Source: Spirochaetaceae bacterium
GTDB taxonomy: Bacteria > Spirochaetota > Spirochaetia > SZUA-6 > Bin103
DNA length: 64,000 bases
NCBI GenBank assembly: GCA_028821475.1
Contig: JAPPGB010000128.1
Location: forward strand, 1 to 64,000
Direction: 5' to 3'
Both the position numbers and the translations under genes were made by a program. The notes under the pieces were generated by a model. That model saw only the letters and a program-made list of their open reading frames with translations, ran no database searches and was not told the origin of the DNA. Positions 1 through 64,000 of this stretch are shown one piece after another. The number at the start of each line of letters is the position of its first letter. The stretch's first letter is position 1.

Positions 1-30
1 CGCCCTCAACTCGCGACCAAATCAGCCAGC

Positions 31-1092
31 CTATCCCCTTGGTGAGCGATGCGGGTTAGCGCCGACGTCGAACTTGATGGAATCAAGATCATAGTCTTCG
101 CACGTCTTGCTCCATGCGCCGGTGCTCGTCGCGAGCCGCCACTCGACGCACGTTTCCGCAAGTCCATGATAGGTATGAGGCGAATTGAAGGTGGCGATGA
201 CCTCCGTCTTGTCGTCGAAGTTCTGAAATACGCTACGGATCAGGGGGAACGTGTTGTAAAACGGGTCAGCCGGTTCCGACGGTTGCTCCGGTTGTTCCGG
301 CTGCTCCGGTTGCTCCGGTTGTTCCGGCTGCTCCGGCTGCTCCGGCTGCTCCGGTTGCTCCGGTTGCTCCGGTTGCTCCGGCTGCTCCGGTTGCTCCGGT
401 TGCTCCGGCTGCTCCGGCTGCTCCGGTTGCTCCGGCTGCTCCGGCTGCTCCGGCTGCTCCGGCTGCTCCGGTTGCTCCGGCTGCTCCGGTTGCTCCGGTT
501 GCTCCGGTTGCTCCGGTGGTTGTTGCGGAGGCGGTTGTTGCGGAGGCGGTTGTTGCGGCGGTGGCTCCGGTGCCGGCTCGGGCTCCGACCCGGGTCCAGG
601 GGCCGGCGGCAGCGCTTCCGGACTGGGGGTAAAGGCTATCCGGAGGGAATAGTCGCCCGGCGCCCTGGAAGCGACGCGCAGGTGGTATGTCCCCGGCTCT
701 ACCGTGGCCGCTATCAGGAAGTTTCCTCCGTTGCCGCCCGCCTCCGTGTAAGCCAGCAGCGCGTCATCGGCGCCACCCAACAGTGCACCCGATGTGTCCA
801 GTGAGCCGGTCGTGGAGAGCTGCAGCTCGCCAGACCCCGCTACCAAGATTCGGAAGACGTCGACGTCGTCCTCCGTCTCGATGCGTCCTGCCACCGTGTG
901 CTCTGCCTCCGTGGCCGGTATCGACACTTCCGTTGCTGTCGAGGTGCCATCCCCGTGGTCATCGACGATCCGAGGTCCGATGCCTCCGCATCCGCTGAAC
1001 ACGAGGGTCGCGGCCGCCGCAAACGAGACGGTTGCAATCAAGACCCACATGCTGCTTCTTGAAGTCGGGGCGGTCGTTTTCACGGCTATCAC
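31..1092 (-). CDS. Lipoprotein with PPC-like domain and long Glu-Gln-Pro repeat
   Basis: Predicted 353-residue exported lipoprotein. Residues 15-35 form a hydrophobic signal segment ending in a lipobox (FSGC, Cys35). Residues about 50-155 resemble the bacterial pre-peptidase C-terminal (PPC) beta-sandwich, with pattern DVDVFRI...GTYHLRV...GDYSLRI. A Pro-rich linker with PPPQQ units leads into 26 perfect EQP triplets and then about 80 unassigned residues. The EQP tract is negatively charged and probably forms an extended polyproline spacer that holds the C-terminal part away from the membrane. It reads alone on the minus strand, convergent with nothing obvious. Function unknown: a surface stalk or adhesin is inference. 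The repeat length could vary between strains. Confidence 0.75.
280..513. repeat. 9-bp coding minisatellite, 26 copies (Glu-Gln-Pro)
   Basis: Tandem units of CGGTTGCTC and single-base variants (CGGCTGCTC, CGGTTGTTC, CGGCTGTTC) run without interruption for 234 bp, each encoding EQP on the minus strand. Variation is confined to synonymous positions, so the peptide is perfectly conserved while the DNA is not. Next to it (about 514-562) lie three copies of a 15-bp unit encoding PPPQQ. Confidence 0.95.
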
Positions 1093-1431
1093 TCTTCAGT
1101 AACTCACGGAAGCGAGTTTTACCCGCTCCTGGTACAGAGACTGTCACAAACTCCTTCGGTTGTCTCCCCACAATCGTGCCATAACAGTGCCTATTGGGGA
1201 TAATAACGTGTTCTTTGGGTAACATATGTGCATGGACAGGCCAAATTAGCCGGCTGGCCGGCTACTCCGCGCTCCGGCGGGGACGACGTGGCGGCGTACT
1301 TCGGTGATCTTGCCGGGGAACGAGGCGCCGCGGACCCACATTACGGGGGAGCCGGTCTGGACGCGCTCGGCGCCCGCCGCGCCCGCCGACTCGGCTTGCG
1401 CGGCCACTCACGCGCGTGGAGGGCGCTGCCG
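1093..1431. other. Intergenic gap with a possible 53-codon ORF
   Basis: Upstream region of the lipoprotein (minus) and downstream region of the first permease operon (minus). On the minus strand 1407-1246 reads as a GTG-started 53-codon frame with coding-like composition (internal stretch VMWVRGASFPGKITEVRRHV). I do not recognise it, and it may be the tail of a lost gene. A 7+2+7 inverted repeat (AGCCGGC-TG-GCCGGCT) lies at 1248-1263, overlapping its stop. The AT-richer part at 1190-1230 is the likely promoter area of the lipoprotein, but no clean -35/-10 pair is visible. Confidence 0.35.
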
Positions 1432-2583
1432 TTACGTGGAGCGGTAGGGGTCGGTGGCGTCGCGGAGGCCGTCGCCGAGGAAGTTGAAGCACAGCACGGT
1501 GACCACCACGAACGCGGCCGGGATCAGCAGCCACGGGCTGACCGCCAGGGTGCGCACGTTCTGCGCCTGCTGCAGCAGCACCCCCCAGCTCACCACCGGC
1601 GGGCGCAGGCCGAAGCCGATGAAGCTGAGCGCCGTCTCGCCCAGGATCATCGCGGGTACCGCCAGGGTCAGGTGCACCACCAGGTAGCTCATGAAGCCGG
1701 GCAGCAGGTGGCGGACGATGGTGGTCATCTCGGTGGCGCCGGCGATCCTGGCCGCCAGCACGTAGTCCTCCACCCGCAGTTGCAGCAGCTTGCCGCGCAC
1801 CACCCGCGCCAGCCCGGTCCAGCCCACCACCGACAGGATGATGGTGATCATGAAATAGGTGCGCACCGGCGGCCAGTCGGTGGGCACCGCGGCGGCCAGC
1901 GCCATCCACAACGGCAGGGTGGGTATGGAGATCAGAAAGTCGATCGTGCGCTGGATCACCATGTCCGCGGCGCCGCCGAAGTAGCCGGACAGGCCGCCGA
2001 GCAGCGAGCCGAGAGCGAAGCTCATCCCTACCCCCACCAGGCCGATGGTGAGCGAGATGCGGGCGCCGGCCAGGGTCCGAGAGTAGATGTCGCGGCCCAG
2101 GTTGTCGGTCCCGAACAGGAACAGGGTGCCCGGCTCCGCCACCCCCATGAAGCGGGTGGTGGCGTCGAACAGCCCGAGCAGCCGGTACTCGTCACCACGG
2201 ACAAAAAAGCGGATCGGATGGATCGTGCTGCGCTCCTCCACGTAGGTGCGGCGAAAGGTGTCCGGATTGATCCTGACCTCGGTGCCGTACACGAACGGCG
2301 CCCGCAGCCTGCCGTCGTGAAACAGGTGGATCCGCTGCGGCGGCGCGAGCGCGTGGTCGGGGTTGCGGCGGGCGATGTCGGCGGTCGAGAAGAAGCCGGA
2401 GAACGCGGCGCCCACCACGTAGAACAGCAGCAGCACGCAGCCGCCCAGAATGGCCATCTTGTGACGCAGGAACTTGCGCCGCATCAGCACCCAGCTCGAT
2501 GCCAGGTAGTACGCTTCGGTGTCCTGCTGCCGCCGCCTCCGGCCCAGCCCCAGCCGCCTGCCGAGCGGCGCGACGCCGCTCAT
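1432..2583 (-). CDS. Peptide-type ABC transporter permease, DppC/OppC family (set 1)
   Basis: 383-residue inner-membrane permease of the BPD_transp_1 family that pairs with the upstream DppB-like protein to form the channel. A cytoplasmic N-terminus is followed by TM1 (about 43-63), an unusually long external loop (65-155), then the family motif GTDNLGRD (158-165) and five more membrane segments. The ATPase-docking EAA-like loop is VLAARIAGATEMTT. I chose ATG at 2583 because it overlaps the stop of the upstream permease by 4 bp (ATGA), indicating translational coupling. No ATPase gene follows. It is closely similar in architecture to the permease at 38872-39978. Substrate unknown: peptides, or sugars as in related families. 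Confidence 0.9.
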   Translation of the reverse strand: MSGVAPLGRRLGLGRRRRQQDTEAYYLASSWVLMRRKFLRHKMAILGGCVLLLFYVVGAAFSGFFSTADIARRNPDHALAPPQRIHLFHDGRLRAPFVYGTEVRINPDTFRRTYVEERSTIHPIRFFVRGDEYRLLGLFDATTRFMGVAEPGTLFLFGTDNLGRDIYSRTLAGARISLTIGLVGVGMSFALGSLLGGLSGYFGGAADMVIQRTIDFLISIPTLPLWMALAAAVPTDWPPVRTYFMITIILSVVGWTGLARVVRGKLLQLRVEDYVLAARIAGATEMTTIVRHLLPGFMSYLVVHLTLAVPAMILGETALSFIGFGLRPPVVSWGVLLQQAQNVRTLAVSPWLLIPAAFVVVTVLCFNFLGDGLRDATDPYRST

Positions 2584-3578
2584 CCGGTGGCCTGCCGCTC
2601 GAACCGAATGCGCGGATCCACCACCACCAGCAGCAGGTCCGAGATCAGCGTACCCAGGATGCCGAGCGCGCTCAGCAGCATCACCATGCTGCCCGCCAGG
2701 TACATGTCCTGCGCCTCCAGCGCGCGCAGCAGCAACGGCCCGACGGTGGGCAGACTGAGCACGATCGCAGTCAGCGTCGCCCCGGAGATGGTCTCCGGCA
2801 GCAGCCAGCCGATGGTGCTCACCACCGGGTTGACCGCCACCCGCACCGGGTAGCGGAACAGCAGGCTGCGCTCGGAGACGCCCTTGGCGCGCGCGGTGAT
2901 CACGTACAGCTTGCCCAGCTCGTCCAGCAGCGTGGCGCGCATGATGCGGATCAGGCTGGCGGCGCCGGCGGTACCGATCACGATGAGGGGAATCGGAAAG
3001 TGCTTGATCAGGTCCACCACCTTGCCGAGGCTCCACGGCGCCAACTGGTACTCCGGCGAGAACAGTCCCCCGACGCTCCAGCCGAAGTACTTGTAGAACA
3101 GGAACATCAGGATCAGCGCCAGCAGAAAGTTGGGCGTGGCCAGGCCGATGAAACCGAGCGTGGTGAAGCTGTAGTCGGCGACCGAGTACTGGTGGGTCGC
3201 CGAGTAGATGCCGATCGGAATCGCGATCAGGTAGGTCACGATCAGCGTCGAGATCGACAGCGTCACGGTGAGCGCCAGCCGCTCGCCCACGATCTCGGTA
3301 ACCGGCGCCTCCCAGATGAACGACTCGCCCATGTCGCCCTTCAACAGGTTGCCGAACCAGGTCAGGTACTGGATGTGCAGCGGCCGCCCCAGCCCGTACC
3401 GCTCGGTGAGCACCGCCACCGCCTCTTCGCTCAGCACCACGTTCGCGCGCCGCATGTTGGCGACCAGGGTGGTGAGGTAGTCGCCCGGCGGGAGCTGGAT
3501 GATGATAAAGGTGGCCACCGAAAGCATCACCAGCAGGACGACCATGTAAACCAGGCGCCGGATGATGTAGCTGAGCAT
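2580..3578 (-). CDS. Peptide-type ABC transporter permease, DppB/OppB family (set 1)
   Basis: 332-residue permease, typical DppB length. It starts with the family signature YIIRRLVYMVV and PPGDYLTT, and has six predicted membrane segments and the ATPase-contact loop YVITARAKGVSERSLLF. It is first in a two-gene minus-strand operon with the DppC-like gene (4-bp overlap) and is divergent from its binding protein at 3823. A TATAAA box (3587-3592 on the plus strand, read on minus) lies 8 bp before the ATG, so the message may have almost no leader. AAGGGG sits at the same place and could serve as a ribosome site if transcription starts further up. Confidence 0.9.
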   Translation of the reverse strand: MLSYIIRRLVYMVVLLVMLSVATFIIIQLPPGDYLTTLVANMRRANVVLSEEAVAVLTERYGLGRPLHIQYLTWFGNLLKGDMGESFIWEAPVTEIVGERLALTVTLSISTLIVTYLIAIPIGIYSATHQYSVADYSFTTLGFIGLATPNFLLALILMFLFYKYFGWSVGGLFSPEYQLAPWSLGKVVDLIKHFPIPLIVIGTAGAASLIRIMRATLLDELGKLYVITARAKGVSERSLLFRYPVRVAVNPVVSTIGWLLPETISGATLTAIVLSLPTVGPLLLRALEAQDMYLAGSMVMLLSALGILGTLISDLLLVVVDPRIRFERQATG

Positions 3579-3630
3579 CCCGCCCCTTTATACCACATCC
3601 GCATTGCCCAGTCGCCCCGGTCGCGCCGCG

Positions 3631-3670
3631 CTTCCGGCGCTCTCCGGCGCTTTCCGGCGCTTTCCGGCGC
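3631..3670. repeat. Four tandem 10-bp repeats in a divergent promoter region
   Basis: Four consecutive 10-bp units close to TTTCCGGCGC (CTTCCGGCGC, TCTCCGGCGC, then two exact copies) lie midway between the permease operon (minus) and the binding-protein gene (plus). The period is about one helical turn, so a bound protein would be presented on one DNA face. Confidence 0.8.
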
Positions 3671-3822
3671 GGACGGCGCGGCGAGGGCGCGGCGGGGCGC
3701 GCGCGGGCGCGCGCGCCTCCCGAATTGACGCTTACGCGCGCGCTGGGCTACGGTGGCGCACCAATCCGCGGAGCGGTCCGGTGCATGCGGCGCCGGCCGG
3801 CTCCGCGACAAGGAGCATCCAC

Positions 3823-5814
3823 ATGAGAATGTTTTTCGTGATCGCTGCTTCGGCGGTCATGACCCTCTCGGTCGCCTCTGCCGTGTGGGCGGGCGGCACG
3901 GAGGACGCGGACGAAGGAACGGACACCGTCGTCGCTGCGAGCGGCGGCAAGTACAACGAGGCGCCTATGCTGGCCGCCCGGGTCGCCGCCGGCGAGCTGC
4001 CGCCGGTCGACGAGCGGCTGCCGGTGGAGCCGAAGGTGATCGTCCCGTTCGAGATGGTGGGGCGCTACGGCGGTACGATCACCACGTTCAACCCCGACAG
4101 CAGTCCATGGGGAGACCTGAGCGACGGACCGGAGAACGGTTCGGCGTTCCTCCTGGAGCTGTCCTACGACGGCGAGATCGTGGCCGACATCGCCACCGAT
4201 TACGAGATGTCCGAGGACAACAGCAGCATGCTGCTCACCCTCCGGGAAGGGCTCAGGTGGTCCAACGGCGACCCGTTCACCGCCGACGACATCCTGTTCC
4301 GGTGGGAGGCGATCAACTGGATCGAGGAGGTCAGTTTCTGGGGCGGCGGGGCGCCGGCCACCATCGTGGACCGCGTCGTGAAGATCGACGACCGCACGGT
4401 ACGCTACGAGAGCGACGAGTCGCTGGCGGCGCTGCCGGTGTTCTTTACCCACTGGCCGGGAAGTCACTGGCTTTCGTTCTCCCCGAGCAAGTACCTCTCG
4501 AAGTACCACATCAATTACAACGAGGACGCCAACTCGCTCGCCAAGGAGGAGGGCCACGACACCTGGGTGGACGCGTTCAACGCTCACATGCAGGTAAACC
4601 CGCTCGGCGACCTCGACAAGCCGGTGGTGCTGCCGTGGTTCATGAAGGAGTTCACCACCACCCACCGGGTGTACGAGAGGAATCCCTACTTTTACGAGGT
4701 CGACACGGCGGGCAACCAACTTCCCTACATCGACACCATCGTCAACAACCTCGCCGGCAAGGAGACGATCGATCTCAAGATCGTGTCCGGGGAGGCGGAC
4801 GTGCAGGCGTACAACACCTCGTTCGCCAACTACACGCTGTACAAGGAGAGCGAAGCTGCAGCCGGTTACACCGTCTATCCCATCCCCGGAATCCTCGGCA
4901 GCCAGCTTGCGTTCGGCTTCAACTTGAACCACGAGGATCCGGTGCTGCGCGCCCTGTTCAATGATGTCCAGTTCCGCCGCGGGATGTCGCTGGCGATCGA
5001 CCGCGACGAGATGAACGATGCCATCTTCTTCGGACTCGCCACGCCACGCCAGGCCACGGTCGATCCCACCGCCAGTTTCTACAAGAAAGAGTGGGGAGAG
5101 GCGTACGCCCAGTTCGACCCGGCGGAGGCCAATCGGCTGCTCGACGAAGCCGGCATGAGCGCGCGCGACGGCGACGGCTTCCGCCTGCGTCCCGACGGCG
5201 AGCGGTTCGAGTTGATTCTGGAGTATTTCTTCCAGGCCGACATACCGCAGGAGATGTACGACCTGGTCAAGGAATACTGGGAAAACGTGGGCATTCGCGT
5301 GCAGCTCAACGAGATGCAGCGCGAGTTGTACTTCGAGCGCTCGGACATGACCGACCGCATGGTGGGCGGCATGATCTACGGCAACACCCTCGAAGTCGTG
5401 CACTACCTGACGCCCAATCACTGGGCGCCACCGTCGGGCGATTTCGGCGTGTGGCCGACGTGGGGCATATGGTTGCGGGCGGACCAGCAGGTGCGCAACG
5501 GCCAGGCGACCCTGGCCGACTTCACCGACGGCGTCCTGCCCGGCGAGGAACCGCCGGAGGATTTCAAGAACCTGTTCAACTGGCTGGAACGGCGGCTGCA
5601 GACCGTCATGGGATCGCCCGAGTACATGGAGATCTCGGAGCGGGTGCTGGACTGGCATGCCGAGAACGTCCTGGTGATCGGCACGGTCGGACTGGCGCCG
5701 ACGCTGTACGTCGCCAATTCGAAGCTCGGCAACATCCCGCCGGTGTACAACGGCTCGGCGGAGTGGCAGGCGTGCCTGTTCTACGATTCGCAGCAACTGT
5801 TCTACAAGGAGTAG
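3823..5814 (+). CDS. Extracellular solute-binding protein, family 5 (set 1)
   Basis: 663-residue SBP_bac_5 protein that would capture peptides or related solutes for the divergent permeases. Signal peptide residues 1-23 end with AWA, and the mature protein begins GGTEDADEG and an acidic linker. The family features are GGTITTF near the start of the fold, LREGLRWSNGDPFTADDILF (family motif WSDGxPxTAxDV), and the helix QFRRGMSLAIDRDEMNDAIF. ATG at 3823 is preferred over longer frames because AAGGAG sits 8 bp upstream and the signal peptide starts there. A strong inverted repeat follows the stop. The paralogue at 41095-43089 has nearly the same length and N-terminal linker. Confidence 0.92.
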   Translation: MRMFFVIAASAVMTLSVASAVWAGGTEDADEGTDTVVAASGGKYNEAPMLAARVAAGELPPVDERLPVEPKVIVPFEMVGRYGGTITTFNPDSSPWGDLSDGPENGSAFLLELSYDGEIVADIATDYEMSEDNSSMLLTLREGLRWSNGDPFTADDILFRWEAINWIEEVSFWGGGAPATIVDRVVKIDDRTVRYESDESLAALPVFFTHWPGSHWLSFSPSKYLSKYHINYNEDANSLAKEEGHDTWVDAFNAHMQVNPLGDLDKPVVLPWFMKEFTTTHRVYERNPYFYEVDTAGNQLPYIDTIVNNLAGKETIDLKIVSGEADVQAYNTSFANYTLYKESEAAAGYTVYPIPGILGSQLAFGFNLNHEDPVLRALFNDVQFRRGMSLAIDRDEMNDAIFFGLATPRQATVDPTASFYKKEWGEAYAQFDPAEANRLLDEAGMSARDGDGFRLRPDGERFELILEYFFQADIPQEMYDLVKEYWENVGIRVQLNEMQRELYFERSDMTDRMVGGMIYGNTLEVVHYLTPNHWAPPSGDFGVWPTWGIWLRADQQVRNGQATLADFTDGVLPGEEPPEDFKNLFNWLERRLQTVMGSPEYMEISERVLDWHAENVLVIGTVGLAPTLYVANSKLGNIPPVYNGSAEWQACLFYDSQQLFYKE

Positions 5815-5843
5815 TGGCTCGATCCGCTCGATCCTGACGGACG

Positions 5844-5891
5844 ACCGGAGGGCGCGGCCTCGGCATACTCGTGATGCCGCGACCCTCCGGT
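5844..5891 (+). terminator. Nested stem-loop after the set 1 binding-protein gene
   Basis: An outer 9-bp stem (ACCGGAGGG at 5844-5852 with CCCTCCGGT at 5883-5891) encloses an inner 6-bp stem (CGGCAT at 5861-5866 with ATGCCG at 5874-5879). It begins 30 nt after the stop codon. There is no T-tract, so it could be a Rho-assisted terminator or an mRNA-protecting 3' structure rather than a classical intrinsic terminator. Confidence 0.55.
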
Positions 5892-5931
5892 GCCGTGACC
5901 CTCGGGGCTCCAAGGCGATAGAATCCGCGCC

Positions 5932-6972
5932 ATGCTACGAGAATTGATCGCGCCCGCCCGCGAGCAGGTCGCGTTTCGCGACTACGATCGCGAGCCGCTG
6001 GCGCCGCACCAGGTGCGGGTGCGCAGCGAGTTCGGGTCCGCCAAGCACGGCACCGAGATGGCCTTCTTCAAGGGCTACGGCCTGCCGCGCGGCCCCTACG
6101 ACGACGAACTGCGCATCTTCACCGGTACCGGCGGTGACGGTGACGCCGGCGGCCAGGCGCCCTACCCCACCGGGCTGGGCAACATGTGCACCGGCGAGGT
6201 GGTCGAGGTCGGCGACGCGGTCACCGGGGTGCGGACCGGCGACCGGGTGTTCGCGCACAGCGGGTTCCGCGAGGAGCATGTGTGGCCGGCCGACCGGGTG
6301 CGCGTGCTTCCCGCCGGCGTGCCGTGGCAGGCGGCCGCGTGCCTCGATCCCACCGACTTCGCGCTCGGCGCGGTGCGCGACGGCCCCGTCCGCATCGGCG
6401 ACGCGGTGGCGGTGTTCGGGATGGGCGCGATCGGCCTGATGGCGCTGCAGCTCGCGCGGCTGGCGGGGGCGCGCCCGGTGATCGCCGTGGACCCGATACC
6501 GTTGCGCCGCGAGGTGGCGAGCGAGTTGGGCGCCGACATCACCTTCGACCCGTCCGCGTGCGACGCCGGCAAGGAGATCCGGCTGGCCACGGGCCGCCGC
6601 GGCGCCGACGTGTGCATCGAGTACAGCGGCCATCATTCCGGCCTGCAGGCCGCGCTGCGCGGCGTCCGTTACCTGGGCACGGTGGTGGCCGGCGCCTTCC
6701 CCGGCGCCTACCCGGCGGGCCTCGACCTGGGTGCGGAGGCGCACTTCAACCGCCCCACCATGGTGTTCTCGCGCGCCTGCTCGGAGCCCAACCCGGAGTA
6801 CGGCTGGGACGAGGAGCGCCTGTTCGACGTGAGCTGGCGGCTGCTCACCGACGGCAGCCTGTGTAGCGAGCCGGTGGTGCAGCCGGTGGTGGCGTTCGAC
6901 GACCTGCTCGCCGAGTACCCCAAGATAGCCACCGCGCCCGAACACAACGTCAAGCTCGGCGTCCGGTTCTAG
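5932..6972 (+). CDS. MDR-family dehydrogenase (alcohol dehydrogenase-like)
   Basis: 346-residue medium-chain dehydrogenase/reductase. An N-terminal GroES-like catalytic domain is followed by a Rossmann domain with the dinucleotide motif GMGAIG near residue 163 and an acidic residue after beta-2 (VIAVDP), which favours NAD(H). The four-cysteine structural zinc lobe of classical alcohol dehydrogenases is absent and the usual GHE is replaced by the sequence around NMCTGEVVEVG, so zinc dependence is uncertain. It sits 16 bp before a PhyH dioxygenase on the same strand and probably forms a catabolic pair with it. Related enzymes act on sugars, polyols or alcohols. The exact substrate cannot be read from the sequence. 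Confidence 0.85.
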   Translation: MLRELIAPAREQVAFRDYDREPLAPHQVRVRSEFGSAKHGTEMAFFKGYGLPRGPYDDELRIFTGTGGDGDAGGQAPYPTGLGNMCTGEVVEVGDAVTGVRTGDRVFAHSGFREEHVWPADRVRVLPAGVPWQAAACLDPTDFALGAVRDGPVRIGDAVAVFGMGAIGLMALQLARLAGARPVIAVDPIPLRREVASELGADITFDPSACDAGKEIRLATGRRGADVCIEYSGHHSGLQAALRGVRYLGTVVAGAFPGAYPAGLDLGAEAHFNRPTMVFSRACSEPNPEYGWDEERLFDVSWRLLTDGSLCSEPVVQPVVAFDDLLAEYPKIATAPEHNVKLGVRF

Positions 6973-6988
6973 CAGCCCGCGGCCGCCC

Positions 6989-7735
6989 GTGAGTTACGAT
7001 CGATCGGTCGTCCCCGCGGCCCTCAATCCGCCGCTCACCGCGGAGCTGGACCGGGAGGTGCGGTACTTTCTCAAGTGGGGGTACCTGGTGGTGGACGACG
7101 CGGTGACGGCGGACCAGGTGGAGATGCTGCGCAGCGCGCTGGACGCCACCTTTCGCCGCCGGGAGGAGCAGTTCACCCACCAGTTGCTGGAGGAGGACGA
7201 CCGCTTCGCGTTCCTGCTCGACAACGCGCCGGTGCTGCGCCGCATCACCGCCCTCCTCGGCACCTGCGTGCAACTGCACAGCGCCACCGCGCGGGTCACC
7301 ATGCCGGGCGCGCCCGACCAGGACTGGCACCGCGACGGGCCGTGGCCGGTGGACCCCGACGGCACCCCGATCGGCAGCACGCCGGGGCAGATCAACTGCG
7401 GCTACTACCTGGACGAGCTGACCGGCGAGAACGGCCCGATCGCCATTGTGCCGGGCAGCCAGCGCGCGCCGTTCCGTCCGCCCAAAGGCCACCCGGAGTT
7501 CCCGGATCAGCTCATGGTGCTGGCAAGGCCCGGCCAGGCGGTGCTGTTCAATGGCTGGCTGTACCACCGCGGGGTGGCCAACCGCTCGGCGCGGGCGCGT
7601 CGCGTGTGCCTGATGTGCTACCAGAACGCCTGGATGAAGTCGCGCGAGCCGTTCGACGGCCCGCGCGTCGCCACGCTGCGCGAGCACGGCACGCCGCTGC
7701 AGAAACTGTTGCTGGGAGCCGTCCCGAAGTGGTAG
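6989..7735 (+). CDS. Phytanoyl-CoA dioxygenase (PhyH) family protein
   Basis: 248-residue Fe(II)/2-oxoglutarate oxygenase of the PhyH family, typical length for bacterial members. The metal triad is visible as His114-x-Asp116 (WHRD) and distal His193 (LYHRG). Arginines about ten residues later (203-205) would hold 2-oxoglutarate. It begins with GTG 16 bp after the dehydrogenase stop, without a clear ribosome site, so coupling to the upstream gene is likely. The family hydroxylates varied small molecules, and the phytanoyl-CoA name says little about the substrate here. The window holds two further PhyH genes (17540, 32399) that are clearly diverged from this one. Confidence 0.9.
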   Translation: MSYDRSVVPAALNPPLTAELDREVRYFLKWGYLVVDDAVTADQVEMLRSALDATFRRREEQFTHQLLEEDDRFAFLLDNAPVLRRITALLGTCVQLHSATARVTMPGAPDQDWHRDGPWPVDPDGTPIGSTPGQINCGYYLDELTGENGPIAIVPGSQRAPFRPPKGHPEFPDQLMVLARPGQAVLFNGWLYHRGVANRSARARRVCLMCYQNAWMKSREPFDGPRVATLREHGTPLQKLLLGAVPKW

Positions 7736-7748
7736 CCGAGGCAGCCTC

Positions 7749-8252
7749 TTATCCGGTGGCCGCCTCGTAGTCGGCGCGGTCGCCGATCCACCACCGCCAG
7801 GGGCCGTCAACCTGCTTGCCGAGCCCCTTCAGGTAGACGTGCGCCTTGGCGTAGAAGATCAGCAGCGCCTCCCGGTAGATGTGGAACTGCACCGGCACCG
7901 GCGGCGCGAACCCGTGGCCGCGATCCACGGTTCGCGCCAAATCGGCCTCCTTCAACCCCGCCAGAGCTTCGCCGAGTTCAGCGTCCAACTGCGCATACCA
8001 CTCCGTGAGCCGCGCCACGCTGCCGGCCGCCCCCGGGTCGTGGCGGTAGCCGAAGTCGTGCCGAAAGGTGCGGAACGATTCGATGTAGGTGTGCTGAATC
8101 TCACCCATTTCGCGGCATAGCTCGCCCAGCGAAAGACACCCGGGCGCGGGCCGATAACCGAGGTCGGCATCGCCGAGCACGGCCAGGAACTGGCGGCGCA
8201 ACTCCTCGGTGGCGTGCAACACTTCGCGCTGTTCCCGCAAGAATTTCGTCAT
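7749..8252 (-). CDS. DinB-like family protein
   Basis: 167-residue predicted four-helix-bundle protein of the DinB/YfiT-like superfamily. Helix 1 is EVLHATEELRRQFLAVLGD. His residues spaced as in the family metal site are seen at EIQHTYIES (helix 2) and in the C-terminal helix YREALLIFYAKAHVYLKGLG. Members bind Ni, Zn or Fe and include thiol-dependent transferases. The real activity here is unknown. It is convergent with the PhyH gene (13 bp between stops) and divergent from the mannosyltransferase cluster. GGAGGGGCAG just before the ATG is an adequate ribosome site. Confidence 0.7.
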   Translation of the reverse strand: MTKFLREQREVLHATEELRRQFLAVLGDADLGYRPAPGCLSLGELCREMGEIQHTYIESFRTFRHDFGYRHDPGAAGSVARLTEWYAQLDAELGEALAGLKEADLARTVDRGHGFAPPVPVQFHIYREALLIFYAKAHVYLKGLGKQVDGPWRWWIGDRADYEAATG

Positions 8253-8272
8253 GTCTGCCCCTCCTGGTCGGG

Positions 8273-8306
8273 TCGATCGACGGCGCCCCCGGACGCCGTC
8301 GATCGA
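8273..8306. promoter_or_regulatory. Perfect 13-bp inverted repeat in divergent promoter region
   Basis: TCGATCGACGGCG at 8273-8285 is exactly mirrored by CGCCGTCGATCGA at 8294-8306, with an 8-nt spacer. Both flanking genes read away from it (DinB-like minus from 8252, glycosyltransferase plus from 8387), so it cannot be their terminator. It is either a regulator operator or a structured 5' leader. Confidence 0.6.
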
Positions 8307-8386
8307 GTCTCGTGCGGTCGTTCCCGCGGCGCCTGAGTAATCTTACCGTAATCTTGGACGCATGTTATGGTTGCATCGCGTAGAGA

Positions 8387-9511
8387 ATGGCAGAGGAACT
8401 ACCTGGCGATCCAGACCGTGGGGTGTCGGTGGTGGTGCCGACGTTCAGGGAAGCGGCGAACATCGCCCCGCTCGTGCGCCGCGTGCAGGCGGCGCTGGCG
8501 GGCGAGGGAGTCGATTGGGAACTGATATTCGTCGACGACGACTCGCGCGACGGCAGCGAGGCGATTGTCGCCGAGTTGGCGGGGGACACGCCGGTGTACA
8601 TGGAGGTGCGCCGCGACCCGCCGCGCGACCTGTCGTTGTCCGTGATTCACGGCATGCGCATCGCGCGCTACGACCGGCTGGTGGTGATGGACGCTGACCT
8701 GTCGCACCCGCCGGAGCGGATTGGCGCCCTGCTCGCGGCCCTGGGCGGCGGCTGCGACTTCGTGGTGGGCAGCAGGTACGTGGCGGGCGGCGAGATCGAC
8801 GCCCGCTGGGGGCCATTACGCAGGCTCAACTCGCGCGGCGCCACCTTGCTGGCGCTGCCGTTGGTGCGCTGTTCCGATCCCATGTCCGGCTTCTTCGCCA
8901 CCGACCGCCGCCGGCTGCCCGACCTGGATGAGTTGCGGCCCATCGGCTACAAGATCGGCCTGGAGCTGATGGTGCGCGGGCGGCTGCGCGTCAACGAGGT
9001 GCCGATCGGTTTCACCGACCGGGACCGCGGCGAGAGCAAGATGAACTGGCGCCAGCAGCTCAACTACCTGCACCACCTGCACCGCCTGTACCGATACCGG
9101 TACGGCGACGCGGCGCGGCTGATCAGCTTCGGGCTCGTTGGAGCGAGCGGGTTCCTGATCGACGTGGCGTTCTACCTGGCGCTACAGGGCCTGGGCGTTG
9201 AACACCGCATGGCCCGGTTCGTGTCGTTCTGGCCGGCGGTGACCTGGAACTGGCTGGTCAACCGCGCCCTCACCTTCGACGAACGTCCCCGGCAGCCGCA
9301 CGCCCGGCAGTGGACCCGGTTCGCAGCCAGCAGCGTGCTCGGGCTGGGCGTCAACGTCGGCAGCTACACCTTCCTGACCAGCTTCGTGGAGCTGTTCGCG
9401 CGCTACCGCCTGCTGGCGCTGGTGTTCGGCGTCTGCCTCGGCGGCGCAGTCAACTTCCTGATTGCGAACCGCTACGTGTACCGGCGCCCCGCGACCGGAC
9501 GCGGCGGCTGA
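8387..9511 (+). CDS. GT2 glycosyltransferase fused to GtrA membrane domain (DPM-like)
   Basis: 374-residue fusion. Residues 12-225 are a GT-A glycosyltransferase 2 domain of the dolichol/polyprenol-phosphate mannosyltransferase type: VVVPTFREAANI at the nucleotide-binding start, VDDDSRDGS, and metal-binding Asp102-Ala-Asp104 in MDADLSHPPE. Residues 240-370 are a GtrA-like domain with four membrane helices ending NFLIANRYVYRR. The expected reaction is transfer of mannose (or glucose) from a nucleotide sugar to polyprenyl phosphate on the cytoplasmic face. It is the first gene of a plus-strand run of GT-C enzymes that would use such a lipid-linked donor. Confidence 0.9.
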   Translation: MAEELPGDPDRGVSVVVPTFREAANIAPLVRRVQAALAGEGVDWELIFVDDDSRDGSEAIVAELAGDTPVYMEVRRDPPRDLSLSVIHGMRIARYDRLVVMDADLSHPPERIGALLAALGGGCDFVVGSRYVAGGEIDARWGPLRRLNSRGATLLALPLVRCSDPMSGFFATDRRRLPDLDELRPIGYKIGLELMVRGRLRVNEVPIGFTDRDRGESKMNWRQQLNYLHHLHRLYRYRYGDAARLISFGLVGASGFLIDVAFYLALQGLGVEHRMARFVSFWPAVTWNWLVNRALTFDERPRQPHARQWTRFAASSVLGLGVNVGSYTFLTSFVELFARYRLLALVFGVCLGGAVNFLIANRYVYRRPATGRGG

Positions 9512-9549
9512 CCAACGCCGCGCCACTGACGACCATGACGCTGCCGTAG

Positions 9550-11352
9550 ATGGGGCAACCGAACAGGCGGACGGTGCGCCGCTTCTCGACACGCGGCCCG
9601 CGCGCGGCCGCGCCTGGTCCGCGGTCCGGGCGCTCCCCCGGTTCCCGGCCACCCACCCGCCGCGGCGTGCGTTCGGCAGCGCCGGCATCGCGGGTGCCGC
9701 GTCACGAGTGGCCGCGCACCCTGCTCGCAGGCCTGCTGCACGCCGCGGCACCGGACGATCCTCCGTGGAAACTCCTTGCGCCGGTTCTGGCGCTGGCCTT
9801 TGCGGTGCGCGCCGCCGTGGCCCTGGCCGGCGACTTCGTGCTGCACCCGGACGAGATCATGCAGTACCTGGAGCCGGCCCACCGGCTGGCATTCGGCAAC
9901 GGCGTGGTCTACTGGGAGTACTTCTACGGGGCGCGCTCCTGGCTGGTGCCGGGCGCCGTCGCCGGCGCGCGGGGGTTGTTCCACGCGGCCGGCCTCGGCG
10001 AGCCGGCCTGGTACGTCGGCGCCATCAAGCTGCTGTTCTGCGCCGTCTCGCTGGCGATTCCGGCCGGCATGTACAGTTTCGCACGCCGCCACTTCAGCGA
10101 GGCCGCTGCGCGTATGGCCCTGGTTGCCGGCGCCTTCTGGTACGAACTGGCCGGCTTCGCCCACAAGCCGCTCACCGAGTTCGTGGCCACGGCGCCGCTG
10201 CTCGGCCTGCTGGCCCTGTGCGCAAGCCCGTCGCCCGCCCGCCGGCGCGTGGCTTGGCAGGCCGCCGTGCTGGCCGTGCTGGTGGCGGCGATCCGGGTCC
10301 AGTACGCCCCCGTCGCGGTGCTGCTGCTCGGGATCGTGTTCCTGCGCACGCGGCAGAAGGTTCTGCTCACGCTCGTGGCCGCGGCGGCAGTGTGCGTGGT
10401 GGGAGTGTTCGACGCCCTGGCATGGAACGGCGGCCTGTTCCACTCCTACGTCACCAACGTGCGCTTCAACCTGATCCTCGGCGAGATGCGTGCCGCCGAG
10501 AGCCCGGCGTGGCAGTTCCTGTGGTGGCTCGCGCTCGCCGGCGGCGGATTGAGCGTGTTGAGTCTCCCGGCAGCGCTGCGCTGGCCGGCGCGCTACGGGC
10601 TGCTCCTCGGCCTGATCGCCGCGGTGCTGCTGGCCCACTCCGTGCAGGCGCACAAGGAGTACCGCTTCATCTTCGCGGTCATCCCCCTGTGGCTGCTGAT
10701 CGCCGCCGACCTGACCGCGCGCGCCGCCGCGTGGGCCGCGGGACGGCGGGCGGCGCTCGGCGGGGCGAACAGGGTGACGGCCGCCGCCGCCGCCCTGTTT
10801 GCGATCGTTTCGCTGGCCGGAGTAATGAACGCCCTGCCCGCACAGGCCAACGTGTACCGGGCCTGGTCGCAGGAAACCGGGGCTACCGGCTTCCTGCGCG
10901 GACAGGACCCGATCTTTGCCGCCTACCGCTACCTGGCCCGCGCACCGGGCGTCGAGGCGGTGTGGCAGGTGGATCGGCCCTACTACAACACGCCGGGCTA
11001 TTACTACCTGCACCGCGCCATACCGTTCTACGACGCGCACACGGGCCAGGGTATCAACCAGGATCTGGCCACGGTGTCCGCCTCGGTCAGCCACCTGGTG
11101 TCCGAGCTCTCCGGTCTGGCGGTGCCCGGGTACTCGTTGGAACGCACGTTCGGCAGCGTACGCATCCTGCGCCGCACCGCGGACGAGACGCCGGTGCGCC
11201 GGTGGCAGGACTACACTCCGGTGATCGCAGACGATTTCGTGCACGGCATCATGCGGCGGGTGGGCCGCGGCGCCCCGGCACCGCCCGCCAACGCCGGCAT
11301 CCGCTTCGCACCGCCCGGCCATCCGGCCGCGCGCAACGGAGACGGGGGATGA
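9550..11352 (+). CDS. GT22-type (Alg9/PIG-B-like) mannosyltransferase
   Basis: 600-residue multi-pass membrane enzyme of the GT-C fold. The acidic loop HPDEIMQYLEPAH (about residues 97-110) matches the GT22 catalytic loop, and HKEYRF near residue 368 corresponds to the HKExRF hallmark of Alg9/PIG-B-like mannosyltransferases. About 10-12 hydrophobic segments are visible before a soluble C-terminal domain of some 170 residues. It would transfer mannose from polyprenyl-phosphate-mannose, which the gene 38 bp upstream should make. The stop overlaps the next start by 4 bp (ATGA). The N-terminal 60 residues are Arg/Pro-rich and may be over-extended. Its 3' 40% is duplicated at 13202-14083. Confidence 0.88.
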   Translation: MGQPNRRTVRRFSTRGPRAAAPGPRSGRSPGSRPPTRRGVRSAAPASRVPRHEWPRTLLAGLLHAAAPDDPPWKLLAPVLALAFAVRAAVALAGDFVLHPDEIMQYLEPAHRLAFGNGVVYWEYFYGARSWLVPGAVAGARGLFHAAGLGEPAWYVGAIKLLFCAVSLAIPAGMYSFARRHFSEAAARMALVAGAFWYELAGFAHKPLTEFVATAPLLGLLALCASPSPARRRVAWQAAVLAVLVAAIRVQYAPVAVLLLGIVFLRTRQKVLLTLVAAAAVCVVGVFDALAWNGGLFHSYVTNVRFNLILGEMRAAESPAWQFLWWLALAGGGLSVLSLPAALRWPARYGLLLGLIAAVLLAHSVQAHKEYRFIFAVIPLWLLIAADLTARAAAWAAGRRAALGGANRVTAAAAALFAIVSLAGVMNALPAQANVYRAWSQETGATGFLRGQDPIFAAYRYLARAPGVEAVWQVDRPYYNTPGYYYLHRAIPFYDAHTGQGINQDLATVSASVSHLVSELSGLAVPGYSLERTFGSVRILRRTADETPVRRWQDYTPVIADDFVHGIMRRVGRGAPAPPANAGIRFAPPGHPAARNGDGG

Positions 11353-13298
11353 GCGCGGCGTCCCGCTCACCGGGTGCGGCAGCTCCGGCCGAACGACCGC
11401 CGGTGACGGCGCGCCTGCTTGCGCGCGCACGCAACTCGCCGCACACCGTGCTGGCGGCAGCAGTGCTGGCCGCCGCCGCCTACCTCTGCCTGGTGAACCT
11501 GGACTACGCCGCCCTGTGGCATGACGAGGCGCCGACCGCACTGATCGGGCGCAACCTTCTGCAGCAGGGCGACATCACCGGCTGGGACGGCCGCAACCTG
11601 GTGGGCGGAACCAGCGGGCGCACCCTGAACGACGATCTGCGCGACGTGCTGCCGCCGCTGATGTACGCCGTCAGTGCCGTATCCTTCGCCCTGTTCGGGG
11701 TCAGCGAGACCTCCGCGCGCGTCGTGCCCGCCCTGTTCGGCGTCCTGTCGCTGGTCCTGCTGTACCTTCTGCTCCGCCAGCACCTGCGACAACACCCGAG
11801 GCTGATCCTCCTTTGCCTGCTGTTCGCCGCCTGGTCTCCGCAACTGCTCCTGTACTTCCGCCAGTCGCGCTACTACGCATTCATGGCGCTCGCCCTCATA
11901 GCCGCGTTCTCCCTCTACGAAACGTGGTGGCGCAGCGGGCGCGCATGGGCGCTCGGCGGGCTCACGCTGGTGGCGGCGCTGGCGTTCTTCAACCACTACG
12001 CCGGCGGCGCCGCCACGATGCTGGCGATAGCCGCCTGGCACCTGCTGTTCCGGCGGCACGAAACGACGCCTCGGCAGTGGCTGGCGCTGGCAGCCGGCGG
12101 TGGCATCGTGGTCTCGCTCGGTGCGGCATACCTCGGATGGGTGGGGTTGTTGGGCGGCGAGCGCAACGGTTTCGCCGCCTACACCGGCGTGGTCGGCCTG
12201 GATGAGTACCGCGGAACCGTTCCGCCCGTTGTTCTGCGCCTGGCGATCTACGCGCGCGAACTGTTCACCGCGGACTGGGTCTCGTGGCCGGTGCTGCTCT
12301 GGTTCGCGGGAGTGCTTTCGTGGGCCGCCATGGGCGATTTGCGGCGCCCGCGGGCGGCCCGCACCGCGCACGGCGGCGGGCGTCCGGCGCGCTCCCGAGG
12401 CGCCCGGCCTGACGCGGCGGCGAAGCATGGCAAACTCGCGGCGCGCGAGGCGCGGCGTGACGACGTGCCGGCCGCGGCCGTCGGGCGGATCGTGCTTGCC
12501 GGCGCGCTGTTCGCGCTGTTCTCCGCCGCGCTCTCTCCGCAACCGGTGTGGGTATTGGGGGTTGCCGACCTGCGCTACTACATGGGAGCGCTGCCGCTGC
12601 TGCTGCCGATGAAGGGATTGTTCGTGGAGTGGCTGTGGCGGCGATGGCCGATTGCCGGCGGTGCGGCGCTGGCCGTCCTGCTGCTGTCCAGCGCCGGCGC
12701 GTGGCCGTTCAACATCGCCCTGATTCACACCGGCGAGCGGACGCTCGGACTGCACCTGCCGCAATTCGTCCAGGAGATACACCGTCCGTACCGCGATTCC
12801 ATGCGCGTGGTGTCCGAATACCTGCTGCGGTACGCCGAGCAGGACGACCTGGTCTATGTGCCCAGGTTCTCCGACCGCGAAGCGCTGATCTTCACCACCG
12901 GCGATCGCGTACGGTATTGCTGCGTCCTGGACGAGAATACGCCGTTGCCGGCGGCAACGACCGCCAAGCTGGGTCCGCACCTTGCCGCCCGTGGCACCAT
13001 ACCCGACTGGATCGTGCTGTTCGGCAGACCGGACCCCGAGTACATGGCCAGGATCGCTGACCGTTTCGCTGTCGTCGCCCAACCGGACGTGTACCACTAT
13101 CCGACGCAACGCCCGGAGATCAACCTGCACGCCTTCACCCCGTTGCCGGCGAGAGGCCTCGGTGTACACATCCTGCAAAGAAGGGCGGCAAAGGAACTCT
13201 CCTGTGGTGGTTCGCGCTCGCCGGCGGCGGGCTGGGCGCTCTGTGCCTCGTGGCCGCGCTGCGCTGGCCGCGCCGCTACGGCCTGCTCCTCGCACTGA
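11349..13298 (+). CDS. PMT/ArnT-like membrane mannosyltransferase, 3' end rearranged
   Basis: 649-residue GT-C glycosyltransferase resembling PMT_2/ArnT enzymes. The first external loop carries the acidic motif ALWHDEAPTALIGRNLL, and later come LLYFRQSRYYAFM and a run of hydrophobic helices. The start overlaps the upstream GT22 stop (ATGA). The recognisable protein ends near 13195. The last 30-35 residues (from about KELSCGG) are an out-of-frame reading of a GT22 fragment and look unnatural, so the native C-terminus seems to have been replaced when the downstream DNA was rearranged. An interior low-complexity Arg/Ala stretch (about residues 335-370) forms a cytoplasmic loop. Confidence 0.82.
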   Translation: MSAASRSPGAAAPAERPPVTARLLARARNSPHTVLAAAVLAAAAYLCLVNLDYAALWHDEAPTALIGRNLLQQGDITGWDGRNLVGGTSGRTLNDDLRDVLPPLMYAVSAVSFALFGVSETSARVVPALFGVLSLVLLYLLLRQHLRQHPRLILLCLLFAAWSPQLLLYFRQSRYYAFMALALIAAFSLYETWWRSGRAWALGGLTLVAALAFFNHYAGGAATMLAIAAWHLLFRRHETTPRQWLALAAGGGIVVSLGAAYLGWVGLLGGERNGFAAYTGVVGLDEYRGTVPPVVLRLAIYARELFTADWVSWPVLLWFAGVLSWAAMGDLRRPRAARTAHGGGRPARSRGARPDAAAKHGKLAAREARRDDVPAAAVGRIVLAGALFALFSAALSPQPVWVLGVADLRYYMGALPLLLPMKGLFVEWLWRRWPIAGGAALAVLLLSSAGAWPFNIALIHTGERTLGLHLPQFVQEIHRPYRDSMRVVSEYLLRYAEQDDLVYVPRFSDREALIFTTGDRVRYCCVLDENTPLPAATTAKLGPHLAARGTIPDWIVLFGRPDPEYMARIADRFAVVAQPDVYHYPTQRPEINLHAFTPLPARGLGVHILQRRAAKELSCGGSRSPAAGWALCASWPRCAGRAATACSSH

Positions 13299-14083
13299 CG
13301 GTCCTGGTGCTGTTGACGCACTCATTGCCGGCGCACAAGGAGTACCGATTCGTATTCGCGGCCGTCCCGCTGTGGCTGCTGATCGGAGCGGACCTCGGTG
13401 CGCGGGCGGCGGCGTGGGCAGCGGAACGGTCGTCGCGCGTGGCCGCGGGGCGCCGGGCGCTGGCGGCAGCAGGCGCGTTGTTCGCGTGCGTATCCGTGGC
13501 CGGCGTTGTGAAGGCGCTGCCCGCACAGGAGCAGGCGTACCGGCAGTGGTCCGACGAGGCCACGTTGTTCGGTTTCGTGCGCGATCACGACTCGCTGTTC
13601 GCCGCCTACCGCTACCTGGCCCGCGCACCGGGCGTCGAAGCCGTGTGGCAGGTCGACCGGGGTTACTCCTCCGCGCCCGGCTACTACTACCTGCACCGAG
13701 CGGTACCCCTGTACGATGGCTACGTCGGGCGCGGCATCTTCGGGCAGGACCCGGCGAAGATTTCCGCGGCGGTGAGCCACCTGGTGTCCGCGTACCCGGA
13801 CCTGACCGTGCCGGGATACTCGCTGGAGCGGGAGTTCGGCAACGTGCGCATCCTGCGGCGGGACGCCACCGAACCGCCGGTGCGCCAGTGGCGCGAATAC
13901 GCGCCGGTCATCGTCTTCGACGTCGTGCGGCGGGCGATGCGCCGGATCGACACCGACGCTCCGGCGCCGCCGCCGAACGCCGGCATCCGCTTCGCCGCCC
14001 GGCCACGCGGTAGCGCCGCACGCGGAAGACGGGCGATGAGCACGGCGGCACCCGGCCACCGAAAGCGATCAAGGGGACGTTGA
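13202..14083 (+). pseudogene. 5'-truncated second copy of the GT22 mannosyltransferase
   Basis: From LWWFALAGGG at 13202 onward one frame matches the C-terminal 40% of the GT22 enzyme at 9550-11352 almost residue by residue: HKEYRF, FAAYRYLARAPGVEAVWQVD, YYYLHRA, PGYSLERxFGxVRILRR. The first 60%, including the catalytic acidic loop, is missing. Near the end an extra base shifts the frame relative to the intact copy, so the ancestral stop is skipped and the frame runs on to 14083 through a sequence (AMSTAAPG) that resembles the start of the PMT gene. It overlaps the altered 3' end of the PMT gene. Best read as the scar of a deletion within a tandem GT22-PMT duplication. Confidence 0.85.
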
Positions 14084-14090
14084 ACGGGAG

Positions 14091-16679
14091 ATGGCGCGTC
14101 GCAACAACAAGACCCCGCGCGAACCGGCGGCTCGCCCCGCCGCCCGGGGCGTCTCGTCGGCGGCCACGCCGCGCGGCCGGGAGCGGCAGGCGGCGGCGTC
14201 CGCCGCGCGACCGGAGCAGGGTGCCGGCACGTCGCCGGCCGCTGCATCGGGCGTTCCGGCGCCGGCGCGCACAGACCGGTCCGCTCAGGAAACGCCGGCC
14301 GTGCTGGCGATCGCGCTGCTGGTGGCGGTGAGCTACTTTCCGGCGCTGCAGGGCGGCTTCGTGTGGGACGACGTGATTTTCTCCGAGGAGCCGGTAGTCC
14401 ACGCGCCGGACGGCCTGCGCAGCATCTGGTTGTCGCCCGCCGACATCAGGAACGAGGGCCACTACTGGCCGCTGGTGTATACCTCGTTCTGGCTGGAGCA
14501 CAAGGTCTGGGGCCTGAACCCGATCGGCTACCATGCCGTCAACATCCTCCTGCACCTGGTCAACTGCCTGCTGCTGTGGCGCCTGCTCGACCGCCTCTCC
14601 ATTCCCGGAGCCGTGCTGATCGCCGCGGTGTTCGCGGTGCACCCGCTGCACGTCGAGTCGGTGGCCTGGATCATCGAGCGCAAGGACGTGCTGTCCGCCC
14701 TGTTCTACCTCACCGCGGTGCTCACCTGGGTGCGCTTCGACGAGTCGCCGGGGCCGGGCCGCTACGCGCTTGCCCTGGTGCTGTTCGCCGCCGGCCTGCT
14801 GTGCAAGTCGGTGGTGGTTACGCTGCCGGTCGCGCTGCTGACCTGGCACTGGTGGCGGCGCGGGAGGATCACCCCGGTCGACCTGCTGCGCCTGGCGCCG
14901 TTCGTTGCGGTGGGGGTCGCGATCACGCTCGCCGACCTGGCGTTCTACGCTTCGCGTGAGCCGCTGGAGCTGGGCTACTCGCTGGCAGAACGGGCGCTGA
15001 TCGCGGCGCGCGCGCTGTGGTTCTATGCCGGCAAGCTTCTCTGGCCGTTCGACCTGGCGGTGATCTACCCGCTGTGGGAGATCGACACCGGAGACCTGCT
15101 CGCCTGGGCCTACCTGGCGGGTGCGGCGGCGCTGGCGGCGGTGCTGTGGCTGGCGCGCCGCCGGATCGGGCGCGGCCCGCTGGCGGGAGCGCTGCTGTTC
15201 GCGGTGACGCTGGCGCCGGTGCTGGGTTTCATCGACTACGGGTACATGCAGTTCTCGTTCGTTGCCGACCGCTTCCAGTACCTGGCCGGAATCGGCGTGA
15301 TGGCGGTGCTGATCGGCGCTGCCGCGCACGGCTCGCGCAAGCTGCCGGAGGCGGCCCGGATTGTGGCTTCGGGACTGGCGGTGGCGCTGGTGCTCGGGCT
15401 CGCGCTGCTTACCTGGCGGCAGGCCGGAATCTACCGTGACGAGCTCACCCTGTTCAGCCACATCGTGGCGCTCAACCCGCAGGCGCGCGATGCCCACCTC
15501 AACCTCGGCAACGCGCTGATCGAGGCCGGACGCAACGAGGACGGCGTCGCCGCCAGCCGCACCGCCGTCGAGCAGCGCCCCGAATCCGCCGACGCCCACT
15601 CCAACCTCGGCCTCGCGCTGATGAACCTGGAGCGGTTCGAACAGGCGGACGCGGCGTTGCGCCGGGCGCGCGAGCTCGATCCGCAGCACCAGAGCGCGCT
15701 GCAGAACAGCGCCGAGCTGCTCAGGAAGCAGGGCCGTCACGAGGAAGCGGTCGAGACTTACCTCGCGGTGCTGCAGCGCGACGGCCGATACGCACTGGCT
15801 TACGCCGGCCTCGGGGATGCGCTGTTTCAACTGCAGCGCTACGAAGCGGCGATCGAGGCCCTGCAGGCGGCACTCGAGATCGAGCCCGGGTTGCCGTTCG
15901 CGGGCACGCTCAATCTTCTGATGGGCCGGGCGGCGCGCGCCCTGGGGCGGCTCGACAACGCCGAGGCGTACTTCCGCGAGGCGACGGCGATCGAGCCCGA
16001 TGGAGCCGCGGCGCTGCTGGATCTGGCCGGCGTGCTGCGCGCGCAGGGACGCCGCGACGAGGCCGAAGCGGTGTTGAGCCGTGTCCGCGCGTTGCGCCCG
16101 ACCGATCCGGCCAACCTGCAGAACATCGCGGAAGCGCTCCGGAGGGAGCAACGCTACGAGGAGGCGCTGGCCGCCTATCGGGAGGTGCTGGCGATCGCGC
16201 CCGACTTCGCGCTGGCCCATGCCGGCATCGGCGATACGCTGTTCCGCATGCAACGCTTCGATGAGTCGCTCGAGGCAATCAACCGGGCCCTCGCCTTGCA
16301 GCCGGACCTGAAGGTGGCGGGTTCTCTGCACGGCCTCGCCGGGCAAGCCGCACAGCACCTGGACCGCATCGATGAAGCGGTGCACCACTACTCCGAAGCG
16401 ATTCGGATCGACCCCCGCGACTACTCATCGATCGACCGCCTCGCCATGGTCCGGTTCGGCCGGCAGCAGTACGAAGAGGCACGGGCCCTGTATCTGAGCC
16501 TGCTCGAACTCTCCCCTGACGACGCGCAGACCTACTCCAACCTCGGCGCCACGCTGTACTACCTGGGCAGGCGGGAAGAAGCGCTGCGCCACTTCGAGCG
16601 TGCGGTCGAAATCGACCCGGACCTGGAGACGGCCCGCAACGGACTCGAAGCCCTGCGCGCCGGGGCACGCGACCCGTAG
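14091..16679 (+). CDS. TMTC-like TPR mannosyltransferase
   Basis: 862 residues. Residues 1-70 are an Ala/Arg-rich disordered cytoplasmic tail. Residues 75-440 form a GT-C membrane domain with FVWDDVIF near residue 90 and HPLHVESVAWIIERKDVLSA near residue 185, a combination typical of TMTC/DUF1736 proteins. Residues about 455-855 hold roughly a dozen tetratricopeptide repeats (for example AHLNLGNALIEAGRNEDG and TYSNLGATLYYLGRREEAL). In animals TMTC enzymes O-mannosylate cadherins. Bacterial members are uncharacterised, and protein O-mannosylation here is inference. It closes the mannosyltransferase cluster and probably takes its donor from the GT2-GtrA product. Confidence 0.88.
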   Translation: MARRNNKTPREPAARPAARGVSSAATPRGRERQAAASAARPEQGAGTSPAAASGVPAPARTDRSAQETPAVLAIALLVAVSYFPALQGGFVWDDVIFSEEPVVHAPDGLRSIWLSPADIRNEGHYWPLVYTSFWLEHKVWGLNPIGYHAVNILLHLVNCLLLWRLLDRLSIPGAVLIAAVFAVHPLHVESVAWIIERKDVLSALFYLTAVLTWVRFDESPGPGRYALALVLFAAGLLCKSVVVTLPVALLTWHWWRRGRITPVDLLRLAPFVAVGVAITLADLAFYASREPLELGYSLAERALIAARALWFYAGKLLWPFDLAVIYPLWEIDTGDLLAWAYLAGAAALAAVLWLARRRIGRGPLAGALLFAVTLAPVLGFIDYGYMQFSFVADRFQYLAGIGVMAVLIGAAAHGSRKLPEAARIVASGLAVALVLGLALLTWRQAGIYRDELTLFSHIVALNPQARDAHLNLGNALIEAGRNEDGVAASRTAVEQRPESADAHSNLGLALMNLERFEQADAALRRARELDPQHQSALQNSAELLRKQGRHEEAVETYLAVLQRDGRYALAYAGLGDALFQLQRYEAAIEALQAALEIEPGLPFAGTLNLLMGRAARALGRLDNAEAYFREATAIEPDGAAALLDLAGVLRAQGRRDEAEAVLSRVRALRPTDPANLQNIAEALRREQRYEEALAAYREVLAIAPDFALAHAGIGDTLFRMQRFDESLEAINRALALQPDLKVAGSLHGLAGQAAQHLDRIDEAVHHYSEAIRIDPRDYSSIDRLAMVRFGRQQYEEARALYLSLLELSPDDAQTYSNLGATLYYLGRREEALRHFERAVEIDPDLETARNGLEALRAGARDP

Positions 16680-16821
16680 CAGGTCGGTGAACGACGGTAC
16701 GCGGCGAGGCGCTACTGCGCGCGCTACCCCACGGACCGGGCAGGTAGCCGCCGTGTAGCGGCGACGATTCGCGACGCTTGCACCGGTGCAGCACCAAGTT
16801 GTGGTGGATCCGTAGCATGCC

Positions 16822-16851
16822 TTGTCATGGTGCCGCGCGTTGCGCTATCAC
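16822..16851 (+). promoter_or_regulatory. Sigma-70-like promoter for vapBC
   Basis: TTGTCA (16822-16827), 18 bp, TATCAC (16846-16851). Predicted transcription start about 16858, at the start codon itself, which suggests a leaderless antitoxin message. No Shine-Dalgarno sequence is present. Confidence 0.4.
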
Positions 16852-16860
16852 TGTCCTGTG

Positions 16861-17067
16861 ATGACTCGCTTGACCGTGACGATCGATGAGAAGTTGCTTG
16901 GCGAAGCCCAGTCTCTGCTATCCGCGCCGAGCAAACGTGCGACCATTGCTGTCGCTCTGCGCGAATTGGTGCGCGCCCGCAAGCGGCAGGCCGCGCTACT
17001 CCATGCCGGCAACGTGGAACTTGACATCGACCAGGAGACGCTCCGCCAGTACCGCGCACAGCAGTGA
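16861..17067 (+). CDS. vapB: VapB-type antitoxin
   Basis: 68 residues. The N-terminal MTRLTVTIDEKLLGEAQSLL is a ribbon-helix-helix-like DNA-binding segment of the DUF2191/VapB type. The middle and C-terminal part (ELVRARKRQAALLHA, DIDQETLRQYRAQ) would wrap the toxin. An in-frame GTG lies three bases upstream and could also start it. The stop overlaps the toxin start (GTGA), the usual arrangement for a co-translated toxin-antitoxin pair. The complex is expected to repress the promoter just upstream. Confidence 0.85.
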   Translation: MTRLTVTIDEKLLGEAQSLLSAPSKRATIAVALRELVRARKRQAALLHAGNVELDIDQETLRQYRAQQ

Positions 17068-17462
17068 TTCTCGTCGACAGCTCCGTGTGGATCGAGTACT
17101 ACCGGGCAAAGGGTGACGCCCGCTACAAGCGCTGGGTGGCCGAGGCTATCCGGCAGGATCAAGCAGCGGTGAATGCGGTCGTCGCGGCCGAGATCCTTAC
17201 CTTTACCCGCGACCGCGGGCAGTATGAAACGGTCGCGGCGGACTTCTCAGCCTTTCACTGGACGGCAGTGGACCGTACTGTTGGTCTGCGAGCGTCCGAC
17301 TTGGGGTTTCGCTTGCGCCGCAACGGTGTCACGGTGCCGGCAACCGACCTGCTCATCTTTGCCAGCGCGCTGGAAGCCGGGGCGGAACTCATGCACCATG
17401 ACGGCCACTTTGCAAGCATCGCCAAGTTAGCCCCACTCTCACTCCGTTCTCAGATCTTGTGA
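17064..17462 (+). CDS. vapC: VapC-type PIN-domain toxin RNase
   Basis: 132-residue PIN-domain ribonuclease. The four acidic residues that bind Mg are visible as Asp5 (LVDSSVWIEY), Glu43 (VVAAEIL), Asp95 (VPATDLLI) and Asp113 (HHDGHF). All are intact, so the toxin is probably active and cleaves a tRNA or other structured RNA when the antitoxin is degraded. It starts with GTG overlapping the antitoxin stop by 4 bp. It separates the mannosyltransferase cluster from the PhyH-sulfatase pair. Confidence 0.9.
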   Translation: MILVDSSVWIEYYRAKGDARYKRWVAEAIRQDQAAVNAVVAAEILTFTRDRGQYETVAADFSAFHWTAVDRTVGLRASDLGFRLRRNGVTVPATDLLIFASALEAGAELMHHDGHFASIAKLAPLSLRSQIL

Positions 17463-17539
17463 CCGGTACCCGTTCGCGCTCTCCGCGCTCACTTCGGGTC
17501 GACGGCGGGCGGCGGGCTCGGCTACACTCGGCGCCTGAC

Positions 17540-18334
17540 ATGACGCAACCGGAGTTGCGGGCGTTGAGCCCGGAAGCAGTCGCCGAGTTTCAACTCAATG
17601 GGTTTCTCAAGGTCGAGAACGTGCTGAACGGCGACGAGGTCGCCGCATTGGGCGCTCACGCGGACCTGATCGCGGACGGCAGGGCGGAGCACATCCCCGA
17701 CACCAGTCTCCAGTTGGAGCCGGTGTTTCGCGACGGCACCACCGCGGTTGCCGACCGCGTGCTGGCCACCCGCAAGCTGTTCAACATGGCGGTGTACGAC
17801 GACCTGCTGTGGCGGCACGCCACCAACCCCGCCGTGGTCGACATCGTGGCCGACCTGCTCGGCACCGACGACATCAAGATGTACGGCGACCAGTTGTTCA
17901 TGAAGTCGCCGGTGACCGGCTCGGCACAGCCGTGGCACCAGGACTCCGCCTCCTGGCGCGACATCTTCCCCATGGACCTGGTGACCGCCTGGACGGCGAT
18001 CGACGACGCCACTCTGGACAACGGCTGCCTGCGCTTCGTACCCGGCACCCACCGCTGGGGGATGCTGTCGCGCGAGCGCCTGGACCACTTCATCGACGAC
18101 CTGGAGACCGAGCGGTGGCCGGCGGTCCCGGTGCCGGTGCCCGCCGGCGGCATCAGCTTCCACCACAGCCTGACCCTGCACACCAGCAGCAGGAACACGT
18201 CGCCGACGCGGCGGCGCGCCTACGCCATCCACTACATGCGCGCCAGCTCGTGGCAGGACGTCACCGTCACCGACGCCCCCAGGATGCCGCCCTTCAAGCA
18301 GGTACGCGGAGGGTCGTTGCCCGGGCGCGTCTGA
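17540..18334 (+). CDS. Phytanoyl-CoA dioxygenase (PhyH) family protein
   Basis: 264-residue Fe(II)/2-oxoglutarate oxygenase. His133-x-Asp135 (PWHQDSASW) and a distal His in FHHSLTLHTSSRN (His214 by the HxSxxN pattern) form the metal triad, with Arg224-226 as the 2-oxoglutarate ligand. I start at ATG 17540 because the 27 codons before it are Arg-rich and overlap the vapC stop. It lies 8 bp upstream of a sulfatase on the same strand, so the two are likely co-transcribed and act on the same compound. HQD rather than HRD and the spacing make it a different subgroup from the gene at 6989. Confidence 0.9.
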   Translation: MTQPELRALSPEAVAEFQLNGFLKVENVLNGDEVAALGAHADLIADGRAEHIPDTSLQLEPVFRDGTTAVADRVLATRKLFNMAVYDDLLWRHATNPAVVDIVADLLGTDDIKMYGDQLFMKSPVTGSAQPWHQDSASWRDIFPMDLVTAWTAIDDATLDNGCLRFVPGTHRWGMLSRERLDHFIDDLETERWPAVPVPVPAGGISFHHSLTLHTSSRNTSPTRRRAYAIHYMRASSWQDVTVTDAPRMPPFKQVRGGSLPGRV

Positions 18335-18342
18335 CCGCCACG

Positions 18343-19815
18343 ATGAGCGACCGGCTGACGCTGCGCACGCCGCGGCCGCCCAACGTGCTGTGGGTGTTCG
18401 GCGACCAGCACCGTGCGCAGGCCACCAGCTACCGCGGCGACCCCAATGTACTCACGCCCAACATCGACAACCTGGCGCGCGAGGGGATGCGCTTCGACGC
18501 GGCGGTCGCCGGCGCGCCGTGGTGCACCCCGTTTCGGGCCGCGCTGCTGACCGGGCGCTACCCGCATCAGACGGGGGCGGTGCGCACGCCGTCCGCGTTG
18601 CCGGCCGACATCCCCACCGTCGCGCACGCGTTCGAGGGCGCCGGCTACCATACCGCCTACGTCGGCAAGTGGCACCTGGACGGCGGCAATTTCCCCACCC
18701 ACTACGTGCCGCCCGAGCGTCGCGGCGGGTTCCGCTACTGGATGGGCTACGAGAACAACAACAACCAGCACGAGTGCTACGTGTATGGCACCGACAGCGA
18801 GCAGCCCCAGCGGCTGCCCGGCTACGAGACCGACGCCCTGAGCGACCTGCTGATCGCCCACCTGCGCCGCCACGTCGACGCCGCAGAAGAAGACCGGCCG
18901 CGTGACCGAGTTATGCGACAAGCGGGAAGCGACGCGGACAAGGCCGCCGGGCTCACTCCGGCCACCGCCGGTCCCGAGTACCGCCCGTTCTTCGCCGTGC
19001 TTTCGGTGCAGCCGCCGCACGGCCCCAACGTGACGCCCACCAATCCGCCCTACGGCGCACCCCGCACTCATCCCGCGGCTATCGAGCTGCGACGCAACGT
19101 GCCGGTCATCGCCGGCGTCGAGCGGCGGGCGCGCTTCGACCTGGCCGGGTACTACGCCATGATCGAGAATCTGGACTACAACATCGGGCGCATCCGCACC
19201 GCCCTCACCGACATGGGCGTCGACCGCGACACCTACGTGGTGTTCTTCTCCGACCACGGCGACATGATGGGCAGCCACGGCCAGTTCGGGAAATCGACGC
19301 CGTGGGAAGAGGCGATCCGGGTGCCGTTCATCGTCCACCGTGCCGGCGGCGACTACAACATGCGGGTCGGCGGCAGCGACGCGCCGCTCAACCACGTCGA
19401 CATAGCCCCTACCAGTCTCGGGCTGTGCGGCATCGACGCGCCTGTGGGCATGGCCGGCTACGACTACTCCGCGCACTGCATCCGCTCGGACGCCCCCGAG
19501 TTCCGCGGCGACCCGCGGCCGGAGACGGAACCGGACAGCGCCTACCTGCAGCAGATCCCTCCCAAGCTGCACCGCCACACCACCAGCCAGCCGTGGCGCG
19601 GCGTGGTCACCCGCGACGGATGGAAGTACGCCTGCACCCCCGGCAGCGACTGGATGCTGTTCGACACCGCCAACGACCCCTACGAGCAGGCCAACTACGT
19701 GTTCGACGCCGCCTACCAGGAACAGAAGGAACGCTGCCACCGCCTGCTCACCGACTGGATCGAGGCGACCGGGGACGAATTCCGGCTCCCGAACGTCGCC
19801 CTTCCCTCCGCCTGA
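18343..19815 (+). CDS. Sulfatase (arylsulfatase A family)
   Basis: 490-residue formylglycine-dependent sulfatase. The maturation motif Cys61-Thr-Pro-Phe-Arg65 followed by AALLTGR is intact. The metal-site residues appear at VFGDQHR and FFSDHGDMMGSHG, and the family lysine/histidine motif at YVGKWHLDGG. It hydrolyses sulfate esters. No signal peptide is seen, so it may act in the cytoplasm on imported substrate. It needs a formylglycine-generating or anSME enzyme, which is not in the window. It is operonic with the PhyH gene upstream. Confidence 0.92.
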   Translation: MSDRLTLRTPRPPNVLWVFGDQHRAQATSYRGDPNVLTPNIDNLAREGMRFDAAVAGAPWCTPFRAALLTGRYPHQTGAVRTPSALPADIPTVAHAFEGAGYHTAYVGKWHLDGGNFPTHYVPPERRGGFRYWMGYENNNNQHECYVYGTDSEQPQRLPGYETDALSDLLIAHLRRHVDAAEEDRPRDRVMRQAGSDADKAAGLTPATAGPEYRPFFAVLSVQPPHGPNVTPTNPPYGAPRTHPAAIELRRNVPVIAGVERRARFDLAGYYAMIENLDYNIGRIRTALTDMGVDRDTYVVFFSDHGDMMGSHGQFGKSTPWEEAIRVPFIVHRAGGDYNMRVGGSDAPLNHVDIAPTSLGLCGIDAPVGMAGYDYSAHCIRSDAPEFRGDPRPETEPDSAYLQQIPPKLHRHTTSQPWRGVVTRDGWKYACTPGSDWMLFDTANDPYEQANYVFDAAYQEQKERCHRLLTDWIEATGDEFRLPNVALPSA

Positions 19816-19897
19816 CGGGACACCATGGGCGCACTGACCATGGGCGCATTGTCGCAGAGCACAGCGCGGCTGTCATCCAGCCTCCGGGTCGAAGGGA

Positions 19898-20086
19898 CTA
19901 TCGCCTACCTGGCGCGCCGTAGCTGCCCTGACCGCCGCGCAGCCGGGGGTCGAGCAGGTCCCGTACCGCGTCACCGAACATGTTGAGACTGTAGACCACG
20001 ATGGTCAGGCAGAAACCAGGCCAGAATGCCAGCCGGGGGGCTATCTCCATGTACCTGCGCCCCTCCCTGCTGAGCATGCCACCCCA
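19898..20086 (-). pseudogene. 3' fragment of a dppC-like permease gene
   Basis: Encodes about 60 C-terminal residues (WGGMLSREGRRYMEIAP, then FGDAVRDLLDPRLRGG) nearly matching the end of the intact permease at 20598-21554, on the same strand. Homology stops abruptly at 20086, where a different gene fragment on the opposite strand begins. A recombination scar, not a functional gene. Confidence 0.85.
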
Positions 20087-20419
20087 GAACTGCTCGACTC
20101 GGGCCTGGAGCGTGGGGTCATCACGGAAGATGATTGGGAAGAGGTGCGGCTGGCCGACGTCGTCGTGCATGGCCTGCGGCGCGACGATGGCACCGAGGTG
20201 TTCCTGGTGGTCGAAGTCTCCTGGGGCGTGGGATTGTACGATCTCGAGCGGGCCGTGCGGCGGGCCGGCATTCTCGGCCGCCTTGTCGCTCCGGTGCTGC
20301 CGGTGGTGGCGGGAAACGGCGTGACCGCCGAAGCGCGCAGCCGGTGCGACGCGGAGGGTGTGTGGCTGGTGCTCGATGGCCGCGTCGTGCCGCCCAACGG
20401 GACGGCGAACAGCGGCTGA
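20087..20419 (+). pseudogene. C-terminal part of a PD-(D/E)XK-like conserved protein
   Basis: An open frame reads LLDSGLERGVITEDDW, then ADVVVHGLR, EVFLVVEVSWGVGLYDLERA, LPVVAGNGVTAEA and WLVLDGRV. The beta-alpha pattern with a conserved E-x-S and the alternating strand layout resembles the C-terminal half of conserved bacterial proteins suspected to be PD-(D/E)XK nucleases. I recognise the pattern, not a named family. The start is lost at the dppC scar (20086). GTG at 20144 could still initiate a 91-residue product, but a truncated gene is more likely. Confidence 0.55.
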
Positions 20420-20481
20420 CCATGAGTGGTCCGGCTGCCGGAGCCAACGGCAACCGTGGCACCGGCGCGGTGCGCACGGCG

Positions 20482-20598
20482 CTACATCCCCCAGACCGTG
20501 TCCGGCGCGCCGGCTCGCGAAGGCGGGTCGGTGCGCCCACACGCGTACTCCCCTTCGATACGCCCGCCTTCGTTCTCGATGTGCTGCAGGTCCGTCAT
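20482..20598 (-). pseudogene. Possible 5' remnant of an oppD/dppD ATPase gene
   Basis: ATG at 20598 overlaps the dppC stop (TGATG). The product begins MTDLQHIEN, the way OppD/DppD ATPases often begin, then departs into unrelated sequence and stops after 38 codons with no Walker motif. This would be the place for dppD in an intact operon. The match is short, so this is tentative. Confidence 0.35.
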
Positions 20599-21554
20599 CA
20601 GGACCCGGCCCCGAGACGACCCCCGCCGCCGCGCAGCCGCGGATCGAGCAGGTCGCGTACCGCGTCGCCGAACATGTTCAGGCTGTAGACGACGATCGTC
20701 AGGCACAGGCCTGGCCACAGTGCCAGCCGCGGCGCCATCTCCATGTACTGGCGCCCCTCCCGGCTCAGCATGCCGCCCCAACTGGGAACCTGGAGCGGCA
20801 GACCGAAGCCGAGGAAGCTCAGAGACGCCTCGGTGATGATCACCGCCCCGATGTTGATGCTGAAGATCACGATTATCGGAGCCGCGATATTGGGCAGCAC
20901 GTGGCGCACCAGCGTCTTCCACGTCGCCGAACCGATCACCTCCGCGGCCTGAAAGTAGGCATTCTCCTTGACCCCGATAACAGCCCCACGCACCACGCGT
21001 GAGGCGGGGATGCCGCCGACGACGCCCAGCACCACGATGAGCTGCACGATCCCCCGCCCCGTTATCGACATCACCGTCAACAGCAGCAGCAGTCCCGGGA
21101 ACGACATCCAGGCATCGACGAACCGCTGCACCACCAGGTCCAGCTTGCCGCCGATGAAGCCCGACGTGCCGCCGATCAGCCCGGCCACGAGAACGTTGAG
21201 GGTGGTCGCGGCGAACCCGACGAACATCGAGATCCGCGCCCCGTGAATGAGGCGGCTCAGCACGTCGCGCCCCAGGTGGTCGGCGCCCAGGAGATGAGCG
21301 GCTGACGGGCCCTGCAGGATGTCCGGCAGATTTATCTCTCGGGGGCGATACGGCGCCAGAACATCGGCAAAGATGCTCACCAGAATCAATATCACGACGA
21401 CAATCCCGCCGACAGCTCCCACCGGCCGTTCCCGCCACAGCCGGACGAAGAAACTGCGTCCCCGTTCACTGGTCCGAAAGTGCGGGCGAGCCGCCGATGC
21501 ATGAGCTTCGATTTTCATCGTCTTCCGTGTCACGGAGTGACCTTGCCGACTCAT
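20598..21554 (-). CDS. Peptide-type ABC transporter permease, DppC/OppC family (set 2)
   Basis: 318-residue permease. Six membrane segments are visible. The family motif is LGADHLGRDVLSR, and the ATPase-contact loop is NAYFQAAEVIGSATWKTLVRH. It ends FGDAVRDLLDPRLRGG, a typical DppC C-terminus. ATG 21554 follows the dppB stop by 6 bp. An alternative ATG at 21518 (MKIEAHAS) has a better ribosome site (GGAAG), and the duplicated fragment at 50249-50330 starts from the same region. It is the most similar in layout to the permease at 48283-49197. Third and last intact gene of the SBP-dppB-dppC operon. Confidence 0.9.
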   Translation of the reverse strand: MSRQGHSVTRKTMKIEAHASAARPHFRTSERGRSFFVRLWRERPVGAVGGIVVVILILVSIFADVLAPYRPREINLPDILQGPSAAHLLGADHLGRDVLSRLIHGARISMFVGFAATTLNVLVAGLIGGTSGFIGGKLDLVVQRFVDAWMSFPGLLLLLTVMSITGRGIVQLIVVLGVVGGIPASRVVRGAVIGVKENAYFQAAEVIGSATWKTLVRHVLPNIAAPIIVIFSINIGAVIITEASLSFLGFGLPLQVPSWGGMLSREGRQYMEMAPRLALWPGLCLTIVVYSLNMFGDAVRDLLDPRLRGGGGRLGAGS

Positions 21555-21560
21555 CACGAA

Positions 21561-22514
21561 TCATTCATAGCGGAGTCGGGGGTCCAGATAGGGATACATC
21601 AGGTCGGTAGCCAGATTGATCGCCATGACCCCGGTGGCGAACATCAGATTCACGCCCGAGACCACCGGGTAGTCTCTGCGTCCCAGCGCATCTACCATAA
21701 GCCGGCCTACGCCCGGCAGGTTGAATATGTTCTCGATGATCACCGACCCGCCAACCAGGATCGGCAACTGCAGGCCGATCAGCGAAACCACCGGGATGAG
21801 GGCATTCTTGACCGCATGGCGCAGCACGACGATCCGCTCCCGCAACCCTTTCGACCAGGCGGTGCGGACATAATCCTGCGGCAACACCTCCAGCATGGTG
21901 GTGCGGATCATCCGCATGGTGCTGGCGGAGAGGTAGGTCCCCAGAATCAGACTGGGAATGATCAGCACCCCGAGATTTCCCAGCGGGTCTTCGGTAAACG
22001 GAACCCACTGCATCGGAGGCGTCCAGCCCCACCAGATGGCCGGATAGAGCAACACCATGACCGCAATCCAGAAGTTGGGCGTCGCCAAGCCGATGATGGC
22101 GACCGAGCGCCCGGCGTAGTCGGTGACGGTACCCTGGCGAATCGCCGAGAAGATACCGACCGGCAGCGCGATCACGAGTCCGATGACGATCGCCAGGAAG
22201 CCAAGCCCCAGCGTTACCGGCAGTCCGCCTCTCAGCAACTCCTCTACCGGGCTATCGCTCCACAGCGATTCGCCGAGTGTGCCGTGCACGAAAACACCCC
22301 CTATCCAGCGGCCATACTGCACGGGCACCGGCACATCCAATCCCAGCATTCGTTCGAGTGCTGCACGGTCGAAGCCCCTTTGGTCTTGCAGGTCAGCCCC
22401 CATGGCGTCAATGACATCGCCCGGGATCAAGCGGACCGAGAGAAAGACGACGATGGTCAATATGAACAGGGTGGGGATGACCAGCAATACGCGCCTGATG
22501 ACATAGGCTCTCAT
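21561..22514 (-). CDS. Peptide-type ABC transporter permease, DppB/OppB family (set 2)
   Basis: 317-residue permease with the N-terminal signature RAYVIRRVLLVIPTLFILT and LIPGDVID, six membrane helices, and the conserved stretch VLRHAVKNALIPVVSLIGLQ followed by LVGGSVIIENIFNLPG. ATG 22514 aligns with the start of the set 4 paralogue. A longer start at 22529 is possible. A strong stem-loop lies between this gene and the binding-protein gene upstream (22530-22561), only 15 nt before the start, and may limit permease expression relative to the binding protein. Confidence 0.9.
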   Translation of the reverse strand: MRAYVIRRVLLVIPTLFILTIVVFLSVRLIPGDVIDAMGADLQDQRGFDRAALERMLGLDVPVPVQYGRWIGGVFVHGTLGESLWSDSPVEELLRGGLPVTLGLGFLAIVIGLVIALPVGIFSAIRQGTVTDYAGRSVAIIGLATPNFWIAVMVLLYPAIWWGWTPPMQWVPFTEDPLGNLGVLIIPSLILGTYLSASTMRMIRTTMLEVLPQDYVRTAWSKGLRERIVVLRHAVKNALIPVVSLIGLQLPILVGGSVIIENIFNLPGVGRLMVDALGRRDYPVVSGVNLMFATGVMAINLATDLMYPYLDPRLRYE

Positions 22515-22529
22515 ATCTTCGTGGTACAT

Positions 22530-22561
22530 GGGCGCCGGGAAGCGCAACGCTCCCGGCGCCC
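22530..22561 (-). promoter_or_regulatory. 11-bp stem-loop between binding-protein and dppB genes (set 2)
   Basis: GGGCGCCGGGA (22530-22540) pairs perfectly with TCCCGGCGCCC (22551-22561) around a 10-nt loop. Lies inside the operon, 110 nt after the binding-protein stop and 15 nt before dppB. Position suits an mRNA-stabilising or partial terminator element. Confidence 0.7.
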
Positions 22562-22671
22562 TCTGGTTCAGAGCAGCTCAGCGGCGATTTGGCTCAATCG
22601 CTCAAGGGGCGAGTTGATTCGTGCGGCTCGGTGTCCGCGCCGAGCTGCCGTGCACCGCTGTAGGCGCTGCG

Positions 22672-24453
22672 TCAGAAGCCCATTTCGCTCTTCAGCGCAC
22701 TATCGATCCACAGGCGCTCGAAAGGAGAATGTGTGCCAAAGAAGATTTCACCGTTGAAACCGATGACCCACGGCTGGACCGCCTCGAATTGGGGAACCTT
22801 GGGGCCCCATATGTACCAATGCTGCTCGATCATGTACATATCTGCCTCCGCCACCAGCCGCTGCTGCTCCTCGAGCGTGGAAGCGGCCATTGCGGCTTTC
22901 GCCTTGGCGTCCATCACCGTGTCCTGGTGTCCGGTGCGGCCCCAGACCATCCCGATCGTAAGCCTGTCAAGGAGGACGTTGGGGTCGGTGTCATTGCCGA
23001 GATCCATGAAGGTTATGCCTTCATAGGTACCGTCAGTTATCAACGCGCTCAGCTGCGTACCCTCGTGTGTCCTGATCTCTACGTCAACGCCGATCGCACC
23101 CCAGTACTCGACGGCTATTTCTTGATAGCCCATATCCCAAGTGGGCGCCGGGTTGTGGACCGCCTTGAATCGAATACCATCCGCGCCGCGCGGATACCCA
23201 GCCTCATCGAGCAACGCTTCGGCCCCTTCCGGGTCATAGGCAAAGACCTTCCTGGTCTCTTCGGGCCACTCCTCGAATGGAACGAAGAATCCCTTCATAC
23301 CGTCTCCAATAATCCCCTGGGGTTTCGTCATTCCAAAGCCCCCAAAGTAGGTATTGTTGATGGACTCGAGATCAATTGCCATCTGCATCGCCTTGCGCAC
23401 TCTGATGTCTTGAAACGGCGACGGGTGGCGCATGTTGAAAGCAACCGAGGTTTCCGACCGAAAGGCCCACGGATGTACCACGATTTCGGGATTGGTACGC
23501 TGCAGGGTCTCTACCTGGGCCGCCTGCAACTGACCCCCGCCGGACTGACCGATGTAATCGATCCTGCCCGAGCGTAACGACGCCAACTGTGTTGCTTTCT
23601 CCGGCATGATCAGCCGATTTACCTGGTCGATGTAGGGCAGGCGGTTGTCCGGGTATTTCTCGTCATGGTCCCAGTAGTCAGGATTCTTGGAATAGGTGAT
23701 GGAGCTGCCCTCGATCCATTCGGTCAGCATATAGGGCCCGGTGCCGACCATGTTGTCGCAGTCCGTCAGGTCGCCGTGTTGCTCGATCACCTCGGGGGGT
23801 AACATGAAGACCCACCAGTTGATGAGGAGAACCTCCGGCAAGTCTACCTTTGGCGTCGTCAGCTTGATGACAACCGTTGAATCGTCACTGGCCGTTATCG
23901 ATTCAAATGGTAGCGAGGCGATTGGGGTAGCAGCCCCAGGTTCAGTAAAGCCGCTGCCCAAACCCGTATAACGGTGAAGGTTGTATACGACATCCTGGGC
24001 AGTGAACTCGCGACCGTTCATCGGCGCCTTGTCGTGCCAGCGAACGCCCTCGCGAATGTGAAAGAGATACGTCAGTGGGTCGGCCATCTCCCAGCTTTCC
24101 GCCAGCGCCCCGGTCACAAAACGGAGAGGAGTATACGGGTCGGCAAAGCTGATCTCGGCCCTGTCTGCTCCCCAGTCCCCGAGGCCCAGCTTCTCTCCAA
24201 CGAGGGTGATGGCCCGTGGCCCCCAGCCATGGATGTGAGGATCACAGTGCGGAGCCCCGAGGGCATCGCCCCAGGTGAATGTCCCGCCATACTCCGGCGC
24301 CGACACCATCTTGCCGGTGGTGGGGTCGAGCACCATCTCCTTCTCCATCGCCGCGGCCGGCGCCTCTTCCGCGGCCGGGCTTGCCCCGAGGCCGGTTGCG
24401 GTCAGTGCGAGACCACACAGCACGGCCAGGCAGGTTCGCATTACGTCATGCAT
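22672..24453 (-). CDS. Extracellular solute-binding protein, family 5 (set 2)
   Basis: 593-residue SBP_bac_5 protein. Signal peptide covers residues 1-27 (hydrophobic LAVLCGLALTATGLG). The mature start runs through an acidic/Ala linker to LDPTTGKMVSAPEYGGTFTW. Family features are REGVRWHDKAPMNGREFTAQ and IRVRKAMQMAIDLESINNTY. ATG 24453 is chosen for the signal peptide and for AGGAG 8 nt upstream. First gene of the minus-strand operon with dppB and dppC. Its organisation and the TGK(M/V)xSAPEYGGT entry motif are shared with the set 4 protein, so these two form one subfamily and sets 1 and 3 another. Confidence 0.92.
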   Translation of the reverse strand: MHDVMRTCLAVLCGLALTATGLGASPAAEEAPAAAMEKEMVLDPTTGKMVSAPEYGGTFTWGDALGAPHCDPHIHGWGPRAITLVGEKLGLGDWGADRAEISFADPYTPLRFVTGALAESWEMADPLTYLFHIREGVRWHDKAPMNGREFTAQDVVYNLHRYTGLGSGFTEPGAATPIASLPFESITASDDSTVVIKLTTPKVDLPEVLLINWWVFMLPPEVIEQHGDLTDCDNMVGTGPYMLTEWIEGSSITYSKNPDYWDHDEKYPDNRLPYIDQVNRLIMPEKATQLASLRSGRIDYIGQSGGGQLQAAQVETLQRTNPEIVVHPWAFRSETSVAFNMRHPSPFQDIRVRKAMQMAIDLESINNTYFGGFGMTKPQGIIGDGMKGFFVPFEEWPEETRKVFAYDPEGAEALLDEAGYPRGADGIRFKAVHNPAPTWDMGYQEIAVEYWGAIGVDVEIRTHEGTQLSALITDGTYEGITFMDLGNDTDPNVLLDRLTIGMVWGRTGHQDTVMDAKAKAAMAASTLEEQQRLVAEADMYMIEQHWYIWGPKVPQFEAVQPWVIGFNGEIFFGTHSPFERLWIDSALKSEMGF

Positions 24454-24822
24454 TGTCTTGACTCCTGATATTTCGAGAGTACCGAGACTCACAGCCGGCC
24501 CCTCGCCTACTCTCGAGGTGTACCTGCAGTCGCAGGTGACCAGAAAGCGAGGCGACTGCTCCGGATCAGTTCCGCATCCTACAAACGGCACCTCCTTGAA
24601 CGCGTGCGCGCACCCGATCCCGGAACGCCGCGTGCGGCGGTGGTCGGCAACGCAGCGAATGTGATTGACGGGAAAGGCCGGCGGCGGACACCGGCGATAG
24701 GAGTTGATGAGTGGATTGACGCAGGTCGGAAAGCAGGTGTGCCGATCCCGGGTATGGGCCGGGCGAGGCGCACAACGTGGGGTCGGTCGGTGTTTCCGGG
24801 TTCTACGCTAGAGCTATCGTGA
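24454..24822. other. Gene-free upstream region of set 2
   Basis: Holds the presumptive promoter of the set 2 operon. TTCGAGAGTACCGA at 24472-24485 recurs with one change at 52255-52268 at a similar distance from the set 4 binding-protein gene, and is the best candidate for a shared control site. Further out no gene is supported. Confidence 0.4.
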
Positions 24823-24883
24823 GTGGACGGGTGGACGGGTGGACGGGTGGACGGGTGGACGGGTGGACGGGTGGACGGGTGGA
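24823..24883. repeat. 8-bp tandem repeat, 7.6 copies
   Basis: Seven perfect copies of GTGGACGG and a partial eighth lie about 100 bp before the DUF1703-type gene. No spacers, so not CRISPR. A perfect short array of this kind is prone to slippage. Confidence 0.95.
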
Positions 24884-24979
24884 AACATAATGTTCACCGT
24901 GCTCTCTTCGCTATCACAGCACAAAACGGAAATCATGTCAACACGTTTGAATCCGTCGGGCGACGGGGTAGGATGAGGC

Positions 24980-26527
24980 GTGACCCGGCGCAGACTGCCC
25001 ATCGGTATACAGACCTTCCGCGAGGTGCGCGAAGAGGACTGCTACTACGTGGACAAGACGCCCTACATCGCGCGGCTGCTGGACGAAGGCAAGCATTACT
25101 TTCTGTCGCGCCCGCGGCGATTCGGCAAGAGTCTGTTCCTGGACACCCTGAAGGAGCTGTTCGAGGGCACCGAGGAACTGTTCACGGCGCTCCACATCCA
25201 CGACCGCTGGGACTGGTCGGCGCGCCACCCGGTGGTGCGGCTGGACTTCGCCGGCGGGAGCTTCAAGGATCCCGGCTACCTGCAGACCAACCTTGCGGCG
25301 CAGTTGGACGGCATCGAGGTAGCGAGCGGGGTGAGCCCGCGCTACGACACGCCGCCGGAGCGGTTCGGCTACCTGATCCGGTCGCTGCATGAGCGCAGCG
25401 GGCAGCGGGTGGCGGTGCTGGTGGACGAGTACGACAAGCCGATCCTGGATGCGCTGGAGACGCCGGAGATCGCCCGTGCCAACCGCGACTACCTGCGCGG
25501 CCTGTACGGGGTGATCAAGGCGCGTGACGCGCACGTGAGGTTCACGTTCGTGACGGGGGTAAGCAAGTTCTCCAAGGTGAGTCTGTTTTCCGACTTGAAC
25601 AACCTCACCGACATCACGCTGGATCCAGCCTATTCGGCGATCTGCGGCTACACCGAGGGCGACCTGGAGACGGTGTTCGCGCCGGAGCTGGCCGGCCTGG
25701 ACCGCGAGCGGGTGCGCGAGTGGTACAACGGCTATAGCTGGCTGGGCACGGAGAAGGTATACAACCCGTACGACGTGCTGCTGTTGCTGCGCCGCCACAA
25801 GTTTGCCGCCCACTGGTTCGAGACCGGGACGCCGGCGTTCCTGGTGGAGACCTTGTTCAAACGACGGGTTTCCTCGGTGTCGCTGGGGCAGACGGTGAGT
25901 ACGGAGGCGCTCCTGTCGGTATTCGACGTGGATCTGATCGGCACCGAAGCGCTACTGTTCCAGACCGGCTATCTGACGATCATCGGGGAAGAGGATCTGG
26001 GTGGCGAGACGCTGTATCGGCTGGACTATCCCAACCGGGAGGTGCGCCAGAGCCTGAATCGGGTGCTTTTGCGCCACCTGGTGCAGGACGCGAAGCGGCA
26101 GACGGCCAACAGCATGCGTCTCGCGCGGCTGTTGCAGGCGCACGACTGCGCGGGGCTGAAGGAATTGTTCCACGCCTTCTTCGCGAGCATTCCGTACCAG
26201 TGGTACACAAACAACCAGATCGCCCATTACGAGGGCTTCTACGCAAGCGTGGTCTACTCCTACTTCGCGGCGCTGGGGTACGAGATCGTGGTGGAGGAAT
26301 CGAGCAGCCACGGGCGGCTGGACATGGCGGTGCGCACCGGCGGCCACGTGTACCTGTTCGAGTTCAAGGTCGTGGAGATGGCGCCGCCGGGGTCGGCGCT
26401 GGCGCAGTTGCGGGAGCGCGGGTACGCGGACAAGTACCGGGGCCGGGGCGAGCCGGTCCACCTGATCGGTGTGGAGTTCAGCCGCGAGACACGCAACGTG
26501 ACGGCGTTCGAGGTGGCGGACGGCTGA
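24980..26527 (+). CDS. AAA-ATPase-like / PD-(D/E)XK nuclease protein (DUF1703 type)
   Basis: 515 residues. The N-terminal half is the AAA-ATPase-like domain of DUF1703 proteins: YYVDKTPYIARLL, then FLSRPRRFGKSLFLDTL (residues 41-57) as a Walker A variant, and VLVDEYDKPI as Walker B. The C-terminal part matches the PDDEXK_9 nuclease fold, with GRLDMAV and LFEFKV supplying the catalytic Asp and Glu-x-Lys. Starts with GTG. The family is widespread in multicopy form in bacteria from anaerobic or host habitats. Its role is unknown, with suggested links to defence or mobile elements. Convergent with the ATPase/TPR pair. Confidence 0.85.
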   Translation: MTRRRLPIGIQTFREVREEDCYYVDKTPYIARLLDEGKHYFLSRPRRFGKSLFLDTLKELFEGTEELFTALHIHDRWDWSARHPVVRLDFAGGSFKDPGYLQTNLAAQLDGIEVASGVSPRYDTPPERFGYLIRSLHERSGQRVAVLVDEYDKPILDALETPEIARANRDYLRGLYGVIKARDAHVRFTFVTGVSKFSKVSLFSDLNNLTDITLDPAYSAICGYTEGDLETVFAPELAGLDRERVREWYNGYSWLGTEKVYNPYDVLLLLRRHKFAAHWFETGTPAFLVETLFKRRVSSVSLGQTVSTEALLSVFDVDLIGTEALLFQTGYLTIIGEEDLGGETLYRLDYPNREVRQSLNRVLLRHLVQDAKRQTANSMRLARLLQAHDCAGLKELFHAFFASIPYQWYTNNQIAHYEGFYASVVYSYFAALGYEIVVEESSSHGRLDMAVRTGGHVYLFEFKVVEMAPPGSALAQLRERGYADKYRGRGEPVHLIGVEFSRETRNVTAFEVADG

Positions 26528-26688
26528 GGGCCGGCTCACCGTCGCTGAAGACGGCAGGCGTCAAGCAGTTCTGCGGCGCATTCCGAGGCAGCAAGATCGT
26601 CAGGGAAACATCCACCGCGTGGCGCGAACCGCCCGCCCAGGACGCCCACCCCCGCCACCGACCGGGTCGCACGCGGCACTACTTCGGG

Positions 26689-27462
26689 CTACTCCCCGCC
26701 ACCCGCAGGGCCGGCGTCTGCCGCGGTGCCCTGGACGCGCAGCACCTCGTCCGGATCCCCGCACGACTGCTGAGTGCCGGCAAACCGTCCCTGTGCGATA
26801 GCCCGGCGCCGGCTATCGCCGATCGCTGTCGCCGCTGTCAACGCCTGCGAATAAGACTGCTCCGCATCCTCCGAGTGTCCGAACGAGGCCTGCAAGTCAC
26901 CAAGCTCAACCAGCAGGTCCACGTCTGCGGCTTTCAACGAAGGACGTTCGCGAAGATAGCGCTGTAAGTCGACGATACGCTGTTCCGCTCGAACAGGCAC
27001 TTCCGGCAGAGAGAAGTCGAATACGCCGGAGCGCCACGCCCACAGGTCGGCAGCGCCCGTTGCCACCGTTTGCAGGTCACACTCCCGAATCCACAACAAC
27101 AAGGGCCGCTGACATCGTGCGGCGAACGCTTCCCGGCGGTGGTTCAGCCGGGTCAGCAGATTATCCAGTCCCTCCGGCCACGACTCCAGGCCGTTGAGCT
27201 GCGCCGGCCCCTCGTAAGTGGGATCACTCAGCCACCCGAACAGATCTTCGGTACCGACTCGGACCTTGCAATCGATTGCAACGCGAAGCCGAGCGTCCAA
27301 CAGCTCCGCGAGAGAGTCGGCGACGGTCTCTCGATAAGCGCTGTCGGAATAGGTGAGGAAGCAGAGGACAAACGACCGCTTGTTCTCGACCAGCCGGCGG
27401 AGCCGAAGCAATGCCCCGGAGTGTTCCGAGCGCAGCGGCCACGACGCTTGGGATTTATTCAT
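26689..27462 (-). CDS. TPR-containing partner of STAND-like ATPase, probably truncated
   Basis: 257 residues. The first 170 resemble a domain found next to NTPases in TPR proteins of large-genome bacteria: FVLCFLTYSDSAYRE, LNHRREAFAAR, PLLLWI and DLWAWRSGVFDF. Residues 185-235 form one and a half tetratricopeptide repeats (LLVELGDLQASFGHSEDAEQ), after which the sequence loses TPR character and ends. Intact relatives usually have a longer TPR array, so the 3' end may be cut. ATG 27462 overlaps the ATPase stop by 8 bp, so the two are coupled. Likely a sensor or effector arm of the ATPase: inference. Confidence 0.6.
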   Translation of the reverse strand: MNKSQASWPLRSEHSGALLRLRRLVENKRSFVLCFLTYSDSAYRETVADSLAELLDARLRVAIDCKVRVGTEDLFGWLSDPTYEGPAQLNGLESWPEGLDNLLTRLNHRREAFAARCQRPLLLWIRECDLQTVATGAADLWAWRSGVFDFSLPEVPVRAEQRIVDLQRYLRERPSLKAADVDLLVELGDLQASFGHSEDAEQSYSQALTAATAIGDSRRRAIAQGRFAGTQQSCGDPDEVLRVQGTAADAGPAGGGE

Positions 27463-28786
27463 CGGAGCGGACGAGAGCATCCCGAGCGGCCATGTACTCT
27501 TGCGTCGAACGAATTACGGGATGGCTCCTCCAGAAGTGATCATTGTACTCCAGCAGAGCGAGGTCAAAGAGCAAACGATTGCGCTCCGAAGCGGCCGGAG
27601 GCGGGTGATCGGCGTCGATCTCTGCCAGTATTCGATAGTCGTCGGGATTCAGCATTCGCCGAAACTCAGCCGCCATTCCCCGAACCGCCTGATGAACTGA
27701 TGCATCATCGAAACGGTCATGTTCGGCATGATTGAACGCGTACTGAAGGAGTCGTAGGAGATCACGCGGATGGCCACCGCTGTACTCGATCAGACGGTCA
27801 GCGACACCCTCATCGAACAATTCGGCGGCGGCGCGCCGATGCAGAATCTCCTCCATCGCTGCCCGTCCTTCCTCATGGAGCGAGCCGTCCTCGTTGAGCA
27901 GCTTGACCATGGGCAACCGGAAGATGAAAGAGAAGTTCTGTCCTACACTTGCCTCTTCGTAACCAAGGCTAACCGGCGCGCAATACAAGAACAAGGACCG
28001 CACGAGCTGCAATTGATGGACGTCCGCTTCGAAGAACGCCTGCGCATCGTCACCACCGAGACGATCGGTACCGTCGATAACGAAGAGAATTCGAACACCT
28101 CTCCCGGTTCCGGGAAGGGTATCCTCGGTCACCGCTATGAGGTGATTGAACCCATCTGCGAAGTCGCTGAAGTGATTCCGAAGCGTAGTTCTCAGCTCTT
28201 CCTTGTACGTCGTGTTGGTCTTGAAAGCAGTGCTGAAATGAGCAAACAGCTTGGCCAAGAGGGGCAGTCCCACGCTGCCGCCGACACCCGCCTTGGCTTC
28301 AAGCGCAAAGTCTCTGGTCTTCGTGGTCTTCTCTACTCTCTCGCTAAACCACTCCTGCAGTTTGTTCAGATGAACTTCGTCAACGTGGATGGCGTCATCC
28401 ACGAGCTGTCTCATCAGCCTGCTGGCGAGGTGCAGCAGCACATCCTGATATCGGAGATTGTTGACGTCGAGCTCCCGAGCCGCATCCGCAAACACCACGT
28501 AATAGAAGTCGCGATGATGAAGTTCGTGGCCGATGCGCCTGAGCTCGGTGCTCTTTCCAGAGCCTCGGTGCCCGCAATAGAGGTAATAGCCGTGGGCAGG
28601 AGCCGCCAATCTGCGCCGGGTGCGGTCGACGCCAAGAGCACGGCAAAGGTGGGTAAGGCTGTATTCGCCTCGGGCACGCTCGGTGTCCACCCATCGCGGA
28701 TCTCGATCGCCGTCGAGGTGCTCATCGAGCCGCAGGCTCTGATTGACCTCCCAGATGTCGCTCGGCGGCTGCCAAGGCGCAGTCAT
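27455..28786 (-). CDS. STAND-like P-loop ATPase
   Basis: 443 residues. Walker A is GHRGSGKST (72-80) after an N-terminal region with WEVNQSLRLDEHL. Walker B is ILFVIDGTDRL near residue 250. A sensor-like STAND feature is SGGHPRDLLRLLQYAFNHA in the winged-helix part, with LLFDLALLEYND near the end. Start ATG 28786 is well supported by AGGAGGGAG just upstream. Forms a two-gene operon with the TPR protein. Local GC is lower than in the transporter regions. The pattern of a P-loop switch ATPase plus TPR partner fits nucleotide-binding immune-type systems, but no effector catalytic domain is visible. Confidence 0.75.
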   Translation of the reverse strand: MTAPWQPPSDIWEVNQSLRLDEHLDGDRDPRWVDTERARGEYSLTHLCRALGVDRTRRRLAAPAHGYYLYCGHRGSGKSTELRRIGHELHHRDFYYVVFADAARELDVNNLRYQDVLLHLASRLMRQLVDDAIHVDEVHLNKLQEWFSERVEKTTKTRDFALEAKAGVGGSVGLPLLAKLFAHFSTAFKTNTTYKEELRTTLRNHFSDFADGFNHLIAVTEDTLPGTGRGVRILFVIDGTDRLGGDDAQAFFEADVHQLQLVRSLFLYCAPVSLGYEEASVGQNFSFIFRLPMVKLLNEDGSLHEEGRAAMEEILHRRAAAELFDEGVADRLIEYSGGHPRDLLRLLQYAFNHAEHDRFDDASVHQAVRGMAAEFRRMLNPDDYRILAEIDADHPPPAASERNRLLFDLALLEYNDHFWRSHPVIRSTQEYMAARDALVRSDE

Positions 28787-28812
28787 TCTCCCTCCTGACG
28801 TTCGGCCACTCC

Positions 28813-29034
28813 TCATCCAGTGTCCACGCGCTGCGAGGCGGCGTCAACGCCGCTCGCCTCGTGGCCGATCACCAGGTGCTGCCGCTCGCCGATCTCTTCC
28901 CAGCTACGGTGCGCCGTGTGCAGGTCGTCGCCGCTGATGCCGGCGTTGCGCACCGCCTCCCCCGGCCCCGGGCGCGGATCCGACACCTCGCGCACCTCGA
29001 CCCGTCCCCCTCCCAGCGGCACTACTCCTCGCAT
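28813..29034 (-). pseudogene. 5' fragment of a zinc alcohol dehydrogenase gene
   Basis: 73 codons match the N-terminal GroES-like domain of MDR dehydrogenases: RVEVREVSDPRPGPGEAV, then GISGDDLH and LVIGHEASGV. The usual zinc cysteine in GICGxDLH is Ser, about four residues are missing before it, and the rest of the enzyme is absent. A decayed remnant inside the defence island. Confidence 0.8.
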
Positions 29035-29065
29035 GTGACCTCCTGGTGTGTTCTGGTCGATAAGG

Positions 29066-30502
29066 TTATTCCACGGGATGCATGCTTTCGATGTGTTCTG
29101 CGCTGGCTAGGAACTCCTCGTCATCGCAATTCAGGTAGGCGGCAGCAGTCGAAAGGGAAACAAGGTTCTCTTTCCAAGCTGCAACAACCAGACCGGCGAA
29201 TCTACCCCACCGCGCGATCGGTGCATCCGCTACCGGGAAATACAGAAATTCCTCGGCAAAATGCCATTCGCTAGTGTCAATCGACGAACTATCGATGCTT
29301 GGTACCGGATGATTCTTGTAGAACGCGTTTTCAACATGGAACCGCGCAGCAGTTGCACTGACTCCGAACATTGATGCGATTCCTGTAACGTCGTCCTCGG
29401 ACAGTGGTGGATCGAGCAGACTCCGAACGGCATCTACCGGAGCAAGAAAGCTGATGGCGAATGCGTTCGCTCGCTGCTCAACGTAGTCGACTGGTCCGGT
29501 TTGCTCCGGGTTCGCAATGAGACTCGCATAGGAATCAACGCGAACGCTCTCCAGTCTTTGATCCGGATCGAACAACAAATGACCGACCTCATGTGCGAGA
29601 GTCGCCCTTCGCACCAAAGGAATCTTGTTCGCCCCAGTGGTGTTGAGTACAATACCTCGCTTCGGGTGGAGTTCGCCGTCGGATACCGCGATCGTCGCAC
29701 CGGCAATTCGTTGGGGCAGTTCGGCTTGTACAACCGGGATTCCCAAAACCATTTCAACGAACTCACGCATCGATGTAAGGGGTCTATTCGCTAATCCCAG
29801 CTCTGTTCGTGCCTCACCAGCCAGCAGATAGCCGACCTTCCAAGCGGGCGTCGAAATATTCCCGTAGTCATCAACCGGATCGAAGCGACGCGCCCCTCCT
29901 ATCAAACCCAGTGACTCCTGGAGCTGGTACTGTGTGCGAATCACCGAAGCAGCTTCGGTCAAGGTAGTGACCGTTTTCGCCGTGAGTTGTCTAAGCCCCA
30001 TTCCCGGGCTATCAGTCTGCAACGTCTTCAGTCTGCCGGCGATTGCTCCTCCCGCCAATCCCGGACGAAAAGCTAACTGGGCCTCGTCCAGCCCGATAGT
30101 GAACGCGATGCGTTCGATGTCGGCCATCGAAAGATCGTCAGCATCGCCGGATTCGATACGAATGAGATCCTTAACGCTGACACCCGCGTGCCGGGAAACG
30201 GCACTATGATCCAACCCGAGAGCCTCTCTTTGGCGCCGCAGCGCACCACCAACGGAATTGTCGCCTGTGAGTAGCAAGGCTGACCGATTTTCGACTGACT
30301 CATCGAGCACATCCAATCCATACGCCCTGAATGCCTCGTAGGCACTGATGATGCGTCCCCTCGGTCTACGAGCGGGGTCGTAAGGGCTGATCTGCGTCCG
30401 CCCACGTACGAACTGGCGATTGGACTCACGAGCGGCACCCTCAGGCGTCGTAGCGATGGTGGCTCCAAATACACGTCGCAGTCTTTCCATGGTTGAGTTC
30501 AT
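29066..30502 (-). CDS. HTH-XRE / ImmA-IrrE (COG2856) metallopeptidase regulator
   Basis: 478 residues. An XRE-type helix-turn-helix occupies about 84-140 (GALRRQREALGLDHSAVSRHAG, then DLSMADIERIA). The zinc motif His304-Glu-x-x-His308 (AHEVGHLLFD) lies in an IrrE/ImmA-type peptidase domain. Such proteins cut partner repressors during stress or are phage/ICE regulators, and some serve as toxin-antitoxin components. The N-terminal 80 residues are unassigned. ATG 30502 overlaps the stop of the 98-residue gene upstream (ATGA), so they are coupled. Confidence 0.85.
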   Translation of the reverse strand: MNSTMERLRRVFGATIATTPEGAARESNRQFVRGRTQISPYDPARRPRGRIISAYEAFRAYGLDVLDESVENRSALLLTGDNSVGGALRRQREALGLDHSAVSRHAGVSVKDLIRIESGDADDLSMADIERIAFTIGLDEAQLAFRPGLAGGAIAGRLKTLQTDSPGMGLRQLTAKTVTTLTEAASVIRTQYQLQESLGLIGGARRFDPVDDYGNISTPAWKVGYLLAGEARTELGLANRPLTSMREFVEMVLGIPVVQAELPQRIAGATIAVSDGELHPKRGIVLNTTGANKIPLVRRATLAHEVGHLLFDPDQRLESVRVDSYASLIANPEQTGPVDYVEQRANAFAISFLAPVDAVRSLLDPPLSEDDVTGIASMFGVSATAARFHVENAFYKNHPVPSIDSSSIDTSEWHFAEEFLYFPVADAPIARWGRFAGLVVAAWKENLVSLSTAAAYLNCDDEEFLASAEHIESMHPVE

Positions 30503-30795
30503 TGCGGCTTCCAATACCGTCTTGCTTCGTCGTTGTCCGAGTCCCAACCCAAGCTCGTTGCCTGGAAGCCAAAGGACTCGAATACTGTGACCGCATCCGC
30601 GAGGTGCTGGGCATCCTGTGGCGGGTACCTACCGGAAGCTCCGGATACGTAGAGGGATTCATAGCTGCCAAACCATAGCTCACCGCCGATGTACGCAAGC
30701 CCCCCGGCGGTGAGATTAGTGTGCTTCGGCAGCCTATCCGCTAAAATTGGAAGTGGCGCCTCTTGTATATAGGGAATCCCGCGGTCGTCGATCAC
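30499..30795 (-). CDS. Small conserved-looking protein coupled to ImmA/IrrE regulator
   Basis: 98 residues, GTG start, no recognised domain. The sequence is well structured (GGLAYIGGELWFGSYESLYVS, DAVTVFESFGFQATSLGWD) and ends with a 4-bp overlap into the ImmA/IrrE gene. It could be the substrate or antitoxin of the peptidase. The GTG start overlaps the stop of the 60-codon frame upstream (GTGA). The two short frames may instead be one gene split by a frameshift, because VIDDRGIPYI looks like an internal rather than an initial sequence. Confidence 0.6.
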   Translation of the reverse strand: MIDDRGIPYIQEAPLPILADRLPKHTNLTAGGLAYIGGELWFGSYESLYVSGASGRYPPQDAQHLADAVTVFESFGFQATSLGWDSDNDEARRYWKPQ

Positions 30796-30977
30796 CCAAG
30801 ATATCGATTGCTAGGCTCGCCCCAACGGCGCGGTGGGAAACCCGTCACGACATCCTTCACCGGAGCAGTTCCCAGCAGGCGGAGCCCGGCTGTAGTCAAA
30901 GGAAGATCCTCACCCTCTCCCATCTCCAACGCAGGCGCCCGAGGCGGAGCGTATTGGGTGCGAAACGCCGAAATCAC
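30792..30977 (-). CDS. 60-61 codon ORF at head of the ImmA/IrrE operon
   Basis: GTG-started frame that reads FRTQYAPPRAPALEMGEGED, then GLRLLGTAPVKDVVTGFP. No family recognised. Supported by the 4-bp stop/start overlap with the next gene and by AGGA just upstream of the start. Alternatively the 5' part of the 98-residue gene, separated by a frameshift. Confidence 0.4.
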   Translation of the reverse strand: MISAFRTQYAPPRAPALEMGEGEDLPLTTAGLRLLGTAPVKDVVTGFPPRRWGEPSNRYLG

Positions 30978-31229
30978 CTGTCCTCGCTAAGGTTGCATGC
31001 CAGCACGCAGTCGCTCTCATCCAGCGGGCGTCGGCTAGTATACCGTCCAAGTCAGTGTTTGTCATCCCAATCGTAGTGTTCCGAGTGTTCCGCATACCTT
31101 ACAACCGCCTTGCAACATGTCAACAACGTGCGTGGGCAGGCGGGTTGACCCCGGCCCAACTCAACGGTCCGGCTTGCTCGCCTCATGCGCTGCGTTGTCG
31201 GAGACGGCTCCGTCCGTGGCGGTTGCAGG

Positions 31230-32216
31230 TCAGGAGAGTTCGGCTTCGATGAGGGCGAGTTGGGTGCGCAGGTCCTCGACCTCCTGGGTCCAGAATGCCG
31301 CGCTGCCCCACCGGGGAAACGACGAGCGGAACCCGGGGTCGTGGCGCTGCAGCGCGGACCAGGCCAGGTAGTAGATCATGCGCATCAGGCGTAGCGGCTC
31401 GATCAGCCGCAGGTCGCGGCGGTCGAACGGACGGAACTGCTCGTAGCCCTCCAGCAGCAGCTCCAGCTCGCGCCGGCTGTCCGCCACCCTCCCCGGCAGC
31501 AGCAGCCACAGATCCTGCACCGCCGGGGCGATCATCAGGTCGTCGAAGTCGATCAGCAGCAGGCCGGCGGCGGCGCGGTCCAGGATGTTGCCGCGGTGGC
31601 AGTCGCCGTGCACCGGCTGCAGGGGCACCCCCTTGAACAGCGGCGCGATGCGGTCGACGGCGCGGTCCGCCAGGGCGAAGAACTCGTCCTCCGCATCGGG
31701 CGCCACGACGCCCGCAAGCGACAGCTCGGCGATGAAACGCGCAGTTGCGGCCCGCGGCGTACAGGTCAGCCGGTGCGCGGCGGTGCCGCCCGCCATCACG
31801 GCATGCAACCGCCCCACCAGCGCGCCGATGCGCAGCCAGTCCCGGTCGCGGTCGGCGTCGAAGTTGCGCCCGCCGCGCTTGGGGTAGACGGCAAACAGGA
31901 ACTCTCGCTCCGATTCGCCGTCCGCCGCGGTCACCGCGTGCAGGGTCTCGCCGTCAACGTCGGCCAGCGGCGCCACCACCGGCAACTCCTCGGCGGCGCA
32001 GGCGGTCACCAGGCGGTGCTCCTCCTCGATCGCCTGCCACGACCAGCGCCCGGGCCGGTAGAACTTGGCCACGTACTGGCGGCCATCCTCGGCGCCGAAT
32101 TCGTACACGCGGTTGACGTAGCTCGGATAGGCGGTCAACGCCCCGTCTACCGGGGTAGCGATGACCGACTCGACCGCTTGCGCGGCCACGTAGGGGGTCA
32201 GCAGGTCGAAGCTCAT
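31230..32216 (-). CDS. srkA: SrkA/YihE-like serine/threonine protein kinase
   Basis: 328 residues, the same length as E. coli SrkA. APH/choline-kinase fold: the Lys51 region (YVAKFYRPGRW), catalytic loop HGDCHRGNIL (His203-Gly-Asp205, Asn210) and metal Asp223 in LIDFDD. The motif FYRPGRW and the ending YYLAWSALQRHDPGF are typical of the SrkA family, which counters stress-induced programmed death and responds to Cpx in enterics. ATG 32216 gives the full-length match. The next gene upstream, a PhyH oxygenase, is 182 bp away on the same strand. Confidence 0.88.
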   Translation of the reverse strand: MSFDLLTPYVAAQAVESVIATPVDGALTAYPSYVNRVYEFGAEDGRQYVAKFYRPGRWSWQAIEEEHRLVTACAAEELPVVAPLADVDGETLHAVTAADGESEREFLFAVYPKRGGRNFDADRDRDWLRIGALVGRLHAVMAGGTAAHRLTCTPRAATARFIAELSLAGVVAPDAEDEFFALADRAVDRIAPLFKGVPLQPVHGDCHRGNILDRAAAGLLLIDFDDLMIAPAVQDLWLLLPGRVADSRRELELLLEGYEQFRPFDRRDLRLIEPLRLMRMIYYLAWSALQRHDPGFRSSFPRWGSAAFWTQEVEDLRTQLALIEAELS

Positions 32217-32398
32217 GACTTTCGCGGCACTGCAAAGCAGGCCCGGCGCGCAGACGCCGGAGCGGCGCACATCAGGCCGGAGTCGCGGCACGCGGCCTGC
32301 GCCGCGCGTAGGCGGAGGTCGCCGCAACGGCTCGATCCGCGAATAAACAGGGTATCGAGCATGTGCGGCCCGAAGTTGGGCAGCGTCTGCACGCGCCG

Positions 32399-33244
32399 CT
32401 ACGGGCTCTTGACCCGCTGCGGGCTACGCTCCCACTGCGCCACCACCTCGTCCCAGCTCGGAATCAGGCCCGGATCGCGGGCGCTGCGCACCACGTGGGT
32501 CATGCCGTGGAACCACAGGTGGTCGCCCACCGGCGTGCCGGCGGGGCTGAACCGGAAGTCGATCGACCAGCGCACCGACGGGTCCCGGCCGGCGGTGGAA
32601 CGGTGGAACACGTAGTTGCTGAAGATCACGAAGTCGCCTCGGTCCAGCTCCGGCGTCACCACCTCGCGCCCCGCGGCCGGGTCGCGCTCCGGCGTCGCGT
32701 AGACCGCGCCGTCGCTCTTGCGGTGCTCCCGGATCGGCTGCCGGTGCGAGCCGGGGATGAACTGCATGGCGCCGCTGCCGGCGTGCACCCGCACGAACGG
32801 CACCCACACCGTCGGCCACGGATACTGCTCGGTGGCCGGCATGTAGCCGGAGTCCTGGTGCCACGGCAACAGGTTCAGCGACGGCAGCTTGGGGCGCAGG
32901 ATGTAGTCACCGCTGGCCTGGATCTCCGGGCCCACCACCAGCTCCACCGCGTCGAGAATCGCCGCGTGCGTCCACAGGGCGTACAGTTCGGGGCCGAACA
33001 CGCAGGCATGCCAGGTGGGAGGCTTGGGCTCTCCGCCGCGCTCCTCCCAGATGCGGTACCAGCGGGTGGCGAACGGCTCGTCGGCGCAGGGGTCGGAAAT
33101 CTCGCCGCGCTCGAACATCGCCCCGGCGCGCCGGTCCACCTCCGCCTCCAGCACCCCGATGAATGCATCCAGCACCGCGCCCGGAATGGCATCGCGCACG
33201 ACGAGAAACCCGTCCCGGTTGAAAGAATCGATCAGCCCGGTCAT
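32399..33244 (-). CDS. Phytanoyl-CoA dioxygenase (PhyH) family protein
   Basis: 281-residue Fe(II)/2-oxoglutarate oxygenase. His129-x-Asp131 (LLPWHQDSGY), distal His214 (YVFHRSTAGRD) and Arg225 complete the active site. The fold-defining FIPGSHRQP lies between them. ATG 33244 is chosen because the upstream 30 codons are Arg-rich. The third PhyH paralogue in the window. No dehydrogenase or sulfatase is directly attached. Substrate unknown. Confidence 0.9.
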   Translation of the reverse strand: MTGLIDSFNRDGFLVVRDAIPGAVLDAFIGVLEAEVDRRAGAMFERGEISDPCADEPFATRWYRIWEERGGEPKPPTWHACVFGPELYALWTHAAILDAVELVVGPEIQASGDYILRPKLPSLNLLPWHQDSGYMPATEQYPWPTVWVPFVRVHAGSGAMQFIPGSHRQPIREHRKSDGAVYATPERDPAAGREVVTPELDRGDFVIFSNYVFHRSTAGRDPSVRWSIDFRFSPAGTPVGDHLWFHGMTHVVRSARDPGLIPSWDEVVAQWERSPQRVKSP

Positions 33245-33335
33245 GTATGGCGCCATCCTACCGATCCTCCCCACGCGCGCAAAGCGCCGCTCCTCTGCCC
33301 GGGCGCGATCCGGCGCCGGCATCCGGCGTACCATC

Positions 33336-33398
33336 TTTCACATCCAGCACGGCATCTACCACGCCGGCCAGATCGCCCTGTTGAAACGACAGCCTTGA
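33336..33398 (+). pseudogene. 3' remnant of a DinB-family gene
   Basis: The frame ends TIFHIQHGIYHAGQIALLKR, which carries the YHAGQIALLK signature of the C-terminal helix of DinB proteins. Nothing upstream in frame continues the family. Too short to function. Confidence 0.65.
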
Positions 33399-33456
33399 GC
33401 GGCTCTATGCCGAAGTTACTGGATTTATCAGTTTCCGCTAACAACGATAACTACGA

Positions 33457-33462
33457 TATAAT
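33457..33462 (+). promoter_or_regulatory. Consensus TATAAT -10 box, probable leaderless start
   Basis: Perfect TATAAT in an unusually AT-rich spot (33421-33465), 6 bp before the GTG at 33469. Expected transcription start coincides with that codon. TTTCCG at 33432-33437 is a weak -35. No Shine-Dalgarno sequence. Confidence 0.55.
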
Positions 33463-33468
33463 CATGCC

Positions 33469-34656
33469 GTGAATCCGTTGGAGAACCCCTTCGCGCCGGG
33501 CGCGGGAGTGCCGCCGCCCGAGCTGGCCGGGCGGGATGACCTGCTCGACGCCATCCACGTGTCTGCCCAACGGACGCGCCGGCGACTGGCCGCGCGTAGC
33601 GTCCTGCTCCTCGGCCTGCGCGGCGTGGGCAAGACGGTGGTGCTCGGGCGGGCGCAGGAGCGGGCCGCCGAGGCCGGAATCACCACGGTCATGGTCGAGG
33701 CCAGCGACCGCAGCGCCCTGCCGGCGCAGCTCGCCGCCGAGCTGCACGGCGCGCTGCTGCGCATGTCGCGGCAACGGCGCGTACGCGCGTTGGCCACCCG
33801 CGCCCTCGGAGTCCTCTCCGGCTTCGTGGCGGCGCTCAAGGTGAAGTACGGCGACGTGGAACTGGGCATCAGCGCACCGGTCCAGCCGGGTGTCGCCGAC
33901 AGCGGCGACCTGGAACTCGACCTGGTAGCACTGTTCGAGACCCTCGGCTCGGCGGCATCCGCGTCGGATACCGCGCTGTTCGTGATTGTCGACGAGTTGC
34001 AGTACGTGCCGAAGGCGGAGTTGGCCGCGCTGTGTGCCGCGCTGCATCGCGCCGCGCAGCGCAGGCTGCCGATTCTCCTGGCCGGCGCCGGGCTCCCGCA
34101 GACACGGGCCCAGGTCGCGGACGCCAAGACCTACGCCGAACGCCTGTTCGAGTTCCGCGAGGTCGGCGCGCTCGATGAGCCGGCGTCGGAAGACGCGGTG
34201 GCGATTCCGATCCGTGAGCATGAGGCTGAAATATGCCCGGATGCCCTGGCCATGATCGTCGCGGAGACGAAGGGCTACCCCTACTTCCTGCAGGAGTGGG
34301 GCAAGCACGTGTGGGACATCGCGGAACGTTCGCCGATCGCTGCCGGGGACGTCACGCGCGCGTCGGACGAGGTGACCGCCGCGCTCGACGCCGGGTTCTT
34401 CCGTGCCCGCTTCGACCGCCTCACCCCCGCACAGAAGCGCTACCTGCGCGCCATGGCCGAACTCGGCCCCGGCCCACACCGCTCCGGCGAGATCGCTCGG
34501 GAACTTGGCCGCAAGGTCACTGCCCTCGGCCCGACGCGCGCGCAGTTGATCGCCAAGGGCATGGTGTGGAGCGCCGCCCGCGGCGACACCGCGTTCACCG
34601 TCCCCCTGTTCGACCGCTTCATGCGCCGCATCATGCCGGCCCCCGATTGGCGCTGA
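33469..34656 (+). CDS. AAA ATPase (archaeal-type ATPase / ORC-like)
   Basis: 395 residues. Walker A GLRGVGKT (49-56) and Walker B LFVIVDELQYV near residue 172 are intact. GAGLPQTR marks a sensor-like strand, and EWGKHVWDIA and a C-terminal winged helix (LTPAQKRYLRAMAELG, SGEIARELGRK) resemble standalone Orc1/Cdc6-like ATPases of mobile or defence loci. GTG start, probably leaderless. It stands alone on the plus strand, facing the DUF262 operon. Possibly part of the surrounding defence island, but the biological role is unknown. Confidence 0.8.
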   Translation: MNPLENPFAPGAGVPPPELAGRDDLLDAIHVSAQRTRRRLAARSVLLLGLRGVGKTVVLGRAQERAAEAGITTVMVEASDRSALPAQLAAELHGALLRMSRQRRVRALATRALGVLSGFVAALKVKYGDVELGISAPVQPGVADSGDLELDLVALFETLGSAASASDTALFVIVDELQYVPKAELAALCAALHRAAQRRLPILLAGAGLPQTRAQVADAKTYAERLFEFREVGALDEPASEDAVAIPIREHEAEICPDALAMIVAETKGYPYFLQEWGKHVWDIAERSPIAAGDVTRASDEVTAALDAGFFRARFDRLTPAQKRYLRAMAELGPGPHRSGEIARELGRKVTALGPTRAQLIAKGMVWSAARGDTAFTVPLFDRFMRRIMPAPDWR

Positions 34657-34659
34657 CCC

Positions 34660-34690
34660 GAGCGCTCAGGAGTTGAACTCCTCGGCGCTC
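34660..34690 (+). terminator. Stem-loop just after the AAA ATPase gene
   Basis: GAGCGC (34660-34665) pairs with GCGCTC (34685-34690) and AGGAG (34668-34672) with CTCCT (34678-34682) around TTGAA, with a small internal mismatch. Starts 3 nt after the stop. No T-run follows, so a weak or Rho-aided terminator. Confidence 0.6.
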
Positions 34691-34767
34691 AGGCGGGCGA
34701 ACGTCCCTTCGTCCACGTGCTAAGCGCGGCCGCTGAAGCAGCGAGGATGCTTGGCGCCGTGTGCCTC

Positions 34768-36480
34768 TCATCCGCTAGCCGCGCCGGAATCACCAATTTC
34801 GAGATCTGAGTATTCATCATCGGAGACGTCACTATCCGCGATCGTTGCCGCCGTTTGTTCGCTTGGAAGCGTTACGTTCCGGCCGTTCATGAAGTCTCGC
34901 TCGCCGTTGATGAGTGCCTGCAACCGCGACTCTATCAATCCCGTCCTATCGTCACTCCGAAGCCGCTGCAGCGAGTCGAAAGGAAACCCATGACTTCGCA
35001 GTATTCTCATCAGTCTGTCATCCTTCGTTGTTCTTAGGGCGCCAAACGCTTGGCCGACATGCACCCGATCCAAGAACATCCGATTTGCTGGGCTCCGCAC
35101 TAAGTCGCGACGACCGGGAAAATTCGACAATACATACCCCACCGCTCGCGTACCCAGTATTGATAGCAATTCTCCCGGATCCAGATCCTCATCCTCAAGA
35201 AGTGAACGGGGTTTCAGTGATGCAAGATAGAGAAGAAAGGCGCGTACCCGTGCGCTCCGGCCATCGAAGCGTTCGGGAAACGGTTGCGCAGGTGCTTCCA
35301 GATCAACGACGCTAAACCCGACTCCCGTGCCAATGGCTAAACGACGCATTTCGCCCAAAGCAAGCTCGGCTTGCGCGGTATTTACTCCTCCGAACCAACC
35401 CGTGAACGACGTCACCCAAAACCAGCGGTCCAGAAGTTCAGCGACATTCGCCGGCGGCTGCGGACACTGCCGGAAGAACTCGCCCAACATCACGAGTTGG
35501 AGTCCGTAGGGTAGTAGCCGATCTGACGTTACGCCACAATGTTTCAGGTACGCGAGCGCACGGCGGATGCCCTCCGTTGCAGACTCGAAAGCATCCGGCA
35601 GCTTGTCCCGGACTTCCGTCTTGACCATCAGGTCTGCCCAATCCTTGGCGTAGATGTCGCGTCCGAGTGCTGCCAGCACCGCTCGGAGGAGGAAGACGCG
35701 GTCGAGATTGCCAAATCGTTCCTTTTCGAGTTCTGCCTTAAACTCGTTCAGCTTTTGCGCGAGGTGGAACTGTCCTCTCTGATAGGTCAGCGCGGACACC
35801 ATTTCGTCCGCAGCCATCTTCCGACCCGTGCGGTTCAGTCGGGCGAACACGGCAACCGCACTGTCGAGGTCGGCCTCGCGGATATGAATAAGGGGCAGCT
35901 GATAGTCTCGAAAAGCGCTTGCAAGACGATCCGCTTCGTCAAGCAGTCGCTGCCTCTGGTCTGCGTCATCGACTTCCGATTGTATGCGACGGCATGATTC
36001 GAAGAATCCAACAGTATTGAGTAAGCTGCTAACCGGGAAGTGTTGTGGTCCAAGGCGGTCTGCCGGCCTCGGTGCTCGATGGAACTCCAACGTCTCAAGG
36101 TTACAGAATACGCGCCAGTCGACTTCGTCCACGGTGTGCTCATTGTCCTCGGTCAGTCGCAAGGTGCCAATGAGGGTGGAAACACGCTGCTGTCCATCGA
36201 GCAAGTAACCCACCACGCCACCCGGATTCGAAGTGATCTCAATTGGCCCAATACGCTCGGAGGATTCTATGTCCTCCTCCGTGTCCCAGACAAGTATGGA
36301 CCCGATGGGAAATCCTCGCAGAATACTATCCAGAAGCGCGTGCAGGTCTGCCTGCTTCCACACGAAAGCACGTTGAAATCTCGGCACCCGTATTTTTCCG
36401 GCGGCGATGCGTTCAACCAACTTCCCGAGAAATATCACTTCCGGGACGACCTCGGTACGACTTCGCTTTACGGCCGGCAC
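34768..36480 (-). CDS. DUF262 domain protein (ParB-like nuclease/GmrS type)
   Basis: 570 residues. The N-terminal DUF262 domain shows PRFQRAFVW (33-41), a region around FPIGSILVW, DGQQR (95-99) and FARLNRTG near 215. DGQQR is the NTP-binding/nuclease signature of this ParB-related fold seen in GmrSD, BrxU and similar defence nucleases. The C-terminal half is unassigned and lacks a visible HNH (DUF1524) motif. GTG follows the stop of the preceding gene directly, so translation is coupled. Third gene of an ATPase / TOPRIM-like / DUF262 operon. Confidence 0.82.
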   Translation of the reverse strand: MPAVKRSRTEVVPEVIFLGKLVERIAAGKIRVPRFQRAFVWKQADLHALLDSILRGFPIGSILVWDTEEDIESSERIGPIEITSNPGGVVGYLLDGQQRVSTLIGTLRLTEDNEHTVDEVDWRVFCNLETLEFHRAPRPADRLGPQHFPVSSLLNTVGFFESCRRIQSEVDDADQRQRLLDEADRLASAFRDYQLPLIHIREADLDSAVAVFARLNRTGRKMAADEMVSALTYQRGQFHLAQKLNEFKAELEKERFGNLDRVFLLRAVLAALGRDIYAKDWADLMVKTEVRDKLPDAFESATEGIRRALAYLKHCGVTSDRLLPYGLQLVMLGEFFRQCPQPPANVAELLDRWFWVTSFTGWFGGVNTAQAELALGEMRRLAIGTGVGFSVVDLEAPAQPFPERFDGRSARVRAFLLYLASLKPRSLLEDEDLDPGELLSILGTRAVGYVLSNFPGRRDLVRSPANRMFLDRVHVGQAFGALRTTKDDRLMRILRSHGFPFDSLQRLRSDDRTGLIESRLQALINGERDFMNGRNVTLPSEQTAATIADSDVSDDEYSDLEIGDSGAASG

Positions 36481-37431
36481 TTACACTTGGCTCCGAATCA
36501 ATTCCATACCAAGCTCAAGATCTCCTTGTCCTCGAGAAATGAGCTGTTGCCTTGCCGGTACGTTCTGAACCATCCAGCACGCATGAACCCTCTCCCCAAA
36601 CCCACTCGAGAGCATCACCCGGTCCGGCTCTGAGAGTTCGCCAAACAACGCGTGCTCGACACCAGAGAGTACGTCGGGCAGGCCTTGTTTCATGTCGAAG
36701 AAGTCTTTCTGATCATCGGTGAGCCTGTCCCATGTATGAGTTCTCTGACGGTACTCCTCGCCCACGTCTGGACGTGCTTCGAGGAGAACTCGAGGCAGAT
36801 AGTTTTCGGCTTCCCGTTTAGCTAGAATCCAGCACGGTAGACCGTTCTTGTCACAGTAGCGATCTAGCTGTCGAGCCTCCTTACTCGGGTTGGACGTACG
36901 ATGTCTACGGTCACTATCGACTATAGCGACGAGTCTTACGCGATAAGGTTTCTGCTGTACACGACGCTCGACTTCAAGCTTCATCTGGCCCTTGCCACCG
37001 GGCCCGTCGATGTGGACCGGGCCTGTAGGTAGGCTCCACAGAGAGTGAAGCGCTCCGTCCAGCTCTTCAACAATGCGCCTTACGAACGCACCATCGCTGA
37101 ACCGATTCTCCACGAGAACGCACAGCGGCTGTTCCGCAAGTCGAGCAGCGTGTTCGGGCGTGAGTTCGTCCGCTGCGCTCGGATTGGTAGTTACTCGGGC
37201 ACGTCTCCCATGTGGCTCGAGAGTCCAGGCTCCACGCTGGACCGATGCTACGAACAATTCGTGTACACGCTGCGTACTTTCGCGCATCCAGGAAGTTACC
37301 GCTAATGCGTTTGGATCTGCTTGGGTCGTATCCCACACATGCCAGCCGTCGTCAACCTTGTGCAGAATCCGATCCAACCAAGAGTGCGCATCCGGATCGT
37401 TTGCGGCGGTCGGATCAATCTCTATACGCAT
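36481..37431 (-). CDS. TOPRIM-like nuclease (DUF4435-like)
   Basis: 316 residues. From residue 100 the layout matches a TOPRIM fold of the DUF4435 type: CVLVENRFSDGAFV (Glu108 and Asp113), VRLVAIVDSDRR (Asp172-x-Asp174) and WILAKREAENYLP with the REAENY signature. The 100-residue N-terminal part is unassigned. It lies 5 bp after the ABC-type ATPase stop and directly before the DUF262 gene. In PARIS the DUF4435 TOPRIM protein AriB is the effector released by the ATPase AriA. The same role is plausible here. Confidence 0.7.
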   Translation of the reverse strand: MRIEIDPTAANDPDAHSWLDRILHKVDDGWHVWDTTQADPNALAVTSWMRESTQRVHELFVASVQRGAWTLEPHGRRARVTTNPSAADELTPEHAARLAEQPLCVLVENRFSDGAFVRRIVEELDGALHSLWSLPTGPVHIDGPGGKGQMKLEVERRVQQKPYRVRLVAIVDSDRRHRTSNPSKEARQLDRYCDKNGLPCWILAKREAENYLPRVLLEARPDVGEEYRQRTHTWDRLTDDQKDFFDMKQGLPDVLSGVEHALFGELSEPDRVMLSSGFGERVHACWMVQNVPARQQLISRGQGDLELGMELIRSQV

Positions 37432-37436
37432 ACGCT

Positions 37437-38669
37437 CTATCCGTTCGAACGAGCGGCACGACGGATAGCAAGGATTTCGTCGTAGTCTTCGATGAACACA
37501 CCGGCCGGCCAGCTACTCAATTCACCCTTATCATTTATTCTGATCTTGCGTAGCAATGAACCGCTCCCCGGCTCAGCAAAGATCCAATACACGAGAACAT
37601 TGTCGGCCGGCAACTTCCCTTCGGCAACCCAGCGTCTGATACGCAACAGGAGCATCTCGGAGTGCGTCTCGACGACCAAAGGACGAACCGGACCAACAAT
37701 GTTTTCTATCAACAACTCTGCGACGTGACCGTGAGCTGCCGGATGCAATTCGGCTTCGGGATGTTCAATTATGTCGACACCTTGACCAACCTTCTGGGCG
37801 GTCAGAGCCATCACCGCTACCGGGAGGATCTGCGACAGCCCTCGCCCAGATTGGGCAAGTGACACATTCGTGTCTTGAGTCGCCGCCCCGGCCACGAGGT
37901 CGAAGTAAGTGCCTTGCGCTACGACGTCGATGGTCGTTCCGAGAGCGCTTCGGCACCATCTCCGCACCGCTTCTCTCAACTCATCGTCGGCTGCCAGCAC
38001 CCGGGGCGTGTACAAACCGTCCGACCCAAGAAACAACCTTAGATCGTCCGGTATGCGAAACGGCGACGGGAGGAGTCTGCGTGGACACTGCAGATGACGG
38101 ATTCCGAATGCCCAGGTCTGAAGTCTGTCAAATGGTACTTCGGCCCAGTCTGCAAGTTCGTACGGTTGTAGCGGCACTAGCCCTAGCCAACGGAGCTGCC
38201 GTGATATTGTTGCGGCGCCTGAGACTGCCACACGGTACTCCGATCGGTCATCGAACCCACATCGCTCTAGCGTGATCTCTTTGCCGCCACTGGTGAAGCG
38301 CCATTCGGAGATCTGGCGGGCAGCGGGCCGTTCCGGCAACAAGACGTTGCCAACCGTGGCCGACAGGGATAGCTCGCCAGTGTCGTCCACTAGGGACGCA
38401 GCCACACTCAAGCGGCCATGCACACTGCGCCCCGTCACCAGATCCTCGAAGCTCCCACCGTGCTGAATCCCGCCCGATTCGAGCGGAAGCGGCTCCGAAG
38501 GAGCCTTTCCCGTGGGAGCCAGTCCGCCGGCGAACAACTGGATCATCTGAGCGAGAGCCGTCTTGCCAGAGTTGTTCGGGCCTACGAGGATCGTCAGAGG
38601 GGCGAGCTCCAACTCCGCTCGTTGTGCATAGCCCTTGTAGCGCTCAATCCCGATTTTGCGGAGTTCCAC
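37437..38669 (-). CDS. ABC-type AAA ATPase, DUF3696/AAA_15 family (AriA/OLD-like)
   Basis: About 410 residues with GTG at 38669, chosen so that the protein starts at the first strand of the fold (VELRKIGIERYKGY). The longer frame is Cys/Arg-rich. Walker A GPNNSGKT (30-37). The signature region SLAQSGRGLSQILP, Walker B DIIEHPEAELHP (about 299-310) and H-loop VVETHSE follow. The C-terminal WPAGVF with an acidic segment is typical of DUF3696 proteins. Such SMC/ABC-like ATPases sense phage and hold a nuclease partner in systems such as Gabija, retron-Eco8 and PARIS. First gene of the three-gene operon. Confidence 0.8.
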   Translation of the reverse strand: MELRKIGIERYKGYAQRAELELAPLTILVGPNNSGKTALAQMIQLFAGGLAPTGKAPSEPLPLESGGIQHGGSFEDLVTGRSVHGRLSVAASLVDDTGELSLSATVGNVLLPERPAARQISEWRFTSGGKEITLERCGFDDRSEYRVAVSGAATISRQLRWLGLVPLQPYELADWAEVPFDRLQTWAFGIRHLQCPRRLLPSPFRIPDDLRLFLGSDGLYTPRVLAADDELREAVRRWCRSALGTTIDVVAQGTYFDLVAGAATQDTNVSLAQSGRGLSQILPVAVMALTAQKVGQGVDIIEHPEAELHPAAHGHVAELLIENIVGPVRPLVVETHSEMLLLRIRRWVAEGKLPADNVLVYWIFAEPGSGSLLRKIRINDKGELSSWPAGVFIEDYDEILAIRRAARSNG

Positions 38670-38871
38670 GATGGAGCAAGGTAGCAGTTTGCGGCAAAAC
38701 GGCCAACCGTTGCTCCGGTGGTGGAACTTACTCTCCTTGAGGAGTTCGACTACTGCGCATAGAGCAGATCTACGACAGCGACTACCACATGAAGCACGCA
38801 CGGGTCTCCCGATTCGGGCGCGGACGTCCACTCCGAGGTGCCGACCGGAGGGTGCAGCCCGACTGGCGTGA

Positions 38872-39978
38872 TCAATCCTTGTAGGGGTCGGCGGCGTCGC
38901 GGAGGCCGTCGCCGACGAAGTTGAAGCCGAGCACCGACAGGATCACGAACAGGCCGGGTATCAAGAGCCAGGGCGACTGTGCCACGGTCCTGATGTTCTG
39001 GCCCTCCTTGAGCAGCGCGCCCCAGCTCACCGCCGGCGCCCGGATGCCCAGGCCCAGGAAGCTCAGCGCCGTCTCGCCGAGCATCATGTAGGGAACGGCC
39101 AGGGTCAGGTTGACGACCAGGTAGCTGAAGAACGACGGCAGCAGGTGCAGGCCGATCACCCGCGCCTCGGACGCGCCGGCGATCTGCGCCGCCATCACGA
39201 AGTCCGCCTCCCTCAGTTCCAGCAGCTTGCCGCGCACCACCCGCGCCAGCCCGGTCCAGCCGATTACCGACAGCACGATGGTCACCCCGAAGTACACTTC
39301 GATCGGCGACCAGGTCACCGGCAGGGCGGCCGCCAGCGCCATCCACAGGGGGATGGTCGGAATCGAGATCAGGATCTCCACCACCCGCTGGATCGCGGTG
39401 TCGATGGCGCCGCCGTAGTAGCCCGAGATGCCGCCGAGGATGCAGCCGAGCACGAAGCTGATCGCCACCCCCACCAGCCCCACCGACAGCGACACCCGTG
39501 ACGCGTACAGGTTGCGCGAAAACAGGTCGCGGCCGAGCTTGTCGGTGCCGAACAGGAACGCCGCCTGGCCGTCCGCCACCCCGAACAGGTGGACGTCGGT
39601 GCGCACGAGGTTCCAGAACTTGTACTCGTCGCCGCGCACCAGGAACCGGATCGGGTAGCGGGCGCCGCGGTCCACCGTGTACACCGGGCGCAGGGTGACG
39701 GGGTCGCGTTCCCGTTGCCAACCGTACACGAACGGGCGCAGGTGCAGCCCCTCGTCGCTGATGAAGCGGATGCGTTGCGGCGGCGCGAAGGTGAAGTCGG
39801 CGTTGCGCCGGTAGGGGTCGTAGGGGGCGAAGAACTCGCAGAAGATGCCGAACAGGTAGAGCAGCGCCAGCACGCTCGTGCCCACGAAGGCGAGCTTGTG
39901 GCGCCTGTACTTGCGCCACATGAGCTGCCACTGCGAGGCTACGAAATAGCCCTCTTCGACGTTCGCCCGCGTGCTCAT
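38872..39978 (-). CDS. Peptide-type ABC transporter permease, DppC/OppC family (set 3)
   Basis: 368 residues, closely parallel to the set 1 permease: YFVASQWQLMWRKYRRHKLA before TM1, a long external loop of about 90 residues with PPQRIRF and DEYKFW, then FGTDKLGRDLFSR and five more helices. The ATPase-contact loop is FVMAAQIAGASEARV. It starts 31 bp after dppB. The C-terminus GDGLRDAADPYKD matches set 1 (GDGLRDATDPYRS). No ATPase gene follows before the defence ATPase, which is of a different class. Confidence 0.9.
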   Translation of the reverse strand: MSTRANVEEGYFVASQWQLMWRKYRRHKLAFVGTSVLALLYLFGIFCEFFAPYDPYRRNADFTFAPPQRIRFISDEGLHLRPFVYGWQRERDPVTLRPVYTVDRGARYPIRFLVRGDEYKFWNLVRTDVHLFGVADGQAAFLFGTDKLGRDLFSRNLYASRVSLSVGLVGVAISFVLGCILGGISGYYGGAIDTAIQRVVEILISIPTIPLWMALAAALPVTWSPIEVYFGVTIVLSVIGWTGLARVVRGKLLELREADFVMAAQIAGASEARVIGLHLLPSFFSYLVVNLTLAVPYMMLGETALSFLGLGIRAPAVSWGALLKEGQNIRTVAQSPWLLIPGLFVILSVLGFNFVGDGLRDAADPYKD

Positions 39979-40009
39979 CGCGCCTTGCCCGCGTTCCGCC
40001 CCTGCCCGC

Positions 40010-41008
40010 CTACGCCGCCGCCGCCCGTTCGTAGCGGATGCGCGGATCGATCCAGGCCAGCATGATGTCGGACAGGAAGGTGCCGATCACGGTCAGCACC
40101 ACCAGCACCATCACGATGCTGCCGGCCAGGTACATGTCCTGGCTCAGCAGGGCGTTGAACAGCAGCGGGCCGACCGTCGGCAGGCTGAGCACGATGGCGG
40201 TGATGGTCTCGCCGGACACGATCACCGGCAGCGTCCATCCGACGGTGCTGATGATGGGATTCACCGCCATCCGCACCGGGTACTTGAACAGCAGCCTGCT
40301 CTCGGTCACCCCCTTGGCGCGCGCGGTGATCACGTACTGCCGCGCCAGCTCGTCGAGCAGGGAGCCGCGCATTACGCGGATGATGCTCGCGGTGCCGGCG
40401 GTGCCGATCACGATGATCGGAATCGGCAGGTGCTTGAGCAGGTCCCACACCTTGCCCAGGCTCCAGGGAGCGACGATGTACTCGGGCGAGAACAGCCCGC
40501 CGGCGCTCAGGCCGAAGAACCTGAAGAACACGAACATCAGCACCAGGGCGAGCAGGAAGTTGGGCGTGGCCAGGCCCGCGAAGCCGAGCACGGTAACGGT
40601 GTAGTCGCCGGCGGAGTACTGGTGCGTGGCCGAGTAGACGCCGATCGGGATCGCCACCACGTACACGAAGATCAGCGTCAGCGTGGAGATGGCGACGGTG
40701 AGCGGGACCCGTTCGGCGAGCAGCGTGGTGACCTGCTTGTTGAACTTGAACGACCGGCCCAGGTCGCCCTGCAGCATCTTCCACAGCCACTTCAGGTACT
40801 GGGCGTGGAACGGCAGGTCGAGCCCGTACTCGGTTTCCAGGGAGCGGATCTGCTCCTCGGTGACATCGAGACCCTGGCGGCTGAGCATCTCCATGTAGGT
40901 GGTCAGGTAGTCACCGGGAGGGAGCTGGATGATCGTGAAGGAGATCAGCGAGGTCACCAGTAGCGTGATGACCATGTAGAACAGCCGGCGGACGATGTAG
41001 GTGCCCAT
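40010..41008 (-). CDS. Peptide-type ABC transporter permease, DppB/OppB family (set 3)
   Basis: 332 residues, identical in length to the set 1 DppB-like protein and clearly its paralogue: YIVRRLFYMVITLL, LPPGDYLTT, VYSATHQYSAGDYTVTVLGF and the ATPase-contact loop YVITARAKGVTESRLLF. Six membrane helices. Middle gene of the SBP-dppB-dppC operon on the minus strand, separated from the binding-protein gene by an 11-bp stem-loop. Confidence 0.9.
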   Translation of the reverse strand: MGTYIVRRLFYMVITLLVTSLISFTIIQLPPGDYLTTYMEMLSRQGLDVTEEQIRSLETEYGLDLPFHAQYLKWLWKMLQGDLGRSFKFNKQVTTLLAERVPLTVAISTLTLIFVYVVAIPIGVYSATHQYSAGDYTVTVLGFAGLATPNFLLALVLMFVFFRFFGLSAGGLFSPEYIVAPWSLGKVWDLLKHLPIPIIVIGTAGTASIIRVMRGSLLDELARQYVITARAKGVTESRLLFKYPVRMAVNPIISTVGWTLPVIVSGETITAIVLSLPTVGPLLFNALLSQDMYLAGSIVMVLVVLTVIGTFLSDIMLAWIDPRIRYERAAAA

Positions 41009-41049
41009 GTGCCGTTAGCCGGAATCTGCCGTTTCGCGGCCCTCGTGAA

Positions 41050-41080
41050 CGGCGGGGCAGCCGGTGCAACTGCCCCGCCG
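41050..41080 (-). promoter_or_regulatory. 11-bp stem-loop between binding-protein and dppB genes (set 3)
   Basis: CGGCGGGGCAG (41050-41060) and CTGCCCCGCCG (41070-41080) pair perfectly around a 9-nt loop, 14 nt after the binding-protein stop. Within the operon, so likely an attenuating or mRNA-protecting element. Confidence 0.75.
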
Positions 41081-41094
41081 CATACGACGGTCTC

Positions 41095-43089
41095 CTAGTT
41101 CTTGAAGAACAGTTGGTGGGAGAAGAAATTCAGGTCGCCGGCGTAGTCGGTGAGGCCGGGCAGATACTTCGTGGGCACGTTGCCGATGTTCTTCTTGGCG
41201 ATGTAGGGCGTGGGCAGCAGCCCGACGGTGCCGATCACGAACAGTTGTTCGGCGTAGAAGTCGAAGATCTTCTCGGCCAGATCGTCGTACTCCGCGGAAC
41301 GGAACACGGTCTTGGTCCAGTCCTGCCGCCACTGCCAATGCTGCTTGATCTCGTCGGGCGGTTCCTCGCCCGGCAGCGTGCCGCCGAAGTCGTCCAGGGT
41401 CTTGGCACCGCGTTCGATCTCGTCGTTCGCCTCCAACCACTGCACCCAGAAGGTATCCCACTCGAGCTGGCCGCCGCCCAGCAGGGCGCCGCCGGCGAAG
41501 ATCTGCACCTCCTCGCTGGTAAACAGGCGTTGCGGAATGATCGCGTGGTCGGCGGCGTGGGTGCGCTGGCTCCACAGCGTCGGCTCTTCCGGCTTTACCT
41601 CGGTCTTCAGGCCCACCTCGTCCCAGTACGCCTTGACCAGCTCGACCACGCCCATCTCGGTCTCCATGATGCTCGCCTCGATGAGCAGGACGATGGTCTC
41701 GCCGTCCGGCCCCAGGCGGAAGCCGTCGGAGTCGCGCGCGGTCAGCCCCATGTCGTCAAGCAGCGCGTTGGCGCGGTCCGGATCGTACTCCGCGTAGTCG
41801 TTGGCCCAGGATTCCTTGTAGTAGCTGGCGCCGGGCGGGATGGTGGCCTGACGCGGCACCGCCTGGCCGAAGAACACCACCTCGTTGATCTCGTCGCGGT
41901 CGATCGCCAGGGACATCGCCTGCCGGAAGCGCAGGTCGCGGAACAGCCCGCGCAGCACCGGGTCGTCGATGGTCTGGTGGATGGCGAACGCGGCCTCGTT
42001 GCCGAACACGCCGGGGATCAGGTGCACGTTGTAGTTGCCCTGCTCTTCGTTCTCCTTGTACAGGGCGTAGTTCTGGAAGGTGGTCCAGAAGAACGCCACG
42101 TCCGCCTCGCCGGCGATGATCTTCAACTGGTACACCTCCGGGTCGACGATGGTGGCGACCACGTTGTCGATGTAGGGGAGCTGGTTGCCGCCGGTGTCGA
42201 CCTGCCAGAAGAACGGGTTGCGCTCGTAGGTGTGCACGGTGGTGGCGATGTTGGTCGGCCGCCACGGATTCATGGTCGGCTTGTCGAGGTCGTTCTGCGG
42301 CGGAGGATCCCAGTGGAACACCAGCGCCTGCCCCCAACTGTCGAAGCCTTCCTCCTTGGCCACGTCGGCGGCCTTGTCGTTGTAGTCGGCGTGCCAGTTC
42401 TTCAGGTAGTGCTTCGGGGAGTACACCACCCACTCGCCGCCCATCCACAGCGCGAGTTGCACCAGCACGATCGGCTCCGGCTGCGGAAAGTGGATCCGCA
42501 CCGTGCGGTCGTCGACCTTGTCCGCGTGGCTCGCGAGGTTGGTCCACTGCACCTTCCAGCCGGTGTTCACGCCGTCGTGCTTGTGCATGTCGTTGAGCAT
42601 GAACAGGACGTCGTCGGCCGTGAACGGCGCCCCGTCCGACCACTTGGCGCCGGCCCGCAGGTACAGCGTGAGGGTCTGCGCGTCGTCGGAGAACTCGTAG
42701 TCCTTGGCGAAGTTGCCGACGATGTCGCCGCTCTCCAGGAGGTGCAGCATGTAGGTGTTGAAGTTGGCCGGCTGCACGTCCTGCCAGATCACGTCGCTGT
42801 TGGCCACCACGTTCAGGGTGCCGCCGTAGCGGCCCACCATCTCGATCGGCTCGATCACCAGCGGCTCGTCCGGCACCCGCTCGTCGACCGGCGGCAACTC
42901 GCCGGAGGCAACGAGCGGCTCCAGCATCGGCACCTCGTTGTAGCGCCCCGCGGACGCGGTGGCCGTCGCCGCCTCCGTCGTCCCTTCCGTGTCCTCGTCG
43001 GCGCCCCCGGCGGTCACCGCGACCGGAACCAGGACCGCCAACAACACGGCGGCCAGCAGAAACCTGATGACAGAATCGAATCCCTTCAC
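41095..43089 (-). CDS. Extracellular solute-binding protein, family 5 (set 3)
   Basis: 664-residue SBP_bac_5 protein. GTG 43089 has GGAGG 7 nt upstream. The signal peptide (1-27) ends VTA, followed by GGADEDTEG and an acidic linker. Shared with set 1 are ELPPVDERVP, EMVGRYGGTL and the family motifs RAGAKWSDGAPFTADDVLF and FRQAMSLAIDRDEINEVVF. Heads a minus-strand operon with dppB and dppC. A TTGACA promoter is visible upstream. Substrate not predictable: the neighbouring sulfatase suggests sulfated organics, but the link is only positional. Confidence 0.92.
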   Translation of the reverse strand: MKGFDSVIRFLLAAVLLAVLVPVAVTAGGADEDTEGTTEAATATASAGRYNEVPMLEPLVASGELPPVDERVPDEPLVIEPIEMVGRYGGTLNVVANSDVIWQDVQPANFNTYMLHLLESGDIVGNFAKDYEFSDDAQTLTLYLRAGAKWSDGAPFTADDVLFMLNDMHKHDGVNTGWKVQWTNLASHADKVDDRTVRIHFPQPEPIVLVQLALWMGGEWVVYSPKHYLKNWHADYNDKAADVAKEEGFDSWGQALVFHWDPPPQNDLDKPTMNPWRPTNIATTVHTYERNPFFWQVDTGGNQLPYIDNVVATIVDPEVYQLKIIAGEADVAFFWTTFQNYALYKENEEQGNYNVHLIPGVFGNEAAFAIHQTIDDPVLRGLFRDLRFRQAMSLAIDRDEINEVVFFGQAVPRQATIPPGASYYKESWANDYAEYDPDRANALLDDMGLTARDSDGFRLGPDGETIVLLIEASIMETEMGVVELVKAYWDEVGLKTEVKPEEPTLWSQRTHAADHAIIPQRLFTSEEVQIFAGGALLGGGQLEWDTFWVQWLEANDEIERGAKTLDDFGGTLPGEEPPDEIKQHWQWRQDWTKTVFRSAEYDDLAEKIFDFYAEQLFVIGTVGLLPTPYIAKKNIGNVPTKYLPGLTDYAGDLNFFSHQLFFKN

Positions 43090-43182
43090 GTCACACCTCC
43101 GCAATACCTGACTTGGCAGGTCGGCTGCCCGCCGTGAGGATGGCGTGTTCAGCCCAGCCGGCGGCACCGACGCAACGAAGCG

Positions 43183-43211
43183 ACCCTACGTCCAACCCCA
43201 CCCAATGTCAA
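43183..43211 (-). promoter_or_regulatory. Sigma-70-like promoter of set 3 operon
   Basis: Read on minus: perfect TTGACA (43211-43206), 17 bp, TAGGGT (43188-43183). Gives a leader of about 90 nt before the GTG at 43089. Confidence 0.45.
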
Positions 43212-43306
43212 GTTGCGAACGCCGCCGATTGCGCTGCGTGCCCGGGATCAAGACGCAATCTCGCGTGGACAATGGTCGCGGAACCGGATAGACCTTGCGG
43301 CAACGT

Positions 43307-44809
43307 ATGGAACGACCCAATATCCTGCTGATACTCGCCGACGACCTGGGCTACGGCGACGTGGCGTGCTACAACCCGGAGTCGAAGGTGCCCACGCCGA
43401 ATCTCGACCGTCTGGCGGCGGAGGGCATGAGCTTCACCGACGCGCACAGCCCGGCCACGGTGTGCACGCCGAGCCGCTACAGCATGCTGACCGGGCGCAT
43501 GGAGTTCCGGACCGGCGTGCCGGGCGTATTCACCGGCGCCGGCGGTCCGTGCCTGATCGAGGAGTCGCGCCTCACGCTGCCCGGCATGCTGCGTGAGTTG
43601 GGGTATGCCACCGCGCTGTACGGCAAGTGGCACGTGGGCCTGAGCTTCCCGGACCGGGACGGCAACCCGATCAACGAGAACGGCTTCGACCCGGTGGAGC
43701 GGATCGACTACTCCCGCGCCATCCCCGACGCGCCGATCCACCGCGGCTTCGACCACTTCTACGGTACGGCGTGCTGCCCGACCACCGACTTCCTGTACGC
43801 GTTCATCGACGGCGACCGCATCCCGGTGCCGCCGACCAGGCTGCATGATCGTTCCGTGCTCCCCGATCATCCCTATTCCCGGGACTGCCGCACCGGCTGG
43901 CTGGCCCCCGGCTTCGACTTCGAAGAGATCGACATGGTGTTCCTGGAGCGCAGCGTGCGGTTCCTGGAGCGGCACGCGGCCGAGTCTCGGGACCAGCCGT
44001 TCTTCCTGTTCCACTCCACCCAGGGCGTGCACCTGCCCTCGCTTCCCGGCAAGGCGTTCCGGGGCAAGACCGGCGCCGGCCCGCACGGCGACTTCATCTA
44101 CGAGTTCGACCACGTGGTGGGCGAACTGCTGGCCACGCTCGACCGGCTGGGGCTGGCCGACGACACGCTGGTGATGGTGACCAGCGACAACGGGCCAGAG
44201 GTGACCAGCGTCGTGAACATGCGCAAGGACTACGACCACGACGGCGCGCGCCCGTGGCGCGGCATGAAGCGCGACCAGTGGGAGGGCGGCCACCGGGTGC
44301 CGTTCGTGGTGCGCTGGCCAGAGCGGATCGCCGCCGGCAGCGAGAGCGATCAGACGGTGTGCCTGTGCGACCTGATGGCCACCTGTGCCGCGATCACCGG
44401 CGTCGACCTGCCCGACGACGCGGGCGAGGACAGCTTCGACATCCTGCCGGCCATGCTCGGGGAGACCCCGGCCGGCGAATCGGTGCGCGAACATACGCTG
44501 CACCAGAGTTTCCTGAGCAACACGGCCACCGGCGGCGAGCCCGCCCTCTACCTGGCGCTCCGGCGCGGCAAGTGGAAGTACCTCGATCACCGCGGCTCCG
44601 GCGGCAACGACTATTCCAGGGGAGCACTCAGGCAGTACGCCCTGCCGGAGAAGGCGCCCGACGCCCCGGGCCAGCTCTACGACCTGGACGTGGACCCCGG
44701 CGAGACCACCAACCTCTACTTCGAGCACCCCCGGATCGTCGCGGAACTGAAGGCGGTGATCGACCGCTTCGTCGATTCCGGCCGGAGCGCACCGCTACGG
44801 CACCCCTGA
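43307..44809 (+). CDS. Sulfatase (arylsulfatase family)
   Basis: 500 residues. Metal aspartates Asp12-Asp13 (LLILADDLGYGD), formylglycine motif Cys53-Thr-Pro-Ser-Arg57 followed by YSMLTGR, YGKWHVG and TSDNGPE are all intact. The classic CxPSR form differs from the CTPFR of the sulfatase at 18343, so the two likely have different substrates. No signal peptide. A TTG four codons upstream is a weaker start. Divergent from the set 3 transporter operon, with which it probably shares regulation. Convergent with the LLM oxidoreductase (18 bp between ends). Confidence 0.92.
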   Translation: MERPNILLILADDLGYGDVACYNPESKVPTPNLDRLAAEGMSFTDAHSPATVCTPSRYSMLTGRMEFRTGVPGVFTGAGGPCLIEESRLTLPGMLRELGYATALYGKWHVGLSFPDRDGNPINENGFDPVERIDYSRAIPDAPIHRGFDHFYGTACCPTTDFLYAFIDGDRIPVPPTRLHDRSVLPDHPYSRDCRTGWLAPGFDFEEIDMVFLERSVRFLERHAAESRDQPFFLFHSTQGVHLPSLPGKAFRGKTGAGPHGDFIYEFDHVVGELLATLDRLGLADDTLVMVTSDNGPEVTSVVNMRKDYDHDGARPWRGMKRDQWEGGHRVPFVVRWPERIAAGSESDQTVCLCDLMATCAAITGVDLPDDAGEDSFDILPAMLGETPAGESVREHTLHQSFLSNTATGGEPALYLALRRGKWKYLDHRGSGGNDYSRGALRQYALPEKAPDAPGQLYDLDVDPGETTNLYFEHPRIVAELKAVIDRFVDSGRSAPLRHP

Positions 44810-44827
44810 CCGCCGCCCGCCGCCGCG

Positions 44828-45745
44828 TCAGGCGCAGGCGGCGACGATCTCCTCTTCGACGCGCTGCAGGTAGGCGGCGTCGGGGAGCGGCTGGAAGATG
44901 ATCTCGTCCACCCCGGCGCGCTCGAACTCGCCGATGCGGTCGACGATGAAGCTGGCCGGCGCCGGGGTCAGTCCCGGACCGAGCTTCCACTCCGCGCCGC
45001 CGCCGGGAGGCCGGTCGCCCGCCTCCGCAAGCTGCAGCGGCATGTGGATGGTGTGCCGGATCTCGCCCGGGTCGCGCCCGACCGCCGCGCAGTGGCGCTC
45101 GATCACTTCCGCCTTGCGCCGGTACTCCGGCAGCGACATCTCGAGGGTCCAGCCGTTGAGGTTGAACACGTCGCCGTAGCGCGCCAGCGTGCGCAAAGTG
45201 CGGCGCTCGCCGACGCCGCCGACCATGATCGGAATGTGCGGCGTGCGGAAGCATCCGGGCGCCAGGGGCGCCTGCTTGAGGCGGTAGTAGCGGCCCTGGA
45301 AGTCGACCGGCCCGTCCGCCGTGAACAGCGTGCGGATCAGGCGGCACGCTTCCTCCAGCCGGTCCGACCGTTCCCGCATGGCGGGAAAGTCCCAGCCGTA
45401 GGCGGCGTGCTCGCGCTCGAACCAGGCGGCGCCGATGCCCAGCACCACCCGCCCCCGCGACGCCTGGTCGAGCGTGGCCGCCATCTTCGCCACCAGCGCC
45501 GGGTTGCGGTAGGTGTTGCCCAGCACCAGCGTGCCGAGCTCGACCCGGCGCGTCATGCCGGCGGCCACCGACAGCAGGGTGAACGCCTCGAAGGCGTTGT
45601 TGTGCTCGCCCCGGTCGCCGACCGGCGGCAGGAAGTGGTCGGCGATATACAGGCTGTTCCAGCGCCCGCCCTCCAGCGCGGCGATGTACGCGCTGATAGC
45701 CTCCCAGTCCGCTCCGAAACTGTTGATCTGCGCTCCGAACTTCAT
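44828..45745 (-). CDS. LLM-class (luciferase-like) flavin oxidoreductase
   Basis: 305-residue TIM-barrel flavin or F420-dependent oxidoreductase of the bacterial luciferase superfamily. It shows MKFGAQINSFGADWE at strand 1, LYIADHFLPP, VELGTLVLGNTYRNPALVAKM, GRVVLGIGAAWFEREH and IPIMVGGVGERRTL, the usual LLM landmarks. Cofactor choice (FMN or F420) cannot be decided by eye. It sits 15 bp after an SDR gene on the same strand, so the two probably form a small catabolic operon. Confidence 0.88.
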   Translation of the reverse strand: MKFGAQINSFGADWEAISAYIAALEGGRWNSLYIADHFLPPVGDRGEHNNAFEAFTLLSVAAGMTRRVELGTLVLGNTYRNPALVAKMAATLDQASRGRVVLGIGAAWFEREHAAYGWDFPAMRERSDRLEEACRLIRTLFTADGPVDFQGRYYRLKQAPLAPGCFRTPHIPIMVGGVGERRTLRTLARYGDVFNLNGWTLEMSLPEYRRKAEVIERHCAAVGRDPGEIRHTIHMPLQLAEAGDRPPGGGAEWKLGPGLTPAPASFIVDRIGEFERAGVDEIIFQPLPDAAYLQRVEEEIVAACA

Positions 45746-45760
45746 CCTATCTCCCCCGGG

Positions 45761-46603
45761 TCAGCCGCCGCGCAGAAACTCCGCCCGTTCCTTGCCGCCC
45801 TTCTCCAGGGCCGACTGGGCGGCCATCCGCACCGTAATGCCGCCATCGATCATCAGGTTGTGCCCGGTGGTGTGCCGGCTCTCGTCGCCCGCGAGGTACA
45901 GGGCGGCGTACGCGATGTCCTCCGAGGTACCGGCACGCCGCAGCGGCAACTGCGCCGCAAACAGCTCCGTCAGCCGCTGCGATCGCCGTTCGTTTTCCTC
46001 ATCCGACTCGGTATGGTGGCCGCCCCAGAAGATCGGCGTGACGATGGCACCGGGCGAGATGCAGTTGACGCGGATCCCGAACTCCGCCAACTGGGTGGCC
46101 CAGATCCTGGTCATGTGAATGACGCCGGCCTTGCTCGCGGCATACACCGGCCCCGAGCCATCCGTGGTGATTCCGGCCGTGCTGCCGTTGTTGATGATGC
46201 TGCCGCCGCCCTGCTCCTTCATGATCGGCGTCACGTACTTGAGGCCGAGAAAGCAGGAGCCGAGATTGGTCATCATCACACGGTTGAAGGCGTCAAGCGT
46301 GAAATCCTCCGGGGCGACGATGCCCTGCCCGATGCCGGCGTTGTTGAACAGCACGTCCACCCGCCCCCAGCGCGCCACGGCGGCATCGACCAGCGCCTGC
46401 ACGTCGGCTTCCACCGCAACGTCGGCTCGGACAAAGGCCGCATTCTCACCGAGCCGGTCGGCGAGCGCCTGCCCCGCTTCCTCGCCGCGGGCGGCAATCA
46501 CCACCCGCGCCCCCTCGGCCACGAACAACTCCACCGTGCCGGCCCCCATGCCGCTGTTGCCACCGGTGACGATCGCCACCTTGCCTGCCAATCTTCCCGC
46601 CAT
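45761..46603 (-). CDS. Short-chain dehydrogenase/reductase
   Basis: 280-residue classical SDR. Dinucleotide motif TGGNSGMG (13-20), Asp61 (adenine pocket), NNAG (87-90), and the catalytic Ser141, Tyr154 and Lys158 (YAASK). ARG after beta-2 leaves NAD or NADP open. The C-terminal GGITVRMAAQ is typical of family members acting on sugars, steroids or acyl groups. GAGGAGACG just before the ATG gives a good ribosome site. First gene of a minus-strand pair with the LLM oxidoreductase. Confidence 0.9.
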   Translation of the reverse strand: MAGRLAGKVAIVTGGNSGMGAGTVELFVAEGARVVIAARGEEAGQALADRLGENAAFVRADVAVEADVQALVDAAVARWGRVDVLFNNAGIGQGIVAPEDFTLDAFNRVMMTNLGSCFLGLKYVTPIMKEQGGGSIINNGSTAGITTDGSGPVYAASKAGVIHMTRIWATQLAEFGIRVNCISPGAIVTPIFWGGHHTESDEENERRSQRLTELFAAQLPLRRAGTSEDIAYAALYLAGDESRHTTGHNLMIDGGITVRMAAQSALEKGGKERAEFLRGG

Positions 46604-46958
46604 CGTCGTCTCCTCGTTTCATGTTCGGGCCGCCACTCGTCACCGGCGGAAGCGCCGCCGCGGTCACGGCCCCGGACCGCCCCACCGTATGGGAATCGGG
46701 ACAGGCCGGCAAGGGCCGGCACCCGCGCATCATGCCTGCCCGGCAAGCCGCTCGTCGATCACGCCGCGGAGCATGGAGTGATGCTGGCGATGGTGTGATC
46801 GTACACCATCCGCACGTAGTCCGGATCTCGATCGACGAGGGGCTTTTGCGCCGCCTGGACGCGGATTCGGACGCCCGGCGCCCCATGGACTCAGCGGCGG
46901 GCGGCTGACCGCACCGATGGACTCAGCCGCTGCCGCGCGTTGTGGTAGACTCGCTGAC
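46604..46958. other. Intergenic gap with a possible RHH antitoxin remnant
   Basis: Between the SDR (minus) and CurA-like reductase (plus). On the plus strand 46795-46908 opens with GTG and encodes VVRISIDEGLLRRLDADSDA, which looks like the first strand and helix of a ribbon-helix-helix antitoxin, then breaks off. The string GATGGACTCAGC occurs twice (once with C in place of G at the start) near 46883 and 46917. No other gene is supported. Confidence 0.4.
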
Positions 46959-47987
46959 ATGGGTGAAAATGTTGAGACCAACAAACGGATCGTGTTGCGC
47001 CGCGTCGCACAGGGCATGCCGGCTCCGGACGACTTCGAGCTGGTAGAGAGTCCGCTCCCCCAACCCGGTGACGGCGAGGTCATGGTGCGTACCATTTACC
47101 TGTCCTTGGACCCCTATATGAGGGGAGGGATGGGCAATCCCAAGTCGGTCGGCAAGGTTCCGTCTGGCGGCGTGGTCGGTGAGGTAGTGGCCTCGCGCCA
47201 CCCGGCCTTCGCTGCCGGCCAACTGGTGTGCCAGTACGTGGGCGGTTACGGCTGGCAGAGTTACGGCGTGGCTCCGGGAGCCGAGCTGCGCGTCCTGGAT
47301 CCCGACTTGGTGCCGATATCGACGTCGCTGGGCGTGGTCGGGATGCCGGGCGTGACCGCCTATTTCGGGCTGCTGGCAGTAGGCCAACCGGTCGCCGGTG
47401 AGACGGTTGTGGTTTCGGCGGCAGCGGGCGCGGTCGGCGCGGTGGTCGGACAAATCGCCAAGATCAAGAACTGCCGCGCGGTGGGTATCGCCGGCAGCGA
47501 CGAGAAGTGCGACTACGTCGTCGAGGAACTGGGCTTTGACGCAGCCGTCAACTACCGTGCCGGCGATCTGGACGGGGCGCTCGCCAAGGCCTGCCCCGAC
47601 GGTGTCGACGTCTACTTCGACAACGTCGGTGGGCCGGTCCTGGACGCGGTGCTGGCGCAGATCAACCGCGGCGCGCGAATTTCCCTGTGCGGTTCCATTG
47701 CCGAGTACAACGACCCGCCCGGCACGCTGCAGGGCACCCGCATCAACCGCTACGTGCAGGGCGGCCTGGCCCACATGGTGGGAATGAACCAAGGTCAGTA
47801 TCAGGATCGCCACGAGGAGGCACTGGCCCTGCTGGCCTGGTGGGTTCGCGGGGGCCAAGTCAAGTACCGCGAAGACCTCGTGGAGGGGCTGGAGAAGGCG
47901 CCCGATGCGTTTATCGGCATGATGCAGGGCAGGAATTTCGGTAAGCTGCTGGTTCGAGTCAGCCCGGATCCGACCCGCGACCGGTAG
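46959..47987 (+). CDS. NADP-dependent zinc-independent oxidoreductase (CurA/PTGR-like)
   Basis: 342 residues. MDR protein of the leukotriene-B4 dehydrogenase / curcumin-reductase group: IYLSLDPYMRGGM (typical LSxDPYMRGRM), GVVGEVVAS, PGVTAYFGLL, AAAGAVGAVVGQIAK (155-169) as the nucleotide loop, and VDVYFDNVGG. No zinc ligands. It reduces activated C=C bonds with NADPH. ATG 46959 is preferred to the upstream GTG/ATG in the repeated GATGGACTC sequence. Stands alone, with a dppC scar after it on the other strand. Confidence 0.9.
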   Translation: MGENVETNKRIVLRRVAQGMPAPDDFELVESPLPQPGDGEVMVRTIYLSLDPYMRGGMGNPKSVGKVPSGGVVGEVVASRHPAFAAGQLVCQYVGGYGWQSYGVAPGAELRVLDPDLVPISTSLGVVGMPGVTAYFGLLAVGQPVAGETVVVSAAAGAVGAVVGQIAKIKNCRAVGIAGSDEKCDYVVEELGFDAAVNYRAGDLDGALAKACPDGVDVYFDNVGGPVLDAVLAQINRGARISLCGSIAEYNDPPGTLQGTRINRYVQGGLAHMVGMNQGQYQDRHEEALALLAWWVRGGQVKYREDLVEGLEKAPDAFIGMMQGRNFGKLLVRVSPDPTRDR

Positions 47988-48061
47988 CAGCCGCTAGCGC
48001 CCCGGAACCGCCGCCTCCGGCGCCGCTTCCGGCCCAACCGGCCGCGGTCGAGGCGATGGCG

Positions 48062-48194
48062 CAGGAGGACATAGACGACAACCGTCAGGCACAGACCGGG
48101 CCAGAGCGCCAGCCATGGGGCTACCTCCATGGCTGGCTGCGTCCGTCCCGCTCAACATCGCTCCCCAACTCGGAATTTGGGCGGGCAGATCGGC
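48062..48194 (-). pseudogene. Frameshifted 3' fragment of a dppC-like gene
   Basis: On minus, LPAQIPSWGAMLS followed in another frame by MEVAPWLALWPGLCLTVVVY copies the end of the intact permease at 48283-49197, only 90 bp away. At least one frameshift and the loss of the last 30 codons make it nonfunctional. Confidence 0.85.
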
Positions 48195-48282
48195 TTGCAG
48201 GCCGCTGACGATGACGCACTGTTCGAGCTCGCGGCCCGCGAGGACCGACAGCAGAGTTGGTGCAGCGAGGGGCGGCGCTGAC

Positions 48283-49197
48283 TCAGTAGGTGGCGGAATC
48301 GTCGCCGAGACGCGCACCACCACCTCTGAGCCGCGGGTCGAGCAGGTCGCGCATGGCGTCGCCGAACATGTTCAGGACGTACACGACAACCGTGAGGCAG
48401 AGACCGGGCCAGAGCGCCAGCCAGGGGGCTACCTCCATGTGGGTGCGTCCGTCTCTGCTGAGCATCCCTCCCCAGCTTGGAATCTGCGCGGGCAGACCGA
48501 ATCCCAGGAAGCTCAAGGAAGCCTCGGCCATGATCACCCCGCCGACGTTGATGCTGAAGATGACGATCACCGGAGCGGCGATATTGGGCAGGACATGCCG
48601 GATGAGGGTGCTCCACCTGGTGCTGCCGGCCGCCTCCGCCGCCTGAAAGTAGACCCCCTCCTTCACCCCGATGACTGCGCTGCGCAGCACCCGCGAGCCG
48701 GCGATGCCTCCCGAGATCCCCAGGACCAGGATGATCTGCGGCAAACCCGGCCCGGTAATGGACATTACGGTGAGCAGTATGAGCAGTCCCGGGAACGCCA
48801 TCCAGGCATCGACGAACCGCTGCACCACCAGGTCGAACTTGCCACCGAGGAATCCCGAGGTGCCGCCGACCAGGAACGCGACCACGACGTTGACCGTGGT
48901 CGCCGCCAGACCGACCCCCAGCGAAAGACGAGCGGCGTAGATGAGGCGACTCAGGAAGTCCCGCCCCAACTGGTCGGTTCCCAGCAGATAGCGCGCCGAT
49001 GGCGGCTGCAGCCGGTCTACCAGGTGTTGTTCGTCCATCGGATAAGGGGCCAGCAGATCGGCAAAGACACTTACCAGAATCAACAGCAATACCACGATCC
49101 CGCTGGCAGCACCCAGCGGCTTCTCCCTGACCAGCCTGATAAGGAAATCGGCCAGCCCGCCATGCCGGGTGGTGTCACGCACCGGAGAGCGCCTCAT
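48283..49197 (-). CDS. Peptide-type ABC transporter permease, DppC/OppC family (set 4)
   Basis: 304 residues. LLGTDQLGRDFLSRLIYAAR, six membrane segments, ATPase-contact loop GVYFQAAEAAGSTRWSTLIRH, and C-terminal FGDAMRDLLDPRLRGG. The ATG overlaps the dppB stop (ATGA). Closest in the window to the set 2 permease. Last intact gene of its operon. Beyond it is a damaged copy of its own 3' end instead of an ATPase gene. Confidence 0.9.
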   Translation of the reverse strand: MRRSPVRDTTRHGGLADFLIRLVREKPLGAASGIVVLLLILVSVFADLLAPYPMDEQHLVDRLQPPSARYLLGTDQLGRDFLSRLIYAARLSLGVGLAATTVNVVVAFLVGGTSGFLGGKFDLVVQRFVDAWMAFPGLLILLTVMSITGPGLPQIILVLGISGGIAGSRVLRSAVIGVKEGVYFQAAEAAGSTRWSTLIRHVLPNIAAPVIVIFSINVGGVIMAEASLSFLGFGLPAQIPSWGGMLSRDGRTHMEVAPWLALWPGLCLTVVVYVLNMFGDAMRDLLDPRLRGGGARLGDDSATY

Positions 49198-50207
49198 CGA
49201 TACCGCACCCTCGGGTCCAGATAGGGGTAGAGCAGGTCGATAAACAGGTTGTTCAACAGAACGACACCGGCGAACACCAGGTTGACTCCGGACACCATCG
49301 GGTAGTCTCGCTCGGTGAGTGCACGCACCAGGAGACCACCCAACCCCGGCAGGTTGAATATGCTCTCCATGATAACCGAGCCACCGACCAGGATCGGCAA
49401 CTGCATGCCTACCAGGGTAACGATCGGGATGAGGGCATTCTTGACGGCGTGTCGCATGATAACTACCCGGTCCTTGAGGCCCTTCGACCGGGCAGTCCTG
49501 ATATAGTCCTGCCTGAGTACCTCCAGCATCATGGTACGCGTCATCCGCATCATGCCGGCGGACAGGGCGGTCCCGAGAATGACGCCCGGAATGATGAGAA
49601 TCCCGAGATTCCCCAGTGGGTCTTCCAGGAGAGAAATGAATTGCAGCGGCGGCGCCCAGCCCCACCAGATTGCCGGGAAGATCATGACCATGATGCCGAG
49701 CCAGAAGTTGGGCGTTGCCATGCCGATGACGGCGATGGTGCGACCGGCGTAGTCGGCGGGCGTATCCTGGCGAATCGCCGAGTAGATGCCGACCGGCAGC
49801 GCTATCAACTGCCCGAGCACGATTGCTATGAGGCCGAGCTCGATCGTAACCGGCAGGCTGGCGATGATTCTCTGCCGCACGGTAAGACCGCCGAACAGGG
49901 AATCGCCGAGCGAGCCCTGCAACAGACCGTTGAAGCGAGGCTCACCGGTCATCCAGTGAGGGGTCGGCAACACTCCCATCCAGCGTCCGTACTGCACGTA
50001 CACCGGCACGTCCAATCCCAGCATACGCTCCACCGCTTCACGGTCCAGGTCGATGTCGTCGGTCTGGCCGCCCTCGTAGAACATGCGACCTTCTATGATG
50101 TCTATGACATCGCCGGGGATGAAGCGGACCAGGAGAAAAACCAGGATGGTCAGGATGAACAGAGTGGGGATGATGAGCAGTAACCGCCTGACAATATAGG
50201 CTCTCAC
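49194..50207 (-). CDS. Peptide-type ABC transporter permease, DppB/OppB family (set 4)
   Basis: 337 residues starting from GTG 50207, which lies 6 nt after AGGAG. A TTG two codons earlier touches the ribosome site and is unlikely. Signature RAYIVRRLLLIIPTLFILT, FIPGDVID, YSAIRQDTPADYAGRTIAVI, RSKGLKDRVVIMRHAVKNAL and GGSVIMESIFNLPG. Compared with set 2 it has a longer first external loop (about 20 extra residues near HWMTGEPRFNGLL). Coupled to dppC by a 4-bp overlap. Confidence 0.9.
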   Translation of the reverse strand: MRAYIVRRLLLIIPTLFILTILVFLLVRFIPGDVIDIIEGRMFYEGGQTDDIDLDREAVERMLGLDVPVYVQYGRWMGVLPTPHWMTGEPRFNGLLQGSLGDSLFGGLTVRQRIIASLPVTIELGLIAIVLGQLIALPVGIYSAIRQDTPADYAGRTIAVIGMATPNFWLGIMVMIFPAIWWGWAPPLQFISLLEDPLGNLGILIIPGVILGTALSAGMMRMTRTMMLEVLRQDYIRTARSKGLKDRVVIMRHAVKNALIPIVTLVGMQLPILVGGSVIMESIFNLPGLGGLLVRALTERDYPMVSGVNLVFAGVVLLNNLFIDLLYPYLDPRVRYR

Positions 50208-50248
50208 CTCCAACTCCTCATGACGATTTCCCCGTCAATGCACAGGCG

Positions 50249-50330
50249 GCAAGGGTCACTCCGTGACACGAATACGATGAAAATCGAAGCTCAACCATCG
50301 GCGGCTGGCCAGCACTTTCGGATCGGGAGC
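50249..50330 (+). pseudogene. 5' fragment of a dppC gene in inverted orientation
   Basis: Reads MKIEAQPSAAGQHFR on plus, matching MKIEAHASAARPHFR at the start of the set 2 permease. Nucleotide similarity extends into the bases before that ATG (GTCACTCCGTGACACG in both). It sits between the set 4 binding-protein and dppB genes, opposite to them. Confidence 0.85.
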
Positions 50331-50356
50331 TGGAAGCGCGGCGCCTCCCAGCTCCC
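50325..50356 (-). promoter_or_regulatory. 9-bp stem-loop between binding-protein and dppB genes (set 4)
   Basis: GGGAGCTGG (50325-50333) and CCAGCTCCC (50348-50356) pair perfectly around a 14-nt loop, 32 nt after the binding-protein stop. Confidence 0.65.
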
Positions 50357-50388
50357 TCATCCCAAGGTCCGCCGGATGCGGCGAAACC

Positions 50389-52230
50389 CTAGCGACTCAT
50401 TTCTGCCTTGAGCTGGCTGTCGACCCAGAGACGGGCCCATACATTCAAGTACTGTTGCGATCCGAAGGCGCCTTCGCCGCCATAGCCCATCAGCCACGGC
50501 TGATGCACGGCAAACTGCGGAGCCTCGGGCCCCCAGATCATCCAGTGCTGCTCCAGGTGGCGCATGTCCATCTCTCTGATCGGCCTGGTCTGCTCCGCCA
50601 CGGTGGCAGCGCCTACCATTTCGTCATACAGGGCGTCATATTGCGCGTCGTGCTGTGGTATCTGGTGCCACCCGGTAGAACCGCCGTAAGACATGGACAT
50701 CTGCTGCCACGGCTCACCCTTGGCACCGGTGGAACCTACCCACATGTCCCAGTCACCAATACCCCCGGCAGCGCGGACCGGGCGTGCCGCTGTCAATCGG
50801 GGGATCAGTTCACCAATGGGGATTGGCTGAATATTGAGCTTGATGCCAACGGCGCCCCAGTATCCGCCCAATAATTCCGGCCAGCTCACATCGTGACTCG
50901 AGATGGTCAGATAGGTGGTTTCGAATCTGGTGCCGTCCGTGCCACGGGGAAGCCCAGCCTCATCGAGCAGCTTCTCGGCCCCTTCCGGGTCATACCGGTA
51001 GTATTGCTTGATCTCTTCGGGCCAGTCTTCGAACGGGACGCAGTACCCCGTGGCACAGAAATCCCTGTTCACCAGCCCCATCGGTGTCGTATCGGCAAAA
51101 CCCTTGAAGTAGGTAGCGTTGATGGTCTCGAGGTCGAGTGCCATCTGCATCGCCCGGCGCACTCGGATGTCGTCAAAGGGTGGCTTGGCCGTGTTGATCT
51201 TGGTGCCATGATTCGCCCGCTGGAAAAACGGGATCACCACCAGCTCCGGGTTGGTCCGCATGAGGCTCTCTGCCTGGTCTACGGTCGCTATTTGGGAGTT
51301 GCCCTGCCAACATGCGCAGTCGGCCTGACCCGAGCGCAGTGCCGCCATGATGGTTGCATATTCCTCCATATACAGCGCCTTCAGCTCGTCAACGTAGGGC
51401 AAGCGGTTGTCCGGGTACTTCTCGTCGAAGCCCCAGTAGTTGGGATTCTTGGTGAAGGTCAGAGAACTGTCCGGGACAAAGTCGGTCAGCATGAAGGGCC
51501 CGGTACCGACGATATTCCTCCAATCCTGCATGTCCCCGTGTTGCTCGATTACTTCGGGTGGCTGTATGAACACATATCTCTGGTCCAACATATGCTGTTC
51601 GGCACGCAGTCTTGGCTCCGTGAGCTTCATGACTACCGTCCCATCGTCGGTGGCCGTTACCGATTCCCAGGGCAAGGTTCCGAGGGCGCCTGCCGCCGGG
51701 GAAGGTTCGGCTTCGCTGAACCCGGTCCCGGTCAGTTTGTTTCCCAACATGCGGTGAAAGTTGAACTCGACATCTTCGGCAGTGAGTTCCCGCCCGTTCA
51801 TTGGCGGCTTGTCATGCCAGTGGACGCCCTGGCGGATGTGGAAGATATAGGTGGTGGCGTCGGGCTGTTCCCAGCTCTCCGCCAGCGCCCCGGTAAGGGC
51901 GGACAGCGGCGGCGCATAGCCGCCGACGAAATGAAACATGTCCCTGTCTATGGCCCAGTCCACCGTGCCCAGTTTCTCCAGCGGGGCACTCATGATTTGA
52001 CCGGCTCCACTACCAAACCAGGGGTCACGAGGCTCAACCGTGCTTCTGAATACGTAGATGAGTGTGCCGCCATACTCCGGCGCGGAGTACACCTTGCCGG
52101 TGACCGGGTCGGTCACGTACTTCTTGTCGGCGGCGGCTGCCGGCTGCTCTTCTTCGCCGGCGGCCCACAGGCCGGTTGCGGCCAGGCCGACGGCCAGCAC
52201 AAGTGCGAACGCCTTTCCCGAGAATCTCAT
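50389..52230 (-). CDS. Extracellular solute-binding protein, family 5 (set 4)
   Basis: 613-residue SBP_bac_5 protein. ATG 52230 has GGAGGA 7 nt upstream. The signal peptide (1-24, FALVLAVGLAATGLWAA) is followed by GEEEQPAAAADKK and then VTDPVTGKVYSAPEYGGTL, the same entry motif as set 2. Family motifs: RQGVHWHDKPPMNGRELTAE and IRVRRAMQMALDLETINATY. First gene of the set 4 operon. The Cys-containing strand DCACWQGNSQ is unusual for these proteins but sits away from the known ligand pocket. Confidence 0.92.
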   Translation of the reverse strand: MRFSGKAFALVLAVGLAATGLWAAGEEEQPAAAADKKYVTDPVTGKVYSAPEYGGTLIYVFRSTVEPRDPWFGSGAGQIMSAPLEKLGTVDWAIDRDMFHFVGGYAPPLSALTGALAESWEQPDATTYIFHIRQGVHWHDKPPMNGRELTAEDVEFNFHRMLGNKLTGTGFSEAEPSPAAGALGTLPWESVTATDDGTVVMKLTEPRLRAEQHMLDQRYVFIQPPEVIEQHGDMQDWRNIVGTGPFMLTDFVPDSSLTFTKNPNYWGFDEKYPDNRLPYVDELKALYMEEYATIMAALRSGQADCACWQGNSQIATVDQAESLMRTNPELVVIPFFQRANHGTKINTAKPPFDDIRVRRAMQMALDLETINATYFKGFADTTPMGLVNRDFCATGYCVPFEDWPEEIKQYYRYDPEGAEKLLDEAGLPRGTDGTRFETTYLTISSHDVSWPELLGGYWGAVGIKLNIQPIPIGELIPRLTAARPVRAAGGIGDWDMWVGSTGAKGEPWQQMSMSYGGSTGWHQIPQHDAQYDALYDEMVGAATVAEQTRPIREMDMRHLEQHWMIWGPEAPQFAVHQPWLMGYGGEGAFGSQQYLNVWARLWVDSQLKAEMSR

Positions 52231-52486
52231 CAAGATTCCTCCATTGTTGATTGGTTCGAGAGCACCGATTCCACTGCCGACTCCTCGCCGCACCCGCGTC
52301 GCGAGCGCCTCTCGATCGGTGAGCGCGGCACACCAGGTTCCGGATCCCTGAGCGCTCACCATGCACCGCCCGCCGCACGCTGTCAACTTCACGTTTTTCG
52401 ATGCGTTCCGGCTCTGGCGCCATGGCCAGCACCGAAGCACCGCCATCCGGGCGCCACGAGGCAGCCCCACCCCGGGCGATTGGACA
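52231..52486. other. Upstream region of set 4, with one repeat copy
   Basis: Contains the set 4 promoter area with TTCGAGAGCACCGA (52255-52268), shared with set 2. A 28-bp sequence at 52414-52441 (CTGGCGCCATGGCCAGCACC and the next eight bases) recurs exactly at 61112-61139. No gene is supported. Confidence 0.5.
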
Positions 52487-52570
52487 GCCCAGACCACGCC
52501 CCACGATGGACATGATGGTCAACAGCAGCAGCAGTCCCGGGATCGCCATCCGGGCATCGACGAATCTCTG
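52487..52570 (-). pseudogene. Internal fragment of a dppC gene
   Basis: On minus, RFVDARMAIPGLLLLLTIMS followed by IVGRGLG corresponds to RFVDAWMSFPGLLLLLTVMS and ITGRGI in the set 2 permease. Neither side continues the gene. Confidence 0.85.
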
Positions 52571-52914
52571 TCACGACACTTGAGAGTTGCCCTGCCAACC
52601 TATGTTCGAAATCGCAACACGTGTGGCAATCTGCGAGACGGGCCGGCTCAGGAGCCGTAAACCATTTCAGTCCCAGTAGATCCGCAGCACTCAGGAGCAT
52701 GATCTGGTGGCGGAGCGTTGCAAGACGCGACACTCGCCGGTCGCGGTCAGGGCGTCCGCATAACTTCGGACAACATGTACACGTATTGACTTACGCGGCT
52801 CCGAGCGTAGTTGGCATGGTTCCTGCTTTTGGCTGCCGTGCGTAACAAGGCGAGTAGTGATCACGAGCAGCAAAGAAGGCAGGGGGATGCGACTTCGGAC
52901 GGCGATGTCGGGCA
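52571..52914. other. Gene-free stretch before the Na/Pi remnant
   Basis: No coding sequence supported on either strand; short frames are not protein-like. Contains GAGAGTTGCCCTGCCAAC (52581-52598), which also appears (as GGGAGTTGCCCTGCCAAC) inside the set 4 binding-protein gene at 51294-51311, another sign of shuffled transporter DNA. Confidence 0.4.
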
Positions 52915-53300
52915 ATGATAGCAATCATCGGTGGGTTCGCAGGTGGCCTCGGGCTGTTCTTCACGGGTCTGAATCTGCTGACTCAGCACCTGAAGGCTTT
53001 GACCAATCGGCGCGTGCGCCAAAGCGCCAGGAAGTGGACCGGTAGCCGTTTGGTCGGCGTGTCTGTGGGGCGTGTTGGCCGGCGCGATCACGCAGACGAT
53101 ACCCGCCCTGACCTTCATCACAATCGGCATGGTGCGCACGGGCATCCTGACACCAAGTCGCGCCTTTCCCATCCTGATCGGTGGCAACCTAGGCGCGGTA
53201 GTGTTGTTGCTGGTCGTGTCGTTCGACATCAAGCTGGCCGTTCTGTACGCCCTGGGGGCGTCGCAGCTGATCACTCTGGTTGCTACCAGGGGACGCTCCG
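52915..53300 (+). pseudogene. Frameshifted 5' fragment of a Na/phosphate cotransporter
   Basis: The first frame gives MIAIIGGFAGGLGLFFTGLN and ALTNRRVRQSARKWTGSR, the start of NptA/PNaS family proteins. At 53071 one extra base shifts it, and the second frame goes on with VLAGAITQTIPALTFITIGM and AFPILIGGNLGAVVLLLVV. Similarity fades near 53290 and the remaining two thirds, including the second repeat and any PhoU domain, are missing. Not functional. Confidence 0.8.
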
Positions 53301-53510
53301 CGGGAGTCGCCAACCGGAGACTGAGCGGCACGGCCCGCGAAGCGCCGGCAGTCGCACCGGACTACCTGCGGCCGATGGTGCGTTGCGCAGCGCGGTTCCC
53401 GCGCCCGCAACCCCGCCCGCCGGCTGAGGCCGCGGTGGATCGCCACGCAGGACGCAGCCAGCCCGGGTACCACCTCGGGCTCGATACGTCGATTCGGGCT
53501 TGACGGTTCC

Positions 53511-55985
53511 ATGACGACCCTACCCGAACGCAACACCCGCATCCTGATCGTACAGGATGAGCCCGCTGCAGCCGCCCGGCTGGCTGCTGACTTGAAGGAG
53601 CTGGGCCATACGGTGTGCGGCACCGTGGCGTCAGGTTGGCAGGCGGTGGCGCAGGCCGCGGAACTGTTGCCGGAGTTGGCGCTGGTCGATCTCGGCTGCG
53701 ACGACGCCACCGGTGAAGCGACGGAGCACCTGGTGGGCCGGTGCCACGTGCCGGTGCTCTACCTGGTGGGGGACGCACCAGACAGCGTATTGGAGCGAGC
53801 CGCAATGAGCGAGCCGGCCGGCTACCTGGTGAAGCCGTTCACAGCGGGCCAGCTCGGACTGCAGATCGCCGCCGCTTGCACGATGTCCGGGCGCAATCGC
53901 CGGCTGCAGCGCAGCGTCGCCCGACTGCGGCGGCACAACGATCTGATGTCCGCCGCGTTCGACAGCATCGAAGACGGGGTCGTGGCGGCCGATACGGACG
54001 GCCGCATTCTGCTGACCAACGCAAGTGCGGAACGGGTGTTCGGCACGGTACCCGCGCCGCAGCCGCGGTGGCCCGAGGCTTACGGCCTGTTCCACGCCGA
54101 CGGCACCACGCGGATGCAACCGGACGAGGTGCCCCTGGTGCGCGCCATGCGCGGGGTGCACGCGAAAGACTTCAAGATGGTCGTGCGCAATCGGCAGCAC
54201 CCCGACGGAATCGTCACGACCGTCAGGATGCGTCCGCTGGGAAACAAGGCGGGCATCGGCGGCGGCGTGGTCGTGATCCGTGACGTTACCAGGATCAGCG
54301 CTTCGGAGGACAATCTGCGCGCGACGGTCGCGGACCTGGGCCGCTCGACGCGACTCATGGACGCGGTCTTCGCCAACATCGACGATGGCGTGGTCGCCTG
54401 TGACCCTGATGGCAACTACCTGATCTTCAATCGCAGCGCGGAGCGCATCATTGGCACGTACCTGCCGGATGCGGCGATTGAGCACCGCTCCGAGCGATAC
54501 GGGCTGTACTATCCGGATGGCGTCACGCTGATGCCGCCCGAACAGCTGCCGCTTACTCGCGCGCTGCGCCACGGCGAGGCAACGGACAACGTCGATCTCG
54601 CGGTGTACAATGAGCATCGGCCGAACGGTGTCCGCATCCGGGTCAGCGGACGACCGCTGGTCGACCGCGCCGGCCACAACCTCGGCGGAGTGATCGTGTT
54701 CCGCGACGTCACCGCACTCGTCCGGACCGAGGGCGAGCTGCGGCGGACGACCAGCGAGCTGCAAACGCAACGGCGCACCATGCAGACGATCTTCGACAGT
54801 ATCAGCGACGGAGTGATCGTGGCCGACCGGGCCGGCAGGATAACCATGTACAATCCCAGCGCTGAACGCATCTTCGGCACCAAACCGGGCACCCTGCCGA
54901 TTGAGCGGTGGCCACTCCAGTATGGCTGCTACCTTGAGGATGGCACCACGCCGATGCCGGCGGATCAACTCCCGCTGGTGAGAGCCATCCGCGGGGAGTC
55001 GACGGATGACGTGGCGGTGTTCGTGCGCAACGAGAGCGTCCCGGAGGGCGTGCACGTCAGAGCCAGCGGGCGGCCGCTGGAACACGGGCGGTCGGGCGGG
55101 GTCGTGGTATACCGCGACGTGACCGAGCGGGTGCGCACGGAGGAAGCGCTCATGCAGGCGTTCTCGCAGGGCCGCATGGAGGTGCTCGACACGATTCTCC
55201 ACAACATCGGCAACGCCATCAACAGCGTCGCCGTGGGCACCGGCACGATCCGCGAGGAGCTCAAGGAGGACCAACCGTCGCGCGGGCTGCACGCCCTGGC
55301 GCAGGCGGTGGCCGCGCATGGCGATGACTGGATCGACTACCTTCAGAACGATCCGCAGGGCCGCCAGGTGCGGCCGTTCATCTCCTCGCTCGCCGAGCAA
55401 TTCAGCACCCAGCACGATCGCGTGCAACGCGCCGTCGACCGGGTCGCCGGGCGGGTGGCGCACATCGTGGACATCATCCGCACTCAGCGATCGCTCAGCG
55501 GACCCGCGCCGCTGTTCAAGGACGTCGACCTGCGGCAGACCGTGATCGATTCGGTCAGGGTGTTGCAGGAGTCGCTGACGCGGCGCGCAATCGAACTGCA
55601 GGTCGACTGCGGCAGCACGCCGGTGTCGGTACGGATCCAGGAGAGCAGGTTCCATCAGATGCTCGTGAACCTCGTGAAGAACGCGATCGAGGCGATCGAC
55701 GAGCAGGGACGGACGCAAGAGGGATTCGTGCGGATCGCGGCGCATGTGAAAGGGGGGACGCTGCACCTGGAGGTGACGGACAGCGGCATCGGCCTGGAGC
55801 CGGAACGCCTTCGGACGATTTTCTCGCCGGGCTACACCACCAAGGCGGGAGGCAGTGGGCTGGGCCTGCACTCGGCCGCGAACTACGTCATCGGATCGGG
55901 AGGCACTATCGAGGCGCTGAGCACGGGCATCGGCCGCGGCACCACCATGCGCATCGGGCTGCGCTTGCCGCCGAGCCCGTCGTGA
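53511..55985 (+). CDS. Hybrid sensor histidine kinase, REC-PAS-PAS-PAS-HATPase (first of tandem pair)
   Basis: 824 residues without membrane segments, so a cytoplasmic sensor. Residues 10-125 are a complete receiver (Asp16, Glu17, phospho-acceptor Asp60, Lys108 in LVKPF). Three PAS repeats follow (starts near 148, 283 and 423), each opening with the form FDSI(E/S)DGVV(A/V)AD and ending in an FRDVT-like strand. His564 lies in DTILHNIGNAINSV, the phosphorylation helix of the HNxGN type. The ATPase domain shows NLVKNAIEAI, DSGIGLEPERL and GGSGLGLHSAA. The GTGA overlap with the next kinase couples them. Confidence 0.9.
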   Translation: MTTLPERNTRILIVQDEPAAAARLAADLKELGHTVCGTVASGWQAVAQAAELLPELALVDLGCDDATGEATEHLVGRCHVPVLYLVGDAPDSVLERAAMSEPAGYLVKPFTAGQLGLQIAAACTMSGRNRRLQRSVARLRRHNDLMSAAFDSIEDGVVAADTDGRILLTNASAERVFGTVPAPQPRWPEAYGLFHADGTTRMQPDEVPLVRAMRGVHAKDFKMVVRNRQHPDGIVTTVRMRPLGNKAGIGGGVVVIRDVTRISASEDNLRATVADLGRSTRLMDAVFANIDDGVVACDPDGNYLIFNRSAERIIGTYLPDAAIEHRSERYGLYYPDGVTLMPPEQLPLTRALRHGEATDNVDLAVYNEHRPNGVRIRVSGRPLVDRAGHNLGGVIVFRDVTALVRTEGELRRTTSELQTQRRTMQTIFDSISDGVIVADRAGRITMYNPSAERIFGTKPGTLPIERWPLQYGCYLEDGTTPMPADQLPLVRAIRGESTDDVAVFVRNESVPEGVHVRASGRPLEHGRSGGVVVYRDVTERVRTEEALMQAFSQGRMEVLDTILHNIGNAINSVAVGTGTIREELKEDQPSRGLHALAQAVAAHGDDWIDYLQNDPQGRQVRPFISSLAEQFSTQHDRVQRAVDRVAGRVAHIVDIIRTQRSLSGPAPLFKDVDLRQTVIDSVRVLQESLTRRAIELQVDCGSTPVSVRIQESRFHQMLVNLVKNAIEAIDEQGRTQEGFVRIAAHVKGGTLHLEVTDSGIGLEPERLRTIFSPGYTTKAGGSGLGLHSAANYVIGSGGTIEALSTGIGRGTTMRIGLRLPPSPS

Positions 55986-58489
55986 GCACGCGCATCCTGG
56001 TCGTCACATCCGGCGGTGACGCGGCGACCACCCTGCAGGCGCAGCTCCAGGATCTCGGTCATCGGGTGTGCGGTACGGTGCACGATCGCCGGGAGGTATG
56101 CGCCCGCGCGGCGGAGCTGCGGCCCAGGCTGGTCGTGATCGACCTTGCGCCGGGCCGAGAGGAGGACGACGGCGCGCTCGCGACGCAACTCGGCAACCGG
56201 TTCGCCATTCCCGTGGTGTATCTGCGCACCGCGGCCGCCCGCGGCTCCGACGTGGAGCTCGATCTGCCCAACCTGTTCGGCTTCCTGCGGTATCCGTGCG
56301 GGACACGCCAGCTCGGCCTCACGATCAGCCTCGCCCTGGCCCGCCACAGGCGCGAGCGTGGGCTGCAGCGGACGATCGCCGAGCTACGTCGACGGCGGCA
56401 TCTCGGCGCCTACTGCTTCGATTGCCTGCCGGACGGCTTGATGCTGACCGGCGCCGACGGCCGCCTGCTGCTGGTCAACCAGGTCGCGGCACGGATCGTC
56501 CGGATGCACAACCGTGCGGGGCAGAGCACCGAGTACGGCATGTTCCGCGTCGACCGCGAGACTCCGGTTGCGCTGCAGGAACTGCTGGCCGCGCCCGCCG
56601 CTGCCGGCGGCACGATCTTCGTACGCAACCAGGACCATCCGAACGGCGCGCTCCTGAGTATTACCGCGCACCCGCTGACTGACAGCGATGGTGCCACGCT
56701 CGGGCGTGTGGTCATGCTCCGCGACGTGACTCGGCTCGACGAGATGGAGGCGGGTGTCCGGCAGGCTGCCACCGATCTGCAGCGCCAGAACCGCCTCCTG
56801 GAAGCCGTGCTCGACAGCATCGGCGACGGCGTGATCGTGGCGGACCGCGACGGCAAGTACGAGATCTACAATCGCGGCGCAAGGCGCATTCAGGGGCCAC
56901 CCGTGTCCAGTCACGAGTCCGACGCGGCCTCTGAGCACTACGGGTTGTACGCTCCCGACGGGAGCACACTCGTTCCCGCTGACGAACTCGCGCTGCCACG
57001 CGCGCTGCGCAACGAGGCGACCGTCAACATGGAACTCTACGTACGCAATCGGCATCGCCCGGAAGGAGCCTGGGTGCAAGTCAGCGGGAACCCGCTGCGA
57101 GACCAGTCGGGCGCCGTTCGCGGCGGCGTAATCGTCTTCCACGACGTCACTGACGACAGGAGGAACGAGGACACCCTGCAGCGCATGACCGACGCGCTGC
57201 GGGCGCAGACGCGAACCATGGAGATCGTGTTCGACAGCATTAGCGATGGCGTCGTGGCGGCCGATGGAGACGGCCGCTTCACCCTGTTCAATCCGGCCGC
57301 CGAGCGCATGGTCGGCAAGGGCATGACGAATGCGGGCACGGACCAATGGTCAGAGGAATACGGCATTTTCTTCGTCGACGGTGAAACCCCGGTGCCGACC
57401 GACGAGTTGCCGCTGGTGAGAGCCATCCGAGGGGAGTCGATGGACGACTTGGCTCTGTTCCTGCGCAACGAGGGCGTCCCGGACGGCGTGTACATCAGTG
57501 TCAACGGCCGCCCACTGCGGGGAGCGCTCGAGGCGGTCGTATCCGAGGAAGCGCGAGGAGGAGTCATCACGTTTCGCGACGTGACCGAACGGGTCCGCAC
57601 GGAGGAAGCGCTGATGCAGGCGTTCTCTCAGGGCCGCATGGAGGTGCTCGACACGATTCTCCACAACATCGGCAACGCCATCAACAGCGTCGCCGTGGGC
57701 ACCGGCACGATCCGCGAGGAGCTAAGGGAGGACCACGCGTCGCGTGGGCTGCGCGCCCTGGCGCAGGCGGTGGCCGCGCATGACGACGACTGGATCAGCT
57801 ACCTCCGGAACGATCCGCAGGGGCGCCAGGTGCGTCCGTTTGTTGCAGCGCTGGCGCAGCAGTTCGGTGCGAAGCACGATCGCATGCTGCGCGCCATCGA
57901 GAGGGTGGTCGAACGGGTGTCGCACATCATGGATATCATCCGAACTCAGCGATCGCTGAGTGAGTCGGCGCCGGTGTTCAAGGACATTGATGTGCGGCAG
58001 GCAGTGATGAATGCGGTCAACGTGGTGCAGGATTCGCTGGCGCAACGCGCAATCGAGGTGCAGATCGACTGCGGCCGCAAGCCGGTGACGGTACGTATCC
58101 AGGAGAGCAGGTTCCATCAGATGCTCGTGAACCTCGTGAAGAACGCGATCGACGCGATCGACGAACTGAACCAGCGGGCACCGGCCGAGGGTGGCGCGGC
58201 CCGTCCGCGGGTGCGGATCGTAGCCCGGGTAACGGGGCAGGTACTGGAGCTCAAGGTGATGGACAACGGCACAGGCCTGGAACCGGAATCCTTACGGACG
58301 ATCTTTCGCCCGGGCTACACCACCAGGCCGGAGCGCAGTGGACTGGGCCTGCACTCCGCCGCCAACTACGTAATTGGAACGGGAGGAAGCATCGAGGCGC
58401 AGAGCGACGGCATCGGCCACGGTACCACCATACACGTGAAGTTGCGGGTTCCGGACCCGCCGCGCTCCCAGACGGCGACACGAGACTGA
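55982..58489 (+). CDS. Hybrid sensor histidine kinase with degenerate receiver (second of tandem pair)
   Basis: 835 residues, a tandem paralogue of the preceding kinase with the same plan. The receiver-like N-terminus keeps Asp54 (VVIDLAPG), but the acidic pocket is replaced (VVTSGGD) and the switch Lys is Arg (FLRYPC), so it is probably not a normal phospho-receiver. Three PAS-like repeats follow. His561 is in DTILHNIGNAINSV. N-box NLVKNAIDAI, DNGTGLEPE and RSGLGLHSAA are intact. The segment around His561 is identical in DNA to the first kinase over 95 bp, while flanking PAS domains differ. Confidence 0.9.
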   Translation: MSTRILVVTSGGDAATTLQAQLQDLGHRVCGTVHDRREVCARAAELRPRLVVIDLAPGREEDDGALATQLGNRFAIPVVYLRTAAARGSDVELDLPNLFGFLRYPCGTRQLGLTISLALARHRRERGLQRTIAELRRRRHLGAYCFDCLPDGLMLTGADGRLLLVNQVAARIVRMHNRAGQSTEYGMFRVDRETPVALQELLAAPAAAGGTIFVRNQDHPNGALLSITAHPLTDSDGATLGRVVMLRDVTRLDEMEAGVRQAATDLQRQNRLLEAVLDSIGDGVIVADRDGKYEIYNRGARRIQGPPVSSHESDAASEHYGLYAPDGSTLVPADELALPRALRNEATVNMELYVRNRHRPEGAWVQVSGNPLRDQSGAVRGGVIVFHDVTDDRRNEDTLQRMTDALRAQTRTMEIVFDSISDGVVAADGDGRFTLFNPAAERMVGKGMTNAGTDQWSEEYGIFFVDGETPVPTDELPLVRAIRGESMDDLALFLRNEGVPDGVYISVNGRPLRGALEAVVSEEARGGVITFRDVTERVRTEEALMQAFSQGRMEVLDTILHNIGNAINSVAVGTGTIREELREDHASRGLRALAQAVAAHDDDWISYLRNDPQGRQVRPFVAALAQQFGAKHDRMLRAIERVVERVSHIMDIIRTQRSLSESAPVFKDIDVRQAVMNAVNVVQDSLAQRAIEVQIDCGRKPVTVRIQESRFHQMLVNLVKNAIDAIDELNQRAPAEGGAARPRVRIVARVTGQVLELKVMDNGTGLEPESLRTIFRPGYTTRPERSGLGLHSAANYVIGTGGSIEAQSDGIGHGTTIHVKLRVPDPPRSQTATRD

Positions 58490-58513
58490 TTCGAGCATGG
58501 CAGTCGCAGCAGG

Positions 58514-58550
58514 CCGCGGCGGGACCGCCGACCTGCGTCAGTCGCCGCGG
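58514..58550. terminator. GC-rich hairpin in the convergent gap
   Basis: CCGCGGCG (58514-58521) and CGCCGCGG (58543-58550) are perfect inverted arms, with a nested CGGCGG/CCGCCG pair at 58517-58530. Lies where the kinase pair and the response regulator gene end facing each other. No T-tract. Tentative bidirectional stop. Confidence 0.35.
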
Positions 58551-60502
58551 GCGCGCGCGGACAGGCCATACTTCTTCAGCTTCCGGTGCAGAGTGGCGCG
58601 ACTGATGCCGAGGGTATGCGCCGCTCGCGTCACGTTGTGGGCGGACGCCTTGAGCGCCTGGAGCACTGCCTGGCGCTCGATAATGTCCAACTGCAGCACT
58701 TTCGTCGGCGCGCCGGATTCCTCGGCGACGCCACGTTCCGGGCGCGCCGGTCGCAGATGCGACGTCAGAGCGGCTGCATGAATGGTACCGGTGGTGTCGA
58801 CCAATGCGGCACGTTCGATGACGCCGCTCAGCTCGCGAATGTTGCCGGGCCAGTCGTACGCCAGCAGCCGGCCTATCGCGCCCGGAGAAATCCGCTTCAC
58901 CGGTTCGCCGTTGCGCTCGGCGTGCCGCTTCAGGAAGTGGTTCACGAGCTGCGGAATGTCCTCGCGTCGCTCGCGGAGCGGAGGTATCACGATCGGGAAC
59001 GACGCCAGGCGGAAGTACAGATCCTCACGGAACTCGCCCGCCCGCATCGCCGCCTCAAGATCCCGGTTGGTGGCGGCAATCACCCTAACGTCCACCGGGA
59101 TCGTAGTCGTTCCACCGACCCGCTGCAGTTCGCGCTCCTGCAGGACACGCAGCAGCTTGGCCTGCAGCGCCGGATTCATGTCGGCGATCTCGTCCAGCAG
59201 GATCGTGCCACCGTGCGCGCGTTCAAAGTACCCGATCCGGCTGCTCGTCGCACCGGTGAATGCCCCCTGCTCGTGCCCGAACAACTCGCTCTCGATCATA
59301 GCCTCCGGCACTGCCGCGCAGTTCACTGCCATGAAGGGCCCCTTGCAGCGTGCGCCGTTGAAGTGCAGGGCCTTGGCTACCAGCTCCTTGCCGGTACCGC
59401 TCTCGCCGCGGACAAGGACCGTGATGTCGACCTCCATCGCCCGCTTCATCAGCGCGTATACACGCTGCATCGCCACGCTCGAGCCCTCGATGCCGTCGAA
59501 TGAGTAGGCCGACTCCAGCGTCTCGCGCAGACTCCGCACCTCGGCCTGCATCTGCTCGATCGCGACGACTTCGGCAAGGTCGCGGTACACGTACAGGTCG
59601 CCGACCACCCTTCCCCGGTCATCGTGCACGGGCCTGTGCTGCCGAGAATAGAGGCGACCACCCGGCATCGGCCCCGGAGCACCGTACTTCCGCGGGCTCC
59701 GGTCCGCCCCGGCAGCGGGCTCCGCCTGTTCCACCAGTTCCACGAGTTCTCCGCCCGCATCGGACGTGAGAAAACTGCCCACGTCGGTCAGCGGTACCTT
59801 GCGCATCCGCGTTTCCCACAGCGCATCCGCTTGCTGGGAAGTCAACGCCTTCATCTCCTCCTCGGTGGAGGCCATCATGCGCTGATAGTAACGATTGGCG
59901 AACACCAGTCGCTGCGCGTCATCACAGACCGCAATCGCCTCGCCGATGGAGTCGAGCACCGCCGTCAGCCGTTGGTTGGTGATGGTCAACTGGCGGCGCC
60001 CCGCCGCCAGTTCCTGCTCCAGGTTCCACTTTTCGACCAGCGCCAGGGTGATCTGCTGAATCTCCTCGCGTGCGAACGGCTTTCTGATGTACAGCAGCTT
60101 GTGGAGCAGTTCCATGTCTTGCACGATGTCGGCCAGTGGCGTGTCCGTATACGCTGTCATCAGCACGATCTCGATGGCCCGGTCGATGCGGCGGATACTC
60201 CGGACCGTTGCCACGCCGTCGATGCCGGGCGGCATTCTGATGTCGACGTAAGCAGCCGCGATGGGGCGTTTGCGGTGCGCTTCACGTGCCAGGAGCGCGC
60301 ACGCCTCCTCGCCTCCCATCGCGTGCAGCAGCTCGAATGCCGGCAGATGATGATCTGACTCCACGTGGCTGAGGAACGCCGCCGTCGGGTCGTCCGCCGC
60401 CGCCATGGGCCGCGGCCGGAGCATCTCCTCGAAGTCTTCATGGATGTCCTTCTGGTCGTCGACGATCAGAACTCTGGCGTTCGCCGGTTGCTTGCGTCTC
60501 AC
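58538..60502 (-). CDS. Sigma-54-dependent response regulator, REC-PAS-AAA-Fis
   Basis: 654 residues. Receiver with Asp15-Asp16, Asp87 and Lys141, and a roughly 40-residue insertion between helix 1 and the phospho-acceptor strand (typical of the subgroup with a PPGxDGV motif). Residues 175-310 form a PAS-like domain. The AAA domain has Walker A GESGTGKE (366-373), GAFTGA (413-418, sigma-54 contact) and LLDE. The C-terminal Fis-type helix-turn-helix is [23 protein letters not shown] start with GAGGAA upstream. Converges on the two kinases, the likely cognate phosphodonors. All catalytic motifs are intact. Confidence 0.92.
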
Positions 60503-60840
60503 GCTTCCTCACTCCGGCCCGACCAAGCCCCACGACACAGTCTTCGATCCTACAATTTCGCGAGACTCGGGCGATCGCTCGCAGTGCGACTCTTCACTAA
60601 TGACTCAAATTGGCTAGCGGAGTTCGTTGTTCGTCCCCAACGGTGAGAGTTCCAATGTCGAGATTGTCTTTGGGGCCGCCTCCCAAAATATATCATGGAC
60701 ACGGGACTCCACAACCCTTACTTTGTGATTAAATAGTGACGATTCGTACAAATACGGTATTGTTTACGTGACTTTCTGGCTGTAGGGTATGCACGAACGG
60801 CTTGCGGAGATCCTCGGCGAGAGAGGATTGAAGCCACCGA
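60503..60840. other. AT-richer intergenic region upstream of the regulator
   Basis: Promoter region of the response regulator gene (minus). TTTGGG and CCCAAA (about 60669-60686) form an imperfect dyad. The stretch 60700-60770 is the most AT-rich spot nearby. No -24/-12 element (GG-N10-GC type) stands out. An open frame from 60789 (MHERLAEILGERGLKPPNG) has no recognised family and runs into the IS66 scrap. Confidence 0.4.
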
Positions 60841-61005
60841 ATGGTGCGTATCGGCGAGGATTGCGCGGAGCGCTTCGACGTGATCCCGCCGCAGATGCAG
60901 GTGATCCGCACGGTGCGACCGAAGTACGCCTGCCATCACTGCGAAGGCTCCGGCGACGAGGATCGGCCGGCGGTGCGGGTGGCGCCGGCGCCACCGGCGC
61001 GCCGC
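60841..61005 (+). mobile_element. Fragment of an IS66-family transposase (TnpC)
   Basis: The frame VRIGEDCAERFDVIPPQMQV followed by IRTVRPKYACHHCEGSGDED matches the region around the zinc-binding CxxC segment of IS66 transposases (RIGEDVSExLDYIPAxFxVI, RxKxACxxC). Only about 50 codons remain. No terminal repeats, TnpA or TnpB are present, so the element is dead. Confidence 0.8.
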
Positions 61006-61090
61006 TCTCCGCGAATCGATCCAGCGCTTCCACGACCCGCCGCCGGTCGCCGTGTGCCAAGCTCTCCATATCCACCGTCAACCCCCGCTG
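61006..61090 (-). pseudogene. Possible N-terminal scrap of a RelE-like toxin
   Basis: On minus, LTVDMESLAHGDRRRVVEAL then DRFAESGA looks like the first helices of a RelE/ParE-type protein and is cut off by the IS66 scrap. Short and tentative. Confidence 0.3.
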
Positions 61091-61226
61091 AAGCGCGCGA
61101 GGTGGGCTACGCTGGCGCCATGGCCAGCACCGAAGCACCTGTCTGTGCCTTTGCCGGCAAGAAACTGACGGTCAGCGAGCCGCACCGCGGCGTCGGGCGA
61201 GAGGTGGAGTCCTTCGTGGCAGTGCT

Positions 61227-61311
61227 GGGAGCAAGGAGCGGGCCATGGTGATCCGACACGCAGTCAAGAATGCCCTGATCCCGGTGGTGTCCGTGATCGG
61301 CCTGCAGATGG
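61227..61311 (+). pseudogene. Internal fragment of a dppB gene
   Basis: SKERAMVIRHAVKNALIPVV followed by SVIGLQM corresponds to SKGLRERIVVLRHAVKNALI and onward in the set 2 DppB. Both sides are unrelated. A clean transporter scrap 9 kb from the nearest intact set. Confidence 0.85.
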
Positions 61312-61321
61312 CATCACCGCC

Positions 61322-61453
61322 TCACGCGTAGTACGGGGGAGCTGTATCGTGAATTTCGCGCAACTTCGTGCGGACGGATGGCGCGTAGGGCTTCGGCCTT
61401 GTCTCGCGCCGCAATCTCGCCTCGCCCGGGTGAACCGGTTGCAGTTGTGTCAT
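61322..61453 (-). CDS. Unassigned 43-codon ORF with strong ribosome site
   Basis: ATG 61453 is preceded by GAGGAGG 7 nt upstream. The product MTQLQPVHPGEARLRRETRP and 23 more residues has no recognised family and ends within the dppB scrap, so it is probably the first part of a gene whose rest was lost. Not a confident gene. Confidence 0.3.
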   Translation of the reverse strand: MTQLQPVHPGEARLRRETRPKPYAPSVRTKLREIHDTAPPYYA

Positions 61454-61475
61454 GTCGATGCCTCCTCGAGCCGGA

Positions 61476-62021
61476 TCAGTGGTTACTACGCGCCATCGAG
61501 CGCGGCAGGCTGTCGCCGGTGTCGCGCGCCGTAAGGCTGTCCGGGAAGCCGCCGCGCAACCACAGTTCGGGCAGCGTCAGCCCGGCGCCGGCGGCCTCGT
61601 TCAGCAGCACCGGAGTCATCTCCACGGAGGAAACCCGTCCTGCGAGGCTCTCGGTCTGCCGCAACAGCTCGATGGAGGCCGAGCCAAGCAGGAGAAAGTG
61701 GCCGTAGCGGTCGCCCCGGAAGCGCCGCTCGTCGATCACGCCGCGCAACGTGTCGAACAGCTCCGGTGCGCGGTGCACCTCATCGATCACCAGCAGCCTG
61801 CTGCCCACCGCCCGCAGATAGGCGTCCGCATCCTGCAGCCGCTGCCGGTCCGGCATCCGCTCCAGATCCAGGTACGCCGCGGCAGCCGGATCCTCAGCCA
61901 CCAGGCGCCGGGCCAGGGTCGACTTTCCCACCTGCCGCGCTCCCAGCAGCAGCACCGCCGGCGAGCGGCGCAGGGCACTCTTGACGTCCCTCTCAGCGGA
62001 GCGTGGAATCCATTGATTCAT
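61476..62021 (-). pseudogene. 3'-truncated DUF4143-type AAA ATPase
   Basis: 181 codons from ATG 62021. MNQWIPRSAERDVKSAL, Walker A LLLGARQVGKST, Walker B LLVIDEVHRAP and the sensor strand HFLLLGSASIELLRQ match the AAA_14 half of AAA_14/DUF4143 proteins (normally 380-450 residues). Just after GGFPDSLTARDTGDSL the sequence turns unrelated and stops. The DUF4143 half is missing. An unrelated full-type member follows at 62884. Confidence 0.8.
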
Positions 62022-62199
62022 GCAAATCCTTCGCGTGGCGCCGATTCTACCAGGATGGGACACGCCAAGCAAGAGGGCGCGTGAGCCGAGTTTGCGGTAG
62101 CTCGCCGAACCTCTTGCGGGGACGCAAGGTCACGACCGCGACGTCGAAGCGCCCAGGCGGCGAGCACGACTTTCCCAGCGTCACCCATGAGGTGAAGGC

Positions 62200-62228
62200 T
62201 TGGCGGGGGATTCGTAACGCGTTACTAT
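62200..62228 (+). promoter_or_regulatory. mazEF promoter with embedded operator palindrome
   Basis: TTGGCG (62200-62205), 17 bp, TACTAT (62223-62228). The perfect palindrome GTAACGCGTTAC (62214-62225) overlaps the -10 box, an ideal place for autorepression by MazE or the MazEF complex. Leader of about 28 nt carries GAGGAGG at 62249-62255. Confidence 0.65.
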
Positions 62229-62262
62229 AGTGCGTGGAATTCAACGGTGAGGAGGCGACCCG

Positions 62263-62478
62263 ATGTCGGCATCGGCAGCAGAACGGATGCGGGCCTTGCG
62301 TGAGCGCCGGCGGTCACGCGCGGAGCGCGAGATTCGGATTACGGTGCCGGATGCCCGCTCGCAAGTAGTGCGGAACCGAGTAGCTCAGTCGGTTTCGGGT
62401 CTCGATTCGGCTCCGGAAGCCGAGGCGCTGGCCTGGATCGAGGCAGTCGCGGAGTTGGATGAGGATCACGCGCGGTGA
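62263..62478 (+). CDS. MazE-like antitoxin
   Basis: 71 residues. An Arg-rich N-terminus (MRALRERRRSRAEREIRITV) followed by PDARSQVVRNRVAQSV and an acidic C-terminal tail (EALAWIEAVAELDED) as in DUF3018-type antitoxins of MazF toxins. GAGGAGG 7 nt upstream. Overlaps the toxin gene by 20 bp. Expected to bind and neutralise MazF through its acidic tail and to repress its own promoter. Confidence 0.75.
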   Translation: MSASAAERMRALRERRRSRAEREIRITVPDARSQVVRNRVAQSVSGLDSAPEAEALAWIEAVAELDEDHAR

Positions 62479-62794
62479 CGTAGTGACCGTCGCGGCATCC
62501 GGGGACTACGGTAAACCGCGCCCGTCGGTGGTTGTGCAGAGCGACGTGTTTCCGGCCGAGCATGCATCCGTAATCGTATGTCAGATGACCTCTACGCTGA
62601 GCGACGCCCCCGATTTCCGCGTGACTGTCGAGCCGTCTGCGCTGAACGGTCTCCGGCGCACGTCGCAGATCATGGCCGACAAGCCGGTAACCGTTCGACG
62701 GGAGAGAATCAGCACCCGAATCGGGCGATTGGACAGCCGGGAGTTGCTGCGCCTCAATCGAGCGCTTGCTCTTTGCATGGGCTTGTCCGACTGA
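62459..62794 (+). CDS. mazF: MazF/PemK-type toxin endoribonuclease
   Basis: 111 residues, usual MazF length. ITRGDVVTVAASGDYGKPRP and PSVVVQSDVF form the conserved N-terminal beta-barrel entry (GDVVxVxxxGxxGKPRPxVVVQ). RTSQIMADKPVTVRRERIST matches the later SxxxxDxxxTVxxxRI motif. Predicted to cut mRNA at short sequences and arrest growth. All conserved residues visible by eye are kept, so it is probably active. Confidence 0.9.
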   Translation: MRITRGDVVTVAASGDYGKPRPSVVVQSDVFPAEHASVIVCQMTSTLSDAPDFRVTVEPSALNGLRRTSQIMADKPVTVRRERISTRIGRLDSRELLRLNRALALCMGLSD

Positions 62795-62883
62795 TGGAGT
62801 GATCTCCACTCGTACCGCGCGCACGACGGTGCCGACCGGGACTCATCACGCTCGCTACGAGCAGGGACGCGACCGGGCGGTCC

Positions 62884-64000
62884 TCACAGCGCGAACCAGG
62901 GGATTGCGGTGACGTGCGGGGTCAACCGCATGGGGCGCGGACAACGGCACACCACGAACCCCTCCGTTGCGGCTGCCTGCTCGCGCACGAACGCTTCCAC
63001 GTGCCGCGCGTCTCCCGGGGCGGGCCGCCGCGTCCACTTTACCTCCACCGGTACGAGGTCTCCGTCCGGTCGCTCCACCACGACGTCTATCTCCGCCCCG
63101 CCGCGGGTACGGTAGAAGGAGAGACGCCCCGCTCCCAGGTACTGCAGCCGTTTCCACAGTTCCAGCACCACCCACTGCTCGAAGTAGCGTCCGGGATCGG
63201 CACGCACCACGTCGACACCGGGCTGCGCGCCGCTCGCAGCGTGCCGGATGCCCAAGTCGAACAGTACGAAGCGCGGCGTGGACAGCAGCGTCTTGCGCGC
63301 GCTGCCCGAGTAGGCCGGAATGCGGACGCCGACGAACATGTCCTCCAGGAGCTGGTAGTGGGACTTGATCGTCGGCACCGACAGGCCGACCTCGCGAGAG
63401 ATGTTGGCGTAGTTGACGACGTTGCCCGATTCGCGGGCTGCCAGCCGCAGAAAGTTGACGAACCCACCCCAGTCCCGTACCAGCGCCTCGCGCCGGATTT
63501 CCTCTTCCAGGTACACGGCGGCGAAGGTGGACAGGATCCGGGTACGGTCGGCCTCGTCCAGCAGTACCACACCCGGCAGGTCGCCGTACGCCAGCCGCTC
63601 CTCCAGGCCGGCGGCCGGAAAGGAACTGCCGGCGCCGGTCGTCGGGACGGGAAGTACGAGAGCGGTGGCAGCCGCGCCGGTGGCAGCCGGACGTTCCGCG
63701 AGGATGAGCGGGAACAGGCGGTGCAACAAGCTCCTTCCCGGCAACAGGTTGGCGCCGGTCTGCCGCAGCTTGCGAGCCGAGCTGCCGCACAGCACGAACT
63801 TCCAGCGCAGCTTGGCGCGATCGTACAGCACCTGGACCGCATCGAACACCGCGGGGACCGCCTGTGCTTCGTCGACGAACACCACGTGAGGCTCCGTTCG
63901 GGCGGGGAGTGCCTCGCACTCACGTCGAAACGCACCCACATCTGCCAGCAGGCGGCTGCGCTCTTCCGGGTCCGCCAGGTTGTAGTGGAGCGACGGCGCG
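62884..64000 (-). CDS. AAA_14/DUF4143 ATPase, 5' end beyond the window
   Basis: At least 371 codons, continuing past 64000. Readable N-terminal part: LHYNLADPEERSRLLAD then VVFVDEAQAVPAVFDAVQ (Walker B). Walker A lies outside. The DUF4143 part shows VVNYANISREVGLSVPTIKS, HYQLLEDMFVGVRIPA and the nuclease-like TRGGAEIDVVV with VPVEVKWT (Asp and Glu-x-Lys of a PD-(D/E)XK fold). Role unknown: the family is common near toxin-antitoxin loci and mobile elements. The apparent GTG at 63939 is internal, since the frame stays open upstream with conserved sequence. Confidence 0.85.
   Translation of the reverse strand, partial: APSLHYNLADPEERSRLLADVGAFRRECEALPARTEPHVVFVDEAQAVPAVFDAVQVLYDRAKLRWKFVLCGSSARKLRQTGANLLPGRSLLHRLFPLILAERPAATGAAATALVLPVPTTGAGSSFPAAGLEERLAYGDLPGVVLLDEADRTRILSTFAAVYLEEEIRREALVRDWGGFVNFLRLAARESGNVVNYANISREVGLSVPTIKSHYQLLEDMFVGVRIPAYSGSARKTLLSTPRFVLFDLGIRHAASGAQPGVDVVRADPGRYFEQWVVLELWKRLQYLGAGRLSFYRTRGGAEIDVVVERPDGDLVPVEVKWTRRPAPGDARHVEAFVREQAAATEGFVVCRCPRPMRLTPHVTAIPWFAL

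Follow-up and report, generated by a model that had tools for sequence, protein, structure and literature searches.

The locus lies in a 64,000-nt stretch of a Spirochaetaceae draft genome (the whole stretch being referred to below as the window). It carries two tandem kinase genes, kA and kB, and a response regulator gene, with the following features given in window coordinates.

53511..55985, plus strand: kinase A (kA), 824 aa, with N-terminal receiver, three PAS domains, DHp and HATPase
53538..53870, plus strand: kA receiver, aa 10-120 (Pfam Response_reg, 9.1e-8)
about aa 145-262 of kA, plus strand: first PAS domain of kA, placed by eye
54369..55145, plus strand: kA PAS 2 (aa 287-404) and PAS 3 (about aa 424-545), with 3 PAS_4 stretches
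55167..55261, plus strand: kA 95-nt tract, same as 57629-57723, with the H-box ILHNIGNAINSV and His564 at 55200-55202
55635..55690, plus strand: kA 56-nt N-box tract, same as 58097-58152
55641..55970, plus strand: kA HATPase_c domain (Pfam)
55982..58489, plus strand: kinase B (kB), 835 aa, with N-terminal pseudo-receiver, three PAS domains, DHp and HATPase
55991..56335, plus strand: kB pseudo-receiver, aa 4-118, from residues and predicted receiver fold
57629..57723, plus strand: kB 95-nt tract, with His561 at 57662-57664
58097..58152, plus strand: kB 56-nt N-box tract
58103..58450, plus strand: kB HATPase_c domain (Pfam)
58538..60502, minus strand: response regulator, 654 aa, with intact receiver, PAS, sigma54 AAA+ with GAFTGA, and Fis-type HTH

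The TGA stop of kA and the GTG start of kB overlap in the GTGA at 55982-55985, and the regulator gene is convergent with kB, 48 nt separating the two. Pfam models detected PAS and HATPase_c domains in both kinases, and a receiver, PAS, sigma54 AAA+ and Fis-type HTH in the regulator. With its intact receiver, GAFTGA-bearing AAA+ domain and Fis-type HTH, in a genome that has rpoN, the regulator belongs to the NtrC family of sigma54 activators. The original prediction had described kA and kB as tandem soluble hybrid kinases. Tandem they are, and their solubility agrees with the highest 19-residue Kyte-Doolittle means (1.21 for kA and 1.46 for kB), no membrane segment being evident. The term hybrid does not apply: a hybrid histidine kinase feeds a C-terminal receiver from its own His, and neither kA nor kB has one. 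Both instead show the layout of Rec-controlled histidine kinases, with N-terminal receiver, DHp and HATPase on one chain. Just upstream of kA, a Na/Pi-cotransporter-like gene (52915-53503, plus strand) has a frame apparently broken near 53060; its Pfam match is confined to the second frame, and a sigma54-like site lies at 52812.

Receivers, kinase core and regulator

The kA receiver has Q15,D16 / D60 / V / K at its active site, three of the five canonical residues, and that of kB has T,S / D54 / R / Y, keeping one of five, the phospho-acceptor Asp. This bears out the earlier claim that the second receiver retains Asp54 and has lost the acidic pocket and the Lys: T,S stand for the acidic pair and Y for the Lys, with R in addition at the Thr position. 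The kB N-terminus was missed by the Pfam receiver model, yet it is homologous to the kA receiver (phmmer 2e-14). A model built on 4 sequences had a mean pLDDT of 86 and, at an E cut-off of 0.001, matched 362 PDB entries, the best 50 of the 362 being nearly all receiver proteins. Residues and this confident fold model together back the view of the kB domain as a pseudo-receiver. By the absence of residues from the quintet (D, DD, T, K), kB is clearly one, and kA is one by the strict rule. Going by the residues, a receiver that takes up phosphate as its input looks improbable in kB and doubtful in kA. Pseudo-receivers lacking residues of this set that keep the Asp may in some cases work weakly, according to the available part of PMC12632262.

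Receiver decay extends across the family. A receiver was found by phmmer in 24 of 44 kinases, the 20 others including two (L071 and L091) cut at a contig end. By eye, L090 starts with a receiver-like stretch below the phmmer threshold, and the Terriglobia-type kinases start with hydrophobic segments in the receiver's place. The five-residue active site was intact in 7/24 kinase receivers against 35/36 regulator receivers, and the phospho-acceptor Asp was gone from 6/24 kinase receivers; in this count L058 is cut at its contig start, and the Lys column of the first L054 kinase (k1) is an alignment gap where the sequence reads Q. Since they are often decayed or absent, the kinase-borne receivers look like optional input rather than output. 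The proposal that the kA receiver acts as a sink or switch has less in its favour than a role as optional input module, that receiver being itself incomplete (3/5) and a hit being lacking in so many related kinases.

Two such kinases in tandem with one regulator occur at three loci: the window, L054 in genome G343 and L063 in genome G349. In each of the three pairs one receiver has both Asp and Lys and its partner lacks the Lys, and in two pairs the Asp as well. The better-preserved receiver belongs to the first gene in the window and to the second gene in the G343 and G349 pairs, and each of the latter pairs has one receiver with Asn replacing Asp.

In contrast to the receivers' fate across this family, the partner regulators are intact, which distinguishes the present case from the pseudo-receivers and Asp-less receivers described in the available parts of PMC12632262 and PMC4395418, to which it is similar in combining a receiver fold with missing active-site residues. 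The uneven loss within each of the three tandem pairs is a further difference from those described receivers. The family thereby offers a natural series for asking what pseudo-receivers do, with kinase receivers repeatedly decayed beside intact regulator receivers.

The catalytic core is well preserved. The H-box His and the Asn at +4 were present in 42/42 cores, the Asn at +1 in 41/42, and both N-box Asn in 42/42 (the partial cores L092 and L093 being excluded from these counts and from core trees), so that on these residues the kinases look active. The His-to-N-box distance is 156 residues; HisKA kinases have a shorter spacing. No HisKA-type Pfam model matched whole kA or kB at E 0.1, and for five family cores searched at E 1 none was among the 16 families listed. 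None of 31 PDB matches starts before profile position 51. An AlphaFold core model from 5 sequences had a mean pLDDT of 64, with the H-box helix badly modelled and kinase-like fold matches; by this model the DHp hairpin may contain one more helical segment.

Family cores share an HNxGN H-box and a DHp that is longer than usual, and a wider LHNVGN group exists. Kinases of this LHNVGN type, including one on a Variovorax plasmid, likewise have an HNxGNxxNS H-box followed by a similar inserted stretch, and are about 32% identical to the family here. A literature search for the HNIGN string and its variants returned no relevant paper among the matches listed. The family also includes a minimal orphan kinase of 345 aa (L060 8315-9352, G000:C79) with HD for HN in its H-box, convergent with a 2887-aa frame.

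The receiver of the window regulator is intact (D15,D16 / D87 / T / K). Of 46 family kinase frames on 44 stretches, 37 had a regulator on the same stretch, at no more than 1.41 kb for 34 of them, the remaining three being outer members of tandem pairs; the L091 kinase frame was missing from the greedy ORF list behind these counts. All three tandem pairs have one regulator each. Among the nine kinases without one, L068, L078, L087 and L092 end no more than 0.9 kb from the edge of the contig; L062, a distant outgroup, likewise lies close to a contig edge; the regulator of L059 is cut off after its PAS domain; and L056, L060 and L066 seemingly have none. The regulator is convergent to the kinases in the window and co-directional in most relatives. 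Core distances correlated with regulator-receiver distances (r 0.89 over 34 loci, 0/5000 permutations), a correlation inflated by shared descent; regulators shorter than 430 aa were left out, and the inner kinase represented each tandem pair. The conserved neighbourhood backs the proposal that the two kinases share one output partner, and the regulator is the likely output of both. In an own-genome paralogue (L004 1845-3329, G000:C47), the kinase is followed by a regulator that seemingly ends after receiver and PAS, without AAA+.

Identity tracts and silent sites in the tandem pairs

Comparison of kA and kB reproduced the 95 identical bases around the active His and the further stretch at the N-box (56 nt), and added a third exact tract of 29 nt (55292 / 57754). 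As had been claimed, the PAS domains differ. Amino-acid identity per 30-residue window was not uniform, ranging from 0.23 to 0.63 from the receiver through the second PAS domain against 0.53-1.00 in the kinase core. Silent sites followed the same course. Per 50 residues, silent differences (pS) were 0.38-0.64 over kA aa 1-500, 0.34 at aa 501-550, 0.08 at 551-600 and 0.30-0.45 at 601-800. Identical residues used the same codon at a frequency of 0.53 outside the core (n=228) versus 0.80 within it (n=208). Shuffling equalled the longest same-codon run (30) in 10 of 20,000 trials when the whole gene was used; with the core alone it did so in 706 of 20,000, which is marginal. Silent-site homogenisation is thus limited to part of the gene in this pair, the evidence being marginal when judged within the core alone. 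The identity seems to have two layers, one of raised similarity along the entire core and a younger one forming an island at the H-box; by these measures the 95-nt tract stands out only modestly from the core as a whole.

The original prediction had left the choice between gene conversion and strong constraint. Protein constraint as sole cause of the tract identity was rejected, since silent sites step between the receiver/PAS half and the tract. Against the own-genome paralogue L058, kA shared codons at 12/19 and 12/17 positions in the tract region, with a longest identical run of 28 nt; that own-genome paralogues have far fewer codons in common there speaks against constraint at the DNA level. 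Gene conversion drew support from this contrast, from the silent-site step in both the window and, independently, G343, and from a conflict between trees in G343. Recombination best explains the kA/kB DNA identity.

In the G343 pair, the core contains a 104-nt identical run, with the same codon used at a frequency of 0.86, and pS, which is 0.33-0.68 as far as aa 850, drops to 0.12-0.32 once the last PAS is reached. Its two receivers fell into separate clades (support 100/100 and 99/98) together with kinases of other genomes, and its two cores were sisters (98-99). AU tests rejected both the receivers as one clade (p 1.7e-6) and the placement of the k1 core with the companions of its receiver (p 4.6e-4), the groups tested having been named after the trees had been seen. 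A second core tree and the AU tests were run without L062, which has a very long branch, and that tree also without L103 (29% identical). By these trees, recombination has given input and core different histories, at the least in the G343 pair. For kA and kB themselves, placement in the receiver tree is weak, long branches meeting with support of 81/53. The G349 pair showed no recent homogenisation (same codon 0.42, longest identical run 15 nt), so conversion is not a rule. For the three tandem pairs, identity over DHp alpha-1 was 1.00, 0.97 and 0.85; 36 dispersed same-genome pairs had a median of 0.72 and a maximum of 0.95. A literature search on gene conversion in kinases gave no title on point among the matches listed.

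We propose, with a probability of roughly two in three, that kA and kB are tandem Rec-controlled kinases that have different inputs and one sigma54 partner, with cores homogenised by gene conversion and receivers serving as optional input or docking modules. The pair would be translationally coupled, cytosolic kinases of one family (receiver, PAS array, HNIGN DHp and HATPase), each with a signal of its own, read by a PAS array and a receiver that have diverged between the two. Autophosphorylation would occur at His564 in kA or His561 in kB, and phosphate would then pass to Asp87 of the single neighbouring sigma54 activator. Gene conversion between the copies, latest in the 95-nt tract, would hold the DHp alike while the input halves diverge. 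The pseudo-receiver of kB and the weakened receiver of kA would act as optional input or docking modules. The DHp of known kinases carries the dimer interface and the partner-docking surface, and paralogous two-component systems are usually thought to avoid crosstalk through DHp divergence. The tandem kinases seem to do the reverse, with DHp alike and inputs diverged, so that two signals could meet at one regulator.

Some of the same evidence would also fit a younger duplication, after which one or both N-terminal halves were replaced by recombination from other family kinases. The silent-site step by itself gives no direction, the G343 receivers belong to two clades common to other genomes, and shuffling of input domains after duplication is described in the available part of PMC4603909. 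Yet the lowest-pS stretch is a short island (0.08 versus 0.30-0.45), and one old breakpoint would give none. In addition, the k1 core of G343 groups with k2 and L056, not with the companions of its receiver, a placement that core replacement would explain as well as receiver replacement. We regard such a swap of inputs as possible but unlikely.

It is improbable that the pair forms a cascade, with phosphate passing from one kinase to the receiver of its neighbour. The precedent is the Leptospira lvr system, whose genes arose by duplication and in which the adjacent LvrA activates the Rec-controlled kinase LvrB by phosphorylating its receiver (PMC5863495 and PMC13269768, in the parts available), and the kA receiver does keep the Asp, one pocket acid and the Lys. 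However, the kB receiver retains the Asp alone, one receiver of each other tandem pair has Asn in place of Asp, and a receiver hit is absent in 20/44 family kinases.

More improbable again is a simple tandem duplication without recombination, in which the core was strongly constrained and the PAS domains drifted fast. It would account for a core of higher amino-acid identity, and among dispersed paralogues, too, no block is better conserved than DHp alpha-1. But silent sites step as well, and other own-genome paralogues do not share the codons concerned. The 32 codons of the tract would be identical by chance with P ~10^-9.7, given the same protein and independently chosen codons, a null whose failure counts against old duplication plus protein constraint and not against a younger core.

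An assembly artefact behind the identical tracts can be practically dismissed, despite the 183 contigs of this draft assembly and the trouble that assemblers are known to have with identical tracts near k-mer size, as both copies stand, differently flanked and with open frames, within one 126-kb contig, and the same kind of tract occurs in another assembly.

Distribution and known systems

At a cut-off of E 1e-78, the core occurs five times in the source genome. Among 60 other relatives of that genome, no match was found at E 1e-60 (up to 16 candidates scored per genome), and a 296-genome sample of the phylum gave one 26%-identical hit outside the own genome (up to 8 candidates scored per genome). 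No close relative of the kinase pair was found on viral contigs. Two records with strong relatives bear the titles Terriglobia (L015) and Candidatus Poribacteria (L016), the label Poribacteria-type resting on the record title of L016. The family occurred in 21/97 genomes around L016 and in 5/101 around L015, the L016 and L015 genomes being counted and one of the five being merely 29% identical. Upstream of 8312 on the minus strand of L088 (G392), a family kinase is perhaps split into 432- and 410-aa frames, with an opposite-strand 425-aa frame, possibly an insertion element, between the halves.

Together with their regulator, the kinases represent a genuine and rather uncommon form of ordinary two-component signalling. 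They resemble AtoS/AtoC and ZraS/ZraR in that a kinase has a sigma54 activator as neighbour, and the best NCBIfam matches were AtoS and ZraS for the cores and AtoC for the regulator, all below cut-off. AtoS/ZraS-type kinases carry HE in the H-box. Unlike them, kA and kB have HN in the H-box, an N-terminal receiver and a tandem arrangement, and lack a HisKA-type Pfam match.

A second likeness is to LvrB, which also has an N-terminal receiver before DHp-HATPase and adjoins a paralogous kinase derived from duplication (PMC13269768 and PMC5863495, parts available). The LvrB NCBIfam model matched 5/5 family cores scanned (best 4.5e-16), but whole kB scored 53.5 bits against it, far below the cut-off of 500. 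As described in the same parts of these papers, LvrB is Rec-DHp-CA without PAS, whereas kA and kB have a PAS array between receiver and DHp. The LvrB receiver is phosphorylated by LvrA and its partner is LvrC, whereas the kA and kB receivers are partly or mostly decayed and the likely partner of the two kinases is a sigma54 activator. Those parts do not mention homogenised cores for the Lvr system, and the term gene conversion occurs 0 times in PMC5863495.

sigma54-type sites and giant repeat proteins in relatives

We scored sites with at least 11 of 12 positions of the sigma54 -24/-12 consensus in 42 stretches from relatives (569 kb); this cut-off and the 800-aa cut-off for giant genes were chosen after a first look. 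There were 34 sites in total, 20 of which lay within 1.5 kb downstream of the regulator on its strand, against 0.64 expected. The corresponding p of 3e-23 is too small, related loci being non-independent. A site was present in 19/36 regulator windows. The loci with sites within this distance were L055, L063, L064, L067, L069, L070, L073, L075, L076, L077, L082, L083, L084, L085, L088, L094, L100 and L101. The 17/36 regulator windows without a site (three of them shorter than 600 nt) include the G343 tandem locus, the G349 locus alone of the three tandem loci having one. L057, L072, L074 and L081, a group with intact receivers, had no site downstream of the regulator. In the genomes of four relatives, the site pattern was found 82 times versus 19 in a reversed control.

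Of the 18 loci with a site that were examined, 7 had a frame led by an RBS that began 80-180 nt past it. The next gene of any size on the downstream side was at least 800 aa long in 8/23 cases versus 15/221 other frames (Fisher p 3.6e-4). Four of six such giant proteins scanned have LRR, WD40, cadherin or bacterial Ig domains, the two others giving no above-cut-off match; from hydrophobic N-termini seen by eye, the giant repeat proteins are apparently secreted. The adjacent sites in some relatives name a concrete target, giant repeat proteins with eukaryote-like domains.

The window itself has two 11/12 sites (52812, plus strand, and 61230, minus strand), not above background, and no giant gene beside the regulator, so that a giant-protein target for the window is one that we infer. 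In its genome the pattern with at most one mismatch was not commoner than in the reversed control (56 versus 63), and the frames behind 8 of the 56 sites had no common theme. A broader reading, which we hold to be doubtful, is that DHp exchange maintains the wiring of two heterodimerisable sensors, one with a receiver and one with a pseudo-receiver, to one regulator, as part of a cross-phylum module that in relatives would drive giant, apparently secreted repeat proteins (LRR, WD40, cadherin, Ig) through an adjacent sigma54 promoter. No paper on sigma54 control of giant repeat proteins in sponge symbionts was found among the matches listed; in the available part of PMC3909097, on a Poribacteria genome, two-component genes are described next to microcompartment clusters.

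Rfam gave no match in the window or in the stretches of seven relatives. In L064, L070, L075 and L076, a noncoding leader lies within about 200 nt past the site and contains, by eye, a recurring GCGGCAGG...CCTGCCGC inverted repeat, making a small RNA possible at these four loci.
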